Below, piece by piece: positions 1 to 64,000 of a stretch of 64,000 nt of DNA; the stretch's first letter is position 1; each line of letters starts with the position of its first letter. The stretch comes from Nitrosomonas sp. Nm34. Its GTDB lineage: Bacteria; Pseudomonadota; Gammaproteobacteria; Burkholderiales; Nitrosomonadaceae. The stretch spans positions 62,001 to 126,000 of the forward strand of contig NZ_FORD01000001.1 in assembly GCF_900113925.1 (NCBI RefSeq), written 5' to 3'. Below the pieces are notes generated by a model. That model saw only the letters and a program-made list of their open reading frames with translations. It did no database searches and was not told the DNA's origin. A program made the translations under genes and the position numbers.

Positions 1-623
1 CATTGATAACGGAGGTCAAAAATCCTCATCGTCTCCGCATAGTTCGCTGCGCTGGCGCGGGCAATCTCAAGCTGTCGGTCAAGCGCACGCAGGCCGATGT
101 AACTTGCCGCCACACTGGTGACAACCGAAAGAATTACCCCCCTGCGACCCTGCTCGCTCGCGAATATTTGTGCCTGGGCCGCCTCACTCTGGCGCCGAAT
201 ACGTCCGAACAGGTCGATCTGCCAGGACGCATTGAGTGCCCCGCGGTAAAGTGAAAAGTAAGGGTCGTGACCGGGTGGAAGAACGGCTAGTTTTTCCGTA
301 GCACGGTTACGGCTTATACTCGCGCTATAGCCGATCTGCGGAAAGAACTGTGCGCGGGTAGCTTGCAGCGCGCCGATGAACTGATCCACCCGAGCTGCCG
401 CCGCCTGGATATCGCGGTTTTCATTCAACGCCGTTTCGATCAGTGTATTAAGCGCTGGATCACCAAATTGGGTCCACCATCCGACATTCGTCACTTCCGC
501 TGCTTGCGGATAATCAACCCGCCATTTCTCTGGCGTCTCAATTATTGGGCGCCGATAATCAGGTCCTACCGCACATGCGCTAAGAAGCGTGACCGCGAAC
601 AAAGGAAGAATGATGTAGTTCAT
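1..623 (-). CDS. RND efflux outer-membrane factor (NodT/OprM family lipoprotein), 3' part missing
   Basis: The ATG lies at 621-623 and the reading frame stays open for 207 codons to the left edge, so about half of a typical 460-490 residue protein is present. The N-terminus is a lipoprotein signal with lipobox LSAC (Cys17), followed by AVGPDYRRP, the usual start of mature NodT/OprM proteins. Such proteins form the outer-membrane channel of tripartite drug or metal efflux pumps. The start codon follows the stop of the pump gene with no spacer, so the two are almost certainly cotranslated and work in one complex. The substrate cannot be read from this sequence. Confidence 0.93.
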   Translation of the reverse strand, partial: MNYIILPLFAVTLLSACAVGPDYRRPIIETPEKWRVDYPQAAEVTNVGWWTQFGDPALNTLIETALNENRDIQAAAARVDQFIGALQATRAQFFPQIGYSASISRNRATEKLAVLPPGHDPYFSLYRGALNASWQIDLFGRIRRQSEAAQAQIFASEQGRRGVILSVVTSVAASYIGLRALDRQLEIARASAANYAETMRIFDLRYQ

Positions 624-3600
624 TTATTTATCCTCCCGTTTGACAGGCGGTTCATCTTCCGAAACATGAGCAGGAGTAGGGATTGGCTCAGGGACACGCT
701 CATCCTTGTCATCTTGCATATCGCGGGTTTCTTGCCTATTGTGGACCTTTTTTTTGCTGGCAAACTTTGCGCTCATTGATTCCAGTAACCAGAAAAACAG
801 CGGTACGAAGAAAATTGCAATCAATGTAGAAGCGAGCATTCCTCCAATCACCCCGGTGCCGATTGCACGCAGGCTGTTTGCGCCGGGTCCGGTGGCGATC
901 GCAAGCGGCACACAACCGAGAATAAATGCAAAAGATGTCATGACAATCGCACGCAAGCGAAGCCCGGCGGCCTCAATAGCGGCCTCTCGTGCCGGCATAC
1001 CGTGCCGGACGCGTTCGATGGCAAACTCACAGATCAGAATCGCATTTTTTGCAGACAAGCCGACCAGCGTCACCAGACCAACCTGAAAATAAACGTCGTT
1101 CTCGAGTCCTAGCAACCAGGTCAGCAGCAGTGCGCCCAATACCGCGAAAGGAACTGTAAGCACCACTGCAACAGGAAGTGTCCACTTCTCAAACTGTGCG
1201 GCGAGAAGCAAAAACACCACGATGAGGCCAAAGATGAAAGCCGATGAAGAAGTACCACCCGCGCCTTTTTCTTCTAATGCTTGCCCTGCCCAGGAATAAG
1301 CAAAATCACCAGGCAATGTTTCGCGCGCCACTTCTTCCATCACCCGGATAGCATCTCCTGAGCTATAGCCTGGAGCCTGGCTGCCCGTAATCTTAACTGC
1401 CGGGAAAGCGTTGAAGCGCGTCACAAGCTTCGGTGAAACAATATAGCGCGTCGTAATCAGCGCCGACAGCGGGACGTTAGCACCACTGGATGAGCGCACG
1501 AACACTTTATTGAAATCCTCCGGGTTTGCCCGGTAGTTCGCGTCTGCCTGAATGATAACAAACCATACACGGCTGAACTGTGCGAACTGTCCAGCCACCT
1601 GGGAACCAAAGTAAGCCTGCATCGTGTTGAAGACATCGGCCACGTGCACACCCAGCACTTCGGCTTTATTGCGATCGAGATCGACGAAGAGCTGCTGGCT
1701 GTTCGCACTGAACGTTGTGTTCACTCCCTGCAATTCCTCGCGCTCACGCACTTTTGCAAGAAATGCTTTGAGGGCTGCATCCGTCGCGCGTGGATCACCT
1801 GATCCACGATTCTGAATGTAAAACTCGAAACCTCCAGTCGTACCCAGTCCGGGGATCGAGGGGGGATTAACAGCGAAGGCCTTACCGTCCTTGAGTGTCG
1901 CAAATTGCGCATTGAGTCGCTTCAGGGTATCGAACGACAGCAGACTTGGATCCTTGCGCTCTTCAAAAGGTTTCAACAGAGCAAACATGAGCGCAGCACT
2001 ATTGTTCTGCTGACTATCAACGAAACTGTAACCGTTCACCGTACCGACATCCTGTACCGCAGGATCCCCGAGCAAAATCTGCTCCAGTTCCTGGCTGAAG
2101 CGGCTGGTGACATTCATACTCGCCGTATCAGAAACCTGCGCGAGCACAAAGAAATAACCCTGATCCTCATCGGGCACAAAGCTTGCCGGCAGGATACGAA
2201 ACATCACCAGAATGCCAATCACCACAGCGCCGAACATAATGAGTGAAACCGGCCATAATTGTATGACACGGGCAACACCCCCCAGAAACCCACGCTGGAG
2301 AGAGGCAAACCCATTTTCGAACGCCTGGAAGAATCGATTCTTCTTGCCGTGATGTGCTTTAATAATGATTGCTGCCAATGCTGGCGACAAGGTCAGCGCC
2401 ATAATACCCGAGATCACCATCGAGATGGCAATGGTAATCGCAAACTGCTTATATAGCAGCCCAGTCATCCCACCGAGAAATGCAACTGGCAAGAAAACGG
2501 CAAGCAGTACGAGCACGATCGAGATCAGCGCTCCTGCAATTTCTGTCATCGCTGCCTTTGCGGCAGCCAATGGCGTGAGCCCTTTCTTAGTGATATTTGT
2601 CTCGACATTCTCGACCACTACGATGGCATCATCCACCACCAGGCCGATTGCCAGAATCATACCGAACATGGTGAGCATGTTGACTGAAAACCCGAACAGA
2701 TACATGCCGACAAAGGTGCCCACGATAGATACCGGTACTGCCAGGATGGGAATGACAGTCGCCCGCAACGATTGCAGAAAGACAAATACCACCAGCACTA
2801 CCAGCACTACCGCTTCGAAGAAGGTATGCACCACCTTGTCAATTGAGTAAAGCGTGAACTGGCTCGTATCGAGTACAATCTTGTAATCCAGGCCAGTGGG
2901 GAATTTTGCTTTCAATTCTTCCATCTTTTTGCGCACACCCTCCGCAGTTTCAACTGCGTTCGCACCTGGCTGCTGATAGACACCAATAGTTGTGGCAGTC
3001 TTGCCGTTCATGCGGCTGGGCATAGAGTAGTCCCGTTGGGACAGTTCGACTCGCCCAATATCCTTGATCCGGACGATAGCGGAACCTTCTTTTGCAGTCC
3101 GGACGATAATATTCTCAAATTCCTCTGGTTTAATGAGTAATCCCTGCGCAGTTACGACATACTGCTGCTCCACTGAAGGCGGCGCTGGGGGAGCGCCGAG
3201 TTGACCGATACCGAAGGTCTGGTTCTGGCTCTTGATCGCGTTACTCACCTCGTTCACTGTGATACCGAGTTGAGCCATGCGGTCGGGTCGTAACCATACG
3301 CGCATCGCGATATCGGGCAGACCAAATGTCTTCGCACGATTCGCCCCGGGAACACGTTTCAATTCATCGAGCACATAAAGATTGGTATAGTTAGCGATAT
3401 AGGCAGTATCATAGCGCTCATCAGGTGAGTAAACGGAAACCACCATCATGATGCTAGGCGATTTCTTGTCTACCGTAATTCCCTGCTCGACCACCACCTG
3501 AGGTAACTGAGGCATCGCTTGACTCAGGCGGTTCTGTACATTGACCTGATTGATATCTGAATTGCTGCCCTGATTGAACACCACGGTAATTTGAACATTC

Positions 3601-3860
3601 CCGCTGGAGGAACTGGTTGAATAGAAATAGAGTAAATTGTCCAACCCGTTCAGCTGCGCCTCAATGGGCGCTGCCACGTTGTTCGCGATCACCTCGGCGG
3701 TAGCGCCAGGGTAGCGCGCGTCGATCGTAACCTGCGGAGGCGCCATGTCAGGATACTGCTCGATGGGTGAAACGGACATTGACACCGCGCCCGCAAGCAC
3801 GATCAGGATCGAAATAACGGCTGAGAGAATCGGCCGATCGATAAAAAAGTGAGTAAACAT
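624..3860 (-). CDS. RND family efflux pump, inner-membrane permease (AcrB/MexB type, HAE1)
   Basis: This 1078-residue protein has the full length of an AcrB/MexB proton-driven drug transporter. It opens with FIDRPILSAVISI (first transmembrane helix), has two large periplasmic loops, and shows the proton-relay motif GLVVDDAIVVVENVE near residue 408 in TM4. The twin aspartates are present. The C-terminal half repeats the fold, with GLSAKNAILICEFA in TM10. After the last helix there is an unusual charged tail of about 45 residues rich in Asp, Glu, Lys and Pro. It sits between the adaptor gene (12 bp upstream) and the outer-membrane factor (directly abutting). Organic or drug substrates are typical of the HAE1 group. 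Confidence 0.96.
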   Translation of the reverse strand: MFTHFFIDRPILSAVISILIVLAGAVSMSVSPIEQYPDMAPPQVTIDARYPGATAEVIANNVAAPIEAQLNGLDNLLYFYSTSSSSGNVQITVVFNQGSNSDINQVNVQNRLSQAMPQLPQVVVEQGITVDKKSPSIMMVVSVYSPDERYDTAYIANYTNLYVLDELKRVPGANRAKTFGLPDIAMRVWLRPDRMAQLGITVNEVSNAIKSQNQTFGIGQLGAPPAPPSVEQQYVVTAQGLLIKPEEFENIIVRTAKEGSAIVRIKDIGRVELSQRDYSMPSRMNGKTATTIGVYQQPGANAVETAEGVRKKMEELKAKFPTGLDYKIVLDTSQFTLYSIDKVVHTFFEAVVLVVLVVFVFLQSLRATVIPILAVPVSIVGTFVGMYLFGFSVNMLTMFGMILAIGLVVDDAIVVVENVETNITKKGLTPLAAAKAAMTEIAGALISIVLVLLAVFLPVAFLGGMTGLLYKQFAITIAISMVISGIMALTLSPALAAIIIKAHHGKKNRFFQAFENGFASLQRGFLGGVARVIQLWPVSLIMFGAVVIGILVMFRILPASFVPDEDQGYFFVLAQVSDTASMNVTSRFSQELEQILLGDPAVQDVGTVNGYSFVDSQQNNSAALMFALLKPFEERKDPSLLSFDTLKRLNAQFATLKDGKAFAVNPPSIPGLGTTGGFEFYIQNRGSGDPRATDAALKAFLAKVREREELQGVNTTFSANSQQLFVDLDRNKAEVLGVHVADVFNTMQAYFGSQVAGQFAQFSRVWFVIIQADANYRANPEDFNKVFVRSSSGANVPLSALITTRYIVSPKLVTRFNAFPAVKITGSQAPGYSSGDAIRVMEEVARETLPGDFAYSWAGQALEEKGAGGTSSSAFIFGLIVVFLLLAAQFEKWTLPVAVVLTVPFAVLGALLLTWLLGLENDVYFQVGLVTLVGLSAKNAILICEFAIERVRHGMPAREAAIEAAGLRLRAIVMTSFAFILGCVPLAIATGPGANSLRAIGTGVIGGMLASTLIAIFFVPLFFWLLESMSAKFASKKKVHNRQETRDMQDDKDERVPEPIPTPAHVSEDEPPVKREDK

Positions 3861-3872
3861 GAGATTGTCCGC

Positions 3873-5054
3873 CTATTCCTGTGCGACTACATCAGGTTTG
3901 GCTGCTGTTTTATCATTCCCCGCTGCTGGCTCTACGATCTTAACCGGTTGACCAGGGACCACCTTGAGCATGCCTTCTACCACAAGCTGGTCGCCGGCCT
4001 GGAGTCCGCTCAGGATCACTATGTCTTTTTCGCCCTCGTAGTCCCCCACCACTACCGGCCGCACTTCTGCTGTACCGTCCGGCTTAATCACATATACGAT
4101 GTGACCATTCGACCCCTGCTGCACCGAAAGCTGTGGTACTACGATTGCATCTGGCCGCAATCCACCTTTTACGTATGCTGTTACAAACATGCCTGGACGG
4201 AGTTCCCTATTAGGATTTGGCAGCACCGCACGCACCATGAAAGAACCGGTATCCTGACTGAACGATGGATCGGCAAAGTTAATCCTTCCTCTTTCCGCAA
4301 ATGGTTTTCCATCAGGAAGAACAAGCTCCACCTCGTAATCCTGGCTCTCAGGTCGAATGATCGATCCTTTTTGGCTTTCCTCGCGTATGCGAGCCATCTG
4401 GTTCTGTGAAACACTGAAAGTAACCCAGATCGGATCAATCGCAGCGACATAGGTGAGTTTAGCAGTCTCCGCCATCGCATTCACATACGTACCTTCACGC
4501 TGGAGTGAGCGGCTTGCAAGGCCGGTTACTGGAGCACGGATGGTGGTATAGCCAAGGTTCAGCTCAGCTTGCTTCACATTCGCGTTTGCTGCGAACACGG
4601 CAGCCTTTGCTGCATCAAATTCTCCCTGTGCTCGATCCAGATCAGCCTGTGAAAGTGCGTTCTGTTCAGCAAGCGGTTTTACACGTTTAAGATTAGCGCC
4701 AGCTGTCTTAAACCTCGCCTGCTGCGCTTGCAATTCTCCACGAGCAGCTTCTAACTCAGCCTTAAAGGGTTTTTGATCGAGTTGAAACAACAGCTGCCCC
4801 TCTTTCACCAGATCACCTTCCTGGTAAGCGATGCGGTCGAGAAAACCCGAAATGCGGGCAACAATGTCCACCTGACGCGAACTTTCAGTCTGCGCGACAA
4901 AGCTAGGGGTATAGGGAATATCCCGCGGGGTCACAGTGACTACGGTCACTTCAGGCGCCGGATGTTGCTGTGGCGCGGATGCGTCCTGGGAGCAGCCGCT
5001 TTGTATGAGGAAGGCAGCGAGAACAAAAAAAACAGTCAGAACACGTACATACAT
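3873..5054 (-). CDS. RND efflux periplasmic adaptor (membrane fusion protein, AcrA/MexA type)
   Basis: This 393-residue adaptor would bridge the pump and the outer-membrane channel. I chose the ATG at 5054 because it has AAGGAG 8 bases upstream and gives a proper lipoprotein signal (MYVRVLTVFF to LIQSGC). A longer frame starting at 5087 would bury that signal. Visible regions are the first lipoyl half (QEGDLVKEGQLLFQLD), an alpha-helical hairpin rich in Gln, Ala and Lys around residues 90-160, the second lipoyl half (TIRAPVTGLASR), then beta-barrel and membrane-proximal domains. It is the first gene of the three-gene efflux operon. No divergent regulator is present, so control is not evident apart from the palindrome at 5177. 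Confidence 0.95.
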   Translation of the reverse strand: MYVRVLTVFFVLAAFLIQSGCSQDASAPQQHPAPEVTVVTVTPRDIPYTPSFVAQTESSRQVDIVARISGFLDRIAYQEGDLVKEGQLLFQLDQKPFKAELEAARGELQAQQARFKTAGANLKRVKPLAEQNALSQADLDRAQGEFDAAKAAVFAANANVKQAELNLGYTTIRAPVTGLASRSLQREGTYVNAMAETAKLTYVAAIDPIWVTFSVSQNQMARIREESQKGSIIRPESQDYEVELVLPDGKPFAERGRINFADPSFSQDTGSFMVRAVLPNPNRELRPGMFVTAYVKGGLRPDAIVVPQLSVQQGSNGHIVYVIKPDGTAEVRPVVVGDYEGEKDIVILSGLQAGDQLVVEGMLKVVPGQPVKIVEPAAGNDKTAAKPDVVAQE

Positions 5055-5176
5055 AAGAAAGCTCCTTGAGATCGCCGTTTGGCACACCGAGAACAGAATA
5101 ATGTACAGAAACCGGATGCTCTCTTTTAATCATCTATGATGTTTAAATAGATTATTAGAATATGCTCACTAAAAGA

Positions 5177-5194
5177 ATACGTATAAATACGTAG
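5177..5194. repeat. Intergenic palindrome, copy 1 (TACGTA-N4-TACGTA)
   Basis: The sequence ATACGTATAAATACGTAG contains the perfect inverted repeat TACGTA-TAAA-TACGTA. It lies about 130 bp upstream of the efflux operon start and just past the end of ppk2. Related copies lie at 17028, 18005, 19095 and 22894. It could be an operator or a dispersed repeat; the position fits either. Confidence 0.55.
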
Positions 5195-5197
5195 ATC

Positions 5198-6046
5198 TCA
5201 GTAAATTTCCGGGATCCAACGCCGATTTACCATGGTTGCTTCATCGTCATAGGCGTTCTTTGTCATGCGTTTAGGTAATTTAACTTTCTTATGAGCTATG
5301 GGCTCATAAGGGATCTGCTTCAGTAGATGACCAATTAAATTCAGGCGCGCACACTTTTTGTCGTCGGAACGCACGATGTGCCAAGGTGCAAAATCGGTGT
5401 CAGTAGCTGCCAACATCTCATCACGCGCGCGTGAATAGTCATACCAGCGCTCACGCGAAGGCAAATCCATCGGAGACAGTTTCCACTGACGCACAGGATC
5501 ATCTATGCGTGCATGAAAGCGGCGCTCCTGTTCTTCATCACTGACCTCCAGCCAATACTTGAGCAGATAGATGCCATTATCCACAATTTGCTTCTCGAAG
5601 AATGGGCACAGTTCCAGAAAACGACGATGCTGGGCTTCGGTACAGAAACCCATCACATGCTCGACACCGGCGCGGTTGTACCAACTGCGATCAAAAATGA
5701 CAATCTCACCTGCCGCGGGAAAATGCGCCATATAGCGCTGGATATACATCTGCGATTTCTCGCGGTCGGAGGGGGCTGGCAAAGCGACCACCCTGAATAC
5801 GCGCGGACTCACACGTTCAGTAATCGCCTTGATGGTACCGCCTTTGCCTGCCGCATCGCGCCCCTCAAACACGAGAATGATGCGTTGTCCTGTAGCGATG
5901 ACCCAATCCTGCACAGAACAAAGTTTCGCCTGCAAATTGAGTAGAGCTTTTTCATAATCCTTGCTTTTGAGTTTGTTCTTGCTAGATTTCTGGCGAGGTA
6001 TGTCCGTACGTTGTTCTGAAGATTCATGAGTATGTGCTTTTTTCAT
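5198..6046 (-). CDS. ppk2: Polyphosphate kinase 2 (PPK2 family, single domain)
   Basis: This 282-residue protein transfers phosphate between polyphosphate and nucleoside phosphates. The Walker A loop FEGRDAAGKGGT is at residues 60-71 and the Walker B/lid segment IVIFDRSWYNRAGVE at about 115-129, both diagnostic of PPK2. There is one kinase domain, as in class I/III enzymes; NDP versus NMP preference cannot be read reliably. The first 30 residues are Lys/Ser-rich and probably disordered. It is the last gene of the xfp-to-ppk2 run, 32 bp after the SulP gene. With acetate kinase and glycogen phosphorylase upstream, it probably helps buffer ATP/ADP from stored polyphosphate. Confidence 0.93.
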   Translation of the reverse strand: MKKAHTHESSEQRTDIPRQKSSKNKLKSKDYEKALLNLQAKLCSVQDWVIATGQRIILVFEGRDAAGKGGTIKAITERVSPRVFRVVALPAPSDREKSQMYIQRYMAHFPAAGEIVIFDRSWYNRAGVEHVMGFCTEAQHRRFLELCPFFEKQIVDNGIYLLKYWLEVSDEEQERRFHARIDDPVRQWKLSPMDLPSRERWYDYSRARDEMLAATDTDFAPWHIVRSDDKKCARLNLIGHLLKQIPYEPIAHKKVKLPKRMTKNAYDDEATMVNRRWIPEIY

Positions 6047-6078
6047 GCTTAATCACCCCTTTTAGTGATGGTTGCCTG

Positions 6079-7797
6079 TTACCGGTTATTTCGAACCCCG
6101 TGGACACTGTTATACGCTTGCGCTTCTCTTGCCAGAATAGTTTCAACTGCAGAATGGACAGAATAGAAAATATTTTCTGCACCAATCTTCTTACCCAGCC
6201 CCATTGGTTGTCCGTACTTACGCATATACAGCTTCGGTCGCGCAACGGCTAGGCGCACACCACGGTTCTGCAGCTCGGTGGCCAGATCATCGACAGCCTG
6301 TGCGCCGGTAATGTCAAGTTGGCTGATGGATTCAGCGTTGAGCACGAACCAGCGTGGCTTGGATTCAGCACTGTCTATCAATGACAGCACCCGTGCCTTG
6401 AAATAATCGGCATTAAAAAATAGCAATGGCGCATCGAAACGGTAAATTATCATGCCAGGCACCGGCCGGGCATTATCCGACAGACTGAGGTCATTGTAGC
6501 CAGCCACGCCAGGGACAATACCCAGCAGTGTATCTGCCGGTCGATAAATCTTGATAAACACATTGAGTAGCGCCAGCGTGATCGCGAGCACCACACCCGG
6601 CAGCACACCAATGGCGAGCACACCAACAGTCGTCAGCAGGGACAAGCTGAACTCGAAGTGATCGATCACGCGCAAGCGACGTATACCAGCAATATCCAAC
6701 AGACCCCAGGCAGAAAAAATCAGCACAGCAGCTAGAGCAGGGATAGGTAGGTGCCCCAGCGGTTGTGTTAAGAATAGCACGACCCCGGCTGTAGCCAGTG
6801 CAGCGACCACCGATACCAGTTGAGTCTTACCGCCGCTTGCCTCATTGACTGCCGTGCGTGAGTCAGCCCCGGTGACCGCAAATCCGCCGCACAGTCCCGA
6901 TGCCATGTTAGCAAAGCCGATCGCGCGCATCTCCTGATCGGCATTGATACCATAGCCATTGCGCGCAGCAAAGCTCCGCGCAGTGAGCATGCCGCTCGTG
7001 AAGCAGACGATAACCAGACCGACTGCACTGATGAAAATGCCCTGCACACCTTCATAACCCAGCCCCGGAAACGAGAACGACGGCAAGCCGGAGGGAACGT
7101 CACCGACCAATTTGACCGAGTCCATATCTGACCCGAACAGAAATACGGCCAGGCCGGCGACCAGCAGTGCAATCAATGCCGCTGGCGCACGGGGGAGATA
7201 GTGTTGGATCAGAACCAGCAGCACTAACGTAGCGCACCCTACACCCAAACTATAGCCATCCATCTCACCGAGGCGTCCAGCCAGTTCCACCAGTGACGGT
7301 CCAAAATCCCGGTTTGCCACCGCGATGCCGAGCAACTTGCCCAGTTGTCCGGCAATGATGCTGAGCGCAATGCCGTTGAGGAAACCGATCAAAATCGGGC
7401 GCGAGAAGAAATTCACGATAAAACCCATACGGGTCATGCCACCCAAAACCATCAGCAAGCCTGCCGTGAGCGCCATGCCAGCCGAGAGCTTCAAATAATA
7501 ATTCAAATCGCCGCCCGCCATCGGCAGCAGCAAGGCAGCAATCATCGCACAAGTAGCCGCATCTGGCCCGATCATGAGTTGTCGCGACGAACCAAACAAA
7601 GCATAGATCAGCACCGGCAGTATGCTCGCATAGAGACCGACCTCAGGCGGAAAACCTGCCAAATTGGCATAGGCGATCGCTGTGGGTACTTGTACTGCCG
7701 TGACCGAGAGCCCAGCGACCACATCACGCGTTAGCCATTCCTTGCGATATTGGCGTAGATCGCGCAGCAGAGGTATCCAGTCACTCAACATGTCCAT
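6079..7797 (-). CDS. SulP family anion permease with STAS domain
   Basis: This 572-residue protein has an N-terminal SulP transporter core of about 10-12 hydrophobic helices (residues 25-420) and a cytoplasmic STAS domain (about 440-555, with FVLNAESISQLDITGAQ). SulP proteins carry sulfate, bicarbonate or dicarboxylates, and sequence alone does not settle the substrate. The start is inside the 3' end of ackA (17-bp overlap), so translation is probably coupled to ackA. Location in an acetate/glycogen operon makes bicarbonate or an organic anion as plausible as sulfate; that is inference. Confidence 0.92.
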   Translation of the reverse strand: MDMLSDWIPLLRDLRQYRKEWLTRDVVAGLSVTAVQVPTAIAYANLAGFPPEVGLYASILPVLIYALFGSSRQLMIGPDAATCAMIAALLLPMAGGDLNYYLKLSAGMALTAGLLMVLGGMTRMGFIVNFFSRPILIGFLNGIALSIIAGQLGKLLGIAVANRDFGPSLVELAGRLGEMDGYSLGVGCATLVLLVLIQHYLPRAPAALIALLVAGLAVFLFGSDMDSVKLVGDVPSGLPSFSFPGLGYEGVQGIFISAVGLVIVCFTSGMLTARSFAARNGYGINADQEMRAIGFANMASGLCGGFAVTGADSRTAVNEASGGKTQLVSVVAALATAGVVLFLTQPLGHLPIPALAAVLIFSAWGLLDIAGIRRLRVIDHFEFSLSLLTTVGVLAIGVLPGVVLAITLALLNVFIKIYRPADTLLGIVPGVAGYNDLSLSDNARPVPGMIIYRFDAPLLFFNADYFKARVLSLIDSAESKPRWFVLNAESISQLDITGAQAVDDLATELQNRGVRLAVARPKLYMRKYGQPMGLGKKIGAENIFYSVHSAVETILAREAQAYNSVHGVRNNR

Positions 7798-8989
7798 CCT
7801 TTCGACTGTTTATCAGTGCCAGCGTATGGCGCGCGATCATCAGTTCTTCATTGGTAGGGACCACCCAGGCTGAGACCTTGCTACCCGTTGATGAGATGCA
7901 CGAATCACCGCGCTCATTGGCAACAGTATCGAGCGACACGCCCAACCAGGCGCAAGCTTGCAGGATACGCGCACGAATCACTGGCGAATGCTCGCCAATC
8001 CCGGCTGTAAACACGATGCCATCCACTCCGCCGAGCACCGCAGCAAGCGCACCGATCTGTTTGGCGGTGTAATGCACGAAATACTCCACAGCCAATTGCG
8101 CGCGTGACTCATGACTTTCTAGCAGCATACGCATATCGTTGCTAATGCCAGACAACCCCAGCAGCCCTGACTCTTTATATAACAGCTTTTCCAGTTCGAT
8201 ACCTGACAAACCACACTGATTGACGAGATGCAGCAATACGCCTGGATCCAGCGCACCGGGGCGCGTCCCCATCGGCACGCCATCAAGCGGCGAAAACCCC
8301 ATAGTCGAATCAATACTTTTGCCTGCTTGCAGAGCACATAAGCTTGCGCCACTGCCAAGATGGGCCACGATCGCCCGTCCATTAGCAATCTCAGGAGCCA
8401 TCTTCGGCAATGTGAGCGCGATATATTCATATGACAGGCCGTGGAAACCATAGTGTCTCACCCCGGATTCATAATATTTCCAAGGCAATGCATAAAGATC
8501 AGCAATCTGCGGGTGGGTGCGGTGAAATGCCGTATCGAAACAAGCCACCTGCGGTATCTGCGGTTGCCTTTCGCCGATTGCGCGGATCGCCGCCAGATTA
8601 TGAGGTTGATGCAAAGGAGCAAGCGGAATCAACTGCTCCAGCGCCATCAATACCTCGCGATCAACCAGCACAGGATGGGAAAATTGAGTACCGCCATGTA
8701 CTACACGATGCCCCACGGCGAATAGCGACTCATGTTGCAAACGCTCGCGCAGCCAGGCACCGACGAGTGTGAGGGCGTCTCCTACTGTAGCTGCTTCCGA
8801 AGTGGTAAGATCAGATTCAACCAGCAGTGTTCCTGTCGCATCTCTTGCCTTTAAACACGGGCTAGTACCGATACCCTCCATCTGCCCGCGGATTACCAAC
8901 GGTAAATTCTCAGCGCCATTTACGCGAAACACCGAAAATTTCAGGCTGGATGAACCGGCATTGACGACCAGAATGATACTGTTGCTCAT
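7781..8989 (-). CDS. ackA: Acetate kinase
   Basis: This 402-residue enzyme interconverts acetyl-phosphate + ADP and acetate + ATP. Family landmarks are VNAGSSSLKFSVF at residues 9-21, GHRVVHGGTQFS, the catalytic region ACFDTAFHRTHP, the adenosine-binding VAHLGSGASLCA and the late VFTAGIGEHSP. Length is normal. It overlaps glgX by 4 bp upstream and the SulP gene by 17 bp downstream. Acetyl-phosphate would come from the phosphoketolase encoded four genes upstream. No phosphotransacetylase gene lies next to it, which favours an Xfp-AckA route to ATP and acetate rather than a Pta-AckA route in this operon. Confidence 0.97.
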   Translation of the reverse strand: MSNSIILVVNAGSSSLKFSVFRVNGAENLPLVIRGQMEGIGTSPCLKARDATGTLLVESDLTTSEAATVGDALTLVGAWLRERLQHESLFAVGHRVVHGGTQFSHPVLVDREVLMALEQLIPLAPLHQPHNLAAIRAIGERQPQIPQVACFDTAFHRTHPQIADLYALPWKYYESGVRHYGFHGLSYEYIALTLPKMAPEIANGRAIVAHLGSGASLCALQAGKSIDSTMGFSPLDGVPMGTRPGALDPGVLLHLVNQCGLSGIELEKLLYKESGLLGLSGISNDMRMLLESHESRAQLAVEYFVHYTAKQIGALAAVLGGVDGIVFTAGIGEHSPVIRARILQACAWLGVSLDTVANERGDSCISSTGSKVSAWVVPTNEELMIARHTLALINSRKDGHVE

Positions 8990-11154
8990 GCCCGTGCCTC
9001 AAGCACGACCACGCTACGCGAACCGACTGGATAGAATTCTCCGCCCACTGGCATCTGATTCTCACGCACAAAGATATCCGCAGGCGCTGGTTGAGCAGTG
9101 TCAATTGCCAGATGCCAGCATCCGGAACGCAAGGATGGCAAAGGGGCACCCAATGGCTGGTCCGACATATTCAGCACGACGTGCAGGTCCTCTTCGTCTT
9201 CACGCTGACCAGCAATGGTAAAAGCGAGGATACGCGCTTGCGCATCACGCCAGAGGGGCTCGTTGAGCCTTGCTCCATGCCAAGTAATATCAATCCTATC
9301 GCGGCCGGGCACCAGTGAGCCAGTAAAGAAGCGGTTACTGGTCAAGCTGGGATGGCGCCGGCGCAGCGCAATCAATTCACGTGTGTAACGCAGCATATCA
9401 GCGTTGCGCTCTGTCAATCGCCAATCGAACCAGCTGAGATCATTGTTCTGACAATAAGCGTTATTGTTACCATGTTGAGTACGCAGCACTTCATCGCCGG
9501 CTAACAGCATAGGTGCACCACGCGAGACCATGAGAATGGTCAGTAGATTTTTCGCCTGCTGCCAACGCAGCTTGAGTACTGCCGGATTATCGCTCTCGCC
9601 TTCGACACCGCAGTTCCAGCTCATATTGTCGTTGTTGCCATCGCGATTGTCCTCTCCGTTGGCTTCGTTATGCTTGCTGTTGTAGCTCACCAGATCGTAA
9701 AGGGTAAAGCCATCGTGGCAAGTAATGAAATTGATGCTGTTGGTCGGCTTACGCTCGTCGCGCGCGTAAAGATCGGCACTGCCAGAAATACGGGTCGCGA
9801 CTTCACCCACGAGGCCAGGATCCCCGCGTACGAAGCGCCGCATCACATCCCGGTATTGACCGTTCCATTCCGACCAGGCCATGCCCGGAAAAGCACCCAC
9901 ATGATATAAACCGGCTGCATCCCATGCCTCGGCGATCAACGGCACTCGGGAAAGTATATGCGAGGACTCGATCGCCCAGGGCAAAGGTGGATTGGCCAGC
10001 GGTAAACCATTGTCACCGCGTGCAAAAATGCTGGCAAGATCAAAGCGAAATCCGTCTACCCCGAGTATTTCCACCCAGTATTCCAGACAATGTACAATAA
10101 ATCTTGTCACCATCGGATGGTTACAATTCACAGTGTTGCCACAGCCAGTAAAATCAAGGTAGCGACGCCGATCACTGGCATCAAGATGGTAAAAAATGTC
10201 ATTGGCAAGCCCCCGGAAATTAATCACCGGTCCAGTTTCTCCATCCTCTGCTGTGTGATTGAACACCACATCCAACAATACACGGATGTTAGCAGCATGC
10301 AATGCATCGACCAAATCACGGAACTCCCAAGTGGCGCGCACTGGATCGAGACAATAGCCAGGATGTGGCGCCCAGAAACTGTGCGTGCTGTAACCCCAAT
10401 AATTGCATAACCCACGAGCTGCCACGCCAGGCTGAACATCCTGCGTGTCGAAGGCCATCACTGGCAGGAACTCGACGTGAGTGATCCCGAGTGACTGTAG
10501 ATAGGGAATTTTTTCCTTGAGGGCAGTGAAAGTACCTGGATGAACCACTGCGGCGGAAGGATGACGGGTAAAACCACCCACGTGCAGCTCATAAATTACT
10601 GCGCCTTCTAAGTCGGGCTCCCTCCAGCACGGCATTGCACCCGTTGCCGTTCCTGGAAGCGGCTCGATAACAATGGCACGCAGACTTTTCGAGAGACTGT
10701 CCTGCTCACCGCAGGCAGGTTGGCGCTTCCATAGCGTATCACTCACTGCTTTTGCCCAAGGATCCAGCAATTCTATATCGGGGTAGAAACGCCGTCCAGT
10801 CGCGGCAGTATCGTTGGGACCATCCATACGCCAGGTGTAATACGTCCCGACTGGCAAATCCTTGACAAACACATGCCAGAAAAAGAAACTGTGGTTAAGT
10901 TCCGGATCGAGAAGAATCATCTGAAATGGTGTTGAACTATCCGCAGCGGCATACAGCAGCAGCTCCGCCCGCTTTGCATGTCGACTGAAGATACAGAAAT
11001 TCACCCCTTCTGCACTGACAGTTGCACCCGGCGGAAACCGGCTTCCTGGCAGGACCATAAAGGGTGGCGCAACCTTACGGCCGGTCATCAAGGTCAAATT
11101 GGCATTGCCTGCACCGCCTTCCCCTTGGTTGCTTGCTTTATCTTGTGGCAACAT
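8986..11154 (-). CDS. glgX: Glycogen debranching enzyme (isoamylase type, GH13)
   Basis: This 722-residue protein has an N-terminal CBM48-like beta domain (residues 35-140), then a GH13 barrel. Catalytic regions are VLLDVVFNHTAED, DGFRFDLASIF (nucleophile Asp), PLIAEAWDAAGLY (acid/base Glu) and NFITCHDGFTLYDLV. It hydrolyses alpha-1,6 branches of phosphorylase-limited glycogen, so it is the natural partner of GlgP encoded 14 bp upstream. The gene ends with a 4-bp overlap into ackA. The first about 30 residues before the conserved part look non-conserved, so a start slightly downstream is possible. Confidence 0.95.
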   Translation of the reverse strand: MLPQDKASNQGEGGAGNANLTLMTGRKVAPPFMVLPGSRFPPGATVSAEGVNFCIFSRHAKRAELLLYAAADSSTPFQMILLDPELNHSFFFWHVFVKDLPVGTYYTWRMDGPNDTAATGRRFYPDIELLDPWAKAVSDTLWKRQPACGEQDSLSKSLRAIVIEPLPGTATGAMPCWREPDLEGAVIYELHVGGFTRHPSAAVVHPGTFTALKEKIPYLQSLGITHVEFLPVMAFDTQDVQPGVAARGLCNYWGYSTHSFWAPHPGYCLDPVRATWEFRDLVDALHAANIRVLLDVVFNHTAEDGETGPVINFRGLANDIFYHLDASDRRRYLDFTGCGNTVNCNHPMVTRFIVHCLEYWVEILGVDGFRFDLASIFARGDNGLPLANPPLPWAIESSHILSRVPLIAEAWDAAGLYHVGAFPGMAWSEWNGQYRDVMRRFVRGDPGLVGEVATRISGSADLYARDERKPTNSINFITCHDGFTLYDLVSYNSKHNEANGEDNRDGNNDNMSWNCGVEGESDNPAVLKLRWQQAKNLLTILMVSRGAPMLLAGDEVLRTQHGNNNAYCQNNDLSWFDWRLTERNADMLRYTRELIALRRRHPSLTSNRFFTGSLVPGRDRIDITWHGARLNEPLWRDAQARILAFTIAGQREDEEDLHVVLNMSDQPLGAPLPSLRSGCWHLAIDTAQPAPADIFVRENQMPVGGEFYPVGSRSVVVLEARA

Positions 11155-11168
11155 GGCAACCTACCCTA

Positions 11169-13685
11169 TCATTTTACGGTTACAGGTTGTACATTCCAGA
11201 TTTCGTCACAGTATTCGCGGATAGCGCGATCGGAGGAGAATTTGCCACTGCGTGCGGTATTAAGAATGGACATGCGTGTCCAGTTTTCCTTGTCCTGCCA
11301 TGCCGCACTTACCCGCTCTTGGCACGCGATATAGGCGGCATAATCAGCCAGCACCAGGAACGGATCGGAATAGGTCAGGTTGTCGACTACCGGGCGAAAT
11401 ACTTCGGCATCACCGCGGGAAAAGTACCCACTGTTGATAAGTTCCAGCACTGCACGCAATTCAGGATTGTTGGCAATGTAGTCAGTTGGGTGATACCCTT
11501 CGCGCTTAAGACGCTCGACCTCCTCGGCAGTCAGGCCAAACAGGAAAAAATTCTCTGCTCCGACCTCCTCGCGTATTTCCACGTTAGCCCCATCAAGCGT
11601 GCCAATGGTGAGTGCACCGTTGAGCATAAATTTCATGTTGCCAGTGCCGGAAGCTTCTTTACCGGCAGTGGAAATCTGTTCTGACAGATCGGCAGCCGGA
11701 TAGATGAGCTGAGCGTTCTGGACATTAAAGTTGGGCACAAAAGCTACCTTCATGCGCGTATTCACATCCGGATCAGCGTTGACCGTCTCAGCCACAGCAT
11801 TGATGAGCTTAATGATACGCTTGGCCATAAAATAGCCGGGCGCGGCTTTACCACCAAAAATAAAAGCGCGCGGGGAAATGTTGAGCCCTGGATTCTCTTT
11901 CAGGCGACGATAAAGCGTGACGATATGCAACACGTTCAAATGCTGTCGCTTGTACTCATGGATGCGCTTGACCTGAATGTCAAACAACCAAGTGGGATCA
12001 AGCTCGATGTCGGTATGTGCTCGTATGTAGTCAGCTAAGCGCTTTTTATTGGCTTCTTTGATCGCACGCCACTTGCTCCGGAATGCGGCATCATCGGCCT
12101 TGGCTTCGAGTTCGTGCAACCACCCCACCTCCACCGGCCATTGCCCACCGAGTGTCTCATTGAGCAAGGCGCGCAATCCTGGGTTAGCGAGTGCCAGGAA
12201 GCGGCGTGGTGTGACGCCATTCGTTTTATTGCTGAAGCGTTCGGGCCACATCTCGTAAAAATCCTTCAATACACTTGCCTTGAGTAAATCAGAGTGTAGT
12301 GCTGCCACCCCGTTAATAGCATGGCTGCCGACAGCGGCAAGGTGCGCCATGCGTATACACTTTTCACCCGCTTCGCCGATCAAGGACATTCTTGCCACCC
12401 GTGCTTCATCGCCCGGAAAACGCGCACGTACCTCCTCGAGAAAACGACGGTTAATTTCGTAGATGATTTCCAGATGGCGCGGCAGCAATGTCTGGAACAT
12501 CGGCAATGGCCAAGTCTCTAATGCCTCGGGTAACAGCGTGTGGTTCGTGTAACCAAAGGTCTGTACGGTGATAGCCCAAGCCTTATCCCAGCCCAATCGT
12601 CGTTCATCCACCAGCAGGCGCATCAGTTCAGCTACCCCGATGGACGGATGCGTGTCGTTGAGTTGCACAGCATAGCGTTCTGCAAAATTCTCCACGGTCA
12701 CGTCTGCAAGCTCCAGGATTTGAAGCAAATTCTGCAGCGAACAGGAAACGAAGAAATATTGCTGACCCAGGCGCAAGTGCTTGCCGATCTGCGGCTCATC
12801 GTTAGGATACAGCACTTTAGTTACTGTTTCGGACACTACTTTGTCCTCAACCGCCTGGTAGTAATCACCCGTATTGAAAGCTTGGAAGTCGAAAGATTCC
12901 ACCGCCTCAGCACTCCATAACCGCAAAGTGTTGCAGTTATTAACACCATAGCCTTGTATCGGTGTGTCGAAGGCGGTGCCCTTTACCACTCGGTACGGCA
13001 CCCAGCGCACGCGATCGCTACCTGCTTCATCACGGTAATGTTCGGTGTGCCCACCCCAATTGACATAGCAAGCAACTTCTGGTTTTGCAATTTCCCAAGG
13101 ATTGCCATAGCGCAACCATTTGTCTGTTATCTCCGTTTGCCAGCCATCATGAATCTCCTGGTCAAAGATACCAAATTCATAACGGATACCAAAGCCAACA
13201 GCCGGACGTTGCAGCGTTGCTAACGAATCGAGATAACAGGCAGCGAGTCTCCCCAAACCGCCATTACCTAAACCTGGTTCCTCTTCACACTCCAGGACGG
13301 AATCGAGATCCTGGCCAAGTTCAGCCAGCGCAGCCTGGGCTTCTTGTTCGATACCGAGATTCAGCAGGTTATTGCCCAGATGCGGCCCCATAAGGAATTC
13401 TGCTGAGAGATAGCAGACGATCTTACGTTTGAGATCGAAATTAGTTTGTATGGTGTTCAGCCAGCGGTGCTGCATGCGATCACGCACTGCCAGCGCGAGC
13501 GCATAGTAATAATCATGTAATTTCGTAGCTACAGGCGGATGACCGATGGAATAGTGCAAGTGATCAATCACGGCTTGTTTGAGTGCAGCAGCCTGCATAC
13601 CCGTGCGCACCTCCAACTCTGCAAAACCTTTTGTGTCGCCCGGCGCGGTAGTTTCTGCTTGCTTCGGGGAAGTTTTACTGTCCAT
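11169..13685 (-). CDS. glgP: Glycogen/alpha-glucan phosphorylase
   Basis: This 838-residue, full-length GT35 phosphorylase releases glucose-1-phosphate from glycogen. The pyridoxal-phosphate lysine lies in GTGNMKFMLNGALTIGT, and substrate-site signatures include QLNDTHPSIGVAELMR, TNHTLLPEALETWP and DIQVKRIHEYKRQHLN. It is preceded by a 126-bp gap after the LOG-family gene, the longest gap in the run, so a secondary promoter there is possible. It is followed closely by glgX. The product can feed the phosphoketolase encoded at the head of the operon after conversion to hexose and pentose phosphates. Confidence 0.97.
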   Translation of the reverse strand: MDSKTSPKQAETTAPGDTKGFAELEVRTGMQAAALKQAVIDHLHYSIGHPPVATKLHDYYYALALAVRDRMQHRWLNTIQTNFDLKRKIVCYLSAEFLMGPHLGNNLLNLGIEQEAQAALAELGQDLDSVLECEEEPGLGNGGLGRLAACYLDSLATLQRPAVGFGIRYEFGIFDQEIHDGWQTEITDKWLRYGNPWEIAKPEVACYVNWGGHTEHYRDEAGSDRVRWVPYRVVKGTAFDTPIQGYGVNNCNTLRLWSAEAVESFDFQAFNTGDYYQAVEDKVVSETVTKVLYPNDEPQIGKHLRLGQQYFFVSCSLQNLLQILELADVTVENFAERYAVQLNDTHPSIGVAELMRLLVDERRLGWDKAWAITVQTFGYTNHTLLPEALETWPLPMFQTLLPRHLEIIYEINRRFLEEVRARFPGDEARVARMSLIGEAGEKCIRMAHLAAVGSHAINGVAALHSDLLKASVLKDFYEMWPERFSNKTNGVTPRRFLALANPGLRALLNETLGGQWPVEVGWLHELEAKADDAAFRSKWRAIKEANKKRLADYIRAHTDIELDPTWLFDIQVKRIHEYKRQHLNVLHIVTLYRRLKENPGLNISPRAFIFGGKAAPGYFMAKRIIKLINAVAETVNADPDVNTRMKVAFVPNFNVQNAQLIYPAADLSEQISTAGKEASGTGNMKFMLNGALTIGTLDGANVEIREEVGAENFFLFGLTAEEVERLKREGYHPTDYIANNPELRAVLELINSGYFSRGDAEVFRPVVDNLTYSDPFLVLADYAAYIACQERVSAAWQDKENWTRMSILNTARSGKFSSDRAIREYCDEIWNVQPVTVK

Positions 13686-13811
13686 AATAGTTGATTCCTT
13701 TCAAAGTTATTCTGAGCTTTATCCGCTTCCGGCCATTCTCATTGCGCTACAAAATTCTTCTCAATCAGCATGTATTCATTCGACTACTGCAGTGTCCAAT
13801 TTTTGACAGCC

Positions 13812-14549
13812 CTACCTCCTTTCAGCGTTCTCCGCTAGCCAGTGTGCATGATGTTCTCGGACGATGGCAATTGCCTCATCAGCGGTATCTACGCAGCACG
13901 GTATCTTCATGTCTTTGGCGTTAGCCAATTCGAATCCTGGACGCAACATCATCTTCGTCGCCCAATCGACCAGTCCTTGCCACATTGGACCAGTAAAAAT
14001 CAGCGGCGTATCATGCAGATGCCTCACCTGTAACAATTGCCAAATCATCGTCGACTCAAGCACCGTGCCAATACCACCCGGTGCGACAATATAAGCGTCG
14101 GACAGTAAGACGAAGTGTTGCAAGCGGGTAAAGAATGTCTGATGCTCGAAAGCCTCCGCAACGAATGGATTGACCTCCTGTTCAAACGGCAGCTTCACAC
14201 GAATGCCAATGTTATGTACTCGCTCCGGGGCTTTGGCTGCTTCCGCACCTTCGTTGGCCGCCTGCATCAAACCTGGCCCCCCACCTGTCACAATATCGCA
14301 GCCCATGGCTGCGAGTGCCTCTGCCATGCGCTCAACCTCTTTATATACCCAGTGACCAGGTTGAGTGCGGGCCGAGCCAAAAATCGTGACGCGATAGCGC
14401 TCGCGCCTGGAAGGACGCAAGCGCGTGAGATTGTTTACCGCCGCCCAGAGACCAAAAATCGTCTCAACCAGGATACGCTTCACCGCCTCCTCGTCAGCCA
14501 GGCTGACAGTGGTCGATTCTGTAATGGATGAGGAAGATTGCTTACTCAT
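13812..14549 (-). CDS. LOG family Rossmann nucleotide-binding protein
   Basis: This 245-residue protein has the LOG signature pair: GGGPGLMQAANEGA and PGGIGTVLES. LOG proteins cleave nucleoside 5'-monophosphates at the N-glycosidic bond (cytokinin activation in plants; nucleotide phosphoribohydrolase activity in bacteria). I placed the start at 14549, eleven bases past the xfp stop and behind GAGGCGAAG; an in-frame ATG at 14573 would overlap xfp. A Ser/Thr-rich 20-residue leader precedes the fold. Its place between phosphoketolase and phosphorylase suggests a role in AMP or ribose-phosphate turnover, which is inference: ribose-5-phosphate release would feed phosphoketolase. Confidence 0.88.
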   Translation of the reverse strand: MSKQSSSSITESTTVSLADEEAVKRILVETIFGLWAAVNNLTRLRPSRRERYRVTIFGSARTQPGHWVYKEVERMAEALAAMGCDIVTGGGPGLMQAANEGAEAAKAPERVHNIGIRVKLPFEQEVNPFVAEAFEHQTFFTRLQHFVLLSDAYIVAPGGIGTVLESTMIWQLLQVRHLHDTPLIFTGPMWQGLVDWATKMMLRPGFELANAKDMKIPCCVDTADEAIAIVREHHAHWLAENAERR

Positions 14550-14560
14550 GTTACTTCGCC

Positions 14561-16960
14561 TCAATAAGGCCATACCCAGTTAGTGAACTCATCCTTGTCA
14601 GCCCCATGCTCATGCGCATAGGCCAGATTGAGGATGATCTGATTTTTCATCTGCTCCTTCAGATGCGCCGCCCTGGCGGCAAGCCCGGGAACCCGATCGA
14701 TAACATCGATCACGAGTGTAAAACGGTCGGTCTGATTCAAGATCGCGAGTTCTAGCGGGGTATTGATGTTGCCACGCTCTTTATAACCGCGCACGTGCAG
14801 ATTTTCGTGGTTCTTAAAACGGTAAGCGAGTTTGTGAATCAACCAGGGATAACCGTGAAAATTAAAAATCACTGGTTTGTCGGTCGTAAAAAGACTATCA
14901 AATTCACGATCGGTTGAACCACATGGGTGTTCAGTTATCGGTTGCATTTTGTAGAGATCCACCACGTTGACAAAGCGTACTTTCAGATCAGGAAGATGCT
15001 CGCGCAACAAGGCCGTCGCGGCAAGCGCCTCCTGAGTAGCCACGTCTCCACAGGACGCCATCACCACATCCGGCTCCACCCCTTCATCGTTACTGGCACG
15101 GCGCCAAATACCGATACCCTTGGCGCAATGTACAATCGCCTCATCAATGGTGGTAAATTGCAAATGCTTCTGCTTGTCGGCAACAATGACATTGATGCAA
15201 TCGGTTGAGCGCAAGCACTGATCTGCAATGACCAGCAGGGTATTTGCATCGGGCGGGAGATAAATGCGGGTAACACTTGGACTCTTGTTCGTCACCAGAT
15301 CGATGAAACCGGGATCCTGGTGTGAAAAGCCGTTATGATCCTGACGCCAGACGGTGGAGGATAGTAGAATGTTCTCTGACGACACCGGTGCGCGCCAAGG
15401 GACATGGTTCTTGGAAATATCCAGCCATTTAGCGTGCTGATTGAACATAGAATCGATGACATGAGCGAAAGCTTCATACGTATGGAAAAAACCGTGTCGG
15501 CCGGTAAGAAGATAACCTTCCAGCCAGCCAATCAGCGTGTGCTCGGAAAGCATTTCCATTACGCGTCCATCGCGGGACAATTCACCACCATCCGCATCCT
15601 CAGGCAACAATTCTGCCATCCAGACCTTCTTGCTTACCTCGTAGATCGACTGCAGGCGGTTGGATGCGGTCTCATCGGGGCCGAATACACGAAAATTAGT
15701 CATGTTATTGCGCATCACATCGCGCAAAAACTCTCCAAGTGGTTTGGTGTTTTCATACAGTACTTTACCAGCCTCCTTGACTTCGACTGCATAGTTACGG
15801 AAATCCGGCAGTTTCAGATCTTTGCGTAGCAGACCACCGTTGGCATGTAGGTTGGCGCTCATGCGTCGATGTCCCTGGGGAGCAAGCGCACGCAGTTCTG
15901 GCATAAGCTGTCCGTTTGCGTCGAATAGCTCCTCAGCCTTATAACTCTTCAGCCAATCTTCCAGCAGCTTTAAATGCGCGGGATTAGTGCGCACATCGGA
16001 GAAGGGTACCTGATGCGAACGCCAGGAGCCTTCAGCCTTATGACCATTGATCTCTTTGGGCCCAGTCCAGCCCTTGGGTGTACGCAAGACGATCATGGGC
16101 CAGCTCGGCAGCTCAGCCTTACCACTGTCACGCGCTGACTTCTGGATAGCGCGAATCTCGGCGATAACCGTATCGAGCGTCTGCGCCATTGTCTGGTGCA
16201 TGGAATCGGGATCATCCCCTTCGACAAAATAGGGCGTATACCCATAACCGCGGAAAAGGGCTGCCAGCCGCTCAGGATCGATGCGTGCGAGGATGGTCGG
16301 ATTAGCGATTTTATAGCCATTGAGATTCAGAATGGGCAGTACTGCACCGTCACGGGTCGGGTTGATAAACTTGTTCGAATGCCAGGCAGTAGCAAGGGGG
16401 CCCGTCTCAGCCTCGCCATCACCCACTACGCAGGCAACGATGAGGTCAGGATTGTCCAGGCAGGCGCCATAGGCATGGGATAGGCTATAACCCAATTCGC
16501 CCCCCTCGTGAATGGAACCAGGAGTTTCAGGCGTCACGTGTGAACCGATTTGGCCAGGAAAGGAAAATTGTTTGAAGAACTTGCGCAACCCATCCGTGTC
16601 TTCGCTCTTGTCGGGATAAACCTCGGAATAAGTCCCTTCCAGATAAGTCGGCCCGATCACGCCCGGCGCCCCATGTCCAGGCCCGGCCATAAAAATCATG
16701 TCGAGATCGTCGCGCTTGATGACTCGATTGAGGTGCAACCAGACAAACGATAGCGCCGGACTCGCACCCCAATGTCCAAGCAGTCGATGCTTGACATGCT
16801 CGATCTTGAGTGGTTCCTTGAGTAAGGGATTGTCTCGCAGATAAATCATGCCTACCGAAAGATAGTTGCAGGCACGCCACCAGGCATTCATCGCGCGCAA
16901 CTCTTCTGCACTGAGTGGATTGCTGCTAGTTGCAGGCTTTTGTGCGGTGTAGTTCATCAT
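14561..16960 (-). CDS. xfp: Phosphoketolase (xylulose-5-phosphate/fructose-6-phosphate)
   Basis: This 799-residue thiamine diphosphate enzyme splits xylulose-5-phosphate or fructose-6-phosphate to acetyl-phosphate plus a triose or tetrose phosphate. The TPP motif [19 protein letters not shown] is clear, as are GHGAPG and the family segment [18 protein letters not shown]. Length matches the family (about 790-830). AAAGGAG precedes the double ATG. It is the first gene of the run towards ppk2, with a TACGTG-type palindrome (17028) about 70 bp upstream. Acetyl-phosphate is turned into ATP by AckA from the same run. Confidence 0.97.
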
Positions 16961-17027
16961 CAGAACTCCTTTTTTATAGAGCGAAGGGATATTATGGAAA
17001 TCCTATCTAAATATCCTTGCAAAAAAA

Positions 17028-17045
17028 ATACGTGTAAACACGTAG
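17028..17045. repeat. Intergenic palindrome, copy 2 (ACGTG-N4-CACGT)
   Basis: ATACGTGTAAACACGTAG contains the perfect inverted repeat ACGTG-TAAA-CACGT and is centred about 75 bp upstream of xfp, a promoter-proximal position. The rest of the 259-bp gap between xfp and the lipoprotein gene (16961-17219) shows nothing else that I recognise. Confidence 0.55.
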
Positions 17046-17219
17046 GAATAACTGAAGTCCCCAAGTTTACTGGAGACTCCGCTCTTCAAGAGAATGGAGC
17101 TATGAATCAATCAATAAGATACTCACCTAAAGGGTGGCGAACCAGCTGTCTCGTGATGATGAGAGAGTTGTTTTTTATTTGGGTGGCTGCTATTTTATTT
17201 GGCTTACGGGGCAATTTTA

Positions 17220-17822
17220 TTAACGAAGAGGCGGAGGAGAAACCAGATCTGTGCTTTTATGAGTGAATACAAATAATGCAGTGTATGCATTGAAGAAAGT
17301 GTCAGCAATAAACGGTGAAGATGATGCAACAAATCGATTAGATGGCAACTCAAAAATATCAAAATAGAAATTTGCGTATCCTGTCTGGTATTCAGCCTTA
17401 TAGATCGCTAATTCAGGCAGTGAAATCGGTATTAAAGAAGCTTGAATTGCAGGGACTCCAACGAAAGTATTCCCCAATTCAGTTCCCAAGGAATTTATCA
17501 CTATGTTAATACGGTAGATAGCATTTTCTGCACTTCTTTGAACCCTGTATCCTTGCTGCCCCAACCATCCAGCAACAACGCCTAGTATAAAATCTTTATC
17601 CAGACTTATTCCGGAAATATCAAGCTTGACACTTGCACCCCGCGGAATAGGCAAAGCCGATTCGGGTCGCTTGGAAAGACTGCGCATCACCGCCTCACTG
17701 ATCAATAATTGCTCAGTCGGAGTCCTAAGCGAATTTGTCATTGTCTGGGTGGTTGAACAGGCTGTAAGCAAATAAGCCAATGCTGCGCCTAGATAAATTA
17801 TTTTAACCATTTTCTGGATCAT
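17220..17822 (-). CDS. Lipoprotein of unknown function
   Basis: From the ATG at 17822 (AAGGA about 10 bases upstream) the protein has 200 residues. It starts with a lipoprotein signal ending LLTAC and continues CSTTQTMTNSLRTPTEQLLISEAV. I prefer this start to the ATG at 17849 because it puts the signal at the true N-terminus. The rest is mixed alpha/beta with several hydrophobic strands and one more hydrophobic stretch near the end, and no catalytic motif that I recognise. The TPTEQLL segment recurs in uncharacterised proteobacterial lipoproteins, but I cannot name the family safely. The base composition is AT-rich compared with xfp. Confidence 0.75.
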   Translation of the reverse strand: MIQKMVKIIYLGAALAYLLTACSTTQTMTNSLRTPTEQLLISEAVMRSLSKRPESALPIPRGASVKLDISGISLDKDFILGVVAGWLGQQGYRVQRSAENAIYRINIVINSLGTELGNTFVGVPAIQASLIPISLPELAIYKAEYQTGYANFYFDIFELPSNRFVASSSPFIADTFFNAYTALFVFTHKSTDLVSPPPLR

Positions 17823-18182
17823 AGCGCTTCGTTCCTTATTATTATTCATTGATTCTTGATCTTCTGCTGATCCAATGTATCAATGGAATTATAATCATTG
17901 GGACAATTTTGATTGTTCCAGGCAAGCTAAGCAAATGTTAAACTCAATGCTTTCCTACCTATTTATTAATAAGATATCGAAAAACAGAGAATAAACAAAT
18001 ATAAATATACGCAAATACGTAGAAATAAGCTTTATTGATAAGCGGTCAATAAATCGTTTTCTAACTTAATCTATACTTCAAATCAGTAGATTATGTACTG
18101 AAAGCGATGACCAATTACATCCCGCCTCCAATTTTGAAATCAGCAGGAGCTTTCGCGGATCTGATTAATAATGGAGACTCAG
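17823..18182. other. AT-rich intergenic region upstream of glpQ-like gene
   Basis: This divergent gap separates the lipoprotein gene from the GlpQ-type gene. It contains palindrome copy 3 (18005) and a further stretch after it that resembles the DNA after copy 4. I see no open frame with coding character. It should hold promoters for both flanking genes, but none stands out clearly. Confidence 0.5.
18005..18022. repeat. Intergenic palindrome-like motif, copy 3
   Basis: ATATACGCAAATACGTAG keeps the right half AAATACGTAG of the family but its left half is degenerate. It lies about 165 bp upstream of the GlpQ-type gene. The next 50 bp share TTATTGATA and AAATCGTT, in the same order, with the DNA after copy 4, so the repeated unit is longer than the palindrome. 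Confidence 0.5.
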
Positions 18183-19052
18183 ATGAAAAGAGGATTACTG
18201 ATGGGTGCTTTTTTAATTTCATTTCTTGAGTCTGCCTATGCACTTGAAGTACAGGGACATCGAGGTGCTCGGTGGATGCGACCAGAAAATACGCTCCCAG
18301 CCTTTGAGTATGCGCTGCAAGTGGGCGTGGACACCTTGGAATTAGACACCCTCATCACCAAAGATGAACAAGTCGTCGTTCATCATGATGCGGCATTAAA
18401 CCCGGATATTTGCCTGGATCCTCAAGGAAAGAAACTTACCACCCAGATTCTCATTCGTTCACTGACACTGAAGGAGTTAAAAGCTTATGACTGCGGTTCC
18501 CTGGTCAACCCCAGCTTTCCTCAGCAAGTCGCTCAACCAAAAACCCCTATTCCAACCCTCGAAGAGGTATTTCAAATGGTTGAGCAATCAAAGCTTCACA
18601 CCGCGAAAAAAGTGCATTTCAATATTGAAATAAAAAGTGAAGAAGCTCACCCTGAATATTCGCCTTCACCCGAGCAATTTGTAAAGCTTGTGTTGGCGGT
18701 TGTGAAAAAACACAACCTCATGTATCGAGTGATTTTACAATCCTTTGATTTACGCACGTTAAAAGTCGCACGCCAATTAGAACCTAAGCTACCGCTTTCT
18801 ATTTTAATTGAAGATAAGCCAGCAGGAGCAGGCGCTTTGGTAAAGTTAATGAAATCCTATCAAGCACAAATTCTTTCGCCCAATTATGAATGGCTAACGG
18901 CTCAAGATGTAGCAGAGATTCATAAAATGGGAGGCCACGTGATCCCGTGGACGCCCAATACGAAAGAAGATTGGCAATCAATGATTGATAAGGGCGTGGA
19001 TGGCATTATCACTGACAATCCCAAAGAGCTTATTGATTTTCTTGAACGATGA
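18183..19052 (+). CDS. Glycerophosphodiester phosphodiesterase, secreted (GlpQ/UgpQ-like GDPD)
   Basis: This 289-residue protein hydrolyses glycerophosphodiesters to glycerol-3-phosphate and an alcohol. The start at 18183 has GGAG 6 bases upstream and yields a cleavable signal peptide (to about ESAYA), so it should be periplasmic. Catalytic GDPD features are GHRGARWMRPENTLPAF, the metal ligands in LELDTLITKDEQ, and VVHHDAAL. The late IPWTPNTKEDWQ and GVDGIITDNP complete the barrel. The gene is visibly more AT-rich than its operon neighbours to the left, suggesting acquisition by transfer. Glycerophosphodiesters could come from phospholipids cleaved by lipases such as the patatin protein at 25341; that link is inference. 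Confidence 0.9.
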   Translation: MKRGLLMGAFLISFLESAYALEVQGHRGARWMRPENTLPAFEYALQVGVDTLELDTLITKDEQVVVHHDAALNPDICLDPQGKKLTTQILIRSLTLKELKAYDCGSLVNPSFPQQVAQPKTPIPTLEEVFQMVEQSKLHTAKKVHFNIEIKSEEAHPEYSPSPEQFVKLVLAVVKKHNLMYRVILQSFDLRTLKVARQLEPKLPLSILIEDKPAGAGALVKLMKSYQAQILSPNYEWLTAQDVAEIHKMGGHVIPWTPNTKEDWQSMIDKGVDGIITDNPKELIDFLER

Positions 19053-19094
19053 ATAATGGGTCAATATAACCCATAATGCCTCCAAACTTATCAT

Positions 19095-19112
19095 ATACGT
19101 GTTTGCACGTAT
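19095..19112. repeat. Intergenic palindrome, copy 5 (opposite orientation)
   Basis: TACGTG-TTTG-CACGTA is a perfect inverted repeat; read on the minus strand it matches copies 1-2 (ATACGTGCAAACACGTA). It sits 43 bp after the GlpQ-type gene and about 210 bp before the next small gene. Just before it, at 19053-19078, is an imperfect hairpin (ATGGGT/ACCCAT) without a T-tract. Confidence 0.5.
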
Positions 19113-19319
19113 GTTTTTAATCACGATTTTTCGATAGCCTTTTAAAGTGTCAAAGTTTAACAAAAAGGTATTTATTTTTTTATGCTCGATGAACAGATCG
19201 AATAGAGATTTATATTTGGAAGTTTGCTGAAGATTATTTGCGGATTCCGATATAGCGAGGACTAGTAGTTTATCTGGACAGCTAGTGTGAAATTTATCTC
19301 ATATACAAGGAGCAAGAAT

Positions 19320-19586
19320 ATGAATCGAAAAACTGGTTTTCAGCTTGTTGCATTAAGTTTATCAATTGCATCAGCATTATTGATAGCACCGACGATAAGT
19401 TACGCAACCGAACAAGGCGAGCAACGTCGGGACGCAAGAGAAATAAGACAAGAGGGACGTCAGGGAGCAAGAGAAACCAAAGCGGAATGCCGCGCGGGAG
19501 ATGAAAAGACCCGACCAGAATGTCGGCAGGATAAGCGAGAAACCAAGCAGGATGCGCGTGAAAAAGGACGGGAAATCAAATATTAA
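19320..19586 (+). CDS. Small secreted, highly charged repeat-like protein
   Basis: Eighty-eight residues. The ATG at 19320 is preceded by AAGGAGC, and the first 27 residues form a clear signal peptide (hydrophobic core, cleavage after SYA). The mature part is almost entirely Arg, Lys, Glu, Asp, Gln, Gly and Ala with a repeated pattern of the type R-(D/Q)-(A/E)-R-E: RRDAREIRQEGRQGARETK, then RQDKRETKQDAREKGREIK. Two Cys (in KAECRAG and RPECRQD) flank a DEKT segment and could form a disulfide. It is probably a helical or disordered periplasmic protein. I do not recognise a family or function. Confidence 0.75.
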   Translation: MNRKTGFQLVALSLSIASALLIAPTISYATEQGEQRRDAREIRQEGRQGARETKAECRAGDEKTRPECRQDKRETKQDAREKGREIKY

Positions 19587-19723
19587 CAGCAAGGAATACT
19601 TAGTCAGTTAATCCATGAAGGCAAAGCGAAGGTTGGCTTACTAACTGTAATATTCAGCTCTCAGATTTAAGCATTGGTTAAAGAGAAAGCGCGATTCTAA
19701 AAATTGTACTCGCTAAAACCTAC

Positions 19724-19750
19724 GCTGACCTTCCACCTGCGAAGGTCAGC
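19724..19750. terminator. Strong stem-loop, possible terminator
   Basis: GCTGACCTTC and GAAGGTCAGC form a perfect 10-bp stem around the loop CACCTGC. It lies 137 bp after the small charged-protein gene and 30 bp before the next start codon. The tract after it is not a run of T, so a classical intrinsic terminator is not certain. Confidence 0.5.
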
Positions 19751-19779
19751 TATTGCAATATGCTTCCTAGAGTTAAATC

Positions 19780-20463
19780 ATGGAGCAAGAAAAAACCCTC
19801 ACTGATAATCGTTTAAAGACCCCGCGCGCAGCCGCCGTTGCTGGTATTTTGTTTTCCATATTGTATATTACTAGCCTCGTTCTTTTTCGAGTTTCGGTGC
19901 CAGCAGATCCGCATGATGCCGGAGCATGGCTGGCAGGTGGCTGGAAGGCCGTCAATCTTGCATTATATCTACTGCCATTCGCGGGCATTGCCTTTTTATG
20001 GTTCATCGGCGTACTGCGAGATCGAATTGGAGTTTATGAAGACCGCTTTTTCGCGACCGTATTCCTCGGCAGCGGCCTGCTGTTTCTAGCCATGCTATTT
20101 GTTTCTGGAGCAGTTGCGGCAGGTATCCTGATCAGCTACAACATAACACCTGGCAAGTTCATCGAATCGGGCATTTACACATTTGGACGCACTGTGGTAT
20201 ATCAAATCGTCAATGTCTATGCCGTGAAAATGGCGGGAGTGTTTATGATCTCAATCTGTACAGTTGCAGTCCGCACCAAAATTTTCCCGCAGTGGATTGC
20301 GCTTCTCGGCTATGCAATGGCGCTGCTGCTGTTACTTAGCACTGGATATTTTTACTGGACACCGTTGGCATTTCCATTATGGGTGCTGCTGGTCAGCACG
20401 TATATTTTGCTAACAAACCTCAAGAATAAACCAAATACGGTTTTCCCACCGGCTCAATCATAG
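19780..20463 (+). CDS. Multi-pass membrane protein of unknown function
   Basis: This 227-residue protein has about six hydrophobic helices, at roughly residues 19-38, 52-75, 88-115, 140-160, 170-190 and 195-215. A short Gln/Glu/Lys-rich N-terminus precedes them. I see no transporter or enzyme motif. A polar loop after helix 2 contains RDRIGVYEDR and may be conserved. The gene faces the AI-2E-type permease gene tail to tail with only 6 bp between stop codons. I cannot assign a function. Confidence 0.75.
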   Translation: MEQEKTLTDNRLKTPRAAAVAGILFSILYITSLVLFRVSVPADPHDAGAWLAGGWKAVNLALYLLPFAGIAFLWFIGVLRDRIGVYEDRFFATVFLGSGLLFLAMLFVSGAVAAGILISYNITPGKFIESGIYTFGRTVVYQIVNVYAVKMAGVFMISICTVAVRTKIFPQWIALLGYAMALLLLLSTGYFYWTPLAFPLWVLLVSTYILLTNLKNKPNTVFPPAQS

Positions 20464-20469
20464 CGTTTT

Positions 20470-21615
20470 CTAAGATGATGATTCCGGGCTGCTTTGCTGT
20501 ACAGATCTAGCGGAGGATAATGTTCCCATATTCAACCAGACCTGAAACAGCTTGTAACCCAACGCAAGGACGATAGCGCCGACGAACAATCCGACAATAC
20601 CAGACATCAGCAGGCCGCCGATAGCCCCCAAAAAGATCACTGCCATAGGCACACCGACACCACGTCCCAGCAGTAACGGTTTTAACACATTATCCAATAA
20701 CATAATCATCACATTCCAAATTAGGAATATCACCGCGGTAAGCGTATCACCGGTTACGAAAACGTAGATGATCGCTGGAACAACAATGATCCCTACCCCG
20801 ATCTGTACTACGGCCAAGATCAGGCACAATAACGCCCATATCCCAGCAGCGGGCACACCGGCAAAGATAAAACCGAGGCCTGCCAACAATGCTTGAATAA
20901 CAGCGACACCCAATACGCCGCGAGCGACACTGCGAATCGTAGCTTCCGCCAGATTGGCGAAGTCATCGCCGCGTTCCCCTACTAATCGCCTGGATATACG
21001 ATGGGCGAGCTGATAACTGCCCTCGGAATAAGCCAATAAGACACCAGCAATCACAAACGCAGCAATGAATATGATGATCCCCATACCTGCACTAGCAGCA
21101 GCATTGATCAACCAGATACCGGCTGCTCTGAGTTGAGGTTGCACCAGCTTCAAGGCTTCGATCAAATTCGTTGAGGCAAGATCCCACATTTTCGCGATGG
21201 GCTCACCAACAAGAGGCCAATTCCTGATAGCTTCCGGTGTCGGCGGGATAGTGAATTGCCCATGGAGAAATTGCTCCGCCAGCGTTACCACATTGTGTAC
21301 TAATAAGTTTGTCAACATGACAGTAGGCACCATTAACAGCGCCAACAACACAGTGATAAGCAGAATTGCCGCGATTACTCGCTGGTCGCCAAGTAAATTG
21401 CGCAACTTAAGATAAAGAGGATGAATCGCTACTGCAATAATGATTCCCCACACCAGTGGGATAATGAACGGCTGCAATATTTGGAAACACCATATCAGCA
21501 CAACTGCCAGCACTCCCAGCCGTATAGCTATTTCCGCTACTTTACTGGACAAATCAGTTTCCGCTACTTTACTGGGAAAATCATCGTGGGGGGGCGGAAC
21601 GAAACTTGAAGTCAT
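20470..21615 (-). CDS. AI-2E/PerM family permease (UPF0118)
   Basis: This 381-residue protein has the family pattern: paired N-terminal helices with PLVWGIIIAVAIHPLYLKL, a central amphipathic region (RRLVGERGDDFANLAEATIRSV), then a cluster of helices with GVPAAGIWALLCLILA and DNVLKPLLLGRGVGVPM near residues 310-330. Family members have been linked to autoinducer-2 export or to Na+/H+ exchange, so the substrate is open. Two near-identical short segments sit near the N-terminus (SKVAETDLS then SKVAEIAIR), the product of a small tandem duplication. Confidence 0.9.
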   Translation of the reverse strand: MTSSFVPPPHDDFPSKVAETDLSSKVAEIAIRLGVLAVVLIWCFQILQPFIIPLVWGIIIAVAIHPLYLKLRNLLGDQRVIAAILLITVLLALLMVPTVMLTNLLVHNVVTLAEQFLHGQFTIPPTPEAIRNWPLVGEPIAKMWDLASTNLIEALKLVQPQLRAAGIWLINAAASAGMGIIIFIAAFVIAGVLLAYSEGSYQLAHRISRRLVGERGDDFANLAEATIRSVARGVLGVAVIQALLAGLGFIFAGVPAAGIWALLCLILAVVQIGVGIIVVPAIIYVFVTGDTLTAVIFLIWNVMIMLLDNVLKPLLLGRGVGVPMAVIFLGAIGGLLMSGIVGLFVGAIVLALGYKLFQVWLNMGTLSSARSVQQSSPESSS

Positions 21616-21638
21616 TATGAGTTCCCTCCTTGAGTGTT

Positions 21639-22661
21639 TTAATCAGATAAAATATCTTCAGGTAAACTATCTGCCAAATACTGTAATAATTTTCGATGGG
21701 GTTTCAAACCTTCAGAGGCGACCTGCTCAAAAAGCGCTAAGACAGCACGGTTTAGCGGACAGGGGAAGTCCCCCGCTAGCCGGACCAGATAACCATTATA
21801 GGCCTCTATTTCCGTGCAACAGCAATGGGCTGAAATATCTGGCGCCATTGAACAATAGGTACCGCGTAGTGATGGTCGGAAAAACATGGCCATCAATTTA
21901 CTTAAAGCGGTCATGCGTAGAATGTGGGAAACGGTATCAGGATGAAATGGCCCAATGCGAGCAAGTTTAATGTGCCCATGCTTGAGAATGGCATAATTTT
22001 CGCGCAGCATACCAAAAAATAGCTTTTTAGCTAACTGATCAGTCAATAATGCGCCATTATCGAGGCCAGCTACAGCCGCAAGCGGAGAAATAGCGGCATT
22101 GTACATAAGCTTGGTCGCTTTATATGGTTGAATATCTTTAACCAATTCAACAGGAAATAATTTAGCTTTCCCCAGTGCTTTAGCCAATGATGCGATTTCA
22201 TCCCATTCCCTAGCAGTGACAGATCGACGTGTCCCAATGTGGAGGGTACCCGGCCTTGTAATTCGAGTTTCGGCACGATCGCGCAGACATTCGGACACAA
22301 AAGAAGCAATCCCTTCGCAAGCATGATTGCGCCGTTCTAGCTCCGCATCAAAGCCATTCTGAATCGGTACCAGAAAAGCATCATCAGGCAGTCGTGCGAG
22401 TACTTCTGGATTGTTATAGGTTTTGGTGCAGAGCAAAATAAAGCCTTCATTTGGCGCAACCCACTCATTAAAAGCCATGAAAGGTACAGCTTGTGTTCCT
22501 ATTCCAACTACTGTTACCCCATTCTTTTTACCTTCGATTATTTTGTTAGGATGGCTGTCAACCAATACTACGGTATATCCCTCTCGTGACAAGGCCCATC
22601 CAACTGCGGCACCAATACCTCCAGCCCCTAAGATATGAATGGGTTTATTAAGTAAATTCAT
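21639..22661 (-). CDS. Ketopantoate reductase family protein (ApbA/PanE-like)
   Basis: This 340-residue protein starts with the NADPH-binding Rossmann motif HILGAGGIGAAVGWALSREG and carries an ApbA C-terminal helical domain from about residue 180 (KATKLMYNAAISPLAAV). The reaction for true PanE is 2-dehydropantoate to pantoate in pantothenate synthesis. It is longer than a standard PanE (about 300), and no pan genes lie near, so it may be a paralogue acting on another 2-oxo acid. It is 23 bp upstream (in transcription direction) of the AI-2E-type permease gene and may be cotranscribed with it. Confidence 0.85.
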   Translation of the reverse strand: MNLLNKPIHILGAGGIGAAVGWALSREGYTVVLVDSHPNKIIEGKKNGVTVVGIGTQAVPFMAFNEWVAPNEGFILLCTKTYNNPEVLARLPDDAFLVPIQNGFDAELERRNHACEGIASFVSECLRDRAETRITRPGTLHIGTRRSVTAREWDEIASLAKALGKAKLFPVELVKDIQPYKATKLMYNAAISPLAAVAGLDNGALLTDQLAKKLFFGMLRENYAILKHGHIKLARIGPFHPDTVSHILRMTALSKLMAMFFRPSLRGTYCSMAPDISAHCCCTEIEAYNGYLVRLAGDFPCPLNRAVLALFEQVASEGLKPHRKLLQYLADSLPEDILSD

Positions 22662-23247
22662 TAACTTTATTATAAATATAGATTCAGAAAATAAAATTTA
22701 CGATAAATTGCACACAAGATACACAAAATAATTCAAACTAAAATCCACTAGTTTAGATATATAGATAAGAGCTGTTCTCATGCTCATCGTAGCTAAATTT
22801 ATTTATCCTAAGTGGTTAATTTTTTAGTTTTGCCAAGCCAATTTCAAATTAATCCAGTTTTTTTAAAACTAGCGCAATCTGCCAATTAATGAAATACGCG
22901 CAAATACGTAGGCATTGATTATTATTGATAGTGATCAAAAAATCGTTAATTTAAGCTATGCAGTCTATCAAAAGGTGGGATGCATTTTGTGTTTTAGGTA
23001 AATCTTTCCTCAGCAATTAAAGGTACTCGGATTCAACCGCTTGTTCTTATTTAAGAAATATCCCTCAATCATAAGTCATTTAAATTAATTACTTTTTTAG
23101 GCATAGCATTTTAAAAATGCGTTTATTGTATAGTAAGTTTTCCTAAAGATAAGTCGATTTTTCTGACGATTGAATTATTATAGTTACCAAATCTCTCCTA
23201 GTTAAAAAAGTTTTCGCTCACAATCCAGGGGGTAACTTTTCCCACTG
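22662..23247. other. AT-rich intergenic region
   Basis: Nearly 590 bp without a credible gene. The only structured item is palindrome copy 4 at 22894 with its following 50-bp conserved stretch. The rest is strongly AT-rich with many short stops in all frames. Confidence 0.5.
22894..22911. repeat. Intergenic palindrome-like motif, copy 4
   Basis: ATACGCGCAAATACGTAG matches copy 3 in the right half and in the next 50 bp (TTATTGATA, then AAATCGTT). It lies about 230 bp upstream of the ApbA/PanE-like gene. Confidence 0.5.
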
Positions 23248-23816
23248 CTAATTCTTTATAGCCAGATTGTAGCCACGCTGAAATAGCTGACGCATGTACT
23301 CAGACTCAGTGTCGAACTCTTCTAGATGAGGAGTATTGAAATCTTTTGGAATAAAAGCAAGATTAAAATCAATGCCATCTCGCTGAGTCTGGCTATAGAG
23401 CTTGTATAAATCACCAATACCTTGATTTTGAATCAATGAAGTAATAGCGCGGGCAGCAATTGACAAAGCGCGCCGCTCGACTTCCGCCCAGTCAGGATCC
23501 AGACGGGCATTTCGTATCATGACTTGAAATGGCCAAGAAATTGGCAGGAGACAGATTAGCAGAAAGCAGATTAGCACTTTGGCCTTTTGTGGTAAGGTAA
23601 GCTTGTTCCCGGTTAAACTTTCGATGGCATCTTGAGTGAACTCAGGCATGTCAGAGCGTACTACGTAACATACTCCAGGTAAGCCGACCATTTCTGCTTT
23701 CTCAGACCATACCTGGGGAACGGCAGGTTGACGCATAGGTGCGGAACAACCTGAAAGTATGAAGGTTATACCGGCAAGTACTGAAATAAGTGCAAATAAT
23801 GAATATACTTTATCAT
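23248..23816 (-). pseudogene. Putative lipoprotein gene with frame break in its signal peptide
   Basis: The main frame runs from 23736 (ATG) to 23248, 162 residues. Upstream in the same frame it encodes a lipoprotein signal, KVYSLFALISVLAGITF-ILSGC, but this part has no ATG, GTG or TTG before an upstream TAA. The only suitable ATG (23814-23816, preceded by GAGG) is in another frame and reaches TAA after 16 codons. Adding one A to the AAA run at 23809-23811 would join ATG-ATA to the signal peptide. So this is either a frameshifted gene or a sequencing error; otherwise a shortened protein starts at 23736. The family is unrecognised; a hydrophobic stretch (AKVLICFLLICLLPISW) lies mid-protein. 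Confidence 0.55.
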
Positions 23817-24435
23817 ATCCACGCTCTTATCCTCATATCATACATATTGCCATTATATTTTATCTTCAGAAATCCTATGTTATTACTTTTGGTTCCATTA
23901 GATTGGCAGATATATGGCGTAGATGACAGAACCGAGACATTGATGAGTTTGCTTGATCAGATAAATTAATGATATGGGCATCATACTCTCTCTACTTATT
24001 CAGCTAAAAAGAAAAAATCATGAACATGCGTAAAAAAATATGTCGCCAGTTACACCCTTATATTCGGGACTAAAACATCTAAGGTTGAATATTCCTTGAG
24101 TATGGTGATTTTTTAAGATACGTATTTCATTTTGCTCTGCGGGCGGAGCTATATATTAAGGCAGCCCAACAGGCTTATGCTGAGTTGCAAAAGCTAAAGG
24201 TTGCGTAAAATCAGTACTTAAATTCTTTTTTTCTTCAGAAAAAATAAGAAAAGCTATACCCTAATATCACTTTATTTATGTAACAATAAAGTAGATCGCA
24301 GAAATGATTTTGATTATATTGATCTGATTTTCCTGCGACCCATTGCATAAATTCTATGTAGTTATATTTGCTTTATATATTGAAGCCCTGATTGTTGAAC
24401 GAATAAATATATTTTTATTCCCTTGGAGAAAGCAT
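23817..24435. other. Intergenic region with a possible gene-end remnant
   Basis: AT-rich DNA of about 600 bp. From about 24090 to the TAA at 24206-24208 the plus strand encodes an open tail without a start codon, ending AAQQAYAELQKLKVA. It reads like the C-terminal fragment of a lost gene but I cannot name the family. Nothing else stands out. Confidence 0.35.
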
Positions 24436-25236
24436 ATGATGAATATCCATAAACAAATAGCAGCCTCAGTTTTTACAGCACCAATAATGATTTTATATTT
24501 TTTAGGAGTATTTATGACGGGATGTGCTGCAATTCAGTCAGATTCCAATCAAGCCAAATCAAAAGTTGTCGAACCTGCTCCCGATACTGCTTTTATTGAA
24601 CATCCTGAACTGCAGCAGCAGCCAACTGATTTACCTTTTCAGAAAGTATGGATCAAACCTGATTTTGACAAAAGCCGCTATCAGGAATTGATCGTCGCGC
24701 CTGTCAATACTCAGTACATGTTTGAAATGGATTGGCTGCATAAAGCCAGCAGCGCTAGCTGGTTCAATGATGTGAAAAAAGACATCGAAGAGTTGGCGGT
24801 ATATTTCCATGACCAAGTAGTAAAAGCTTTCAAGGAAGATCCCAACCACCGTTTTAAAGTCATTGAGAGTATTGATCAGCGTCAACAACCAGCACTCCGC
24901 CTGGAACTGGCGCTGATCGAGATTAATCCCTCGACGCCGGTGTTGCACGCAGCCGGATGGCTGACGCTTGGTGGCGGCACTGCGGCAGGCGCAATCAACA
25001 AGCGGCGGGCAGCATTCGAAGCCCGCTTGCGTGATCTACAAACTGACGAAATAGTCGCTACTTTCGCCGATCGCGATATGCAGGATGTAGGTCCGCTTGA
25101 TCTGACGCGCCTGACCTGGTATGGTCCAACAAAAGGCATTATGGATCGTTGGGCCAAACAGTTCGTCGAGGTCGCTAACCGAAAACCGGACGAAGTAGTG
25201 ACTGACCCGACAGCATTCACGCTGCGTCCATTCTAA
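24436..25236 (+). CDS. DUF3313-like lipoprotein
   Basis: Starting at 24436 (GGAGA 7 bases upstream) the product is 266 residues with a lipoprotein signal ending FMTGC. The mature part has the features of the DUF3313 type: an early strand RYQELIVAPVNTQYMF, a helix with ELAVYFHDQVVKAF, a strand LRLELALIEINPSTPVL, a Gly-rich segment GWLTLGGGTAAGA and a late DRWAKQFVEVANR. An in-frame start at 24343 would add about 30 residues before the signal and is unlikely. Function unknown; probably attached to the outer membrane. It faces the patatin-like gene tail to tail. Confidence 0.7.
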   Translation: MMNIHKQIAASVFTAPIMILYFLGVFMTGCAAIQSDSNQAKSKVVEPAPDTAFIEHPELQQQPTDLPFQKVWIKPDFDKSRYQELIVAPVNTQYMFEMDWLHKASSASWFNDVKKDIEELAVYFHDQVVKAFKEDPNHRFKVIESIDQRQQPALRLELALIEINPSTPVLHAAGWLTLGGGTAAGAINKRRAAFEARLRDLQTDEIVATFADRDMQDVGPLDLTRLTWYGPTKGIMDRWAKQFVEVANRKPDEVVTDPTAFTLRPF

Positions 25237-25340
25237 CTAAGATAACGGCGGTATGTCTTAACCCTGCATAGGATGCGGGAATGTACAATACCCGCTGACA
25301 CGCGATCACCCAACAAGATCACCACATTGGGAATTTCGTC

Positions 25341-26528
25341 TCAATAACGGCGCTCCTTTATCGCCTCCAATGCCCAAGTGGGAATATCGCCAAGGTTGGG
25401 TGGAACGGTCGACCAGGGATCGGCCTGCTTCCCGAGCGCACGACCCGTATCAAATGCCGCACGCATCTGTTCCGGATCAAAGGCGAGTGGATCCTTTCCA
25501 ACGTTTACGCTGTCTGGGATCTCAACTATTTTGAAGTTGTAGCCTAGGAGCTGAGTCCCGACATAGGATCGCGTCAAAGCCGTTTGCATAGACTGGTCCA
25601 TCATCACGCTAACCGTCGTGGCTGCCACGTCGCCGATGGCTCTGCGCAAGGCCTTGGGAGGATTCTTAAGCCTGCCATTAGAAATCAGATACACATTACC
25701 TGGACCATACAGCGGAGGCTTGGGCCGCTTTGTCAACCCCATCCCTGGGATAACAACATTCGAACGGGCGGCCCCATCGATGAACAGATGACCATCGATT
25801 TCCACCGGCGGAAAGACGATAGGGAATGATGCAGAGGCGAGCAATACCTCACGATAAAGCTTGAGGTTTCCGTCCTTCGCGATTAGCGTCATATCCCAGA
25901 TCCAGGTCTGGCCGTAATCGACGTTGGTCGTGCCCACAAACAGGAGCCGGTTGTCGTCGTAAGCGGCAGCCACGCGTGCTAAGGTCTCCGCAGTGATGTG
26001 TTTGGCGATGAGCGCTCGAAGCGGTGAGGTGTCTGACAGCGAATCAGCGCCGAACGCGAGGCTGAAGATACTTCTGTCCCGATAGATGTCTTTCTTGGTG
26101 ACTTGCGTGTACATCTCTTCGAGATGCACGTCATCGGCCGGGGTGCCGAGCAGAGCGTGGGTCGCCAGTAAAGCGCCGGTGCTCACACCTGCGACGACAT
26201 CGAACTCGGGCCGTTGACCACTTTCGCGCCAACCAGCCAGGAAGCCAGCACCAAAGGCACCATTTTGGCCGCCGCCTGAGAGGGACAGTACATTGAGGGC
26301 ATGCCCACGTTTACGCTCTCGGTTACGTATAACAGCCTCGCTGCTACCCGACGTAAGCGTAGCGTAGAGGGGCGAAACCTGGTCTGGATTCAGCGGAGCA
26401 TGTGCATTCGGCAACGCGGCATATGCCGGAGCCTTTTGTGATAGCACTCGTTCCGGAGGTGATGCACATCCAGCCAGGAGCAGCGCTACCATAATACCGT
26501 CGAGAATAATGAACTTTCTGAGTCTCAT
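25341..26528 (-). CDS. Patatin-like phospholipase, lipoprotein
   Basis: This 395-residue protein has a lipoprotein signal (LLLAGC, Cys about residue 21). The patatin features are in order: oxyanion-hole LSGGGQNGAFGAGFLAGW, nucleophile elbow GVSTGAL (Gly-X-Ser-X-Gly) and the dyad Asp in FIDGAARSNV. Such enzymes deacylate phospholipids or other acyl esters. The lipid anchor places it at a membrane face, most likely the periplasmic side of the outer membrane. Higher GC than the DNA to either side suggests a separate origin from the AT-rich neighbours. Confidence 0.9.
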   Translation of the reverse strand: MRLRKFIILDGIMVALLLAGCASPPERVLSQKAPAYAALPNAHAPLNPDQVSPLYATLTSGSSEAVIRNRERKRGHALNVLSLSGGGQNGAFGAGFLAGWRESGQRPEFDVVAGVSTGALLATHALLGTPADDVHLEEMYTQVTKKDIYRDRSIFSLAFGADSLSDTSPLRALIAKHITAETLARVAAAYDDNRLLFVGTTNVDYGQTWIWDMTLIAKDGNLKLYREVLLASASFPIVFPPVEIDGHLFIDGAARSNVVIPGMGLTKRPKPPLYGPGNVYLISNGRLKNPPKALRRAIGDVAATTVSVMMDQSMQTALTRSYVGTQLLGYNFKIVEIPDSVNVGKDPLAFDPEQMRAAFDTGRALGKQADPWSTVPPNLGDIPTWALEAIKERRY

Positions 26529-27106
26529 GCGCTCCCTCCTGCTAGCCCGGCAACCACATCTCTAAATGAATTTATCCTCGCACTGCTCTACAGATCTATG
26601 CGAACTGATGACACAAGTCTACTCTTTGATTTATTGGCAGTCTAATATTAATTAGGCAGATTATTTGAGGATTTATTGAAAAATTGGTGTGCTGGTTTTG
26701 GCATGAAGCAGTCATTTCAATTATGTAGATTGTCAGTGTTTATCCAATTTAATCCTTCTTTGAGGCGTTTTTCGGTTGCGCTGTAAAGCGTTTCAGAAAT
26801 TCCTCTTTCGTTTAGTGCTCCAGGCTTAGTAAGCGAAGTCGCGTTGGGCTTAGGCGAAATAATTCCCACATTATCACCCCTCCAGGGGCACCTGAAACAC
26901 ACGGGATGAACTACCATATGCCCTCCCGCAAGCGCCCCCCGCAGCGACCGACTATTCGCGCCTGTGGGTCAGTTTGTCCCCTACCCGTTCCCCCAAAACT
27001 GCGTAGTGCTGGCTAACCGCGTCAGGCCATCGTTTAACCTGTTTTGCGCCATACAGTGTTTCCTCCTGTTGAATTAGAAAGCAAAAGATACAGGTTAGGG
27101 GATACA
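26529..27106. other. Gene-free region carrying repeat copy A
   Basis: No supported gene. The right half holds one copy of a diverged repeat (about 26825-26985) whose partner is at 28263-28425. The left part (26560-26760) is AT-rich and unremarkable. Confidence 0.5.
26825..26985. repeat. Diverged direct repeat, copy A
   Basis: About 160 bp align with 28263-28425. Shared blocks include TGGGCTTA, CCCACA, CCTCCAGGGG, CGGGATGA, CCGACTAT and GTTTGTCCCCT versus GTTTGTGCCCCT. On the minus strand both copies can be read as a similar peptide (PWRGDNVGIISPKPNA in A, PWRDNSVGTIPLKPSA in B), so the repeat may derive from a coding element. I do not recognise the family. Confidence 0.6.
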
Positions 27107-27997
27107 TTATTTGATTTCGATGCGAAGTATTTCAGAGGTGTCCATATCGTTATCAGTCACACAGGCAATTTCAAGCAAGTTCTCTTGCACTTGCAAAATC
27201 GCAATCCCCTCGATTTTTACGGGTGCGATCGAGCCGTTCGACTCGACGGGAACAACCCAGAGAATTTCCTTTCCCTGCAACAATCCGATAAAACTTCCGA
27301 GGGTTACGCCATCGTCAATCTCATTATCCGTATCTTCGACGGAGGCAGCAAACAAAATCGAATCGTTCCACGTCAGCGCGGCAGAAAAGCCCGCATAACG
27401 GTTACTGATTTTGGGGAGAGTAAAGGTGGAGACCTGTGGAATAGGTGCAAGCGAGATTGATCCGTCGAGGTAATTCATGAAAGTCGCCAATGGATATTGC
27501 ATGAGCGCATTGATGCCGGAGATATTGCCACGCTGAAAAAGCAAAACGGCATCACGCGTGGTAGTAGCACCTTCCAGGTTTGGTTTTTGTGTGCCGAGAA
27601 TGGTGGGGGCAGCGCGAAGAATATCATATAACGCAGTGAGAGAAATGAGGCGCATGTTTTGCGGCGACGCTGGGTCGGTTACATCCACGCGATAGCAGAT
27701 GTCACGTGTGGGCGTTTTGCTGCCGGAACCAAAACAGAGCAATTCCTGTTTACCATGCCATTCAACCACCAAGCACATGGCTTCCAAATCCGGTTTGATG
27801 GCTTTGGGAATCCGATCTCCTGAGCGAATATCTGAAGGAAATAGGCGGGCTGTCCCAACGACGTTCCAACACAAATCAAGACGATACAAATCGGGTGAAT
27901 CGTCTGAGACAATATAATAATAATTGCCGATGCGCTCGACACCCGATGCAGATTGCAAACCCTGCAGAATAATGTGATTGCGAATGGAAGCATGCAT
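27107..27997 (-). CDS. Unknown protein, probable beta-propeller (DUF6929-like)
   Basis: This 296-residue protein has no signal peptide. It opens with LQSASGVERIGNYYYIVSDDSPDLYRLD, followed by IPKAIKPDLEAM. That pattern (a Gly-x-Asp-type strand, then I-x-K-x-x-K-x-D-x-E) matches uncharacterised propeller proteins now labelled DUF6929; I hold this assignment loosely. Repeated strand-turn units such as RDAVLLFQRG and WNDSILFAASVED support a beta-propeller. It lies alone between the two copies of a diverged repeat (A at 26825, B at 28263), which may mark its mobility. Confidence 0.65.
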   Translation of the reverse strand: MHASIRNHIILQGLQSASGVERIGNYYYIVSDDSPDLYRLDLCWNVVGTARLFPSDIRSGDRIPKAIKPDLEAMCLVVEWHGKQELLCFGSGSKTPTRDICYRVDVTDPASPQNMRLISLTALYDILRAAPTILGTQKPNLEGATTTRDAVLLFQRGNISGINALMQYPLATFMNYLDGSISLAPIPQVSTFTLPKISNRYAGFSAALTWNDSILFAASVEDTDNEIDDGVTLGSFIGLLQGKEILWVVPVESNGSIAPVKIEGIAILQVQENLLEIACVTDNDMDTSEILRIEIK

Positions 27998-29010
27998 GGT
28001 AGATTAGCCCTGATCTAATTGCTCATATAGAGAAGAAGCATAACTCCGGTAATCGTTCCTGCCCGGCGCGATAGGGACAATAAATGCCCCTTTTCATAAG
28101 GGCCGGACATATCAGCAGACGTTTTGGTTGTCAAACTGACTGATGCGGCGGGAAAATAGGTCTCCCTGCTACACGACGAAATGGCAAGATGCGCCGATCG
28201 CATACGCGCATTAACCATGCTGAGCGATTACACGACCGATGCTCACTGTTGATGAGTACGAGAGCTCAAGCGGAGCCGCGCTGGGCTTAAGCGGAATAGT
28301 CCCCACACTATTGTCCCTCCAGGGGCCATTGGGAAAGCGCGGGATGATTGCCTCCATGCCCGCCCCGCGACCACCCCGCAGCAGCCGACTATGCATGCAT
28401 GACGGGGCGGTTTGTGCCCCTCTCATTCAAACCGCAGGGAGTGGGCCTATTTGCATCCCACGGTACGATTCAGAGTCCGATTGTGGACACTTCCTTGAAT
28501 AACATAGCTTTATTTTGGCCAATACACTGCTTGTTACCTCCTGCACATCAACGCAAGGCATCTATCTTTCCGAGTGTATCTGATTTATGCTCGCTATAGA
28601 CAAACCAGTTAGAAATGATTCAAAGAGTATTCTCATTATTCCATCGAACACAAATGGACACAGGTCAAGACACTACGTAAATAACAAAGCCGAACCGTCG
28701 AGATGCTCTTCCAGTCCTGTACATTCTGAATCATACTTAACTTGTTAGGCGATAAAAAAGCTGAAGGAATAAAAAAGTATGCAAATGCATGATTGACCTT
28801 CTATTTGCTAGTCCTTAGCATCCATAACATAATGTGGAAGAACTCGTGAGCGCAAGGTATTCAATAAGAGAGTTTCTCTAGATACTTGTTTTGTGTGAAA
28901 GTGATTCTGAATAGTAAAAACTTGGACTAAATCTTATCTGACACAGATACTCAGTCATATCAGCAATTGTACAGTTTGGCCTGAGCTAGCACATATTAGG
29001 AGTAAAAATT
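27998..29010. other. Gene-poor region with repeat copy B
   Basis: About 1 kb without a gene that I can support. A 67-codon minus frame at 28015-28218 abuts repeat copy B and may be a decayed gene end; its sequence is unfamiliar. 28430-29010 is AT-rich, with no coding character, and should contain the promoter of the small gene at 29011. Confidence 0.45.
28263..28425. repeat. Diverged direct repeat, copy B
   Basis: Partner of copy A at 26825, same orientation, about 1.4 kb away. Both contain an internal hairpin of the form CCCTCCAGGG. Divergence of roughly 30 percent means the duplication is old or the two came in separately. Confidence 0.6.
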
Positions 29011-29313
29011 ATGTCAACCGATTTTACTAACTGGCAGATTTTTCAGAGTAATGAAGATGTACTGATCGTTCACTCTACATTAAATGGTGATCAGCTTACT
29101 GGAACCGTTGTTACTGATGATGAAGAACTTGTGGGGCAATTGAATGGATCAGTGACCGGAACCGGATTTGGATCCATCGCTGACTTTAAGATCTTCTGGG
29201 ATGATGGAAGTGTTGGTTCATACTTAGGTACGCTTGATCATGATATACGCCTAGTCGGCGTCACTTTTTCTGTTGACGATCCCGTCACCCAAGAAACATT
29301 TGTTAGCAGTTAA
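29011..29313 (+). CDS. Small beta-rich protein of unknown function
   Basis: One hundred residues, acidic, no signal peptide. AGGAG lies 9 bases before the ATG. The sequence alternates short strands and Gly turns: GDQLTGTVVTDD, LNGSVTGTGFGSIADFKIFWDDGSVGSYLGTLD, then IRLVGVTFSVDD. The repeated form G-x-x-x-G-x-x-F/I-W-x-D-G-S-x-G-x-Y-x-G resembles small beta-barrel proteins, but I cannot name a family. The good ribosome site and strand regularity argue for a real gene, which stands alone in AT-rich DNA. Confidence 0.6.
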   Translation: MSTDFTNWQIFQSNEDVLIVHSTLNGDQLTGTVVTDDEELVGQLNGSVTGTGFGSIADFKIFWDDGSVGSYLGTLDHDIRLVGVTFSVDDPVTQETFVSS

Positions 29314-29469
29314 TACTTAGCAGCCTTTGCTCCTATAAGTTTAACTGTATATTCAGCTTAACGTATATCTTTCATCAGAGAGTTATTATTTTCTAACTCT
29401 CTTCCGTGCTTGTCCGAACCAATTGAATTATTAGAGTTTCGCTATATCAGCCCCCCCCAAGCTCTTCCA

Positions 29470-29705
29470 ATCGTGATGTGATGATTCTTATGTCGAACTC
29501 ACGTTACTCTAGCAACTCTCCTTGGTCATTAATGACCAGGTGCAGCTTGAACCCATAATACTAAACCACACATACTAATCCACACTGGTCTTTCCCCGGA
29601 CAGCACTCTGCCATTATTTTATGCTACTAGATGCGATGGTTGTGGCACACACTGATCTTGATCGAATCAATGAAACTGATCCCACAACAGCGTCCAAAGC
29701 GACTG
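29470..29705 (-). pseudogene. IS982-family transposase remnant
   Basis: On the minus strand, two blocks in different frames spell typical IS982 transposase segments: CGISFIDSIKISVCHNHRI (about 29665-29610) and, after a frame break, YGFKLHLVINDQGELL (about 29560-29513). In intact members these lie in this order, and the DDE catalytic Asp residues are in FIDS and VIND. Both ends of the gene are missing and stops occur between the blocks, so this is a dead fragment. Confidence 0.7.
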
Positions 29706-29711
29706 GTCATT

Positions 29712-29808
29712 TCATTTCCAAATCAAAACTAACTCTGCCGGCTTCACATTGTCGTATTATTGATACTGTCTACGGCTCGCCTTCGCGTCATTTTTAATTT
29801 AGAAATGG
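29712..29808 (-). mobile_element. MITE-like element, copy 1
   Basis: A 97-bp element that aligns without gaps to the reverse complement of 55997-56093 (about 84 of 97 bases identical by eye). Its ends are near-inverted repeats, CATTTCCAAATCAAAA and TTTTTAATTTAGAAATG. It has no coding capacity. It sits directly beside the IS982 remnant, but a transposase matching its ends is not present in the window. Confidence 0.75.
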
Positions 29809-30069
29809 AACTACTTCAGTTTAAAAAATATGTATGCTTTTTTGTGTCCACGATGCGGAAACCAGAGTTATTTTGTAAGGGTTTTATCATAATATTTGTG
29901 GAACAAAGTTGATTATAATGAAATCTAAATTGATATGTATCCATAAAAATGGAACGTGATAGAAGGCAATTTGTAGTGAAAGATTTCATCCCAGAACATA
30001 ATATATTTCTCCGTTTTGGGGATTTAATTTTAGTTAGACTTCACCCAAACTATATCTCAAGGATGAACA

Positions 30070-30654
30070 GTGAATAATGGCTCTTTTTCAGGTGACCCTC
30101 GTACTCTTTGGCTGACGGAAAGCAGCGATGACCGTCAGATGCAAGTACTCGAGCTTTTCACATACACTGATCCGGATGGCAAGGTGTGGGATGCACCTGA
30201 GGGTGTGATTATTAATGGTGCTTCTATCCCTCGGCCGCTGTGGGTCCTAGTCGGGTCGCCTTATACCGGTGATTACCGACGTGCTTCTATTGTTCATGAT
30301 GTGGCGTGCGACAGAGCAAAATCAGACAGGAAGTTACGTCGGGCTGCCGACCGAATGTTCTACCACGCTTGCCGAGCCGGAGGCTGCTCAGTCGCGCAAT
30401 CGATTATTTTCTACCTCGGTGTGCGCATCGGAGCGATCTGGCCACTTGTGCCACAGTGGCGCCCAGCTATGCACTTGGCTGATTCCGGTGCTCGACTTAG
30501 TAAGTCAGCAGCTGAAGAGCGCATGGAGGCAGATTTTCGCCTAGCTGGCGAAATGATTTTCTCGCAGGGAGAAGTTGATAACGCGGATGAGATCGAGCGC
30601 AGGACAGATGATGCTTTAAGCAAGTTGACATCTATGGAAGTACAAAAGTTTTAG
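30070..30654 (+). CDS. DUF1353 family protein
   Basis: This 194-residue protein starts at GTG (30070) with AAGGA 8 bases upstream. The DUF1353 core is clear: VWDAPEGVIINGASIPRPLWVLVGSPYTGDYRRASIVHDVACD, then a helix with RRAADRMFYHACRAGGC. Members are common in phages and near phage genes, with unknown function; conserved Asp and His in VHD suggest a metal or hydrolytic site. The Glu/Asp-rich C-terminal 50 residues are less conserved. No other phage gene is nearby, so this may be a stranded phage-derived gene. Confidence 0.8.
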   Translation: MNNGSFSGDPRTLWLTESSDDRQMQVLELFTYTDPDGKVWDAPEGVIINGASIPRPLWVLVGSPYTGDYRRASIVHDVACDRAKSDRKLRRAADRMFYHACRAGGCSVAQSIIFYLGVRIGAIWPLVPQWRPAMHLADSGARLSKSAAEERMEADFRLAGEMIFSQGEVDNADEIERRTDDALSKLTSMEVQKF

Positions 30655-30917
30655 CCTCTATTTCCACCAAATCTAACGAACGGTGCAGCAGACGGGCAAT
30701 CTACACAGTTGTACTGGCTTCGTTCACACTCACTTTTATTTGGCTCGCACACAGCTAAATAAAACTGTTAGAAGGAATTCATTTTAAACGCTTTTCCCGG
30801 TCAACTATTGGTAGCTGTTGGGCAGTCATTGCCGTGCTTATAGCAGGAGTATTTTCTACCTCAATCAGGTCAACGCCAAGAAAACCAGATTTCAATTGAT
30901 TCTGTATTACATCATAA

Positions 30918-31415
30918 TTACTTGCAGGTGCCACTGCATGAGATGATACGTTCCGCGCAGGTGATATCGTCGAAACGTGTAGCATCGCGGAATTCTAAGT
31001 TTCCGCCAGAGAGCATTCCGGAAGCGTTGTTGCAGAGTTGTATGCTGGCCACGGGTACTGGTTCCCGGAACCACTGCACGTCGATGCAGCCAGGATTACC
31101 GTGACCTACCCGAAGCAGCAAGGTGTAGGTTCCACACATGAGACCATGATGCTGCACAGTTCCTTCCGCATTCCACGAGCCATCGCGTCGGGCCCATGCC
31201 TTGAAATCCCCGAAATCAAACTCGAGTTTTACCGGTTGGCCATCGGTGTTCCATTCGGCAGCTTGCCGTGCAATCGTAGTGCGACCAGCACCTGCCATAC
31301 CATAATCACTGGCCATGGTTGAAAAACTGGATACCGTGAGAGCAACAAGGCTTGGTATTATCACACCCTCACGAATAAAATTGCTCTTGTTGTGTAACGA
31401 TCGATAAAGAATCAT
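30918..31415 (-). CDS. Secreted protein of unknown function
   Basis: The frame is open from 31454; I prefer the ATG at 31415 (GGAA 8 bases upstream), giving 165 residues. A hydrophobic segment, EGVIIPSLVALTVSSFSTMA, acts as a signal peptide. The mature part has six cysteines (MCGTYT, PGCID, LCNN, TCAE, SCSG, TCK), all suited to disulfides, and ends only two residues after the last. Immediately after the stop another frame encodes a plausible tail (VAPASNYDVIQNQLKSG, to about 30779), so a late frameshift cannot be excluded. I do not recognise a family. The 263 bp to the DUF1353 gene hold nothing else. Confidence 0.6.
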   Translation of the reverse strand: MILYRSLHNKSNFIREGVIIPSLVALTVSSFSTMASDYGMAGAGRTTIARQAAEWNTDGQPVKLEFDFGDFKAWARRDGSWNAEGTVQHHGLMCGTYTLLLRVGHGNPGCIDVQWFREPVPVASIQLCNNASGMLSGGNLEFRDATRFDDITCAERIISCSGTCK

Positions 31416-31590
31416 AGACAATTTCCGTGTATCAGAAAATAAAACGCACTTCATCTTTTTTATTGAAGAACAAACCCAGCAAGAAAGATAAATTATCCCT
31501 TAACTGGGTTGGTCGAGTCTATTAAACTATGTTAAGTTGTAAAAAAAGTTCAATTAGTCATTTAACCACGGGATCACGAGGTGACTCGCC

Positions 31591-32289
31591 ATGAATAAAT
31601 TATCACTAATTGGTATGTTTGTGACATTATTCATCAACTCAATACTTGCTCATCAATCCCTTGCTATAGCGGAAGAGTTTCCCTCGGTGCTTACAGCAAC
31701 TTGCCATGTGAATAAGTACCAAATGAAGCCAGAAGATACCGAATGGATCGTTGATCAAGGTACTTATTTTTATGAAGTTAAAATCGACCTTGCTCGCCAC
31801 GATCGCCGCCAGGCATTTGGATCAATCATTCCCTCATGGGTAGGAACCAAGATTATTGATCTTAAAGATAGTTATGCTCTTGGTGTAACGATAAGCTTCA
31901 TGAAGAATGGGATTATAGGAGATTTTGAGCAACCTGATCCAGCCATCGCCTTAGATACCAAGTTATTCTATGGGCTAGAAGCCAAGCATGTGCTATCAAG
32001 CACCACTGCAAGTGGTTCTGTTCTCGATGCAGATATGTCATATGTCGAAGTCTCAGCCACGGTTAACGATGCCGAATTAGAAACTTTGCTCACAAACGCT
32101 AAAATAACCATACCTTCTTTACTTGATTATGGCAGTGGCTTTCGATATTGGGCTGCTATCAGGGATCATTTCGGCGATGCTCTAAATGTCACCTTATTTG
32201 AAGATTTACTTAAGCCTCTTGGTAGACATTCAAATCTGATAGTTCCCTCGGTGACTGTGGTGTGTAATGTTAAAAGGCCCGGTATGTAG
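31591..32289 (+). CDS. Secreted protein of unknown function
   Basis: This 232-residue protein has GAGGTGA 9 bases before its ATG and a signal peptide ending at about SLAIA. The mature protein is mixed beta/alpha with Cys in TATCHVNKY near the start and VVCNVKRPGM at the end; these two could be bridged. No motif that I recognise. It is divergent from the secreted Cys-rich protein at 30918, so the two may share a control region of about 175 bp. Confidence 0.65.
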   Translation: MNKLSLIGMFVTLFINSILAHQSLAIAEEFPSVLTATCHVNKYQMKPEDTEWIVDQGTYFYEVKIDLARHDRRQAFGSIIPSWVGTKIIDLKDSYALGVTISFMKNGIIGDFEQPDPAIALDTKLFYGLEAKHVLSSTTASGSVLDADMSYVEVSATVNDAELETLLTNAKITIPSLLDYGSGFRYWAAIRDHFGDALNVTLFEDLLKPLGRHSNLIVPSVTVVCNVKRPGM

Positions 32290-32468
32290 TTGGTTCTGAC
32301 AATACGGACGTTCGCTATTACGGAATAAATGATTTCAGCTTGATCACACCGGCAGAACGAGAGAAAACAATTTATTGATTGCAGAGTAAATCTTCCTTTG
32401 AGCCAGGCAAAGTCAGCAATGTTAGTGGCTTTCCTCCATCTTGTTGTAAATTAATATTTTTGATGCGA

Positions 32469-33926
32469 TTAAAGCCCTTTACGAAGATTAGCTGGGGGAA
32501 TTTGCATCGATTCGCGGTATTTTGCAACCGTACGACGTGCAACAATAATTCCCTGCTCAGCCAGAATCTCGGAAATCCGATTATCAGTAAGCGGCTTTTT
32601 CTGATCCTCTCCTTGTATCAATTGTTTGATTAAGGTACGAATTGCAATAGCAGAGCAGGCTCCGCCACCATGGGTTGCGACATGGCTTCCAAAAAAATAC
32701 TTGAGCTCAAATATGCCTTGGGGTGTATGCATAAACTTTTGCGTGGTAACACGTGAGACGGTAGATTCATGCAAATTCAGAGCTTCTGCAATTTCCCTCA
32801 TGACAAGCGGACGCATTGCAACTGCCCCATGCTCGAAGAAAGCCTGCTGGTGCTCTACTATAATTGTGGATACTCGAAAAATAGTTTCAGAACGTTGCTG
32901 GATATTCTTAAGCATCCATTTGGCTTCATTAAGCTGACTCATTAACATTTGAGTCGAATCATTTCGATCACGCTTTAATATACCAGCATAAAGTTGATTA
33001 ATACTAAGGCGAGGAATTGATTCAGGATTAAGTTTTGCTACCCATGCCCCATTAAGCTTAGTCACCATTACGTCAGGTATGACATAACGCGAGGCAGCTG
33101 AATTGAACGTACTACCCGGTTTGGGATTCAATTGAGTAATAAGTTGCTGCACGGAACGCAGGCATTCATCATCACAATGCAACAACTTCTTAATCTGTTT
33201 AAAATCTTTTGAAGCAAGTATCTCTAGATCGTGCTCCACAAGCAAAATCGCCTCCTGACGACAAGGCGTGTCTTCAGGCAGTGCTTGTAGCTGCAAGAGT
33301 AGACACTCTTGCAAATTACGTGCACCTAAACCGGGTGGATCCAATTGTTGCAAATATTTAAGCGCTGTCTGCAAGTCAGCCAGATGAATACCCAACTCTG
33401 CTGGCAGCATGTCAAATAATTCTTGCAGGTCCTGCGCAAGGTAACCATCATCATCCAGACTTTCGATTAATATCCTCACGATTTGACAGTCGCGTTCGCT
33501 GATCTGGCTCAAGCTGATTTGCATAATGAGATGTTCACGCAAAGTGGGAGGATTGATCATCTGTTGGGTAAAATCCCATTCATCCTCCTCACTTTCTCGA
33601 TGACTGGAAAAGATTTCATAATCACCAAGCCTGTAAGTCTCTTCACTGGAAGGTAAGCTCAATTCATCATCCTTCTCTTGATGTTGTGCGTCATTCAACT
33701 CAATGGGCGAAGTCCTATCCAAGGGTAATGAGAGCGAGAAATCCTCTGCATGCATCTGATCATAATCCGTCTTATCGCTTAATTCCAGCAGAGGATTATT
33801 CTGCAGCATACGTTCTATTTCCTGATTTAACTCAATGGTAGAAAGCTGCAGCAATTTTATGGACTGTTGCAACTGTGGCGTAAGCTTAAGACTGGTAGTT
33901 AATTTAAGATGAAGAGTAGGTTTCAT
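32469..33926 (-). CDS. rpoN: RNA polymerase sigma-54 factor
   Basis: This 485-residue protein contains the activator-interacting region at the N-terminus (LTPQLQQSIKLLQLSTIEL), an acidic linker (residues 55-110), the core-binding domain, the helix-turn-helix and the RpoN box ARRTVAKYRE close to the C-terminus. It directs transcription from -24/-12 promoters with enhancer-binding proteins. It follows lptB by 54 bp in a widely conserved lptC-lptA-lptB-rpoN array. The usual next genes (ribosome hibernation factor, PTS-Ntr EIIA) are absent; the accessory region starts immediately after. Confidence 0.97.
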   Translation of the reverse strand: MKPTLHLKLTTSLKLTPQLQQSIKLLQLSTIELNQEIERMLQNNPLLELSDKTDYDQMHAEDFSLSLPLDRTSPIELNDAQHQEKDDELSLPSSEETYRLGDYEIFSSHRESEEDEWDFTQQMINPPTLREHLIMQISLSQISERDCQIVRILIESLDDDGYLAQDLQELFDMLPAELGIHLADLQTALKYLQQLDPPGLGARNLQECLLLQLQALPEDTPCRQEAILLVEHDLEILASKDFKQIKKLLHCDDECLRSVQQLITQLNPKPGSTFNSAASRYVIPDVMVTKLNGAWVAKLNPESIPRLSINQLYAGILKRDRNDSTQMLMSQLNEAKWMLKNIQQRSETIFRVSTIIVEHQQAFFEHGAVAMRPLVMREIAEALNLHESTVSRVTTQKFMHTPQGIFELKYFFGSHVATHGGGACSAIAIRTLIKQLIQGEDQKKPLTDNRISEILAEQGIIVARRTVAKYRESMQIPPANLRKGL

Positions 33927-33980
33927 AGTTCTGAGAAAGCAGCGATCTCCTATCTCGCTTCATGAATCGAATATTCATCA

Positions 33981-34703
33981 TTAAAGCCGGAAATGCTCTC
34001 CTAGATAAACTTCCCTTACCCGCTCATTATCTATAATTTCGCTAGGTTTACCGCTGGCAAGCACGGTCCCTTCACTGATAATATAGGCGCGATCACAAAT
34101 CCCTAATGTTTCTCTCACATTATGATCAGTAATCAGCACGCCAATACCACGTTCTTTGAGAAAACCAATCACTTTCTGGATATCCATGACTGCGATGGGA
34201 TCTACACCTGCAAAGGGTTCATCCAAAAGAATAAAACTTGGTTTTGTAGCCAAAGCACGCGCAATCTCTACACGCCGCCTCTCACCACCCGATAGGCTAA
34301 TACCCAGATTCTCTCGCAGATGAGTAATATGCAAATCTTGCAATAAATGATCCAGCCGTTGCTGAATCTCATCAGTATTAAAATTCTGCAGCTCCAGTAC
34401 AGCCAGGATATTATCTTCAACCGAGAGACGCCGAAAAATGGAAGCTTCCTGAGGCAAATAACTCAAACCCAGGCGCGCACGTTGATGAATCGGCATATTG
34501 CTCAAGTCACGGTCGTTCAAATGAATTTCACCATCGCCTAATGGTATCAGCCCCACTATCATATAAAAACAAGTGGTTTTGCCCGCTCCATTGGGGCCAA
34601 GCAAACCAACCACTTCGCCACTACTGATAGAAAAGGACACATCCCGCACTACTGTACGAGATTTATAGCTTTTCATCAAATGGTCGGCTTTAAGTACGCT
34701 CAT
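33981..34703 (-). CDS. lptB: Lipopolysaccharide export ABC transporter ATP-binding protein
   Basis: This 240-residue ATPase powers LPS extraction from the inner membrane with LptFG. Walker A is GPNGAGKTT, signature [15 protein letters not shown], Walker [14 protein letters not shown], and the switch His is in LITDHNV. All are intact. It lies 36 bp after lptA and before rpoN. Length is typical. Confidence 0.97.
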
Positions 34704-34739
34704 GATATTTTCTGCATGATCTATGGCGGTAGCACAAAA

Positions 34740-35294
34740 CTATTCTCCAGCATCTGTTGTTTTGGGGGATTTTGTTTTAGGCTGAATAATCACCCGCACC
34801 CTGCTGTCTGATTTTTCCTGAGCTTTTTTCTCTTTGCGGCTGATCACCTCGAAGAAATCCCGCATAATATCATAAGAAATATAGTCGCCACGCACTTCAT
34901 CCTCTCCTCGCTTTAACCGCGCCTTGCCAAATAACTCGATTTTATCGGCCTTTTCATCATATTCTACGCGTTGACTCCAACCCTCAATATACTCGTCAAC
35001 ACTATCACGTTTCTCCCGGTAACTGACAAGATCTCCGTAAGCGGTCGCATAGTGGAAGCCTTTGAGATCTTCTTTTATGATCACCTTATCTGCCCGAAGG
35101 ATACGCGTGCCCTGCGTATAAATAACGTTACCGATGAAGGTGCTTATGCGAAAATTATCCTTACGTTTATAGTCATCGACTGTAGCACTATCTGATTCTA
35201 TCTGAATCGGTTTATTACGATCAGTGCGTTCTGCCAGAACGTGCTCCGAGCACAGTGTACTAATAATCAACAAGACGAAAAAAAATACATTCAT
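34740..35294 (-). CDS. lptA: Lipopolysaccharide transport periplasmic protein
   Basis: This 184-residue protein has a signal peptide (to about HVLA) and an OstA-type beta-jellyroll: PIQIESDSATVDDYKRKDNFRISTFIGNVIYTQG with repeated strands to residue 150. It bridges inner and outer membranes for LPS. The 3' end is Lys/Thr-rich. It overlaps lptC by 4 bp, indicating translational coupling. Confidence 0.94.
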   Translation of the reverse strand: MNVFFFVLLIISTLCSEHVLAERTDRNKPIQIESDSATVDDYKRKDNFRISTFIGNVIYTQGTRILRADKVIIKEDLKGFHYATAYGDLVSYREKRDSVDEYIEGWSQRVEYDEKADKIELFGKARLKRGEDEVRGDYISYDIMRDFFEVISRKEKKAQEKSDSRVRVIIQPKTKSPKTTDAGE

Positions 35295-35914
35295 TTTTTA
35301 GGATGGTTTGGTTGGGTCAGCGGCTTCTTATTCGAAGACCGATCAGTACTTTGCTGCCTCTTGTTCACTTGCACTTTTACCCTTGATTTCAGATCAATCT
35401 TTTCTGTTCGATCATTTAACTCCATCCCTACCGCATTTACAGTCATATCCATCTTTACCAGCGTTACAGGCTGATCTGTTTTTGCAATGTCAGCATCAGG
35501 GATCAGATGCAGAAATTCAGTACGTATTGTCACCCTATCTAACTCTTTTTCTCTAATGATGAATACGTTTTCCTTGAGATAGATATTATCCTTACCATCA
35601 TCAAACTCAGCATAATCCGCACTAATACGTACCAACGGCTTATCCGGTTGCAAACGGGTAAAATCAACCTGTTCATAATAAGACATATCTCCTGCCGGAT
35701 AATGGGTCATCACATCTGCAGAAAAAAGAAGCTGGCGTGCTTTATCATAAGCGACTTGGACGCCCGCAAGATTTTCAATAATATAGTCAGGTTGATGATT
35801 TGAATCGTAATCTTCACGGCTTCTTGGATATTGAATCGCTTGATCCAGCCATAATGTCAACAATGCAAGTATCGTCAAAAGAGCTATTGGACCTGGGAGT
35901 AGACGATGGATCAT
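35291..35914 (-). CDS. lptC: Lipopolysaccharide export system protein
   Basis: This 207-residue protein has one N-terminal membrane helix (LLPGPIALLTILALLTLWL) and a periplasmic beta-jellyroll, as expected for LptC, which passes LPS from LptBFG to LptA. The C-terminal 35 residues are basic and low-complexity (Lys, Gln, Ser, Pro), an extension beyond the usual fold. It is the first gene of the lptC-A-B-rpoN run; kdsC/kdsD, often found upstream in other genomes, are not here. Confidence 0.92.
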   Translation of the reverse strand: MIHRLLPGPIALLTILALLTLWLDQAIQYPRSREDYDSNHQPDYIIENLAGVQVAYDKARQLLFSADVMTHYPAGDMSYYEQVDFTRLQPDKPLVRISADYAEFDDGKDNIYLKENVFIIREKELDRVTIRTEFLHLIPDADIAKTDQPVTLVKMDMTVNAVGMELNDRTEKIDLKSRVKVQVNKRQQSTDRSSNKKPLTQPNHPKK

Positions 35915-36315
35915 CTCACGATATCACTTTTTTACCTAACAATCTCCTTTGCCTATCTTTACTTATTACTGTAGCAATAATGAACAGGATAGCGAGAAAA
36001 TTGTCTGAAAATAATAATTTATATTCGTTAGTTACAAGAAGCTTAACCGTTTTATGCACAAGACTTTTAGTTTTATCCAGCAAAGGAGTTATCCAGGCGC
36101 TTAAAATTAATTTGACTGGATAATTATATCAAAGTCACACTCTAATCAACGAAACAGTCAAAAATGCTGTTTTTCATTGTGGATGAGTGTTCTTTCAATA
36201 GAAAAAAGCATCCAGCATACGATTTGAGAATTTTATGCTTTATGCCCTTTAAACTTGAATCCCTGCCACAATATGATTATGTTAATACATTTCCTCATCA
36301 AATTTTGAAATAACC
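35915..36315. other. Divergent promoter region between lptC and nadA
   Basis: About 400 bp, AT-rich, with many stops. It must drive both the lptC-rpoN operon and nadA. I see no operator-like repeat and no clear consensus promoter. Confidence 0.4.
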
Positions 36316-37416
36316 ATGCACGCTAACGCTATCGATTTTGAAAACTTCGAACTGTTACAGGATGAAACCTGTGCACAACGTATTATTGCTGCCAAAGAAA
36401 AATTAGGGGAACGTGCTGTTATCCTGGCGCATCACTATCAACGAGCAGATGTTTATCGGCATGCCGATCTGACGGGAGATTCCCTAAAACTGTCATATCT
36501 TGCGGCAAAAACGGATGCTGATTATCTGGTTTTTTGTGGCGTGCATTTTATGGCAGAAGTTGCGGACATCCTGTCAAGCCCGGAGCAGATTGCTATTCTG
36601 CCTGATCTCGCAGCAGGTTGTTCCATGGCTGATATGGCTAGTCTCTCCAAAGTAGAAAGAGCCTGGCGTGAATTAGCTGAAATACTTGATCCCGATGAAG
36701 TCATTACACCGGTAACCTACATCAATTCGAGTGCTGATTTAAAAGCTTTTTGTGGAGAGCATGGCGGCATTGTCTGTACCTCCAGTAATGCCACTAAAAT
36801 TCTGCAATGGTCATTTGCCCAGCGGGAAAAAGTATTATTTTTTCCTGATCAGCATCTAGGGCGCTGGAGTGGTTACAAATTGGACCTCCCTCTCGAACAA
36901 ATGCCCGTTTGGGATTTTGATGAGCCCATGGGTGGATTGACCGAAGAGCAAATCAAAAAAGCCAAAATCTTGTTATGGAAAGGGCATTGCTCAGTCCATC
37001 AGATGTTCCAGCCACAACATATCCTGCGATTTCGCAATCAACACCCGGGAGGTTTAGTCATTTCGCACCCAGAATGCAGTTTTGAAGTTTGCAAAGCTTC
37101 AGATTATGTCGGTTCCACTGAATTCATTATCAATACCATTCGTGAAGCCAAAGCAGGAACCCGCTGGTTGGTGGGTACCGAATTGAACCTGGTTGGACGG
37201 ATTGCTGAAGAATTCAAATCTCAGGATAAAATTATTCAGTTCATGTCACCCATGGTGTGCATGTGTTCAACCATGGCACGAATTGATCCTCAGCATCTGG
37301 CATGGTCACTGGAAAATCTGGTAGCAGGTAATGTAGTCAACCAAATCAAGGTACCGGCTCATGAAGCAAAACTTGCCAGATTGACACTGGAAAGGATGCT
37401 CGCTGTTTCAAAGTAG
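36316..37416 (+). CDS. nadA: Quinolinate synthase A
   Basis: This 366-residue [4Fe-4S] enzyme condenses iminoaspartate and dihydroxyacetone phosphate to quinolinate in NAD synthesis. Signatures are VILAHHYQRADV, the cluster cysteines in AAGCSMADMA, HPECSFEVC and MVCMCSTMARI, and the substrate segment YINSSADLKAFCGEHGGIVCTSSNA. Length is typical of the longer form. No nadB or nadC lies in the window. Confidence 0.97.
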   Translation: MHANAIDFENFELLQDETCAQRIIAAKEKLGERAVILAHHYQRADVYRHADLTGDSLKLSYLAAKTDADYLVFCGVHFMAEVADILSSPEQIAILPDLAAGCSMADMASLSKVERAWRELAEILDPDEVITPVTYINSSADLKAFCGEHGGIVCTSSNATKILQWSFAQREKVLFFPDQHLGRWSGYKLDLPLEQMPVWDFDEPMGGLTEEQIKKAKILLWKGHCSVHQMFQPQHILRFRNQHPGGLVISHPECSFEVCKASDYVGSTEFIINTIREAKAGTRWLVGTELNLVGRIAEEFKSQDKIIQFMSPMVCMCSTMARIDPQHLAWSLENLVAGNVVNQIKVPAHEAKLARLTLERMLAVSK

Positions 37417-37483
37417 TAAGATACGATATTTTGAATGCGCCAGAGTTCTAAACTTTGTGATTAGCCATTTCTTATAGTTGCCT

Positions 37484-38236
37484 ATGATCGATAAACTGCA
37501 TATTGCTACCTACAATATCCACAAGGGTTTCTCCTATTTCAATCATCGCCTGGTATTGCACGAACTGCGCGATCAATTACGTGCGCTCGGTACTGACATC
37601 GTCTTTTTACAAGAAGTGGTCGGCGAACACAGCAAACATGCTTCCCGTTTTATAAGTTGGCCACACATTTCCCAGCATGAGTTTTTGGCAGATTCAGTAT
37701 GGCAGGATTTTGCCTACGGCAAGAATGCGGTGTACGACGAAGGGCATCATGGCAATGCCATTCTCAGCCGCTTTCCTATTGTAAGCTGGGAGAACGAAGA
37801 TATTTCATCTCACCGCTTTGAGAACCGTGGCTTGCTCCACTGTGAACTCAGTATTCCCGGCTGGCAGGAAACGCTGCACTGCATTTGTGTTCATCTGGGA
37901 TTATTCAGGCGCGGCCAGCGCCGGCAGCTCGAAGCAATGGAGAAGCGTATCAAACAACTCGTGCCACCTCATGCTCCCCTGGTGATTGCGGGAGATTTCA
38001 ATGACTGGCACGGAACAGCCAGCCGCCTCCTGATGAAGCACTTGGAACTAACCGAGGTTTTTGAACAGACACATGGTAGAACAGCCCGCAGCTACCCCTC
38101 CATCTTTCCATTATTGCGTCTTGATCGGATCTATGTGCGTGGTTTTCAGGTGAAAAATGTCTGTATCCATCAAAGTCATCCCTGGTCGAGAATTTCCGAT
38201 CATGCCGCCTTGTCAGCTAATATTGTGCGTGCATGA
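37484..38236 (+). CDS. Endonuclease/exonuclease/phosphatase family hydrolase (YbhP-like)
   Basis: This 250-residue EEP-fold protein has the core motifs IATYNIHKGF, FLQEVVGE (metal Glu), the AGDFNDWHG Asp/Asn pair and ISDHAAL (catalytic His). The ATG at 37484 is preferred over a TTG six bases upstream. It overlaps the cardiolipin synthase gene by 4 bp. This pairing is conserved (ybhP-clsB in E. coli), which suggests a phospholipid-related phosphodiesterase rather than a nuclease; substrate unproven. Confidence 0.88.
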   Translation: MIDKLHIATYNIHKGFSYFNHRLVLHELRDQLRALGTDIVFLQEVVGEHSKHASRFISWPHISQHEFLADSVWQDFAYGKNAVYDEGHHGNAILSRFPIVSWENEDISSHRFENRGLLHCELSIPGWQETLHCICVHLGLFRRGQRRQLEAMEKRIKQLVPPHAPLVIAGDFNDWHGTASRLLMKHLELTEVFEQTHGRTARSYPSIFPLLRLDRIYVRGFQVKNVCIHQSHPWSRISDHAALSANIVRA

Positions 38237-39402
38237 AGTCACCCACGTTTATCAAAGGTAACCGAATCACACTCTTACATAATGGAGCAGAATATTTCCC
38301 AGCACTGGAAAGCGCAATTGATGAGGCCAATCAAGAAATACATCTCCAGACTTATATTTTCAAATATGACCTGACAGGTATCAGCATTGCCAGCGCACTC
38401 AAGCGTGCTGCCCTGCGTGGTGTTGCCGTTCACCTATTGATAGACGGTTTTGGTTCACTCAGCTTTCCCCAAAAAGCAATCGATAACTTAATTGCTGCAG
38501 GGGTTCAAGTGATGCATTACCGCAAAGAAGTTTTTTCTTTCCGGTTCAGGCGTCATCGATTACGCCGCATGCACCGTAAGCTAGTCGTCATCGATGCCCG
38601 CATCGCCTTTGTGGGAGGAATCAATATCATCAATGATTATCAAAAGCCTGGCGAACCTATCCCCCGTTTTGACTATGCCGTAAAAATAGAAGGTCCCTTA
38701 CTGGCCACGATTCATTCTAGCGCCAGACGTTTATGGATGTTAGTCGCCTGGGCGCATTTCAAAAAACGCTGGATTACTCATCTCGAATTGCAGCCTATTA
38801 CAATACCAGTTGGCAACCAGCGTGCAGCATTTGTCATCCGTGACAATCTTCGCCATCGCCGTGACATTGAACGTTCTTATCTCAAAGTGATCGCTACTGC
38901 TTACAATGAGATCATTATCGCCAATGCATACTTTCTTCCTGGCAGAAATTTTCGGCAAGCCCTTATCCATGCGGCCCGCCGAGGTGTGTCGGTTATCCTG
39001 CTACTGCAGGGAAAAATCGAGTATCGCATCCAGTATCATGCATCACGCGCTTTATACGATAATTTGCTGGATGCTGGCATCAAGATTTATGAATATCAAA
39101 AAAGCTTCTTACATGCCAAAGTAGCCGTCATTGATCAGTACTGGTCAACGGTCGGTTCTTCCAACATTGATCCTTTGAGTCTTCTAATGGCGCAAGAAGC
39201 GAATGTCATGGTGCTTGATCAAGCCTTTGCTATGGAACTGAGAACCACACTGCAACGAGCCATGGAAGATTCCAGGCCCGTATCAAAGATCTATTGGGGA
39301 AAGCAATCCTGGATTAACCGATCCTTGAATTGGATAAGTTATTATATTGTGCGCATTTTGCAGGGAGTGCTAGGCTACAGCCAGGAAAGTACACGTGTCT
39401 GA
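38233..39402 (+). CDS. clsB: Cardiolipin synthase B (phospholipase D family)
   Basis: This 389-residue protein has two PLD HKD motifs: MHRKLVVIDARIAFVGG near residue 114 and LHAKVAVIDQYWSTVGSSNID near 295. It makes cardiolipin by phosphatidyl transfer at the inner membrane face. No N-terminal membrane helices are present, as in ClsB. A basic, partly hydrophobic C-terminus (WISYYIVRILQGVLGY) may dip into the membrane. Coupled to the EEP gene by overlap. Confidence 0.92.
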   Translation: MKSPTFIKGNRITLLHNGAEYFPALESAIDEANQEIHLQTYIFKYDLTGISIASALKRAALRGVAVHLLIDGFGSLSFPQKAIDNLIAAGVQVMHYRKEVFSFRFRRHRLRRMHRKLVVIDARIAFVGGINIINDYQKPGEPIPRFDYAVKIEGPLLATIHSSARRLWMLVAWAHFKKRWITHLELQPITIPVGNQRAAFVIRDNLRHRRDIERSYLKVIATAYNEIIIANAYFLPGRNFRQALIHAARRGVSVILLLQGKIEYRIQYHASRALYDNLLDAGIKIYEYQKSFLHAKVAVIDQYWSTVGSSNIDPLSLLMAQEANVMVLDQAFAMELRTTLQRAMEDSRPVSKIYWGKQSWINRSLNWISYYIVRILQGVLGYSQESTRV

Positions 39403-39468
39403 GACATATACGCGAGCACTTGTTATACAGAGGCACCTTGATTGGTTGGTTGGTTGTACCAGACTATT

Positions 39469-40245
39469 CTATTGCTGAGCAGAAACAGCGAACCTGTCTT
39501 GTGCGCTCAGATCTATCCGTCCAATGAGGGGTAACTTAATCGCAACCGGGCTGTGAGAGAAACCAAATGTCAGCCCAAGTAAATTAATTTCAAACCCTTC
39601 AACCTCACTGACGATGACGCCCAATAACCCAAATAAAGACCACTGCCAACCTCCGCCACTAGGGGCAACCGCGGTCATGCTATTTCCAAGATAATCCTTG
39701 CCAATAGCCGTGGGGGGCAAATCTAGCGCCAGCTCTGGCACAGCACGCGCGATCCAGGCAGTAAAAGTATTGGAATTCGGGCCGGGCCACATGGTGTACT
39801 CGTGCGCGTAGGGATAGCTCAATGCAGCTTCTTCAATACGCTCAATCAATGCATCCACACCCTCTCCTCGCTTCTCAGCCAGCAGAATGGGCATATTTCC
39901 AAACCAGCGCCGATCGGGTTGTTGCTGATGAATTGACACGGCTGAACCGCCTCGGCGCAGATACCAGCCAATGACCTCATAGACGGTGTAAGTTGGGGCT
40001 AACGATGGTTTTACCGCAATCCAGGTATGAATACCGAAATAGCCTCGCCAACCATAAGCACGTGCACCGTAAACCTGAATAATCGCTTCGGGCGTTTGTG
40101 CAGGCTCGGGCGCCAACCCTACCGGCTCGCGGCTTGCAGTTTGCCAGCCTGCATTAACATGCTCCGTGACAAAATGAATTCCCAAAGTTGCTGTCAGAAC
40201 TACAAGCAGCAAAAGCCTGACGGCAGTCACTAGTTTCAGTTTCAT
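39469..40245 (-). CDS. DUF3750 domain protein
   Basis: This 258-residue protein starts at 40245 with one hydrophobic N-terminal helix (VRLLLLVVLTATLGIHFV) and then the DUF3750 region: AIIQVYGARAYGWRGYFGIHTWIAVKP, EVIGWYLRRGG, and YPYAHEYTMWPGPNSNTFTAWIARAVPEL. The His, Cys-free pocket and NSNTF pattern recall NlpC/P60-like folds, but the enzyme activity is unknown. An earlier ATG at 40302 adds 19 residues of doubtful value. It is convergent with clsB. Confidence 0.85.
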   Translation of the reverse strand: MKLKLVTAVRLLLLVVLTATLGIHFVTEHVNAGWQTASREPVGLAPEPAQTPEAIIQVYGARAYGWRGYFGIHTWIAVKPSLAPTYTVYEVIGWYLRRGGSAVSIHQQQPDRRWFGNMPILLAEKRGEGVDALIERIEEAALSYPYAHEYTMWPGPNSNTFTAWIARAVPELALDLPPTAIGKDYLGNSMTAVAPSGGGWQWSLFGLLGVIVSEVEGFEINLLGLTFGFSHSPVAIKLPLIGRIDLSAQDRFAVSAQQ

Positions 40246-40459
40246 TTTAAAAATAAACAGAAATATTGAGATAATTGAACCAGTCTCAACACAAATAGAC
40301 AATACAGTTATTCATGTTCAGTTACAGTATCAGATTATTAAAACAGCCTAGAGTTCTGGCAGCACAGCTTTTTCTTTTTTATATCATGAATAGTGTCCTG
40401 GTATCACAGGATTGCAGTTATTTTCATGGATCTCTTCTTCAGCAACTCACCGCTCTCCG

Positions 40460-40762
40460 TTATTGATCATCTTCAATATATTGGGTCTTTTCGCTTGGCC
40501 AGGCACTAAATGGAAAAGGTAACTGCTCACTATTAAAAGCAAGAAAAGTAATGATCTGATAGACATAGGCGGCCAGATTTTGGCTGAATTTGAGTAACTG
40601 CACATTCGTATGGCCTGACAGGACAATGGAAATAAACTGAAAGAGCATCACCAGAATAATGACAAATTCCATCAGGCCATAGACAAAGATGAACAACAGC
40701 ATATAAAGCCCGCGCATCCATGTCTCCGTTTTTTGCAATCGTTGTTTAATTTCATCTTTCAT
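40460..40762 (-). CDS. DUF4389 small membrane protein
   Basis: This 100-residue protein starts at 40762 behind GAGGAG. It has two hydrophobic helices (residues 17-45 and a shorter one at about 65-80) and the DUF4389 motif NLAAYVYQIITFLAFNSEQLPFPFSAWP. Function unknown. The upstream 79-codon frame overlaps its start, hinting at coupling. Confidence 0.85.
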   Translation of the reverse strand: MKDEIKQRLQKTETWMRGLYMLLFIFVYGLMEFVIILVMLFQFISIVLSGHTNVQLLKFSQNLAAYVYQIITFLAFNSEQLPFPFSAWPSEKTQYIEDDQ

Positions 40763-40991
40763 ACATTCTCCTCGCAATCGCATTCAAAATAGCATTCAAT
40801 TCAGGGTGGATCTTACTTCTTTTTGTAGATGAAGCATAAATGACTCTATCATCGCATTGATTATGCGCCCACACCAAGTATTTCTGCCGCTCACAATCGA
40901 TTACCAAGACAGACAAGCTTATTGGATAAGTTTTTGCAGTCCATCTCCAGAGCTCAACCGATACGCTGTATAACCACATAGAAACAACCAA
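40752..40991 (-). CDS. Possible small protein upstream of DUF4389 gene
   Basis: A 79-codon frame ends eleven bases inside the DUF4389 gene, so that gene's ribosome site lies in its last codons. The sequence (VELWRWTAKTYPISLSVLVIDCERQKYLVWAHNQ) has a coding look, but there is no clear ribosome site of its own. It may be a real coupled gene or a chance frame. Confidence 0.35.
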   Translation of the reverse strand: MVVSMWLYSVSVELWRWTAKTYPISLSVLVIDCERQKYLVWAHNQCDDRVIYASSTKRSKIHPELNAILNAIARRMYER

Positions 40992-41157
40992 CTATAATAA
41001 TGCGACTTTCATAATTCGCCCTAAAATGCGATGATTTGTATATTCCACGGCTCCATAAAATATTTTATAAATAAACTTATTGCTGAAAGCGTATAGCCAT
41101 AAGGCGTTATCGTATGTTAAACGCTATCTGCTTCAGGTTGTAACACCATCACAAAAC

Positions 41158-44100
41158 ATGTCGAACCCATTTTTTGATCAGCCCATCCTGAATTCACCCT
41201 ACGACTCTCCTGGTCGACATTGGGAGCTGGATGCCTCGGGCCAGCCAACGCAACGCATCGTTGAAAGCCGTCGACCTGCTGAATTCATTACGCCTATCCC
41301 CAAACCCAAAAAGCAGAAGACGGCACCGGCGCAGCAAGATCTCATCTTCGATGAAGGAAAAGGGCTCTCTTCCGAAAAGCAGCAGTATGATCCCACTTCC
41401 ATCATCAACGAAATCCGCAAACAGGTGGATACCTGGCGTTCCTTGCCCTCAAGTCAATGGCAGGTTACGCCGGAAACCATGCGACTTCTTCAGCATTGGC
41501 GGCACCATGATTTCGGTGGGATCCGACCGTTTTTCTGCCAGATAGAAGCCGTCGAGACTACGATCTGGTTAACCGAGGTTGCTGCGCTTTCAGTTGCTGG
41601 CAAACGCATCCTTGAGCACCTGACCAGTGCCAATCGGGATGCCAACCCGGAGATTCAACGGCTTGCCTTGAAGTTAGCGACCGGTGCCGGTAAAACCACT
41701 GTCATGGCCATGCTCATCGCCTGGCAGACAATCAATGCGGTGCGCCGCCCTGCGAGTAAATGCTTTACGCGTGGTTTCCTCATCGTCGCACCCGGGCTCA
41801 CCATCAAGGACCGTCTACGCGTATTACTGCCCAATGACCCGGATAGTTACTACGCGAGCCGGGAGCTAGTGCCTCATGATTTTCTGGAGGATATCAAACG
41901 CGCCAAAATCGTCATCACCAACTATCATGCTTTCAAGCTGCGGGAGCGTGTGGAACTTTCCAAAGGCAACCGCGCCCTGCTGCAAGGCCGCACCGGCAGC
42001 AAACCCCAGACCACTGAAAACGAAGGCCAGATGATCCAGCGTGTCATGTCTCAACTCATGGGCATGAAAAATATCCTCATTCTCAATGACGAAGCGCATC
42101 ACTGCTACCGAGAGAAGCCAAACGATCTGAATGAGGAGGAAGAGAAAGCACTCAAGGGCGAAGAGAGAAAAGAGGCCGAAAAGAATAATGAGGCTGCGCG
42201 GCTTTGGATCTCCGGCCTGGAAGCGGTAAACCGTAAGCTTGGCGTGGCGCGCGTGATTGATCTATCCGCCACCCCGTTTTTCCTGCGGGGTTCCGGCTAT
42301 GCAGAAGGCACACTATTCCCGTGGACCATGAGTGATTTCTCGCTCATGGATGCCATCGAGTGCGGTATCGTCAAGCTACCGCGTGTGCCGGTAGCCGAGA
42401 ATATTCCCGGTAATGAAATGCCAGTTTATCGCAACCTCTGGGAGCACATCCGTAGAGACATGCCCAGGAAAGGTCGGGGCAGCGGCGCCATGCTCGACCC
42501 GCTCAAGCTGCCCACCCGCCTGCAGACAGCCCTTCAGGCGCTGTACGGCCACTACGACAAAACCTTTCACCTGTGGCAAGAGAACCAGATCTCAGTTCCA
42601 CCTTGCTTCATTATAGTCTGTCAAAACACAGCCATCTCCAAGCTTATTTATGACTACGTCTCAGGTTTTTACCAAAAGCAGCAGGATGGGACGCCTCATC
42701 TTCACAATGGAATGCTGCCGCTCTTCCGCAACTTCGACGAAATTACCGGTACTCCGCTGCCACGCCCGAACACGCTGCTGATCGACAGTGAACAACTGGA
42801 AGCCGGGGATGCGCTCGATGATCATTTCCATGCCATGGCGGCGGACGAGATCGAGCGGTTCCGTCGCGAAATCATCGAGCGCACGGGTGACGCACGTGCA
42901 GCCGCAAACCTCACCGATCAGGAATTGTTGCGCGAAGTCATGAATACTGTCGGCAAGCCTGGACAACTTGGTGCCCATATCCGCTGCGTGGTGTCTGTCT
43001 CGATGCTGACCGAAGGCTGGGATGCCAACAATGTCACCCATATTCTCGGTGTCCGCGCTTTCGGTACTCAGCTCTTGTGCGAACAGGTCATCGGCCGGGC
43101 GCTACGCCGCTGGTCCTACGATCTTAACGAAGCGGATCTGTTCGATGCCGAATATGCCGACATCTTCGGCGTGCCATTCGATTTTACTGCCAAGCCCGTC
43201 ATTGCCCCACCGCCGAAGCCGCGTGAGACAATTCAGGTCAAGGCCGTGCGCCCTGAACGCGATCACCTCGCCATTCGCTTTCCGCGGGTCGAAGGTTATC
43301 GCGTCGAGCTGCCCGAGGAACGACTCACCGCCACTTTCAACGATGATTCCATGCTGGAGCTCACCCCTGATCTGGTCGGTCCGTCCATTACCCATAACCA
43401 GGGCATCATCGGCGAGGCGGTCGTCATGACACTCGACCACCTGGAAGGCATGCGCCCATCCTCGCTGCTGTTCATACTGACCAAGCATCTTCTCTATACC
43501 AAATTTCGTGATCCCGGCGACGAGCCGAAATTACACCTGTTCGGCCAGCTCAAGCGCATCACCAAGCAATGGCTTGAAACCTGCCTCACGTGCAAAGGGG
43601 GAACCCATCCGGGACTGCTGGTCTATCAGGAACTGGCGGACAGGGTGTGCAATCGCATCATGGCTGGCATCACCCGCGCGCTGGAAGGTCAGCGCCCCAT
43701 CAAAGCCTTGCTCGCCCCTTATAATCCGGTTGGCTCTACCAGCCAGGTCCGTTTTTCTACTTCGCGTATGGAACGCTGGGAAACCAGCGGCCCGCCGCCC
43801 AGGAATCCGATCAACTGGGTCATTCTGGACAGCGACTGGGAAGCCGAGTTCTGCCGCGTGGCCGAAGCCCATCCCAGAGTCATTGCCTACACCAAGAATC
43901 ACAATCTCGGCTTTGCAGTGCCTTACCGCTATGGCGCTGAAGTGCGCACCTACCTGCCTGATTTCATCGTATTGGTAGATGACGGACGCGGCCGTGATGA
44001 TCCACTACATTTGGTCGTCGAGATCAAAGGCTACCGCCGTGAAGACGCCAAAGAAAAGAAAACCACCATGGAGACTTACTGGATACCCGGTGTCAACAAC

Positions 44101-44241
44101 CTGAAAAGCTATGGCCGCTGGGCTTTTGCTGAATTCACCGATGTATTCCTGATAGATACCGACTTTAAGGCAAAAGTGGAAAACACGTTCAACCACATGA
44201 TCGAAACCGCAACGAATCACGCTGCGGCCGGGAGCAAATAG
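41158..44241 (+). CDS. Type III restriction endonuclease subunit Res (DEAD/DEAH helicase-nuclease)
   Basis: This 1027-residue protein starts at ATG 41158 (MSNPFFDQPILNSPY, the usual start of this family); an extended frame from 41080 is less likely. Helicase motifs are in order: LATGAGKTTVMAMLIAW (Walker A), LNDEAHHCY (DEAH), LSATPFF (motif III), EQVIGRALRR (motif VI). The C-terminal nuclease has YLPDFIVLVDD and LVVEIKGYR, a PD-(D/E)xK site. It cuts when translocation complexes meet, and needs the Mod subunit for site recognition. The gene is intact. It is the first gene of a two-gene RM operon; mod starts 2 bp after it. Confidence 0.93.
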   Translation: MSNPFFDQPILNSPYDSPGRHWELDASGQPTQRIVESRRPAEFITPIPKPKKQKTAPAQQDLIFDEGKGLSSEKQQYDPTSIINEIRKQVDTWRSLPSSQWQVTPETMRLLQHWRHHDFGGIRPFFCQIEAVETTIWLTEVAALSVAGKRILEHLTSANRDANPEIQRLALKLATGAGKTTVMAMLIAWQTINAVRRPASKCFTRGFLIVAPGLTIKDRLRVLLPNDPDSYYASRELVPHDFLEDIKRAKIVITNYHAFKLRERVELSKGNRALLQGRTGSKPQTTENEGQMIQRVMSQLMGMKNILILNDEAHHCYREKPNDLNEEEEKALKGEERKEAEKNNEAARLWISGLEAVNRKLGVARVIDLSATPFFLRGSGYAEGTLFPWTMSDFSLMDAIECGIVKLPRVPVAENIPGNEMPVYRNLWEHIRRDMPRKGRGSGAMLDPLKLPTRLQTALQALYGHYDKTFHLWQENQISVPPCFIIVCQNTAISKLIYDYVSGFYQKQQDGTPHLHNGMLPLFRNFDEITGTPLPRPNTLLIDSEQLEAGDALDDHFHAMAADEIERFRREIIERTGDARAAANLTDQELLREVMNTVGKPGQLGAHIRCVVSVSMLTEGWDANNVTHILGVRAFGTQLLCEQVIGRALRRWSYDLNEADLFDAEYADIFGVPFDFTAKPVIAPPPKPRETIQVKAVRPERDHLAIRFPRVEGYRVELPEERLTATFNDDSMLELTPDLVGPSITHNQGIIGEAVVMTLDHLEGMRPSSLLFILTKHLLYTKFRDPGDEPKLHLFGQLKRITKQWLETCLTCKGGTHPGLLVYQELADRVCNRIMAGITRALEGQRPIKALLAPYNPVGSTSQVRFSTSRMERWETSGPPPRNPINWVILDSDWEAEFCRVAEAHPRVIAYTKNHNLGFAVPYRYGAEVRTYLPDFIVLVDDGRGRDDPLHLVVEIKGYRREDAKEKKTTMETYWIPGVNNLKSYGRWAFAEFTDVFLIDTDFKAKVENTFNHMIETATNHAAAGSK

Positions 44242-44243
44242 TT

Positions 44244-47150
44244 ATGACGCATAAAACACAACCTCAAAAAACCGTCGAAGCGCTCAGTCACAAGGAAGAT
44301 AAACGCAAAAACATCCCGACGGCCGAATATCAATCGGTGTTGGAGCAGGAACAGAAGCAGCCCAGGATGCTGCGTTATCCGCGCAATACCGACCTTGACC
44401 CGCAACTGGTATGGCGCGGCAAGGACACGCAGGATTGGTCGGATCTGGTGGTGCATGCCTCGCCGCTCTATATTCAGGAAAAAGTGCATCCCAAGGCGCT
44501 GATCGAGGATTTGCTCAAAGAAACCAAAGCGCGCGATCAAATAGCACAGCCCGAACAATTCGACTTGTTCGCCGACTTCAACGGCATCCCTGACGGCGCC
44601 GACAAGACCGAGTTCTATCAGCACGAACAGAATTGGACCAACCGCATGATCCTCGGCGATTCGCTGCAAGTGATGGCAAGCCTCGCAGAACGCGAAGGGC
44701 TGCGCGGGAAAGTGCAGTGCATCTATTTCGACCCGCCCTACGGCATCAAATTCAACAGCAACTTCCAGTGGAGCACTACCAGTCGCGATGTGAAAGACGG
44801 TAACGCCGCACACATCACACGTGAACCCGAGCAGGTCAAGGCATTTCGTGACACTTGGCGCGACGGTATTCACTCCTACTTGACTTATCTGCGCGACCGG
44901 CTCATGGTGGCACGCGATTTATTGACTGATTCGGGTTCGATTTTTGTACAAATTGGCGATGAGAATGTGCATCGGGTGCGAATGTTGATGGATGAGGTGT
45001 TTGGGGAAAAGAACTTTGTTAGTGTAATTACAACAAGCAAGACATCCGGGTTCACAAGTGCACTATTGTCCAATATTAATGATTTTATTCTATGGTATTC
45101 AAAAAACATTAATTATGTGAAATTCCAACAAATTTATTCTGATAAATCTGCAGGTGAAATAGGTGGAACAAAATATAAGCCTGTATCTTCCTTTGCTTCC
45201 TTATCTATGTATTGCCTTTCTCCAGAAGAACTTATTGTTGATAGCGAAGTAACCTCTGAGGGAGCCCAGGTTGGGGCAGAGGTTCATGAGTTCAGTTTCC
45301 AAGGAAAAGTTTATTTTCCTCCTAGTACAAGGCATTGGACTGTAAAAATTGATGATCTGTATCGAGTTGATAAAGCCGGTAGGATAATGCGATCTAAAAC
45401 AAGACCTCGATATATCAGAAAACTAAATGACTTTAGTGTAATTCCTATATCAAATATATGGACAGATATAGGCGGAATTCAAAGTCGAACTGATCCCAAA
45501 GTTTATGTTGTACAAAGTGCATCGGAATTAGTAAAGCGTTGCGTTCTTATGTCTACAAATCCTGGCGACCTGGTGCTTGACCCGACCTGCGGCTCCGGCA
45601 CCACTGCTTATGTCGCTGAACAATGGGGCCGCCGCTGGATCACGATCGACACCTCGCGCGTCGCGCTGGCACTGGCGCGTGCGCGCATCATGGGTGCGCG
45701 TTATCCCTATTATCTGTTAGCCGACAGCGCAGAAGGCCGGTTGAAAGAAGCGGACATCACGCGCACCGCCCCTTCCAGCAAACCTACCTAAGACAACATA
45801 CGTCACGGCTTCGTTTATGAGCGCGTGCCGCATATCACGCTCAAATCCATCGCCAATAACGCCGAAATTGACGTCATTTGGGACAAGTACCAGGCAAAAC
45901 TGGCACCGCTGCGTGCGCAGTTGAATAAGGCATTGGGTACCTCCTGGGAAGAATGGCAAATTCCGCGTGACCTCTCCAAAGACGTTCCCGCAAAGGCTGC
46001 ATCGGAGCGCCTTCATCCGGGGGCCGAAATCCAGCAAGCCGACAAAGACTGGGCCCCGGCCTCCGCCGGGGCGACGGAAGAAGCGGAAGCCTTACATGCT
46101 CAGTGGTGGCAAATGCGTATCGCCCGGCAGAGGGAAATCGATGCTTCCATTGCTGCCAAGGCTGAGTATGAATATCTCTACGACAAGCCCTATGAGGACA
46201 AGAAGAAGGTGCGCGTGGCCGGTCCATTTACCGTAGAGAGTCTGAGTCCCCACCGCGTGCTCGGGGTGGATGAGAATGATGAGCTGATCGATCCGTACAA
46301 GATGGCACAACCAGATGCCGACTATGCAACGGGTCATCGTTTCGAGCAGATGATCCTGGAAAACCTCAAAACTGCAGGCGTGCAGCAAGCGCACAAGGAA
46401 GACCGCATCACCTTCACTGCCATTACCGGCTGGCCGGGCAACTATATTTGCGCGGAAGGCAAATACGCGGAAGGGGTGGCAGATGAATTACGTGAAAAAC
46501 GTGCAGGTATTTTTATCGGCCCCGAGTTCGGCACCGTTTCCCGCCCTGATCTGGTCGATGCTGCACGCGAAGCGGGTGATGCCGGCTTTGATGCGCTCAT
46601 TGCCTGCGCCTTCAACTACGAGGCGCAGGCGGGCGAGTTCCACAAGCTGGGCCGCATCCCGATTCTCAAGGCGCGCATGAATGCTGACCTGCACATGGCC
46701 GGCGAACTCAAGGCCACCGGCAAAGGCAATCTGTTCGTCATCTTCGGCGAACCCGACATCGACATCCACGATGAAGCAAATGGCCTTATCCGCGTGAAAG
46801 TAAATGGAGTCGATGTGTTTGACCCCAGTACGGGTGACATCCGCAGCGATGGCGCCGAAGGCATTGCCTGCTGGTTTATCGATACCGACTATAACGGCGA
46901 AAGCTTTTTCGTGCGCCATGCTTACTTCCTCGGCCAGAACGATCCCTATAAAGCGCTCAAGACCACCTTGAAAGCCGAGATTAACGAAGAAGCGTGGGCT
47001 ACCCTCAACAGCGACTGCTCACGGCCTTTTCCCAAGCCTCAGTCAGGCCGTATTGCGGTGAAGGTGATCAACCACTTGGGTGATGAAGTGATGAAGGTGT
47101 TCAAGGCGGGTGAGGTTCGGCCTGCTGAAACCGCTCAAGTATTTCGTTGA
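44244..47150 (+). pseudogene. Type III DNA methyltransferase Mod, interrupted by an in-frame stop
   Basis: One frame runs from 44244 to 47150 (968 codons) but is broken by TAA at 45789-45791, codon 516. The first part holds the beta-class N6-adenine methylase motifs YFDPPYGIKFNS (DPPY) and VLDPTCGSGTTAYVAEQWGR (AdoMet loop). The second part continues in frame with DNIRHGFVYERVPHITLKSIANN and carries the conserved C-terminal domain of this long Mod family. One base change (CAA or GAA to TAA) explains the break. A restart at GTG 45825 could yield a separate C-terminal fragment. Codons about 255-435 are much more AT-rich than the rest and form the recognition domain. A palindromic repeat is inserted in frame at about 46006-46079. 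Confidence 0.9.
46006..46079. repeat. Palindromic repeat inserted in frame within mod
   Basis: The centre is a perfect 8-bp stem GCCCCGGC-CTCC-GCCGGGGC (46053-46072). The surrounding codons (HPGAEIQQADKDWAPASAGAT) read like the common proteobacterial intergenic repeat translated, and break the conserved stretch that normally leads to HAQWWQMR. It adds about 25 codons without changing the frame. Confidence 0.65.
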
Positions 47151-47386
47151 GCAGCAGCCAGGTGAGGCGGCAGGTTATCTTCGCAAGGTTTCATAAAGAC
47201 GATAGCGCCCCGATAGCATCCGAGCAGCGTCCGGAGAGCGCTCTTGTGAAACTTTGCTACGATCCATCTCCAGCCGATCTGTGCAGAATCCCTTAAAATA
47301 CGCGCTCCAACCCATCTACAGCGCTACAACTTCCAACCGGATGCAAAATTTTTCATCACATCCTTGCACCCGTTTAGCTGCCTGAC

Positions 47387-50185
47387 TTAACCGCTATTTC
47401 TCAACCCTGCTGCGACGCCATTTATCGTAAGATGAATGGCGCGGTGTACTTGTTCCACATCATCGCCGGCACGATAACGACGCAGCAATTCAATTTGCAA
47501 ATGGTTAAGCGGATCGATATAAGGCGTGCGAATACGAATACTACGCGCCAAGGTAGGATTTTCCTGCAGCAACGCTGTATGTCCTGTGATTGCAAACAAC
47601 CATTTTACGCTACGTTCCCATTCTGCCTGGATACGTCCAAAGATATGGTTACGCAAGGTGGCATCAGTGACTAACTCAGCGTAGCGTGAGGCAATCCCCA
47701 TATCGGTCTTTGCCAACACCATATCCATATTCGATAATAAGGTTTGCAAAAAGGGCCATTTTTGATACATCTCTTGTAATAATTGTAATCCGGTTTCCTC
47801 TCCTTGCGCCTGCTGAACGAATGCTTCCACCGCCGAACCAAAACCATACCATCCTGGCAGCATAGTACGATTGAGACTCCAGCTGAATACCCAGGGAATA
47901 GCCCGTAAATCTTCAATTCGATCAGAAGGTTTACGGGAAGAAGGCCGACTGCCAATGTGCAACCCGGCGATTTCCCGGATCGGGGTGGATTCCTGGAAAA
48001 ATTGTTTGAAACCGGGTGTTTCGTATACCAGATCTCGATAGACTGCAAATGCAGAGGATGAGAGCGTTTCCATGACCTGGTAATAGTGCGCAGCATTTTC
48101 CTGGATGGCATCATGACTTAGCAATGTCGCCTCAATCGTTGCAGCCACCAATGTTTCCAGATTGCGGCGTCCTATTTCCGGATCGGTATATTTACTTGCC
48201 ACAACCTCTCCCTGTTCGGTCAACCGTATCTGCCCGTTCACACTGCTCGGGGGTTGCGCCATGATCCCTTGATAGCTGGGGCCGCCACCGCGTCCAACCG
48301 TCCCGCCGCGTCCGTGAAACAAGCGTAGTTCCACCTTGTGCTTGGCAAAAATTTTCGTCAATTCAATTTCAGCTTTGTATATTTCCCAGTTGGAAGTAAG
48401 AAAGCCCCCATCTTTGTTACTGTCCGAATAGCCGAGCATGACTTCCTGTACATTGCCACGCGAATCCAGCAATTTACGGTAGTATGGCAATGAAAATAAT
48501 TCATCCATAACGGCGCTGCAACTGCGTAAATCCTCAATGGTTTCAAATAATGGAATAATATTCAAACCCAACTGCGGCTTCTCGCCCGCCCGGAGCAAAC
48601 CCGCCTCTTTCAATAATAGTGCGACCTCCAGGATATTGATGACACCTGTTGTCATGGAAATAATGTAATTTGGCAGCGCAGCATGACCAAAGCGGCGCTG
48701 GATTTCTGCTGCCATTTGCAAAATTCGCAATTCACTTTGTGTCGGTTCGGAGTAGGTCAAATAAGGGGAATGGAGTAATCGCAGGCTACTGATTTCTGCC
48801 AGTAGCCATTTCATACGCTCACTCGCCGACAGCTCGAGATAATTATCCCGACGAGTGCCACGCGCAAATAACTCCGCAACAACCTGCTCATGTACTTTAC
48901 TATGCTGCCGCATATCAAGTGAGGCCAGGTGGAATCCAAATACATCCACTGCTCGCCGCAAATTACGCAATGCACCGCGCGCCAGCCAATCTGATTTGTG
49001 CTGCTTGAGTGAATCGATCACGATATCAAGATCATGGATAAACTCTGCACTGTCTGCATAAGGTTCTGTTGGATTGACTGGCTCTCGTTGCATCGCTGCA
49101 AGCCCACGTTGCCGACTGGTTGCAGCCAAACGTGCATAAATGCCGAGGAATGCTCGTCGATATGGCTCATCAATGCGGCTCGCAGGAATATCTGGCGAAG
49201 CAGCAGCTAATTGCTCAAGTTCCTCACTTACATGGATCAGACGCTCAGCCAGACTCATGGTCCGCCCAATCTTGCTGACTTCGTCCATATAAAAATCGAA
49301 TACGAGCGTGGCTTGGCGCTCTGCCGCATGCAACATAACCTGATGCGTCACAAAAGGGTTGCCATCCCGGTCACCACCTATCCAACTACCAATACGCAAA
49401 AAAGAGGCCACATGAGGCGCCTCTTTACCCTTATGACGCTCCAGCAAATCCTCGATCTTGGCATAGATATAAGGTACCTGGCTCAGGAAGGTATAAGTAT
49501 AATAAATAAGGCCATTCTCAATTTCATCATGAACGGTAAGACGTACTGACCGCAGCATACGGGTTTGCCATAAAATCTGAATGGCAGCACGCAACGCTTC
49601 TTCATTGTGGCGCAATTCGTTAGGCGTAAGCTGGATACGGTCGCGTTCCTGCAATAAGCGCTGAATAGTCAATTGACAATCGAGTATGCTCCTACGCTGA
49701 ACCTCGGTAGGATGAGCCGTCAATACCGGAGAGATCATTGCCTGAGCAAAAAAATTATCCAAGCTCGCGTTATCTATACCACTTGCCAGCACCCGTTCCA
49801 GTGCGAGCGTAACACTGCCGGGCTGAGGTGAAGATCCTTGGCGCAAATGAGCTCGTCGCCGCCGGTTATGATGCAGATCCTCCGCAATATTAGAAAGCAG
49901 TGAAAAATAACTAAAGGCGCGTACGACCGCGATCGTTGCCTTATTGCTTAACCGGTTCAAGATCATGTCAAGCTCTTGACGCGCTTTAGGATCTTGTTCA
50001 CGACGAAAGCGAACTGCCGTTTGACGAATGGTTTCGACCAATTCAAACGTTGCCTCCCCTTCCTGCTCCCGCAAAGTATCCCCCAGCATGCGACCAAGCA
50101 TACGGATGTCCTCACGCAAAGGCTTATCCTTTTCCTCGCTCATATTGTTGTCAGAATAAACACTTACACCAGCGTCAGAACTCAT
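47387..50185 (-). CDS. ppc: Phosphoenolpyruvate carboxylase
   Basis: This 932-residue enzyme fixes bicarbonate on PEP to form oxaloacetate. Catalytic signatures are VLTAHPTEVQRRS, GSWIGGDRDGNPFVT, LGYSDSNKDGGFLTSNW (catalytic Lys), LRLFHGRGGTVGRGGGPSY and the C-terminal LTINGVAAGLRNSG. A GGGGGA box precedes the ATG at 50185; a second ATG (50143) is possible. In autotrophs it has an anaplerotic role. It is divergent from hemC with 122 bp between starts. Confidence 0.97.
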   Translation of the reverse strand: MSSDAGVSVYSDNNMSEEKDKPLREDIRMLGRMLGDTLREQEGEATFELVETIRQTAVRFRREQDPKARQELDMILNRLSNKATIAVVRAFSYFSLLSNIAEDLHHNRRRRAHLRQGSSPQPGSVTLALERVLASGIDNASLDNFFAQAMISPVLTAHPTEVQRRSILDCQLTIQRLLQERDRIQLTPNELRHNEEALRAAIQILWQTRMLRSVRLTVHDEIENGLIYYTYTFLSQVPYIYAKIEDLLERHKGKEAPHVASFLRIGSWIGGDRDGNPFVTHQVMLHAAERQATLVFDFYMDEVSKIGRTMSLAERLIHVSEELEQLAAASPDIPASRIDEPYRRAFLGIYARLAATSRQRGLAAMQREPVNPTEPYADSAEFIHDLDIVIDSLKQHKSDWLARGALRNLRRAVDVFGFHLASLDMRQHSKVHEQVVAELFARGTRRDNYLELSASERMKWLLAEISSLRLLHSPYLTYSEPTQSELRILQMAAEIQRRFGHAALPNYIISMTTGVINILEVALLLKEAGLLRAGEKPQLGLNIIPLFETIEDLRSCSAVMDELFSLPYYRKLLDSRGNVQEVMLGYSDSNKDGGFLTSNWEIYKAEIELTKIFAKHKVELRLFHGRGGTVGRGGGPSYQGIMAQPPSSVNGQIRLTEQGEVVASKYTDPEIGRRNLETLVAATIEATLLSHDAIQENAAHYYQVMETLSSSAFAVYRDLVYETPGFKQFFQESTPIREIAGLHIGSRPSSRKPSDRIEDLRAIPWVFSWSLNRTMLPGWYGFGSAVEAFVQQAQGEETGLQLLQEMYQKWPFLQTLLSNMDMVLAKTDMGIASRYAELVTDATLRNHIFGRIQAEWERSVKWLFAITGHTALLQENPTLARSIRIRTPYIDPLNHLQIELLRRYRAGDDVEQVHRAIHLTINGVAAGLRNSG

Positions 50186-50307
50186 CTCAATGCATCCCCC
50201 ATCTAATAAAATTCTGGTAATTCACGTATGCTATCGTCCATACCATGATGGACCATGCTAAAATGATTCGTTTCTGAAAGTTTTGTAATCTTTTCATATT
50301 AGAATTA

Positions 50308-51258
50308 ATGTCAAATTCATTTACCCCCCCTTCTAAAATTACTATTGCCTCTCGTGAAAGCCTCCTTGCCATGTGGCAAGCCAATTATATTCGGGATCGA
50401 TTACGTGAATTATACCCGCAATCCGAAATCAACATACTTGGCATGACCACACAAGGCGATCAAATTCTTGATATTTCTCTTTCAAAAATTGGCGGCAAGG
50501 GGCTATTTATCAAGGAACTCGAACAGGCACTGGAAGATGGTCGTGCAGATATTGCTGTGCACTCGATGAAAGACGTGCCGATGAATATGCCACCAGGATT
50601 CATGCTGGCGGCTATCACTGAACGTGAAGATCCTCGCGATGCGTTTGTTTCAAATAAATATACTCATCTTGACGAATTGCCTGCGGGGAGCATCGTCGGC
50701 ACTTCCAGTCTGAGACGCGAATCCCAGTTACACGCACGCTATCCACATTTACAAGTCCAACCCTTGCGTGGAAATGTGCAAACCCGATTGCGCAAACTGG
50801 ATGAGGGTCAATTTGCCGCCATCATTTTAGCAGCAGCCGGACTGAAGCGCTTGGAACTGACTTATCGCATTACTTCATTACTTGAACCCGAAATAAGCCT
50901 ACCGGCAGTTGGACAAGGTGCACTTGGCATAGAATGCCGCGATGATCGAGCTGATTTAGCATCACTGATGCAACCTTTACATCATGCTGAAACCGCCTAT
51001 TGTGTTGAAGCAGAGCGAGCGATGAGCCGCGTATTGGGAGGAAGCTGCCAGGTACCACTGGGAGGTTTTGCAGAAATTACGGATGATGTGCTCACGTTAC
51101 GGGGTTTTGTCGCGAATCCTGATGGAACGAACATGATAAATGATAAATTAAGCGGTAAGCCAGAAGATGGCATTACGCTTGGTCAGCGATTAGCAGAGAG
51201 TCTCAGGAAACAAGGTGCTGATGAAATTTTAGCAACCTTGGTGCAACCCCATGATTGA
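50308..51258 (+). CDS. hemC: Porphobilinogen deaminase (hydroxymethylbilane synthase)
   Basis: This 316-residue enzyme builds hydroxymethylbilane from four porphobilinogens. The dipyrromethane cofactor Cys is residue 247 in [10 protein letters not shown]. Other landmarks are [26 protein letters not shown] [24 protein letters not shown] and [11 protein letters not shown]. First gene of hemC-hemD-hemX-hemY. Confidence 0.97.
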
Positions 51259-51267
51259 AGGTGCCAC

Positions 51268-52050
51268 TTGCCAGAAACGCAACCACTAGCAGGATTATAC
51301 GTTTTAGTCACACGCCCGGCACATCAAGCCGCCCATCTGATCAATGAAATCAAGAAAAAGGGTGGCAACCCGGTATTATTTCCTGTTCTGGAGATATCCG
51401 ATACCAGTAATCCTCAGCCTCTTCTTAAGGTTATTAGCCGTCTCGATGAATTTGATCTGGCCATTTTCGTTAGCCCGAATGCAGTTGATAAAGCGGTCCC
51501 CTTGATCCAGGCTCACCGAACCTTACCACCCAACCTGAAAATTGCCGTAGTGGGAGAAGGAAGCGCCAATAAGCTCAGACAGTACGGAATAAAAAACATT
51601 ATTGTGCCATCCAGTCGCTATGACAGTGAAGCCCTGCTCGGAATGCCGGAATTGCAGCAAGTATTAGATAAAAATATTGTTATTTTCCGCGGAAATGATG
51701 GCCGGAAATTATTGGGTGAGACCTTGATTCAACGAGGAGCTCATTTAGAATATATTGAATGCTATCGCCGTGACAAGCCTAAAATAGATGTATCACCCCT
51801 GCTGGACAGTTGGTCAAATAATGCATTACATGCCGTTACAGTGACAAGCAGTGAAGGATTACATAATTTATTTGACATGATAGGTAAAGTTGGCCAACAA
51901 TTACTTAAAAAAACACCTTTGTTCACTGCGCATGAACGCATTGCCTGTGTTGCAAAAGAACTTGGCCTTACCAATATACACGTTACTGCTGCTGGAGATG
52001 ATGGATTAGTACAAGGATTGCTGGGATATTTTCTATCAATTAAAAATTAA
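51268..52050 (+). CDS. hemD: Uroporphyrinogen-III synthase
   Basis: This 260-residue protein closes and inverts ring D of the bilane. It is poorly conserved in sequence, but LVTRPAHQAAHLINEIKKKGGNP, AIFVSPNAV and HAVTVTSSEGLHNLF are typical. I take TTG at 51268 as the start, preceded by GAAGG; no ATG is available near the N-terminus. It follows hemC by 9 bp. Confidence 0.92.
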   Translation: MPETQPLAGLYVLVTRPAHQAAHLINEIKKKGGNPVLFPVLEISDTSNPQPLLKVISRLDEFDLAIFVSPNAVDKAVPLIQAHRTLPPNLKIAVVGEGSANKLRQYGIKNIIVPSSRYDSEALLGMPELQQVLDKNIVIFRGNDGRKLLGETLIQRGAHLEYIECYRRDKPKIDVSPLLDSWSNNALHAVTVTSSEGLHNLFDMIGKVGQQLLKKTPLFTAHERIACVAKELGLTNIHVTAAGDDGLVQGLLGYFLSIKN

Positions 52051-52063
52051 CTTCTCGAAAATC

Positions 52064-52843
52064 ATGAATAGAGAGATTAACACGGCTCCACCGAAATCAT
52101 CACACCTGAGTATTTTAGTTCTATTTTTTATTATTCTTATAGCTATTGCTTTCTTGGCATGGCAATGGGCAGACAGGCGAGGTCACATTACTGATATTCA
52201 ACGATCCATAGCGGAATATTTGACCAATGTTGATTTTTTGGGCAAGAAACCACGCAAGCTTATCTCTGAAGTGCAAACCGCTCAACAAGAAACTCAACAA
52301 CAGCTTAACGAACTACGTGCAACAGCGGTTACTTCTCTCGAGCAACAGGAAGCACTGGAAAAGCTCTCCAATCTGCTCGAGAAGATTGATGCATTACCGT
52401 TAGCGATGGATGCTCATTTAATTAAAGTTAATCTTCCATTTAAACAATTCGCAGCAGAAGATAATCGTGGCTATCAATTATTCATTAATGATATTCAGCG
52501 AGATCTCCAACAATTTATAGTGATTCAGAAGGTGGATAGCCCGGAAATTGATTTGCTATCCCCTTCTCAGCGCGAACTTCTACAAGAAAAAATAAAACTA
52601 CAATTGTTATTGGCACAAGCTTTCCTGCTTTCTCACGATCAAACCAATTTCCAAGCAAGCTTGGAGACTGCAACAGAATTGATCAATCGCTACTATGACA
52701 AACAAACAGAATCTGTTACCGATCTACTGAATCAATTAAATCAAATACATAATTATACAATTGATAAGGCACTATCCGATGTTTCACGACGTTTTGATAT
52801 CGTGCAGATTTATCAGCTTAAACGTGATGAGGAGAGTAAATGA
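52064..52843 (+). CDS. hemX: HemX-like membrane protein
   Basis: This 259-residue protein has one N-terminal membrane helix (LSILVLFFIILIAIAFLAWQW) followed by a coiled-coil rich in Gln and Glu (VQTAQQETQQQLNELRATAVTSLEQQEAL). HemX proteins sit between hemD and hemY and are often mislabelled uroporphyrinogen methyltransferase; this one lacks a methylase domain. It overlaps hemY by 4 bp. Confidence 0.88.
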   Translation: MNREINTAPPKSSHLSILVLFFIILIAIAFLAWQWADRRGHITDIQRSIAEYLTNVDFLGKKPRKLISEVQTAQQETQQQLNELRATAVTSLEQQEALEKLSNLLEKIDALPLAMDAHLIKVNLPFKQFAAEDNRGYQLFINDIQRDLQQFIVIQKVDSPEIDLLSPSQRELLQEKIKLQLLLAQAFLLSHDQTNFQASLETATELINRYYDKQTESVTDLLNQLNQIHNYTIDKALSDVSRRFDIVQIYQLKRDEESK

Positions 52844-54018
52844 AACTGGTGCTCTGGGTGTTAGCTCTATTTGCTGCGGCAGTAGCAGTTGTAATTGCCG
52901 CTCAATATAACAACGGCTCTGTACTAATGATCGTGCCACCTTACAAGATTGAGCTTACAATCAATATTTTTATCATTTCGTTGATTGCGGCTTTCTTTAT
53001 TTTCTATCTGTTAGTCAGATTGATAGCAAGAATACTGGGATTAAAGAGACGCTTACATCATAAAAGAATTAGGGAATCCATGCTTGCTGCTGTCAAAACA
53101 TTTTTTGAGGAGCACTATGATAAAGCAGAGAAAGCTGCAGCCACAGTATTAAAATTAAAAAGCCCTCCTGTCATTAGCGCGGTTAACGCTGCCATTGCAG
53201 CACACGCAGCTCATCGACAGGGAAATTATTCACAACGTGACCATTATCTAAATATTGCGGAACAAAAAGCTCCTCAAGAAAAAGCGTTAAGGCTGGTAAC
53301 CCAAGCAGAATTATTACTTGAAGAGGGACGTCATAAAGAAGCGTTAAACGCCTTACAATCCCTTTACTCAATGGGTGGACTACAAAGCACCGCTGTTCTT
53401 CAATTGGAATTAAAAGCACAGCAGATGGCCCAACATTGGGATGAAGTTTTAGAGTTGACGGATATTCTTGAAAAACGCTATCCCGTTGACAGGACATTAA
53501 TTGAACACATCAAGCATCATGCTCATGTAGAGAATATTAAGAAATATGGTTCGAATTTAGAATTACTTAATAAATACTGGAACAAATTATACCCGGCAGA
53601 AAGACTGGATAGCAGACTGGCTGCAGTAGCCGCTCGTGCTTATATGGCATTGAATGAGGTATCAACCGCTCAAAAGATTATTGAACAAAGCATTGATGCC
53701 AAGTTAGATCCAGAATTAATTACACTTTATGCTAATTGCCTGTATGGCAGTGTGAGCTGGCAAATCCAGCGAGCGGAAGGTTGGCTAAGCAAGCATCCTA
53801 ACAATGCTGAATTATTACTCACGCTAGGAAAATTATGCACTTACTGTGAACTATGGGGTAAAGCACAAAATTATCTCGAAGCAAGCTTGTCAATTGAGCC
53901 AAGCCGTGCCGCTCATCTGGCTTTAGCACAATTATTCGAAAAACTGGATAAAACTGAGCTGGCTGCAGATCATTATCATAAAGGATTAGGGTTTACATTA
54001 AAGAAATTGAATAGTTAA
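52840..54018 (+). CDS. hemY: HemY-like TPR membrane protein
   Basis: This 392-residue protein has two N-terminal helices (residues 4-22 and 40-65) with the family segment NNGSVLMIVPPYKIELTINIF, then tetratricopeptide-like repeats to the end (for example ALRLVTQAELLLEEGRHKEALNAL, split here for reading). It belongs to the proteobacterial HemY group of unknown biochemical role and is not protoporphyrinogen oxidase. It is convergent with the reductase gene, with 2 bp between stops. Confidence 0.9.
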   Translation: MKLVLWVLALFAAAVAVVIAAQYNNGSVLMIVPPYKIELTINIFIISLIAAFFIFYLLVRLIARILGLKRRLHHKRIRESMLAAVKTFFEEHYDKAEKAAATVLKLKSPPVISAVNAAIAAHAAHRQGNYSQRDHYLNIAEQKAPQEKALRLVTQAELLLEEGRHKEALNALQSLYSMGGLQSTAVLQLELKAQQMAQHWDEVLELTDILEKRYPVDRTLIEHIKHHAHVENIKKYGSNLELLNKYWNKLYPAERLDSRLAAVAARAYMALNEVSTAQKIIEQSIDAKLDPELITLYANCLYGSVSWQIQRAEGWLSKHPNNAELLLTLGKLCTYCELWGKAQNYLEASLSIEPSRAAHLALAQLFEKLDKTELAADHYHKGLGFTLKKLNS

Positions 54019-54020
54019 AC

Positions 54021-55064
54021 TTATTCGACAGGATTGCCTGTTGAAGGGGAAAATATATCAGAGAAGAAATTTTCGGTTCGCATATTTTTAAATTGTGTAA
54101 AATCTTGATAAGCAGCTTTAATCATAAGCGGCGAGCCACAAGCATATACCTGGTAGTCTGCCAGGCTCTCAAAATCCTCAAGTACTGCTTTATGCACCAA
54201 TCCAGACCGGCCAGCCCAGTTATCTGTCGGTAGGGCATCTGACAGTACCGGAATAAAAGTAAAATTTTTATGCTGTTGTTCCCATTCCTTTGCTAATTTT
54301 TCCAGATAAAGATCTGCCTTGGTACGCGCTCCCCAGTAAAGGATCATTTTTCTGTTGTGCTTATGATTGTTTTCAGTATAAAAAATATGCTCGAGTATGC
54401 TTTTTACAGGAGCAAAGCCAGTACCACTGGCAAGAAAAATAATGGGATGAGCAACAGAATTATTGCGCAGAACAAAAGAACCCAGGGGGCCTTCGAAACG
54501 GAGGATATCTCTCTCTTTCATATGCGAGAAAACATGCTCTGAAAATACGCCGCCAGGATATTTACGTGCATGAATCTGCAAAAATTCATCATCATGGGGC
54601 GCATTGGCCAACGAAAAACTTCGACGCTTTCCATCTTTCAACAGAATATCGATATATTGACCTGGAAGAAATTGCAATCGTTCGTTTGTAGGTAGTTTTA
54701 AGTATATAATCATCACATCTGGTGCAGCACGCTCTAGTTTATGCACGCGACTTGGCATAATCCTGATTTTAATATCCTTAATAGCATCTACTTCACGGCA
54801 TTCGATAACCAAATCAGATAAAGGCTTGGCACAGCAAAACAATGCCAAACCATGCTGCTTCTCAGTATCTGTAAGCGTTTCTTGATTATATCTGCCGTAA
54901 TCAACCCTACCTTGCATGATTTTTCCTTTGCATGCCCCACATGAACCGTTACGACAACCGTAAGGAAGGGAGCATCCTTGCCGCAATGCAGCTTCAAGTA
55001 TCGTTTCGTGGGGTTCTACAGTAAAAATATGATCACTCGGCTTAATAATGATTTGATACGACAT
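54021..55064 (-). CDS. 2Fe-2S/FAD oxidoreductase (CDP-6-deoxy-glucoseen reductase-like)
   Basis: This 347-residue protein has an N-terminal plant-type ferredoxin domain with cysteines in LPYGCRNGSCGACKG plus LFCCAKP, then an FAD domain (RRSFSLANAP) and an NAD(P) domain (FLASGTGFAPVKSILEH). This arrangement passes electrons from NAD(P)H through FAD to the cluster. Betaproteobacterial members are often named after AscD by similarity only; the physiological partner is unknown. Confidence 0.88.
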   Translation of the reverse strand: MSYQIIIKPSDHIFTVEPHETILEAALRQGCSLPYGCRNGSCGACKGKIMQGRVDYGRYNQETLTDTEKQHGLALFCCAKPLSDLVIECREVDAIKDIKIRIMPSRVHKLERAAPDVMIIYLKLPTNERLQFLPGQYIDILLKDGKRRSFSLANAPHDDEFLQIHARKYPGGVFSEHVFSHMKERDILRFEGPLGSFVLRNNSVAHPIIFLASGTGFAPVKSILEHIFYTENNHKHNRKMILYWGARTKADLYLEKLAKEWEQQHKNFTFIPVLSDALPTDNWAGRSGLVHKAVLEDFESLADYQVYACGSPLMIKAAYQDFTQFKNMRTENFFSDIFSPSTGNPVE

Positions 55065-55108
55065 TTTCTCGTGAATAAATGAAAAAACTATTGATAAAAT
55101 AAGTAATA

Positions 55109-56017
55109 ATGAAAAAAACGCTTTTGATTATAGGATGTGGCGACATCGCCTTACGAATAGCGCCGCTGCTACATAAACGCTACCGACTGCTAGGTTTGTG
55201 TCGAAAACCGGAAAATTTCTGTAAATTACGTACTCACAGAATTACACCCATAGCCGGTGACCTCGATCAACCCGACAGCCTCGGCAGACTTGCGGGCATG
55301 GCACAAGCGATACTCTATTTGGCTCCACCGCCCGGTTATGGTTTAAAAGATTCACGCACCACCCATCTGTTAGCAACTCTGCATCGGCGAACATTAGCAA
55401 AAAGGAGAATACTACCACAACGGCTAATCTATATCAGTACCAGTGGAGTCTATGGTGATTGCCAAGGCGAATGGGTAAGCGAAAACCATCCACTCAATCC
55501 AACTAACGAGCGCGCCTGGCGGCGTGTTGATGCAGAAAGACAAGTTAGAAATTGGGGAATACGCAATGGTGTGTCAGTTTCCATTATTCGCGTCCCTGGA
55601 ATTTATGCGGCTGATCGCTTGCCTCTTGCACGTCTACGACAAGGTACCCCCGTACTTATAGCAGATGAAGACAGCTATACCAACCATATTCATGCAGATG
55701 ATCTGGCACGTATTATTGTCGCAACTCTTCATTATGGAAAAGCAGGCAGAGTTTATCATGCAAGCGATGATTCACATTTAAAAATGGGTGATTATTTTGA
55801 TCTGGTGGCCGATCATTTTAGCTTACCACGCCCACCCAGAATTGCTCGCTTCCAAGCAAATAAATATATATCGCCCAGCCTGATGTCCTTCATGAATGAA
55901 TCGCGCCGCTTAACCAATGCTCGCATAAAACAAGAACTACATATCAAGTTACTTTATCCTACTATTAGTAGCGGTATTGCCAAGGCATGTTTACTTCCAT
56001 TTCTAAATCAAAAATGA
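55109..56017 (+). CDS. NAD-dependent epimerase/dehydratase family protein (SDR, YeeZ-like)
   Basis: This 302-residue protein has a Rossmann start (LLIIGCGDIALRIAPLL), the segment LIYISTSGVYGDCQGEWVSE and SIIRVPGIYAADRLPL typical of atypical extended SDRs. The usual Tyr-x-x-x-Lys pair is absent, so catalysis as an epimerase is doubtful. The last six codons (PFLNQK) and the stop lie inside the MITE copy that begins at 55997, so the original C-terminus was replaced by the insertion. Substrate unknown. Confidence 0.85.
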   Translation: MKKTLLIIGCGDIALRIAPLLHKRYRLLGLCRKPENFCKLRTHRITPIAGDLDQPDSLGRLAGMAQAILYLAPPPGYGLKDSRTTHLLATLHRRTLAKRRILPQRLIYISTSGVYGDCQGEWVSENHPLNPTNERAWRRVDAERQVRNWGIRNGVSVSIIRVPGIYAADRLPLARLRQGTPVLIADEDSYTNHIHADDLARIIVATLHYGKAGRVYHASDDSHLKMGDYFDLVADHFSLPRPPRIARFQANKYISPSLMSFMNESRRLTNARIKQELHIKLLYPTISSGIAKACLLPFLNQK

Positions 56018-56093
56018 TGCGAAGGTGAGCCGCAGACAGTATCAATCATACGGCAAGGTGAGGCCGGCAAAGCCAGTTTTGATTTAGAAATGG
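55997..56093 (+). mobile_element. MITE-like element, copy 2
   Basis: A 97-bp element with perfect 17-bp terminal inverted repeats: CCATTTCTAAATCAAAA at 55997-56013 and TTTTGATTTAGAAATGG at 56077-56093. Its reverse complement aligns gaplessly to 29712-29808. No target-site duplication is evident by eye. The left end carries the stop codon of the upstream SDR gene. Confidence 0.85.
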
Positions 56094-56308
56094 GATACAA
56101 CGTGAATCTGACGAACATTGAAAGTGGTAAAAACCATTTCCTTCACGCAGAGAAGCTAAACTAATTATTAAAAATTGCCGTTAAATTCCAATATCTGGCA
56201 GTATTTTTAATGAAATGAGTAAACTCAGCAATCTTAAATTTTATGGAATTATCCTAAGAAACTGCCTTTAAGATAATAAATAATATTGGGATAACAAGGA
56301 GGTTTAGT

Positions 56309-57532
56309 ATGTCGGCTGTGATAGGGCGCCCGGATAAGAAAGTCAAAGAAACGAGCTTCTCATGGGAAGGTAAAGACAGATCTGGCAAAGTAGTTAAAGG
56401 AGAAATGCGCGCAGCAGGCGCTATCGTGGTTACCTCTACTCTACGCCGCCAGGGTATCCGCATCACAAAAGTAGCTAAAACCAAAATAAAGGGAAATATC
56501 AGGGATAAAGATATTACTTTGTTTACGCGCCAGCTTGCCACCATGATGAAATCTGGCGTTCCTTTGTTACAAGCCTTCGATATCGTAGGCAAGGGGCATA
56601 GCAATCAGGCAGTCGGTAAATTATTGATGGATATAAAAATGGATATTGAAACCGGGAGTAGTCTGGCAAATGCTTTTCGAAAATATCCACTCTACTTTGA
56701 TGCCTTGTTTTGTAATCTTGTGGCAGCAGGAGAAGCAGCGGGCATCCTTGATGATTTGTTAGATCGCTTAGCGACTTATAAGGAAAAAATTCAGGCAATC
56801 AAAGGAAAAATTAAATCCGCGCTATTTTACCCTATATCCATTATAGTAGTTGCCTTTATCATTACAGCAGTCATCATGATTTTTGTTATTCCTGCCTTCA
56901 AAGAATTATTCCAGAATTTTGGCGCGGATCTTCCAGCACCGACGTTAATGATTATGGCTATTTCGGATTTCTTTGTCGATTATTGGTGGGCAATATTTGG
57001 CGGAATAGGGTTGGGTCTTTATGCTTTCTTTTATATATGGAAACGTTCAACAGCTATGCAACGTATTATGGACCGGCTTGTATTGAGATTACCTGTTTTT
57101 GGAGAGGTGATCAGGAAAGCGACGGTAGCACGCTGGGCTCGCACGCTTTCCACCATGTTTGCTGCAGGCGTTCCACTCGTTGAAGCAATGGACTCAGTTG
57201 CAGGCGCTGCAGGGAACCACATTTATTTTGATGCAACTAAAAAAATTCAGATAGAAGTAAGTACAGGGAGTAGCTTAGTAGACGCGATGACGCAGACCAA
57301 CGTCTTTTCTAACATGGTTCTACAAATGGTAGCCATTGGAGAAGAATCTGGTTCTCTGGATTCGATGTTAAGTAAAATCGCAGATTTTTTTGAAGCAGAG
57401 GTAGATAATGCGGTGGAAGCGCTCTCCAGCCTGATGGAACCCGTGATCATGGTAGTCCTTGGCACCCTCATCGGGGGCATGGTTGTCGCCATGTACTTAC
57501 CTATCTTCAAAATGGGCCAAGTCGTTGGCTAG
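56309..57532 (+). CDS. pilC: Type IV pilus inner-membrane platform protein
   Basis: This 407-residue protein has the two GspF domains with conserved LATMMKSGVPLLQAFDI and LSTMFAAGVPLVEAMDS, and three membrane helices (around residues 175, 230 and 380). A strong AAGGAGG lies 8 bases before the ATG. It anchors the pilus motor PilB/PilT. pilB, usually just upstream, is not here; instead the 290 bp upstream contain the MITE. Confidence 0.95.
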   Translation: MSAVIGRPDKKVKETSFSWEGKDRSGKVVKGEMRAAGAIVVTSTLRRQGIRITKVAKTKIKGNIRDKDITLFTRQLATMMKSGVPLLQAFDIVGKGHSNQAVGKLLMDIKMDIETGSSLANAFRKYPLYFDALFCNLVAAGEAAGILDDLLDRLATYKEKIQAIKGKIKSALFYPISIIVVAFIITAVIMIFVIPAFKELFQNFGADLPAPTLMIMAISDFFVDYWWAIFGGIGLGLYAFFYIWKRSTAMQRIMDRLVLRLPVFGEVIRKATVARWARTLSTMFAAGVPLVEAMDSVAGAAGNHIYFDATKKIQIEVSTGSSLVDAMTQTNVFSNMVLQMVAIGEESGSLDSMLSKIADFFEAEVDNAVEALSSLMEPVIMVVLGTLIGGMVVAMYLPIFKMGQVVG

Positions 57533-57564
57533 TTGCCGCTTATAACCAATCAGATAATCAATAC

Positions 57565-58425
57565 ATGACATTAACCGATTCTCTTCAGCATTCACCGGCA
57601 ATTTTTATCGCTTTTAGCACTATCATTGGAATAATCGTGGGTAGTTTTTTGAATGTAGTCATTTACCGGCTTCCCAGAATGATGGAACGAGCATGGCACC
57701 AACAATGTGCTGAATTACGGGGAGAGAATATTCATCATTCACCGGTTTTCAATCTGGTCATGCCTCGCTCTACTTGCCCTCAATGTGAGCATAGAATTAC
57801 CGTATTCGAAAATATTCCCCTCATCAGTTATTTATTCCTAAAAGGATACTGTTCCCAATGCAATGCGCGTATTTCCCTTCGCTACCCCATTGTCGAAGGA
57901 TTGACAGGCATTATGAGCGGTTTTACGGCATGGCACTTCGGATTTGGCTTGACTGCTATCGCCGCCTTGTTATTTATTTGGGCGATGATTGCCCTTACCT
58001 TTATCGATTTGGACAGCCAATTATTACCTGATACGATTACATTACCTTTACTCTGGATCGGGCTTTTATTTAATCTGGATAATGGTTTTATTGACATTCG
58101 ATCAGCTATTATAGGCACAGTTGCCGGTTATCTTGTTCTATGGACCATTTATTGGGGATTCAAACTGATCACGGGCAAAGAAGGAATGGGTTATGGCGAT
58201 TTCAAATTACTCGCCGCAATTGGTGCGTGGCTAGGCTGGCAAATGTTACCATTAGTCATTCTATTTTCCTCATTTGCAGGAGGAGTCATTAGTTTCATAT
58301 TGATAATTACCAAGAAATTTCAAAGAAATACTACCATTCCATTTGGCCCCTATCTAGCTGGCGGAGGTTTGATTGCCTTATTCTGGGGGAATAAGATTAA
58401 TCACGCTTACTTTGGTTTATTCTAG
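57565..58425 (+). CDS. pilD: Prepilin peptidase/N-methyltransferase
   Basis: This 286-residue membrane protease cleaves and methylates type IV prepilins. The cytoplasmic loop has two zinc-binding pairs, C71-x2-C74 and C96-x2-C99. The catalytic aspartates are in FIDLDSQLLPD (D148/D150) and GYGDFKLL (D212). About eight membrane helices. It lies 32 bp after pilC. Confidence 0.96.
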   Translation: MTLTDSLQHSPAIFIAFSTIIGIIVGSFLNVVIYRLPRMMERAWHQQCAELRGENIHHSPVFNLVMPRSTCPQCEHRITVFENIPLISYLFLKGYCSQCNARISLRYPIVEGLTGIMSGFTAWHFGFGLTAIAALLFIWAMIALTFIDLDSQLLPDTITLPLLWIGLLFNLDNGFIDIRSAIIGTVAGYLVLWTIYWGFKLITGKEGMGYGDFKLLAAIGAWLGWQMLPLVILFSSFAGGVISFILIITKKFQRNTTIPFGPYLAGGGLIALFWGNKINHAYFGLF

Positions 58426-58428
58426 TGC

Positions 58429-59049
58429 ATGCCTTTGATCATCGGTTTAACTGGCGGAATTGGTTGTGGTAAATCTATGGCTACAAAATATTTTGCTGCC
58501 CATGGTATTGACATCATTGATACGGATGAAATCGCACATGAATTAACCTTGCCTGGAGGCAAAGCAATGAGCCTCATCAAAAAAACATTTGGCACAAGCT
58601 TTATTAGCAATGATGGTTCTCTAGACCGCGATAAAATGCGTAAGCTGGTGTTTTTAAATCCTATTTTCAAGAACGAACTGGAAGCTATCCTACATCCGCT
58701 TATTTACCAGGAAGTGGTCCGTCGTATTCAGTTAGCGACTTCTGCTTATCTTCTCATTGTTGTGCCATTACTGTTGGAAGCAAAGGCTTTTCAAGAACTA
58801 GTCCATCGAATTCTGGTCATTGATTGTACGGAGCAATTACAGATTTCACGTACCATTGCTCGCAGTAAGTTGGACGAACGAGAAATACACGCTATTATGG
58901 CAACACAAGTTTCACGAAAAGAACGTCTCATGCAAGCGGATGACATCATTATCAATGATCAGGATCTTGATCATCTGCAAAAACAAGTGGAAAGGCTCCA
59001 CCTAAAATACCTTGCCTTATCAAAGGATAAATTGAATAAACCTGCTTAA
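58429..59049 (+). CDS. coaE: Dephospho-CoA kinase
   Basis: This 206-residue kinase performs the last step of coenzyme A synthesis. The P-loop is GLTGGIGCGKS (residues 6-16), followed by IIDTDEIAHELT and the lid region DRDKMRKLVF. It starts 3 bp after pilD, as in many proteobacteria. Confidence 0.97.
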   Translation: MPLIIGLTGGIGCGKSMATKYFAAHGIDIIDTDEIAHELTLPGGKAMSLIKKTFGTSFISNDGSLDRDKMRKLVFLNPIFKNELEAILHPLIYQEVVRRIQLATSAYLLIVVPLLLEAKAFQELVHRILVIDCTEQLQISRTIARSKLDEREIHAIMATQVSRKERLMQADDIIINDQDLDHLQKQVERLHLKYLALSKDKLNKPA

Positions 59050-59075
59050 TCAACCTTATTCGTATTAGCTTAAGC

Positions 59076-59105
59076 ATCAAACTTTCTACAGAAATGATGT
59101 TTGAT
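59076..59105. other. Stem-loop between coaE and zapD
   Basis: ATCAAAC and GTTTGAT form a 7-bp outer stem, with TTTC/GAAA as an inner stem. There is no T-tract, so it is not a classical terminator. Confidence 0.3.
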
Positions 59106-59153
59106 CGCGTATGATTCTATTCTGCTATTATTACTTTCAGTATCATAATTACC

Positions 59154-59909
59154 GTGATTTGCTACGAACACCCGCTTAATGAACGTATTCGCACTTTGTT
59201 GCGACTTGAAGATTTATTTAACAAAGTTGACTTTTTTTTAGCGCGCGACACACCGGTTGAACATCATGCGGCGCTTGTCGCGTTATTTGAAATTCTTGAT
59301 GTAACCGGGCGTGCCGATATTAAATCGGATTTGCTGCAGGAGCTGGAACGACAAAGAGGCTTGTTGGAAGGTTTACGCAAAAATCCGGAAATCTCTGAAG
59401 AGGCATTGAACCGTGTACTTAATGATATTACCGTTACATTCCGAGATTTACTGAATATCTCAGGCCGTATAGGAGGGCATTTACGTGATAATGAATGGCT
59501 AATGAGTATCAAACAACGTATGAATTTACCAGGCGGAGCATGTGAATTTGATTTACCATCTTATCATTACTGGCTAAGTATAACGCCTGAGATGCGTCAT
59601 CATGATTTTAGCGAATGGATCGCGCCTTTGCTTCCTATACGCAGTAGTTCTAACATCATATTGAAGCTGCTGAGAAATAGCGGAAGGATTTTTCGCTATA
59701 CTGCTTATCAAGGTTTATTTCAACAGACTGATTCAGGTCACTTAGCACAGCTACTGCGCCTGAAAATCGAGAAAGAAATTCCATGTGTACCTGAAATCAG
59801 CGCTAATAAGTATGCGCTTAATATTCGTTTTATTCCGTTTGGACCAGATCAGAAAATGAATACCTACGAAGAAGATATTGATTTTGAGTTAGCTTATTGT
59901 AATTTGTAA
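59154..59909 (+). CDS. zapD: Cell division protein ZapD
   Basis: This 251-residue FtsZ-bundling protein (DUF1342) has the N-terminal ICYEHPLNERIRTLLRLEDLF, a helical domain, and a beta region ending ALNIRFIPFG. The start is GTG at 59154. It promotes Z-ring assembly. The coaE-zapD-yacG order is conserved. Confidence 0.95.
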   Translation: MICYEHPLNERIRTLLRLEDLFNKVDFFLARDTPVEHHAALVALFEILDVTGRADIKSDLLQELERQRGLLEGLRKNPEISEEALNRVLNDITVTFRDLLNISGRIGGHLRDNEWLMSIKQRMNLPGGACEFDLPSYHYWLSITPEMRHHDFSEWIAPLLPIRSSSNIILKLLRNSGRIFRYTAYQGLFQQTDSGHLAQLLRLKIEKEIPCVPEISANKYALNIRFIPFGPDQKMNTYEEDIDFELAYCNL

Positions 59910-59921
59910 TTCTCTAAAGTC

Positions 59922-60122
59922 ATGAAACCAACAATTGTTAATTGTCCTCAATGCGGCAAATCAGTCACCTGGAGCACAACAAACCGTTATCGACCTTTCT
60001 GCTCCGAACGTTGCAAAATGCACGATCTCGCGCAATGGGCAACAGAATCTTATCGTGTATCAGAGGCTAAGCAGGAAGAAGAACACGAGGTTTTTAACCA
60101 GAATTCTGATACTTTTAGTTAA
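59922..60122 (+). CDS. yacG: DNA gyrase inhibitor/zinc protein YacG
   Basis: This 66-residue protein binds zinc through Cys8, Cys11, Cys27 and Cys31 (NCPQCGKSV and PFCSERCK) and is known to bind GyrB. The acidic tail is typical. It lies 12 bp after zapD. Confidence 0.95.
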
Positions 60123-60164
60123 TTCTGCAATTTGATAGTCGCGAATAAGTTCAAATGATGCCGT

Positions 60165-61115
60165 TTATTTATCTGTCCAGGCATCTCGCAGCATGGCAAT
60201 ACCATGACCTCCCTGTTGCAAGGCAATAGCCAAATCCGTCTGCACTAAGCCACCCAGCGCATAAACTGGCAAAGAGTAATCGCGTACCAAGGCAGAAAAT
60301 TTTTGCCAGCCTAACACTGTTAATCCCGGGTGGCTTACAGTGGGCAATACGGGCCCTAACACCACAAAATCGACACCGATGCGCTCTGCCTGATAAAGCT
60401 CCTCGGCATTATGGCATGACGCGCCACACCAATTGACATCAGGTCTGCTAGTAAGCGACATTAACTGTGCAGAAGTTAAATGCACACCATCCGCCCCCAA
60501 TTCCCGAGATAGCAAAATATCGCTATTGATGACCACCTTCGCCTCGAAAGAATGCGCGCGTTGAATAATTTCACGTGCTAACCAGCGCAACCTATCCCCT
60601 GCCAGTGTCTTTTCACGAATCTGCAGAAACTTCAAGCCTTGCTGCAAAGCCTGCTCAAGCTTGTGTAGCATAACTTCTTCACCTAACTCCGATGCATTGG
60701 TAATCGCATAAATGGAGGGTAAAGCAAGTGCATGAAGCACCGGAAAGTTAGCAGGCAACAAAGGCGTGACTGACAGATTATCGACCGTTTGCCAGGATAA
60801 CAGCTGATTCTCGCGCCCAAAGGGCTCCCCAGACCAATCAACCACTCGGTAAAAATGCAAACGCACCGTGGCATGCGCATAAGTAAATATTCGTTTCATC
60901 CAAGGATAAGCTTGCTTAATCTGGATACCGAGCTCTTCTTGCAACTCCCGGTCAAGTGCTTGCAAAGCAGATTCCCCCGCCTCCATTTTCCCACCAGGAA
61001 ATTCCCAATAACCCGCATAAGGCTTCCCTTCCGGTCTGCTTGTTAGCAGAAAATGATCATCCGGTCGAATGATGACTGCCGCAGCCACTTCAACCAATGG
61101 AGTAGAATGAGCCAT
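60165..61115 (-). CDS. Nudix hydrolase (MutT-like) fused to a ThiE/TenI domain
   Basis: This 316-residue protein has a complete Nudix box starting at GGKMEAGES and ending RELQEELGI (residues 41-64), as in 8-oxo-dGTP hydrolase MutT. From about residue 130 it has a thiamine-phosphate-synthase-like barrel (LKFLQIREKTLAG, VVINSDILL, GADGVHLTSAQL, FVVLGPVLPTVSHPG). This fusion is common in beta- and gammaproteobacteria. Whether the ThiE-like half makes thiamine phosphate is doubtful, as no thi genes are near; TenI-like salvage or structural roles are possible. Confidence 0.92.
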   Translation of the reverse strand: MAHSTPLVEVAAAVIIRPDDHFLLTSRPEGKPYAGYWEFPGGKMEAGESALQALDRELQEELGIQIKQAYPWMKRIFTYAHATVRLHFYRVVDWSGEPFGRENQLLSWQTVDNLSVTPLLPANFPVLHALALPSIYAITNASELGEEVMLHKLEQALQQGLKFLQIREKTLAGDRLRWLAREIIQRAHSFEAKVVINSDILLSRELGADGVHLTSAQLMSLTSRPDVNWCGASCHNAEELYQAERIGVDFVVLGPVLPTVSHPGLTVLGWQKFSALVRDYSLPVYALGGLVQTDLAIALQQGGHGIAMLRDAWTDK

Positions 61116-61134
61116 GAAATTGCTTACCTAAAAG

Positions 61135-62022
61135 TTACATTGAGTTGTTTTGAGAAAACTGATGAAGCTTACGTTTGCCAGCCCAATCTCGCGCGAATTG
61201 CCAGGCGACTCGACCGCTGCGTGAACCACGCGTAAGCGCCCATCGCAACGCTTCTTCTCTTGCTGATACAGTCATTTTTTTGATACCGTAAAAAGCAAGC
61301 CAATAACGCACAATCTCCAAGTATTGGGCTTGATCAAAGGGATAAAATGACAGCCATATACCAAAACGCTCGGACAATGAAATCCTTTCTTCAATCGTCT
61401 CACCGGGATGGATATCGCCATCCACATGGCGCGTCTCAAGATTATCCCGCATAGCTTCAGGCAGCAGGTGTCGGCGATTGGAAGTCGCATAAATAAGTAC
61501 ATTATCAGATGCCATCTCGATTGAGCCATCCAAAACAACTTTCAGTGCCTTATAACCCGGTTCATCGCTTTCAAATGACAAATCATCGCAGTACACGATA
61601 AAACGCTCTGGCCGATGAAAAACTCGTTCAACAATATCATGCAAATCGATGAGATCGTGTTTTTCGACTTCGATGAGCCGCAATCTCTTGTCTGCGTATT
61701 TGTTCAACAACGCTTTCACCAAAGAAGATTTTCCGGTGCCGCGTGCGCCAGTCAATAAAACGTTATTAGCGGGATAGCCCAAGACAAACTGATACGTATT
61801 TTGATCAATTAACTGCTTTTGTTGATCAATGCCATATAATGCATCCAGTACAATGTTATGCGGGTGGGTAACGGGTTGAAGATACCCAGTATTTGCTTGC
61901 TTGCGCCATCGAAATGCGATCGCAGCATCAAGATCGGTATTGGGCTGCTGAGCAGGAAGCACGGCTTCGATACGACTAAGCAGCTCATCCAAGCGATTGT
62001 AGAATAAATCAAGCTTATTCAT
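61135..62022 (-). CDS. DUF815 family AAA ATPase
   Basis: This 295-residue ATPase has Walker A GARGTGKSS (residues 92-100), Walker B RFIVYCDDLSFE and the arginine-rich segment YATSNRRHLLPE. The family has no firmly known role. It lies between argJ and the Nudix-ThiE gene, 6 bp after argJ, an arrangement repeated in many betaproteobacteria. Confidence 0.92.
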   Translation of the reverse strand: MNKLDLFYNRLDELLSRIEAVLPAQQPNTDLDAAIAFRWRKQANTGYLQPVTHPHNIVLDALYGIDQQKQLIDQNTYQFVLGYPANNVLLTGARGTGKSSLVKALLNKYADKRLRLIEVEKHDLIDLHDIVERVFHRPERFIVYCDDLSFESDEPGYKALKVVLDGSIEMASDNVLIYATSNRRHLLPEAMRDNLETRHVDGDIHPGETIEERISLSERFGIWLSFYPFDQAQYLEIVRYWLAFYGIKKMTVSAREEALRWALTRGSRSGRVAWQFARDWAGKRKLHQFSQNNSM

Positions 62023-62028
62023 AACAAA

Positions 62029-63258
62029 TCAGCTGCGATAATCTGCGTTGATTTTCACATAGTCGTAAGAGAAATCACACGTCCATATGCTAGTTGCGGC
62101 CACACCCCGGTTTAATATCACCCGCACGGTAATCTCAGATTGCTTCATGACGCGCAGCCCCTCCTCCTCACAATAGTTTTTTGCTCTACCCCCCTTCTCT
62201 GCGACTAACACTTCATTCAGGTAAAGCTCAATATTGTTAACATCGAGATCGTCTATACCAGCATACCCAATCGCAGCAAGTATTCTCCCCAGATTAGGGT
62301 CAGATGCAAAGAAAGCGGTCTTGACTAATGGCGAATGTGCAATGGCATAAGCAACCTGTGCACATTCTTGCAGTGTGCGACCTTTTTCTACCTGCACTGT
62401 AATAAATTTAGTTGCACCTTCCCCATCGCGTACAATCATCTGAGCCAGCTTCACAGCTATTTCCATTATGGCATCTTGCAGCAAGTTAACCTCCGGGCTT
62501 TTCCGATCAATCTCCTGCGAGTGATTGGCTTTGCCTGTTGCTATCAATACTAACGCATCATTGGTGGAGGTATCCCCATCCACCGTAATCCGGTTAAAGG
62601 AATGATCCGCCACATGGCGCACCATCTCCTGTAATAGCGATTGAGATATCTTGGCATCTGTGGCGATATATCCCAGCATGGTTGCCATATTTGGATGAAT
62701 CATACCCGAACCCTTGGCTATACCCGTTATTGTAATGGTGGTGCCATTAATTTGAATCTGATTGGAAATACCTTTGGGAACAATATCGGTCGTCATAATC
62801 GCTTGCGCGGCAGCAAACCAGTTATCACATTTAAGTTCGCTCACGGCTCGAGGCATACCCGCAATAATTCTGTCAACCGGTAAGGGTTCCATGATAACGC
62901 CTGTAGAAAACGGTAATATTTGCTGGGGCTCGCAGCCAAGCAGCTTGGCCAGCGCAGTACAAGTCACGCGTGCATGGGCGACACCTTCTTCTCCGGTACC
63001 GGCATTAGCGTTTCCGGTATTAATCACCAATGCACGAATTGAGCTGGCTGCCGAGAGATGTGCCTTTGCCACGGCGACAGGTGCCGCACAAAAGCGATTC
63101 TTAGTAAACACACCGGCTACTTTTACATTGTCATCAAGCGCAATCACCAAGAGATCTTTCCGATCAGGTCGTTTAATTCCTGCTTCAGCAATACCCAGAG
63201 ATATGCCCCGAATCGGTAATAATTGTTGAGGTAACAAGGGAGGAATATTAACTGGCAT
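62029..63258 (-). CDS. argJ: Bifunctional ornithine acetyltransferase/N-acetylglutamate synthase
   Basis: This 409-residue proenzyme recycles the acetyl group in arginine synthesis. It self-cleaves before the Thr in [19 protein letters not shown] precedes the site. [10 protein letters not shown] and the late [18 protein letters not shown] are also diagnostic. First gene of the argJ-DUF815-Nudix run. Confidence 0.97.
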
Positions 63259-63392
63259 ATAATAAAATGATTAAAAAATGCATTATCGTAACTTATCTTG
63301 AGCTGGAGGTTCCAACAATCTGAAATCAGGGGAGTTGGTACCTTATGTCATAGTCGGTAAAATTAAGTAAACATTTTTAAAAAAGGAGAAGT

Positions 63393-63620
63393 ATGAATTT
63401 TGATAAAGAACTTGATGTACGCGGACTCGTCTGTCCATTACCCATCCTACGCACAAAAAAATCTCTGACAGATATGACTCGCGGACAAATACTCAAAATC
63501 GTCGCTACCGATCCTGCTTCTCTCATTGATTTCCAAGTTTTTGCCGAACAGACGGGTAACCAGCTATTATCCTCAGCTGAAGCGAGCGGTGAATTTTTAT
63601 TTTACTTAAAAAAGAAATGA
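63393..63620 (+). CDS. TusA/SirA-like sulfur carrier protein
   Basis: This 75-residue protein has the family motif ELDVRGLVCPLPILRTKKSL with the active Cys14. It takes part in persulfide transfer, for tRNA thiolation or other sulfur routes. AAAAGGAG lies close before the ATG. It stands alone, divergent from argJ. Confidence 0.93.
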   Translation: MNFDKELDVRGLVCPLPILRTKKSLTDMTRGQILKIVATDPASLIDFQVFAEQTGNQLLSSAEASGEFLFYLKKK

Positions 63621-64000
63621 TTATTTCCATCGGAGCATCAAAAATAAGGTTAAAAATTCAATGCTCATAACTTTTCAGTCATCTTCCGCATTCTATGTGA
63701 CTCAAAGACCAAAATTGAAGAGTGTAGCGTGTAATAGTCCAGGTGCAAGGCTTAGCGCAATGAGGCCGCAGCACCGTTCCCCGCAGCCGGGAACAACGCC
63801 ACATTCATGTCTGGAGCGGTATAAGGTGCGTCTGATAGGCCTCGTTGCGGCTTCACCATTCTGGCAAATGAGACTATTTCAAAAATGCTTCTATATTTAT
63901 GGATTCAATTACTCAAACAAGCAGTCAACTGATAAATCAGGCTTAATGCCCTGCAACTGTCATACGCTCTATCAGCAACGAGCCACATTGCTTAGAGCCA
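63621..64000. other. Gene-free end of window with an imperfect palindromic repeat
   Basis: No coding frame with support. 63742-63857 forms an imperfect inverted repeat: GGTGC near 63742 to GCACC at 63775, then GGTGC at 63825 to TTCACC at 63857, sharing GGCCTC-TTGCG in opposite orientation. The centre (63776-63794) is a hairpin GTTCCC/GGGAAC. It may be a REP-type element. Confidence 0.45.

Follow-up and report, generated by a model that had tools for sequence, protein, structure and literature searches.

A stop codon interrupts the methyltransferase gene (mod) of a Type III-like restriction–modification operon in the window, the 64,000-nucleotide stretch of the Nitrosomonas sp. Nm34 genome analyzed here, and the restriction gene (res) immediately upstream is open throughout. 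As the initial annotation had recognized, the TAA lies in frame, with the parts on either side of it (44244–45791 and 45825–47150) sharing one reading frame. We consider it probable (roughly 0.7) that the stop is a recent nonsense mutation located after the methylase motifs and that, by analogy with characterized Type III systems, restriction would have been lost without self-cutting. The features of the operon are collected in Table 1.

Table 1. Features of the res–mod operon, in window coordinates
Feature	Position	Strand	Description
res	41080..44241	+	BPTD_3080-family Res (SF2 helicase and nuclease); single open frame, 1053 aa
mod, first piece	44244..45791	+	515 aa with motif IV and motif I; ends at the TAA
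Recognition region, between motifs IV and I	44951..45560	+	limits approximate, set by eye
In-frame TAA	45789..45791	+	variable family column: R, H, Y, Q, F, C or S in 80 relatives
mod, second piece	45792..47150	+	452 open codons; conserved C-terminal region of the family
GTG, first possible in-frame restart	45825..45827	+	anti-SD duplex energy −1.7 kcal/mol
Palindromic REP-like insert	46000..46080	+	in frame, within the second mod piece; limits approximate

The two genes form a pair on the + strand, in the order res–mod and separated by 2 bases. Res scores 1343 bits against the NCBIfam profile NF046055 (curated cut-off 800) and covers positions 1–969 of its 970, which places it in the BPTD_3080 family and confirms the earlier description of res as intact. 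It matches PF04851 (ResIII) above cut-off at 40.5 bits, and motifs that we take to be of helicase and nuclease type were located in it by reading their positions from the sequence. Res thus combines SF2 helicase motifs with an endonuclease domain according to ResIII, NF046055 and these motifs, with a PF19778 (RE_endonuc) match that falls just below its cut-off (21.5 bits against 23.4). Judged from its sequence, the operon is a Type III-like restriction–modification system in which a Res of the BPTD_3080 type is paired with a long Mod (~900–1030 aa). Elsewhere in the genome there is no Res of this kind, and no methylase reaches the PF01555 cut-off; one weaker PF01555 match (23.8 bits) occurs in a 315-aa frame on another contig (C49). 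A second Mod able to serve Res was sought in the genome with the N-terminal piece, with the C-terminal piece and with PF01555 at its cut-off, and none was found.

The base composition of the operon is uneven. GC content is 55% in res and 56% in the second mod piece versus 47% for the whole window, and the recognition region drops to 36.6%, versus 54% and 63% on either side. Because the operon is richer in GC than the window and the recognition region is poor in GC, these contrasts suggest that the operon was acquired by transfer and has a mosaic origin, and the contrast with both flanks suggests that the recognition region was replaced via recombination. A promoter and terminator scan returned fewer sites than were found in shuffled sequences. 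Elsewhere in the window, when ORFs of at least 80 aa are chosen greedily, five gaps exceeding 500 bases separate them within positions 22661–30070. The rest of the window does not show this pattern, which possibly reflects decayed genes or mobile DNA.

The mod frame comprises 969 codons (44244–47150), and the only stop before its end is codon 516. Motif IV (DPPYG) is found at residue 163 and motif I (DPTCGSGT) begins at residue 446, with the target recognition region between them and a PF01555 match spanning residues 157–476 of the first piece. This is the arrangement of a β-class amino-methyltransferase, and the EcoP15I Mod, Mbo45V and the 6k0w Mod are matched both by sequence and by the fold of relatives. 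A Pfam and NCBIfam profile search with the second piece gave no match. Both pieces match PADLOC PDLC03632, a Mod profile of 983 positions, and they do so in order: the best stretch for the first piece covers positions 76–561 (E 1.2e-208) and that for the second covers 624–982 (E 7.4e-198). The column occupied by the TAA directly precedes the highly conserved GFVYERVPH, and the frame is open from 45792, with an ORF of 441 aa when counted from the GTG. The peptide after the stop reads as the initial annotation gave it, and its assignment to the same family is upheld. In place of the uninterrupted Mod able to engage Res that characterizes a Type III system, this copy has two pieces parted by the TAA; it is a broken member of its family.

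Comparison with Mod homologs, a check that the initial annotation had proposed, indicates that the family is normally a single chain. The contig search used only the downstream mod piece as query, which avoids a bias against loci that are split at the stop, and of 567 relatives the best 80 were retained. In 79 of these 80 loci, BLAST places the counterparts of the downstream piece and of the sequence leading to the stop in one open frame. The remaining locus, L066 (4939–7389, from a Syntrophaceae bin), is an in-frame fusion of the end of Res to the end of Mod, as if formed by deletion, and an alignment shows its frame to be open at this position as well. Because all 80 loci are open across the stop point and the two pieces match one profile in order, their shared frame is more than a chance arrangement. 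The N-terminal part is truncated by the contig start in four loci (L052, L063, L067 and L074), and in two others (L030 and L069) the mod frame begins 115–128 bases inside the contig, which leaves room for a further break. Wherever Res is present in the related loci, and on the plasmids so annotated, its gene precedes mod on the same strand.

A survey that sampled 399 genomes evenly from the order, searched at E 1e-60 or better, gave matches in 14, the window's own included; the other 13 hold 14 systems. Judged by frame length alone, 12 of these 14 span the junction, 11 with frames of at least 904 aa and one with a frame of 692 aa. The other two start downstream of the junction: that of G148 at a contig end, and that of G163 (321 aa) within the C-terminal part. 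The initial annotation had also raised the possibility of two separate subunits divided at this point; none of the 80 loci (best 80 of 567) and none of the 12 readable systems in the survey has that arrangement, and we reject it as the normal state of the family. The state of other strains was a further proposed check, and among 36 genomes of the same genus only one (G025) has a close copy (73%), whose frame is uninterrupted at the stop position; in another four, only relatives at 33–34% are present.

Structure prediction places the stop in a linker. A first Mod model, based on 41 close relatives, was too poor for use (mean pLDDT 49), and a second drew on 99 sequences spanning two subfamilies, reached mean pLDDT 68 and pTM 0.41, and was consulted only on the linker and on the methylase fold. 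For L024, an intact relative of 910 aa, the residue equivalent to the stop, 505, is predicted to lie in coil between a helix (485–495) and a strand (513–519). Of the 20 best structural matches, 15 align as far as residues 603–609, beyond the stop, and the other five end by residue 472. A strand past the stop may therefore complete the methylase sheet; the model is weak in this region (pLDDT ~57). The fold matches listed cover the methylase part and are uninformative on the C-terminal fold, and a PDB sequence search with the C-terminal piece gave one chance-level match (E 0.13).

The sequence beyond the stop is little decayed. Departures were scored at family columns that are at least 95% conserved. 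The C-terminal piece departs at 5 of 234 such columns; the median among 79 relatives, each left out in turn, is 3, and nine of them have 5 or more. The N-terminal piece departs at 5 of 166 columns, a value that 7 of 71 relatives reach or exceed, and these departures, above those of most relatives, could reflect a general relaxation. No further stop or frameshift is present in mod after the TAA. The earlier statement that the family continues past the stop is supported, most of the conserved residues there being retained. If all five changes postdate the stop, the neutral divergence since then is below 0.019 per site (95% limit, equal rates), and the lesion, if inactivating, is younger than ~2% neutral divergence. 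On sequence grounds, decay this low is equally compatible with a recent mutation, an erroneous base and continuing selection on the gene.

Breaks in the BPTD_3080-type res–mod family are not rare. Of the 80 top-ranking loci out of 567, four (L012, L023, L032 and L080) have a mod gene broken at another point, and of the 71 that have Res, six (L004, L012, L017, L028, L031 and L066) carry it in more than one frame. From the ORF coordinates, single in-frame stops part the res pieces in L004 and L017 and the mod pieces in L023. L045 has no match to the first 424 residues of Res despite 1250 bases of upstream sequence, and a complete plasmid of Sphingomonas aliaeris carries mod in two frames with Res annotated whole. 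Some of these breaks may be sequencing errors. Protein relatives of the two pieces were also collected in an N set and a C set, each the best 120 of ~8000 and limited by length, with full-length Mods left out. In the N set, 12 of the 119 other proteins stop short of window residue 545, and nine of these 12 have tails that do not align; in the C set, 9 of 120 begin at or after approximately residue 491. P0124, a C-set protein named as Acidithiobacillus caldus, starts at the residue of GTG 45825. These ends and starts indicate that breaks occur near the linker, they do not give a frequency, and some will be contig ends.

The second mod piece also contains a REP-like insert whose reverse strand starts with a CGTC tag and whose hairpin has a predicted energy of −20.3 kcal/mol, resembling the CGTC-tagged REPs described in PMC3733652. 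The REP-like peptide was found by pattern in 14 of the 120 C-set proteins (best 120 of ~8000) and in L002; the degenerate version in the window was seen by eye. As the origin of the stop this insert is ruled out, lying ~210 bases downstream of the TAA and preserving the frame.

Three other explanations bear on the stop codon itself. A sequencing or assembly error, with the gene intact in the organism, is unlikely, and it would be compatible with the little-decayed sequence past the stop. The locus is known from a single assembly of 149 contigs, and the 515-aa protein is a singleton in the protein collection, with one member sequence from one contig. Nothing specific contradicts an error, but the lesion is a clean base change and not a homopolymer indel. 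The TAA might alternatively mark an OFF state of a phase-variable mod, the phase-like state considered in the initial annotation, and there is a parallel in MmyCI of Mycoplasma mycoides, a phase-variable type III system whose mod also ends early at a TAA (PMC3498834). In the MmyCI case as reported there, however, the stop follows a frameshifting AG repeat tract, whereas the lesion described here is an in-frame codon with neither a tract nor a change of frame. The region 41000–47200 has no homopolymer longer than 6, and its only tandem repeat is 2.1 copies of 8 bases at 47080–47096. With no simple repeat tract at which slippage could shift the frame, we reject phase variation, which is very improbable.

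A working Mod could also be assembled from two chains or by readthrough, with the C-terminal piece produced by restart at GTG 45825 or by misreading of the TAA and then joining the N-terminal piece. The conservation of the C-terminal piece, the predicted coil at the stop-equivalent residue and the existence of other proteins that start or end in this linker, such as P0124, are consistent with this arrangement. There is also a precedent in EcoP1, for which stop-codon misreading and, later, terminator-to-initiator shuffling were proposed in the control of Res synthesis (PMC3874151). Relatives normally split at this position are absent, however, from the 80 loci (best 80 of 567), and nothing that we found favors either readthrough or restart at the GTG. 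The anti-SD duplex energy of the GTG is equaled by 48% of random sites, compared with 2.8% for the mod start (−6.6 kcal/mol) and 12% for ATG 46113 (−4.3 kcal/mol), but this comparison does not discriminate restart sites, because the median of 25 chosen starts in the window is itself only −1.8 kcal/mol. We regard a working two-chain or readthrough Mod as a slightly more remote prospect than a sequence error.

The explanation that we prefer is a probably recent nonsense mutation in mod, past motifs IV and I. Translation would then yield a 515-aa fragment that has both motifs and the recognition region and lacks the C-terminal region of ~450 residues. By analogy with EcoP15I and EcoP1, Res would be left without a partner able to engage it, and restriction would be lost with no self-cutting. 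Res of EcoP15I relies on Mod both to recognize sites and for its stability. Mod of EcoP15I is reported to dimerize through its N-terminal and methylase domains, and one Mod subunit contacts Res through its C-terminal domain (PMC4490356). According to PMC3874151, Mod increased the level of Res in both EcoP1 and EcoP15, the mutagenesis of P1 lysogens described there yielded only r−m− or r−m+ types, and r+m− phage mutants, which exist and lie in mod, cannot lysogenize. Taken together, these observations imply that a Mod without its C-terminal region should lose restriction safely, with the role of that region carried over from the far shorter segment of EcoP15I (aa 539–644).

The initial annotation had proposed that the stop could silence the system without leaving Res active. 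By this analogy silencing is the likeliest outcome, and the complete absence of Mod is only one of its possible forms, because the stop lies beyond motifs IV and I. An alternative result is a fragment that methylates but cannot engage Res. There is a small chance that a single linker codon leaves a working methylation-only state, based on the 515-aa chain alone or on that chain together with a restarted or rarely read-through C-terminal chain. Res would then be uncoupled or rarely engaged, what had been a restriction system would serve only to mark DNA by methylation, and linker breaks would recur in the family since such a state is safe. Two of six characterized m4C type III systems required Res for methylation, as reported in PMC8259958.

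Among known systems, the operon corresponds to the BPTD_3080 family (NF046055; PADLOC MTase_III PDLC03632), with Res above cut-off, both Mod pieces matching in order and res upstream of mod on one strand; it differs in the in-frame stop of this mod copy. A literature search on ‘BPTD_3080’ returned no paper naming it, and a search on nonsense mutations in type III mod genes returned mostly unrelated papers. The β-class methylase motif order, the intervening TRD and the helicase–nuclease Res are shared with EcoP15I and EcoP1, and a 2-base gap between the genes is also reported for EcoP1 (PMC3874151). Unlike those systems, res precedes mod here, and the region following the methylase core is ~450 aa, compared with ~105 aa in EcoP15I (PMC4490356).

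Relatives of the operon occur in several other settings. On a Methylomagnum plasmid (L131, 739–9933), a similar res–mod pair adjoins genes annotated as a CBASS phospholipase and nucleotidyltransferase. A UvrD-type helicase/3′–5′ exonuclease follows mod in L091–L093 by annotation, and in L083 as a following open frame only; L092 and L093 also have an additional gene between res and mod. Mod relatives are present in 22 loci (L094–L115) on contigs classed as viral, and a search of phage records with the C-terminal piece gave no match. A distant relative of 1137 aa (P0349) carries PF04480 and PF18741 together with a methylase domain and is a possible Mod–nuclease fusion.

Overall, the lesion looks like a mostly ordinary gene loss. 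It fits the view that Res does no harm when it lacks a Mod able to engage it, and provides one clear and probably recent Type III-like case in which a full-length Mod has been lost and Res is still open. It also draws attention to a widespread Mod family with a large conserved C-terminal region that lacks any Pfam or NCBIfam match. For that family, the truncation amounts to a natural experiment that can show whether methylation depends on the C-terminal region or only restriction does.
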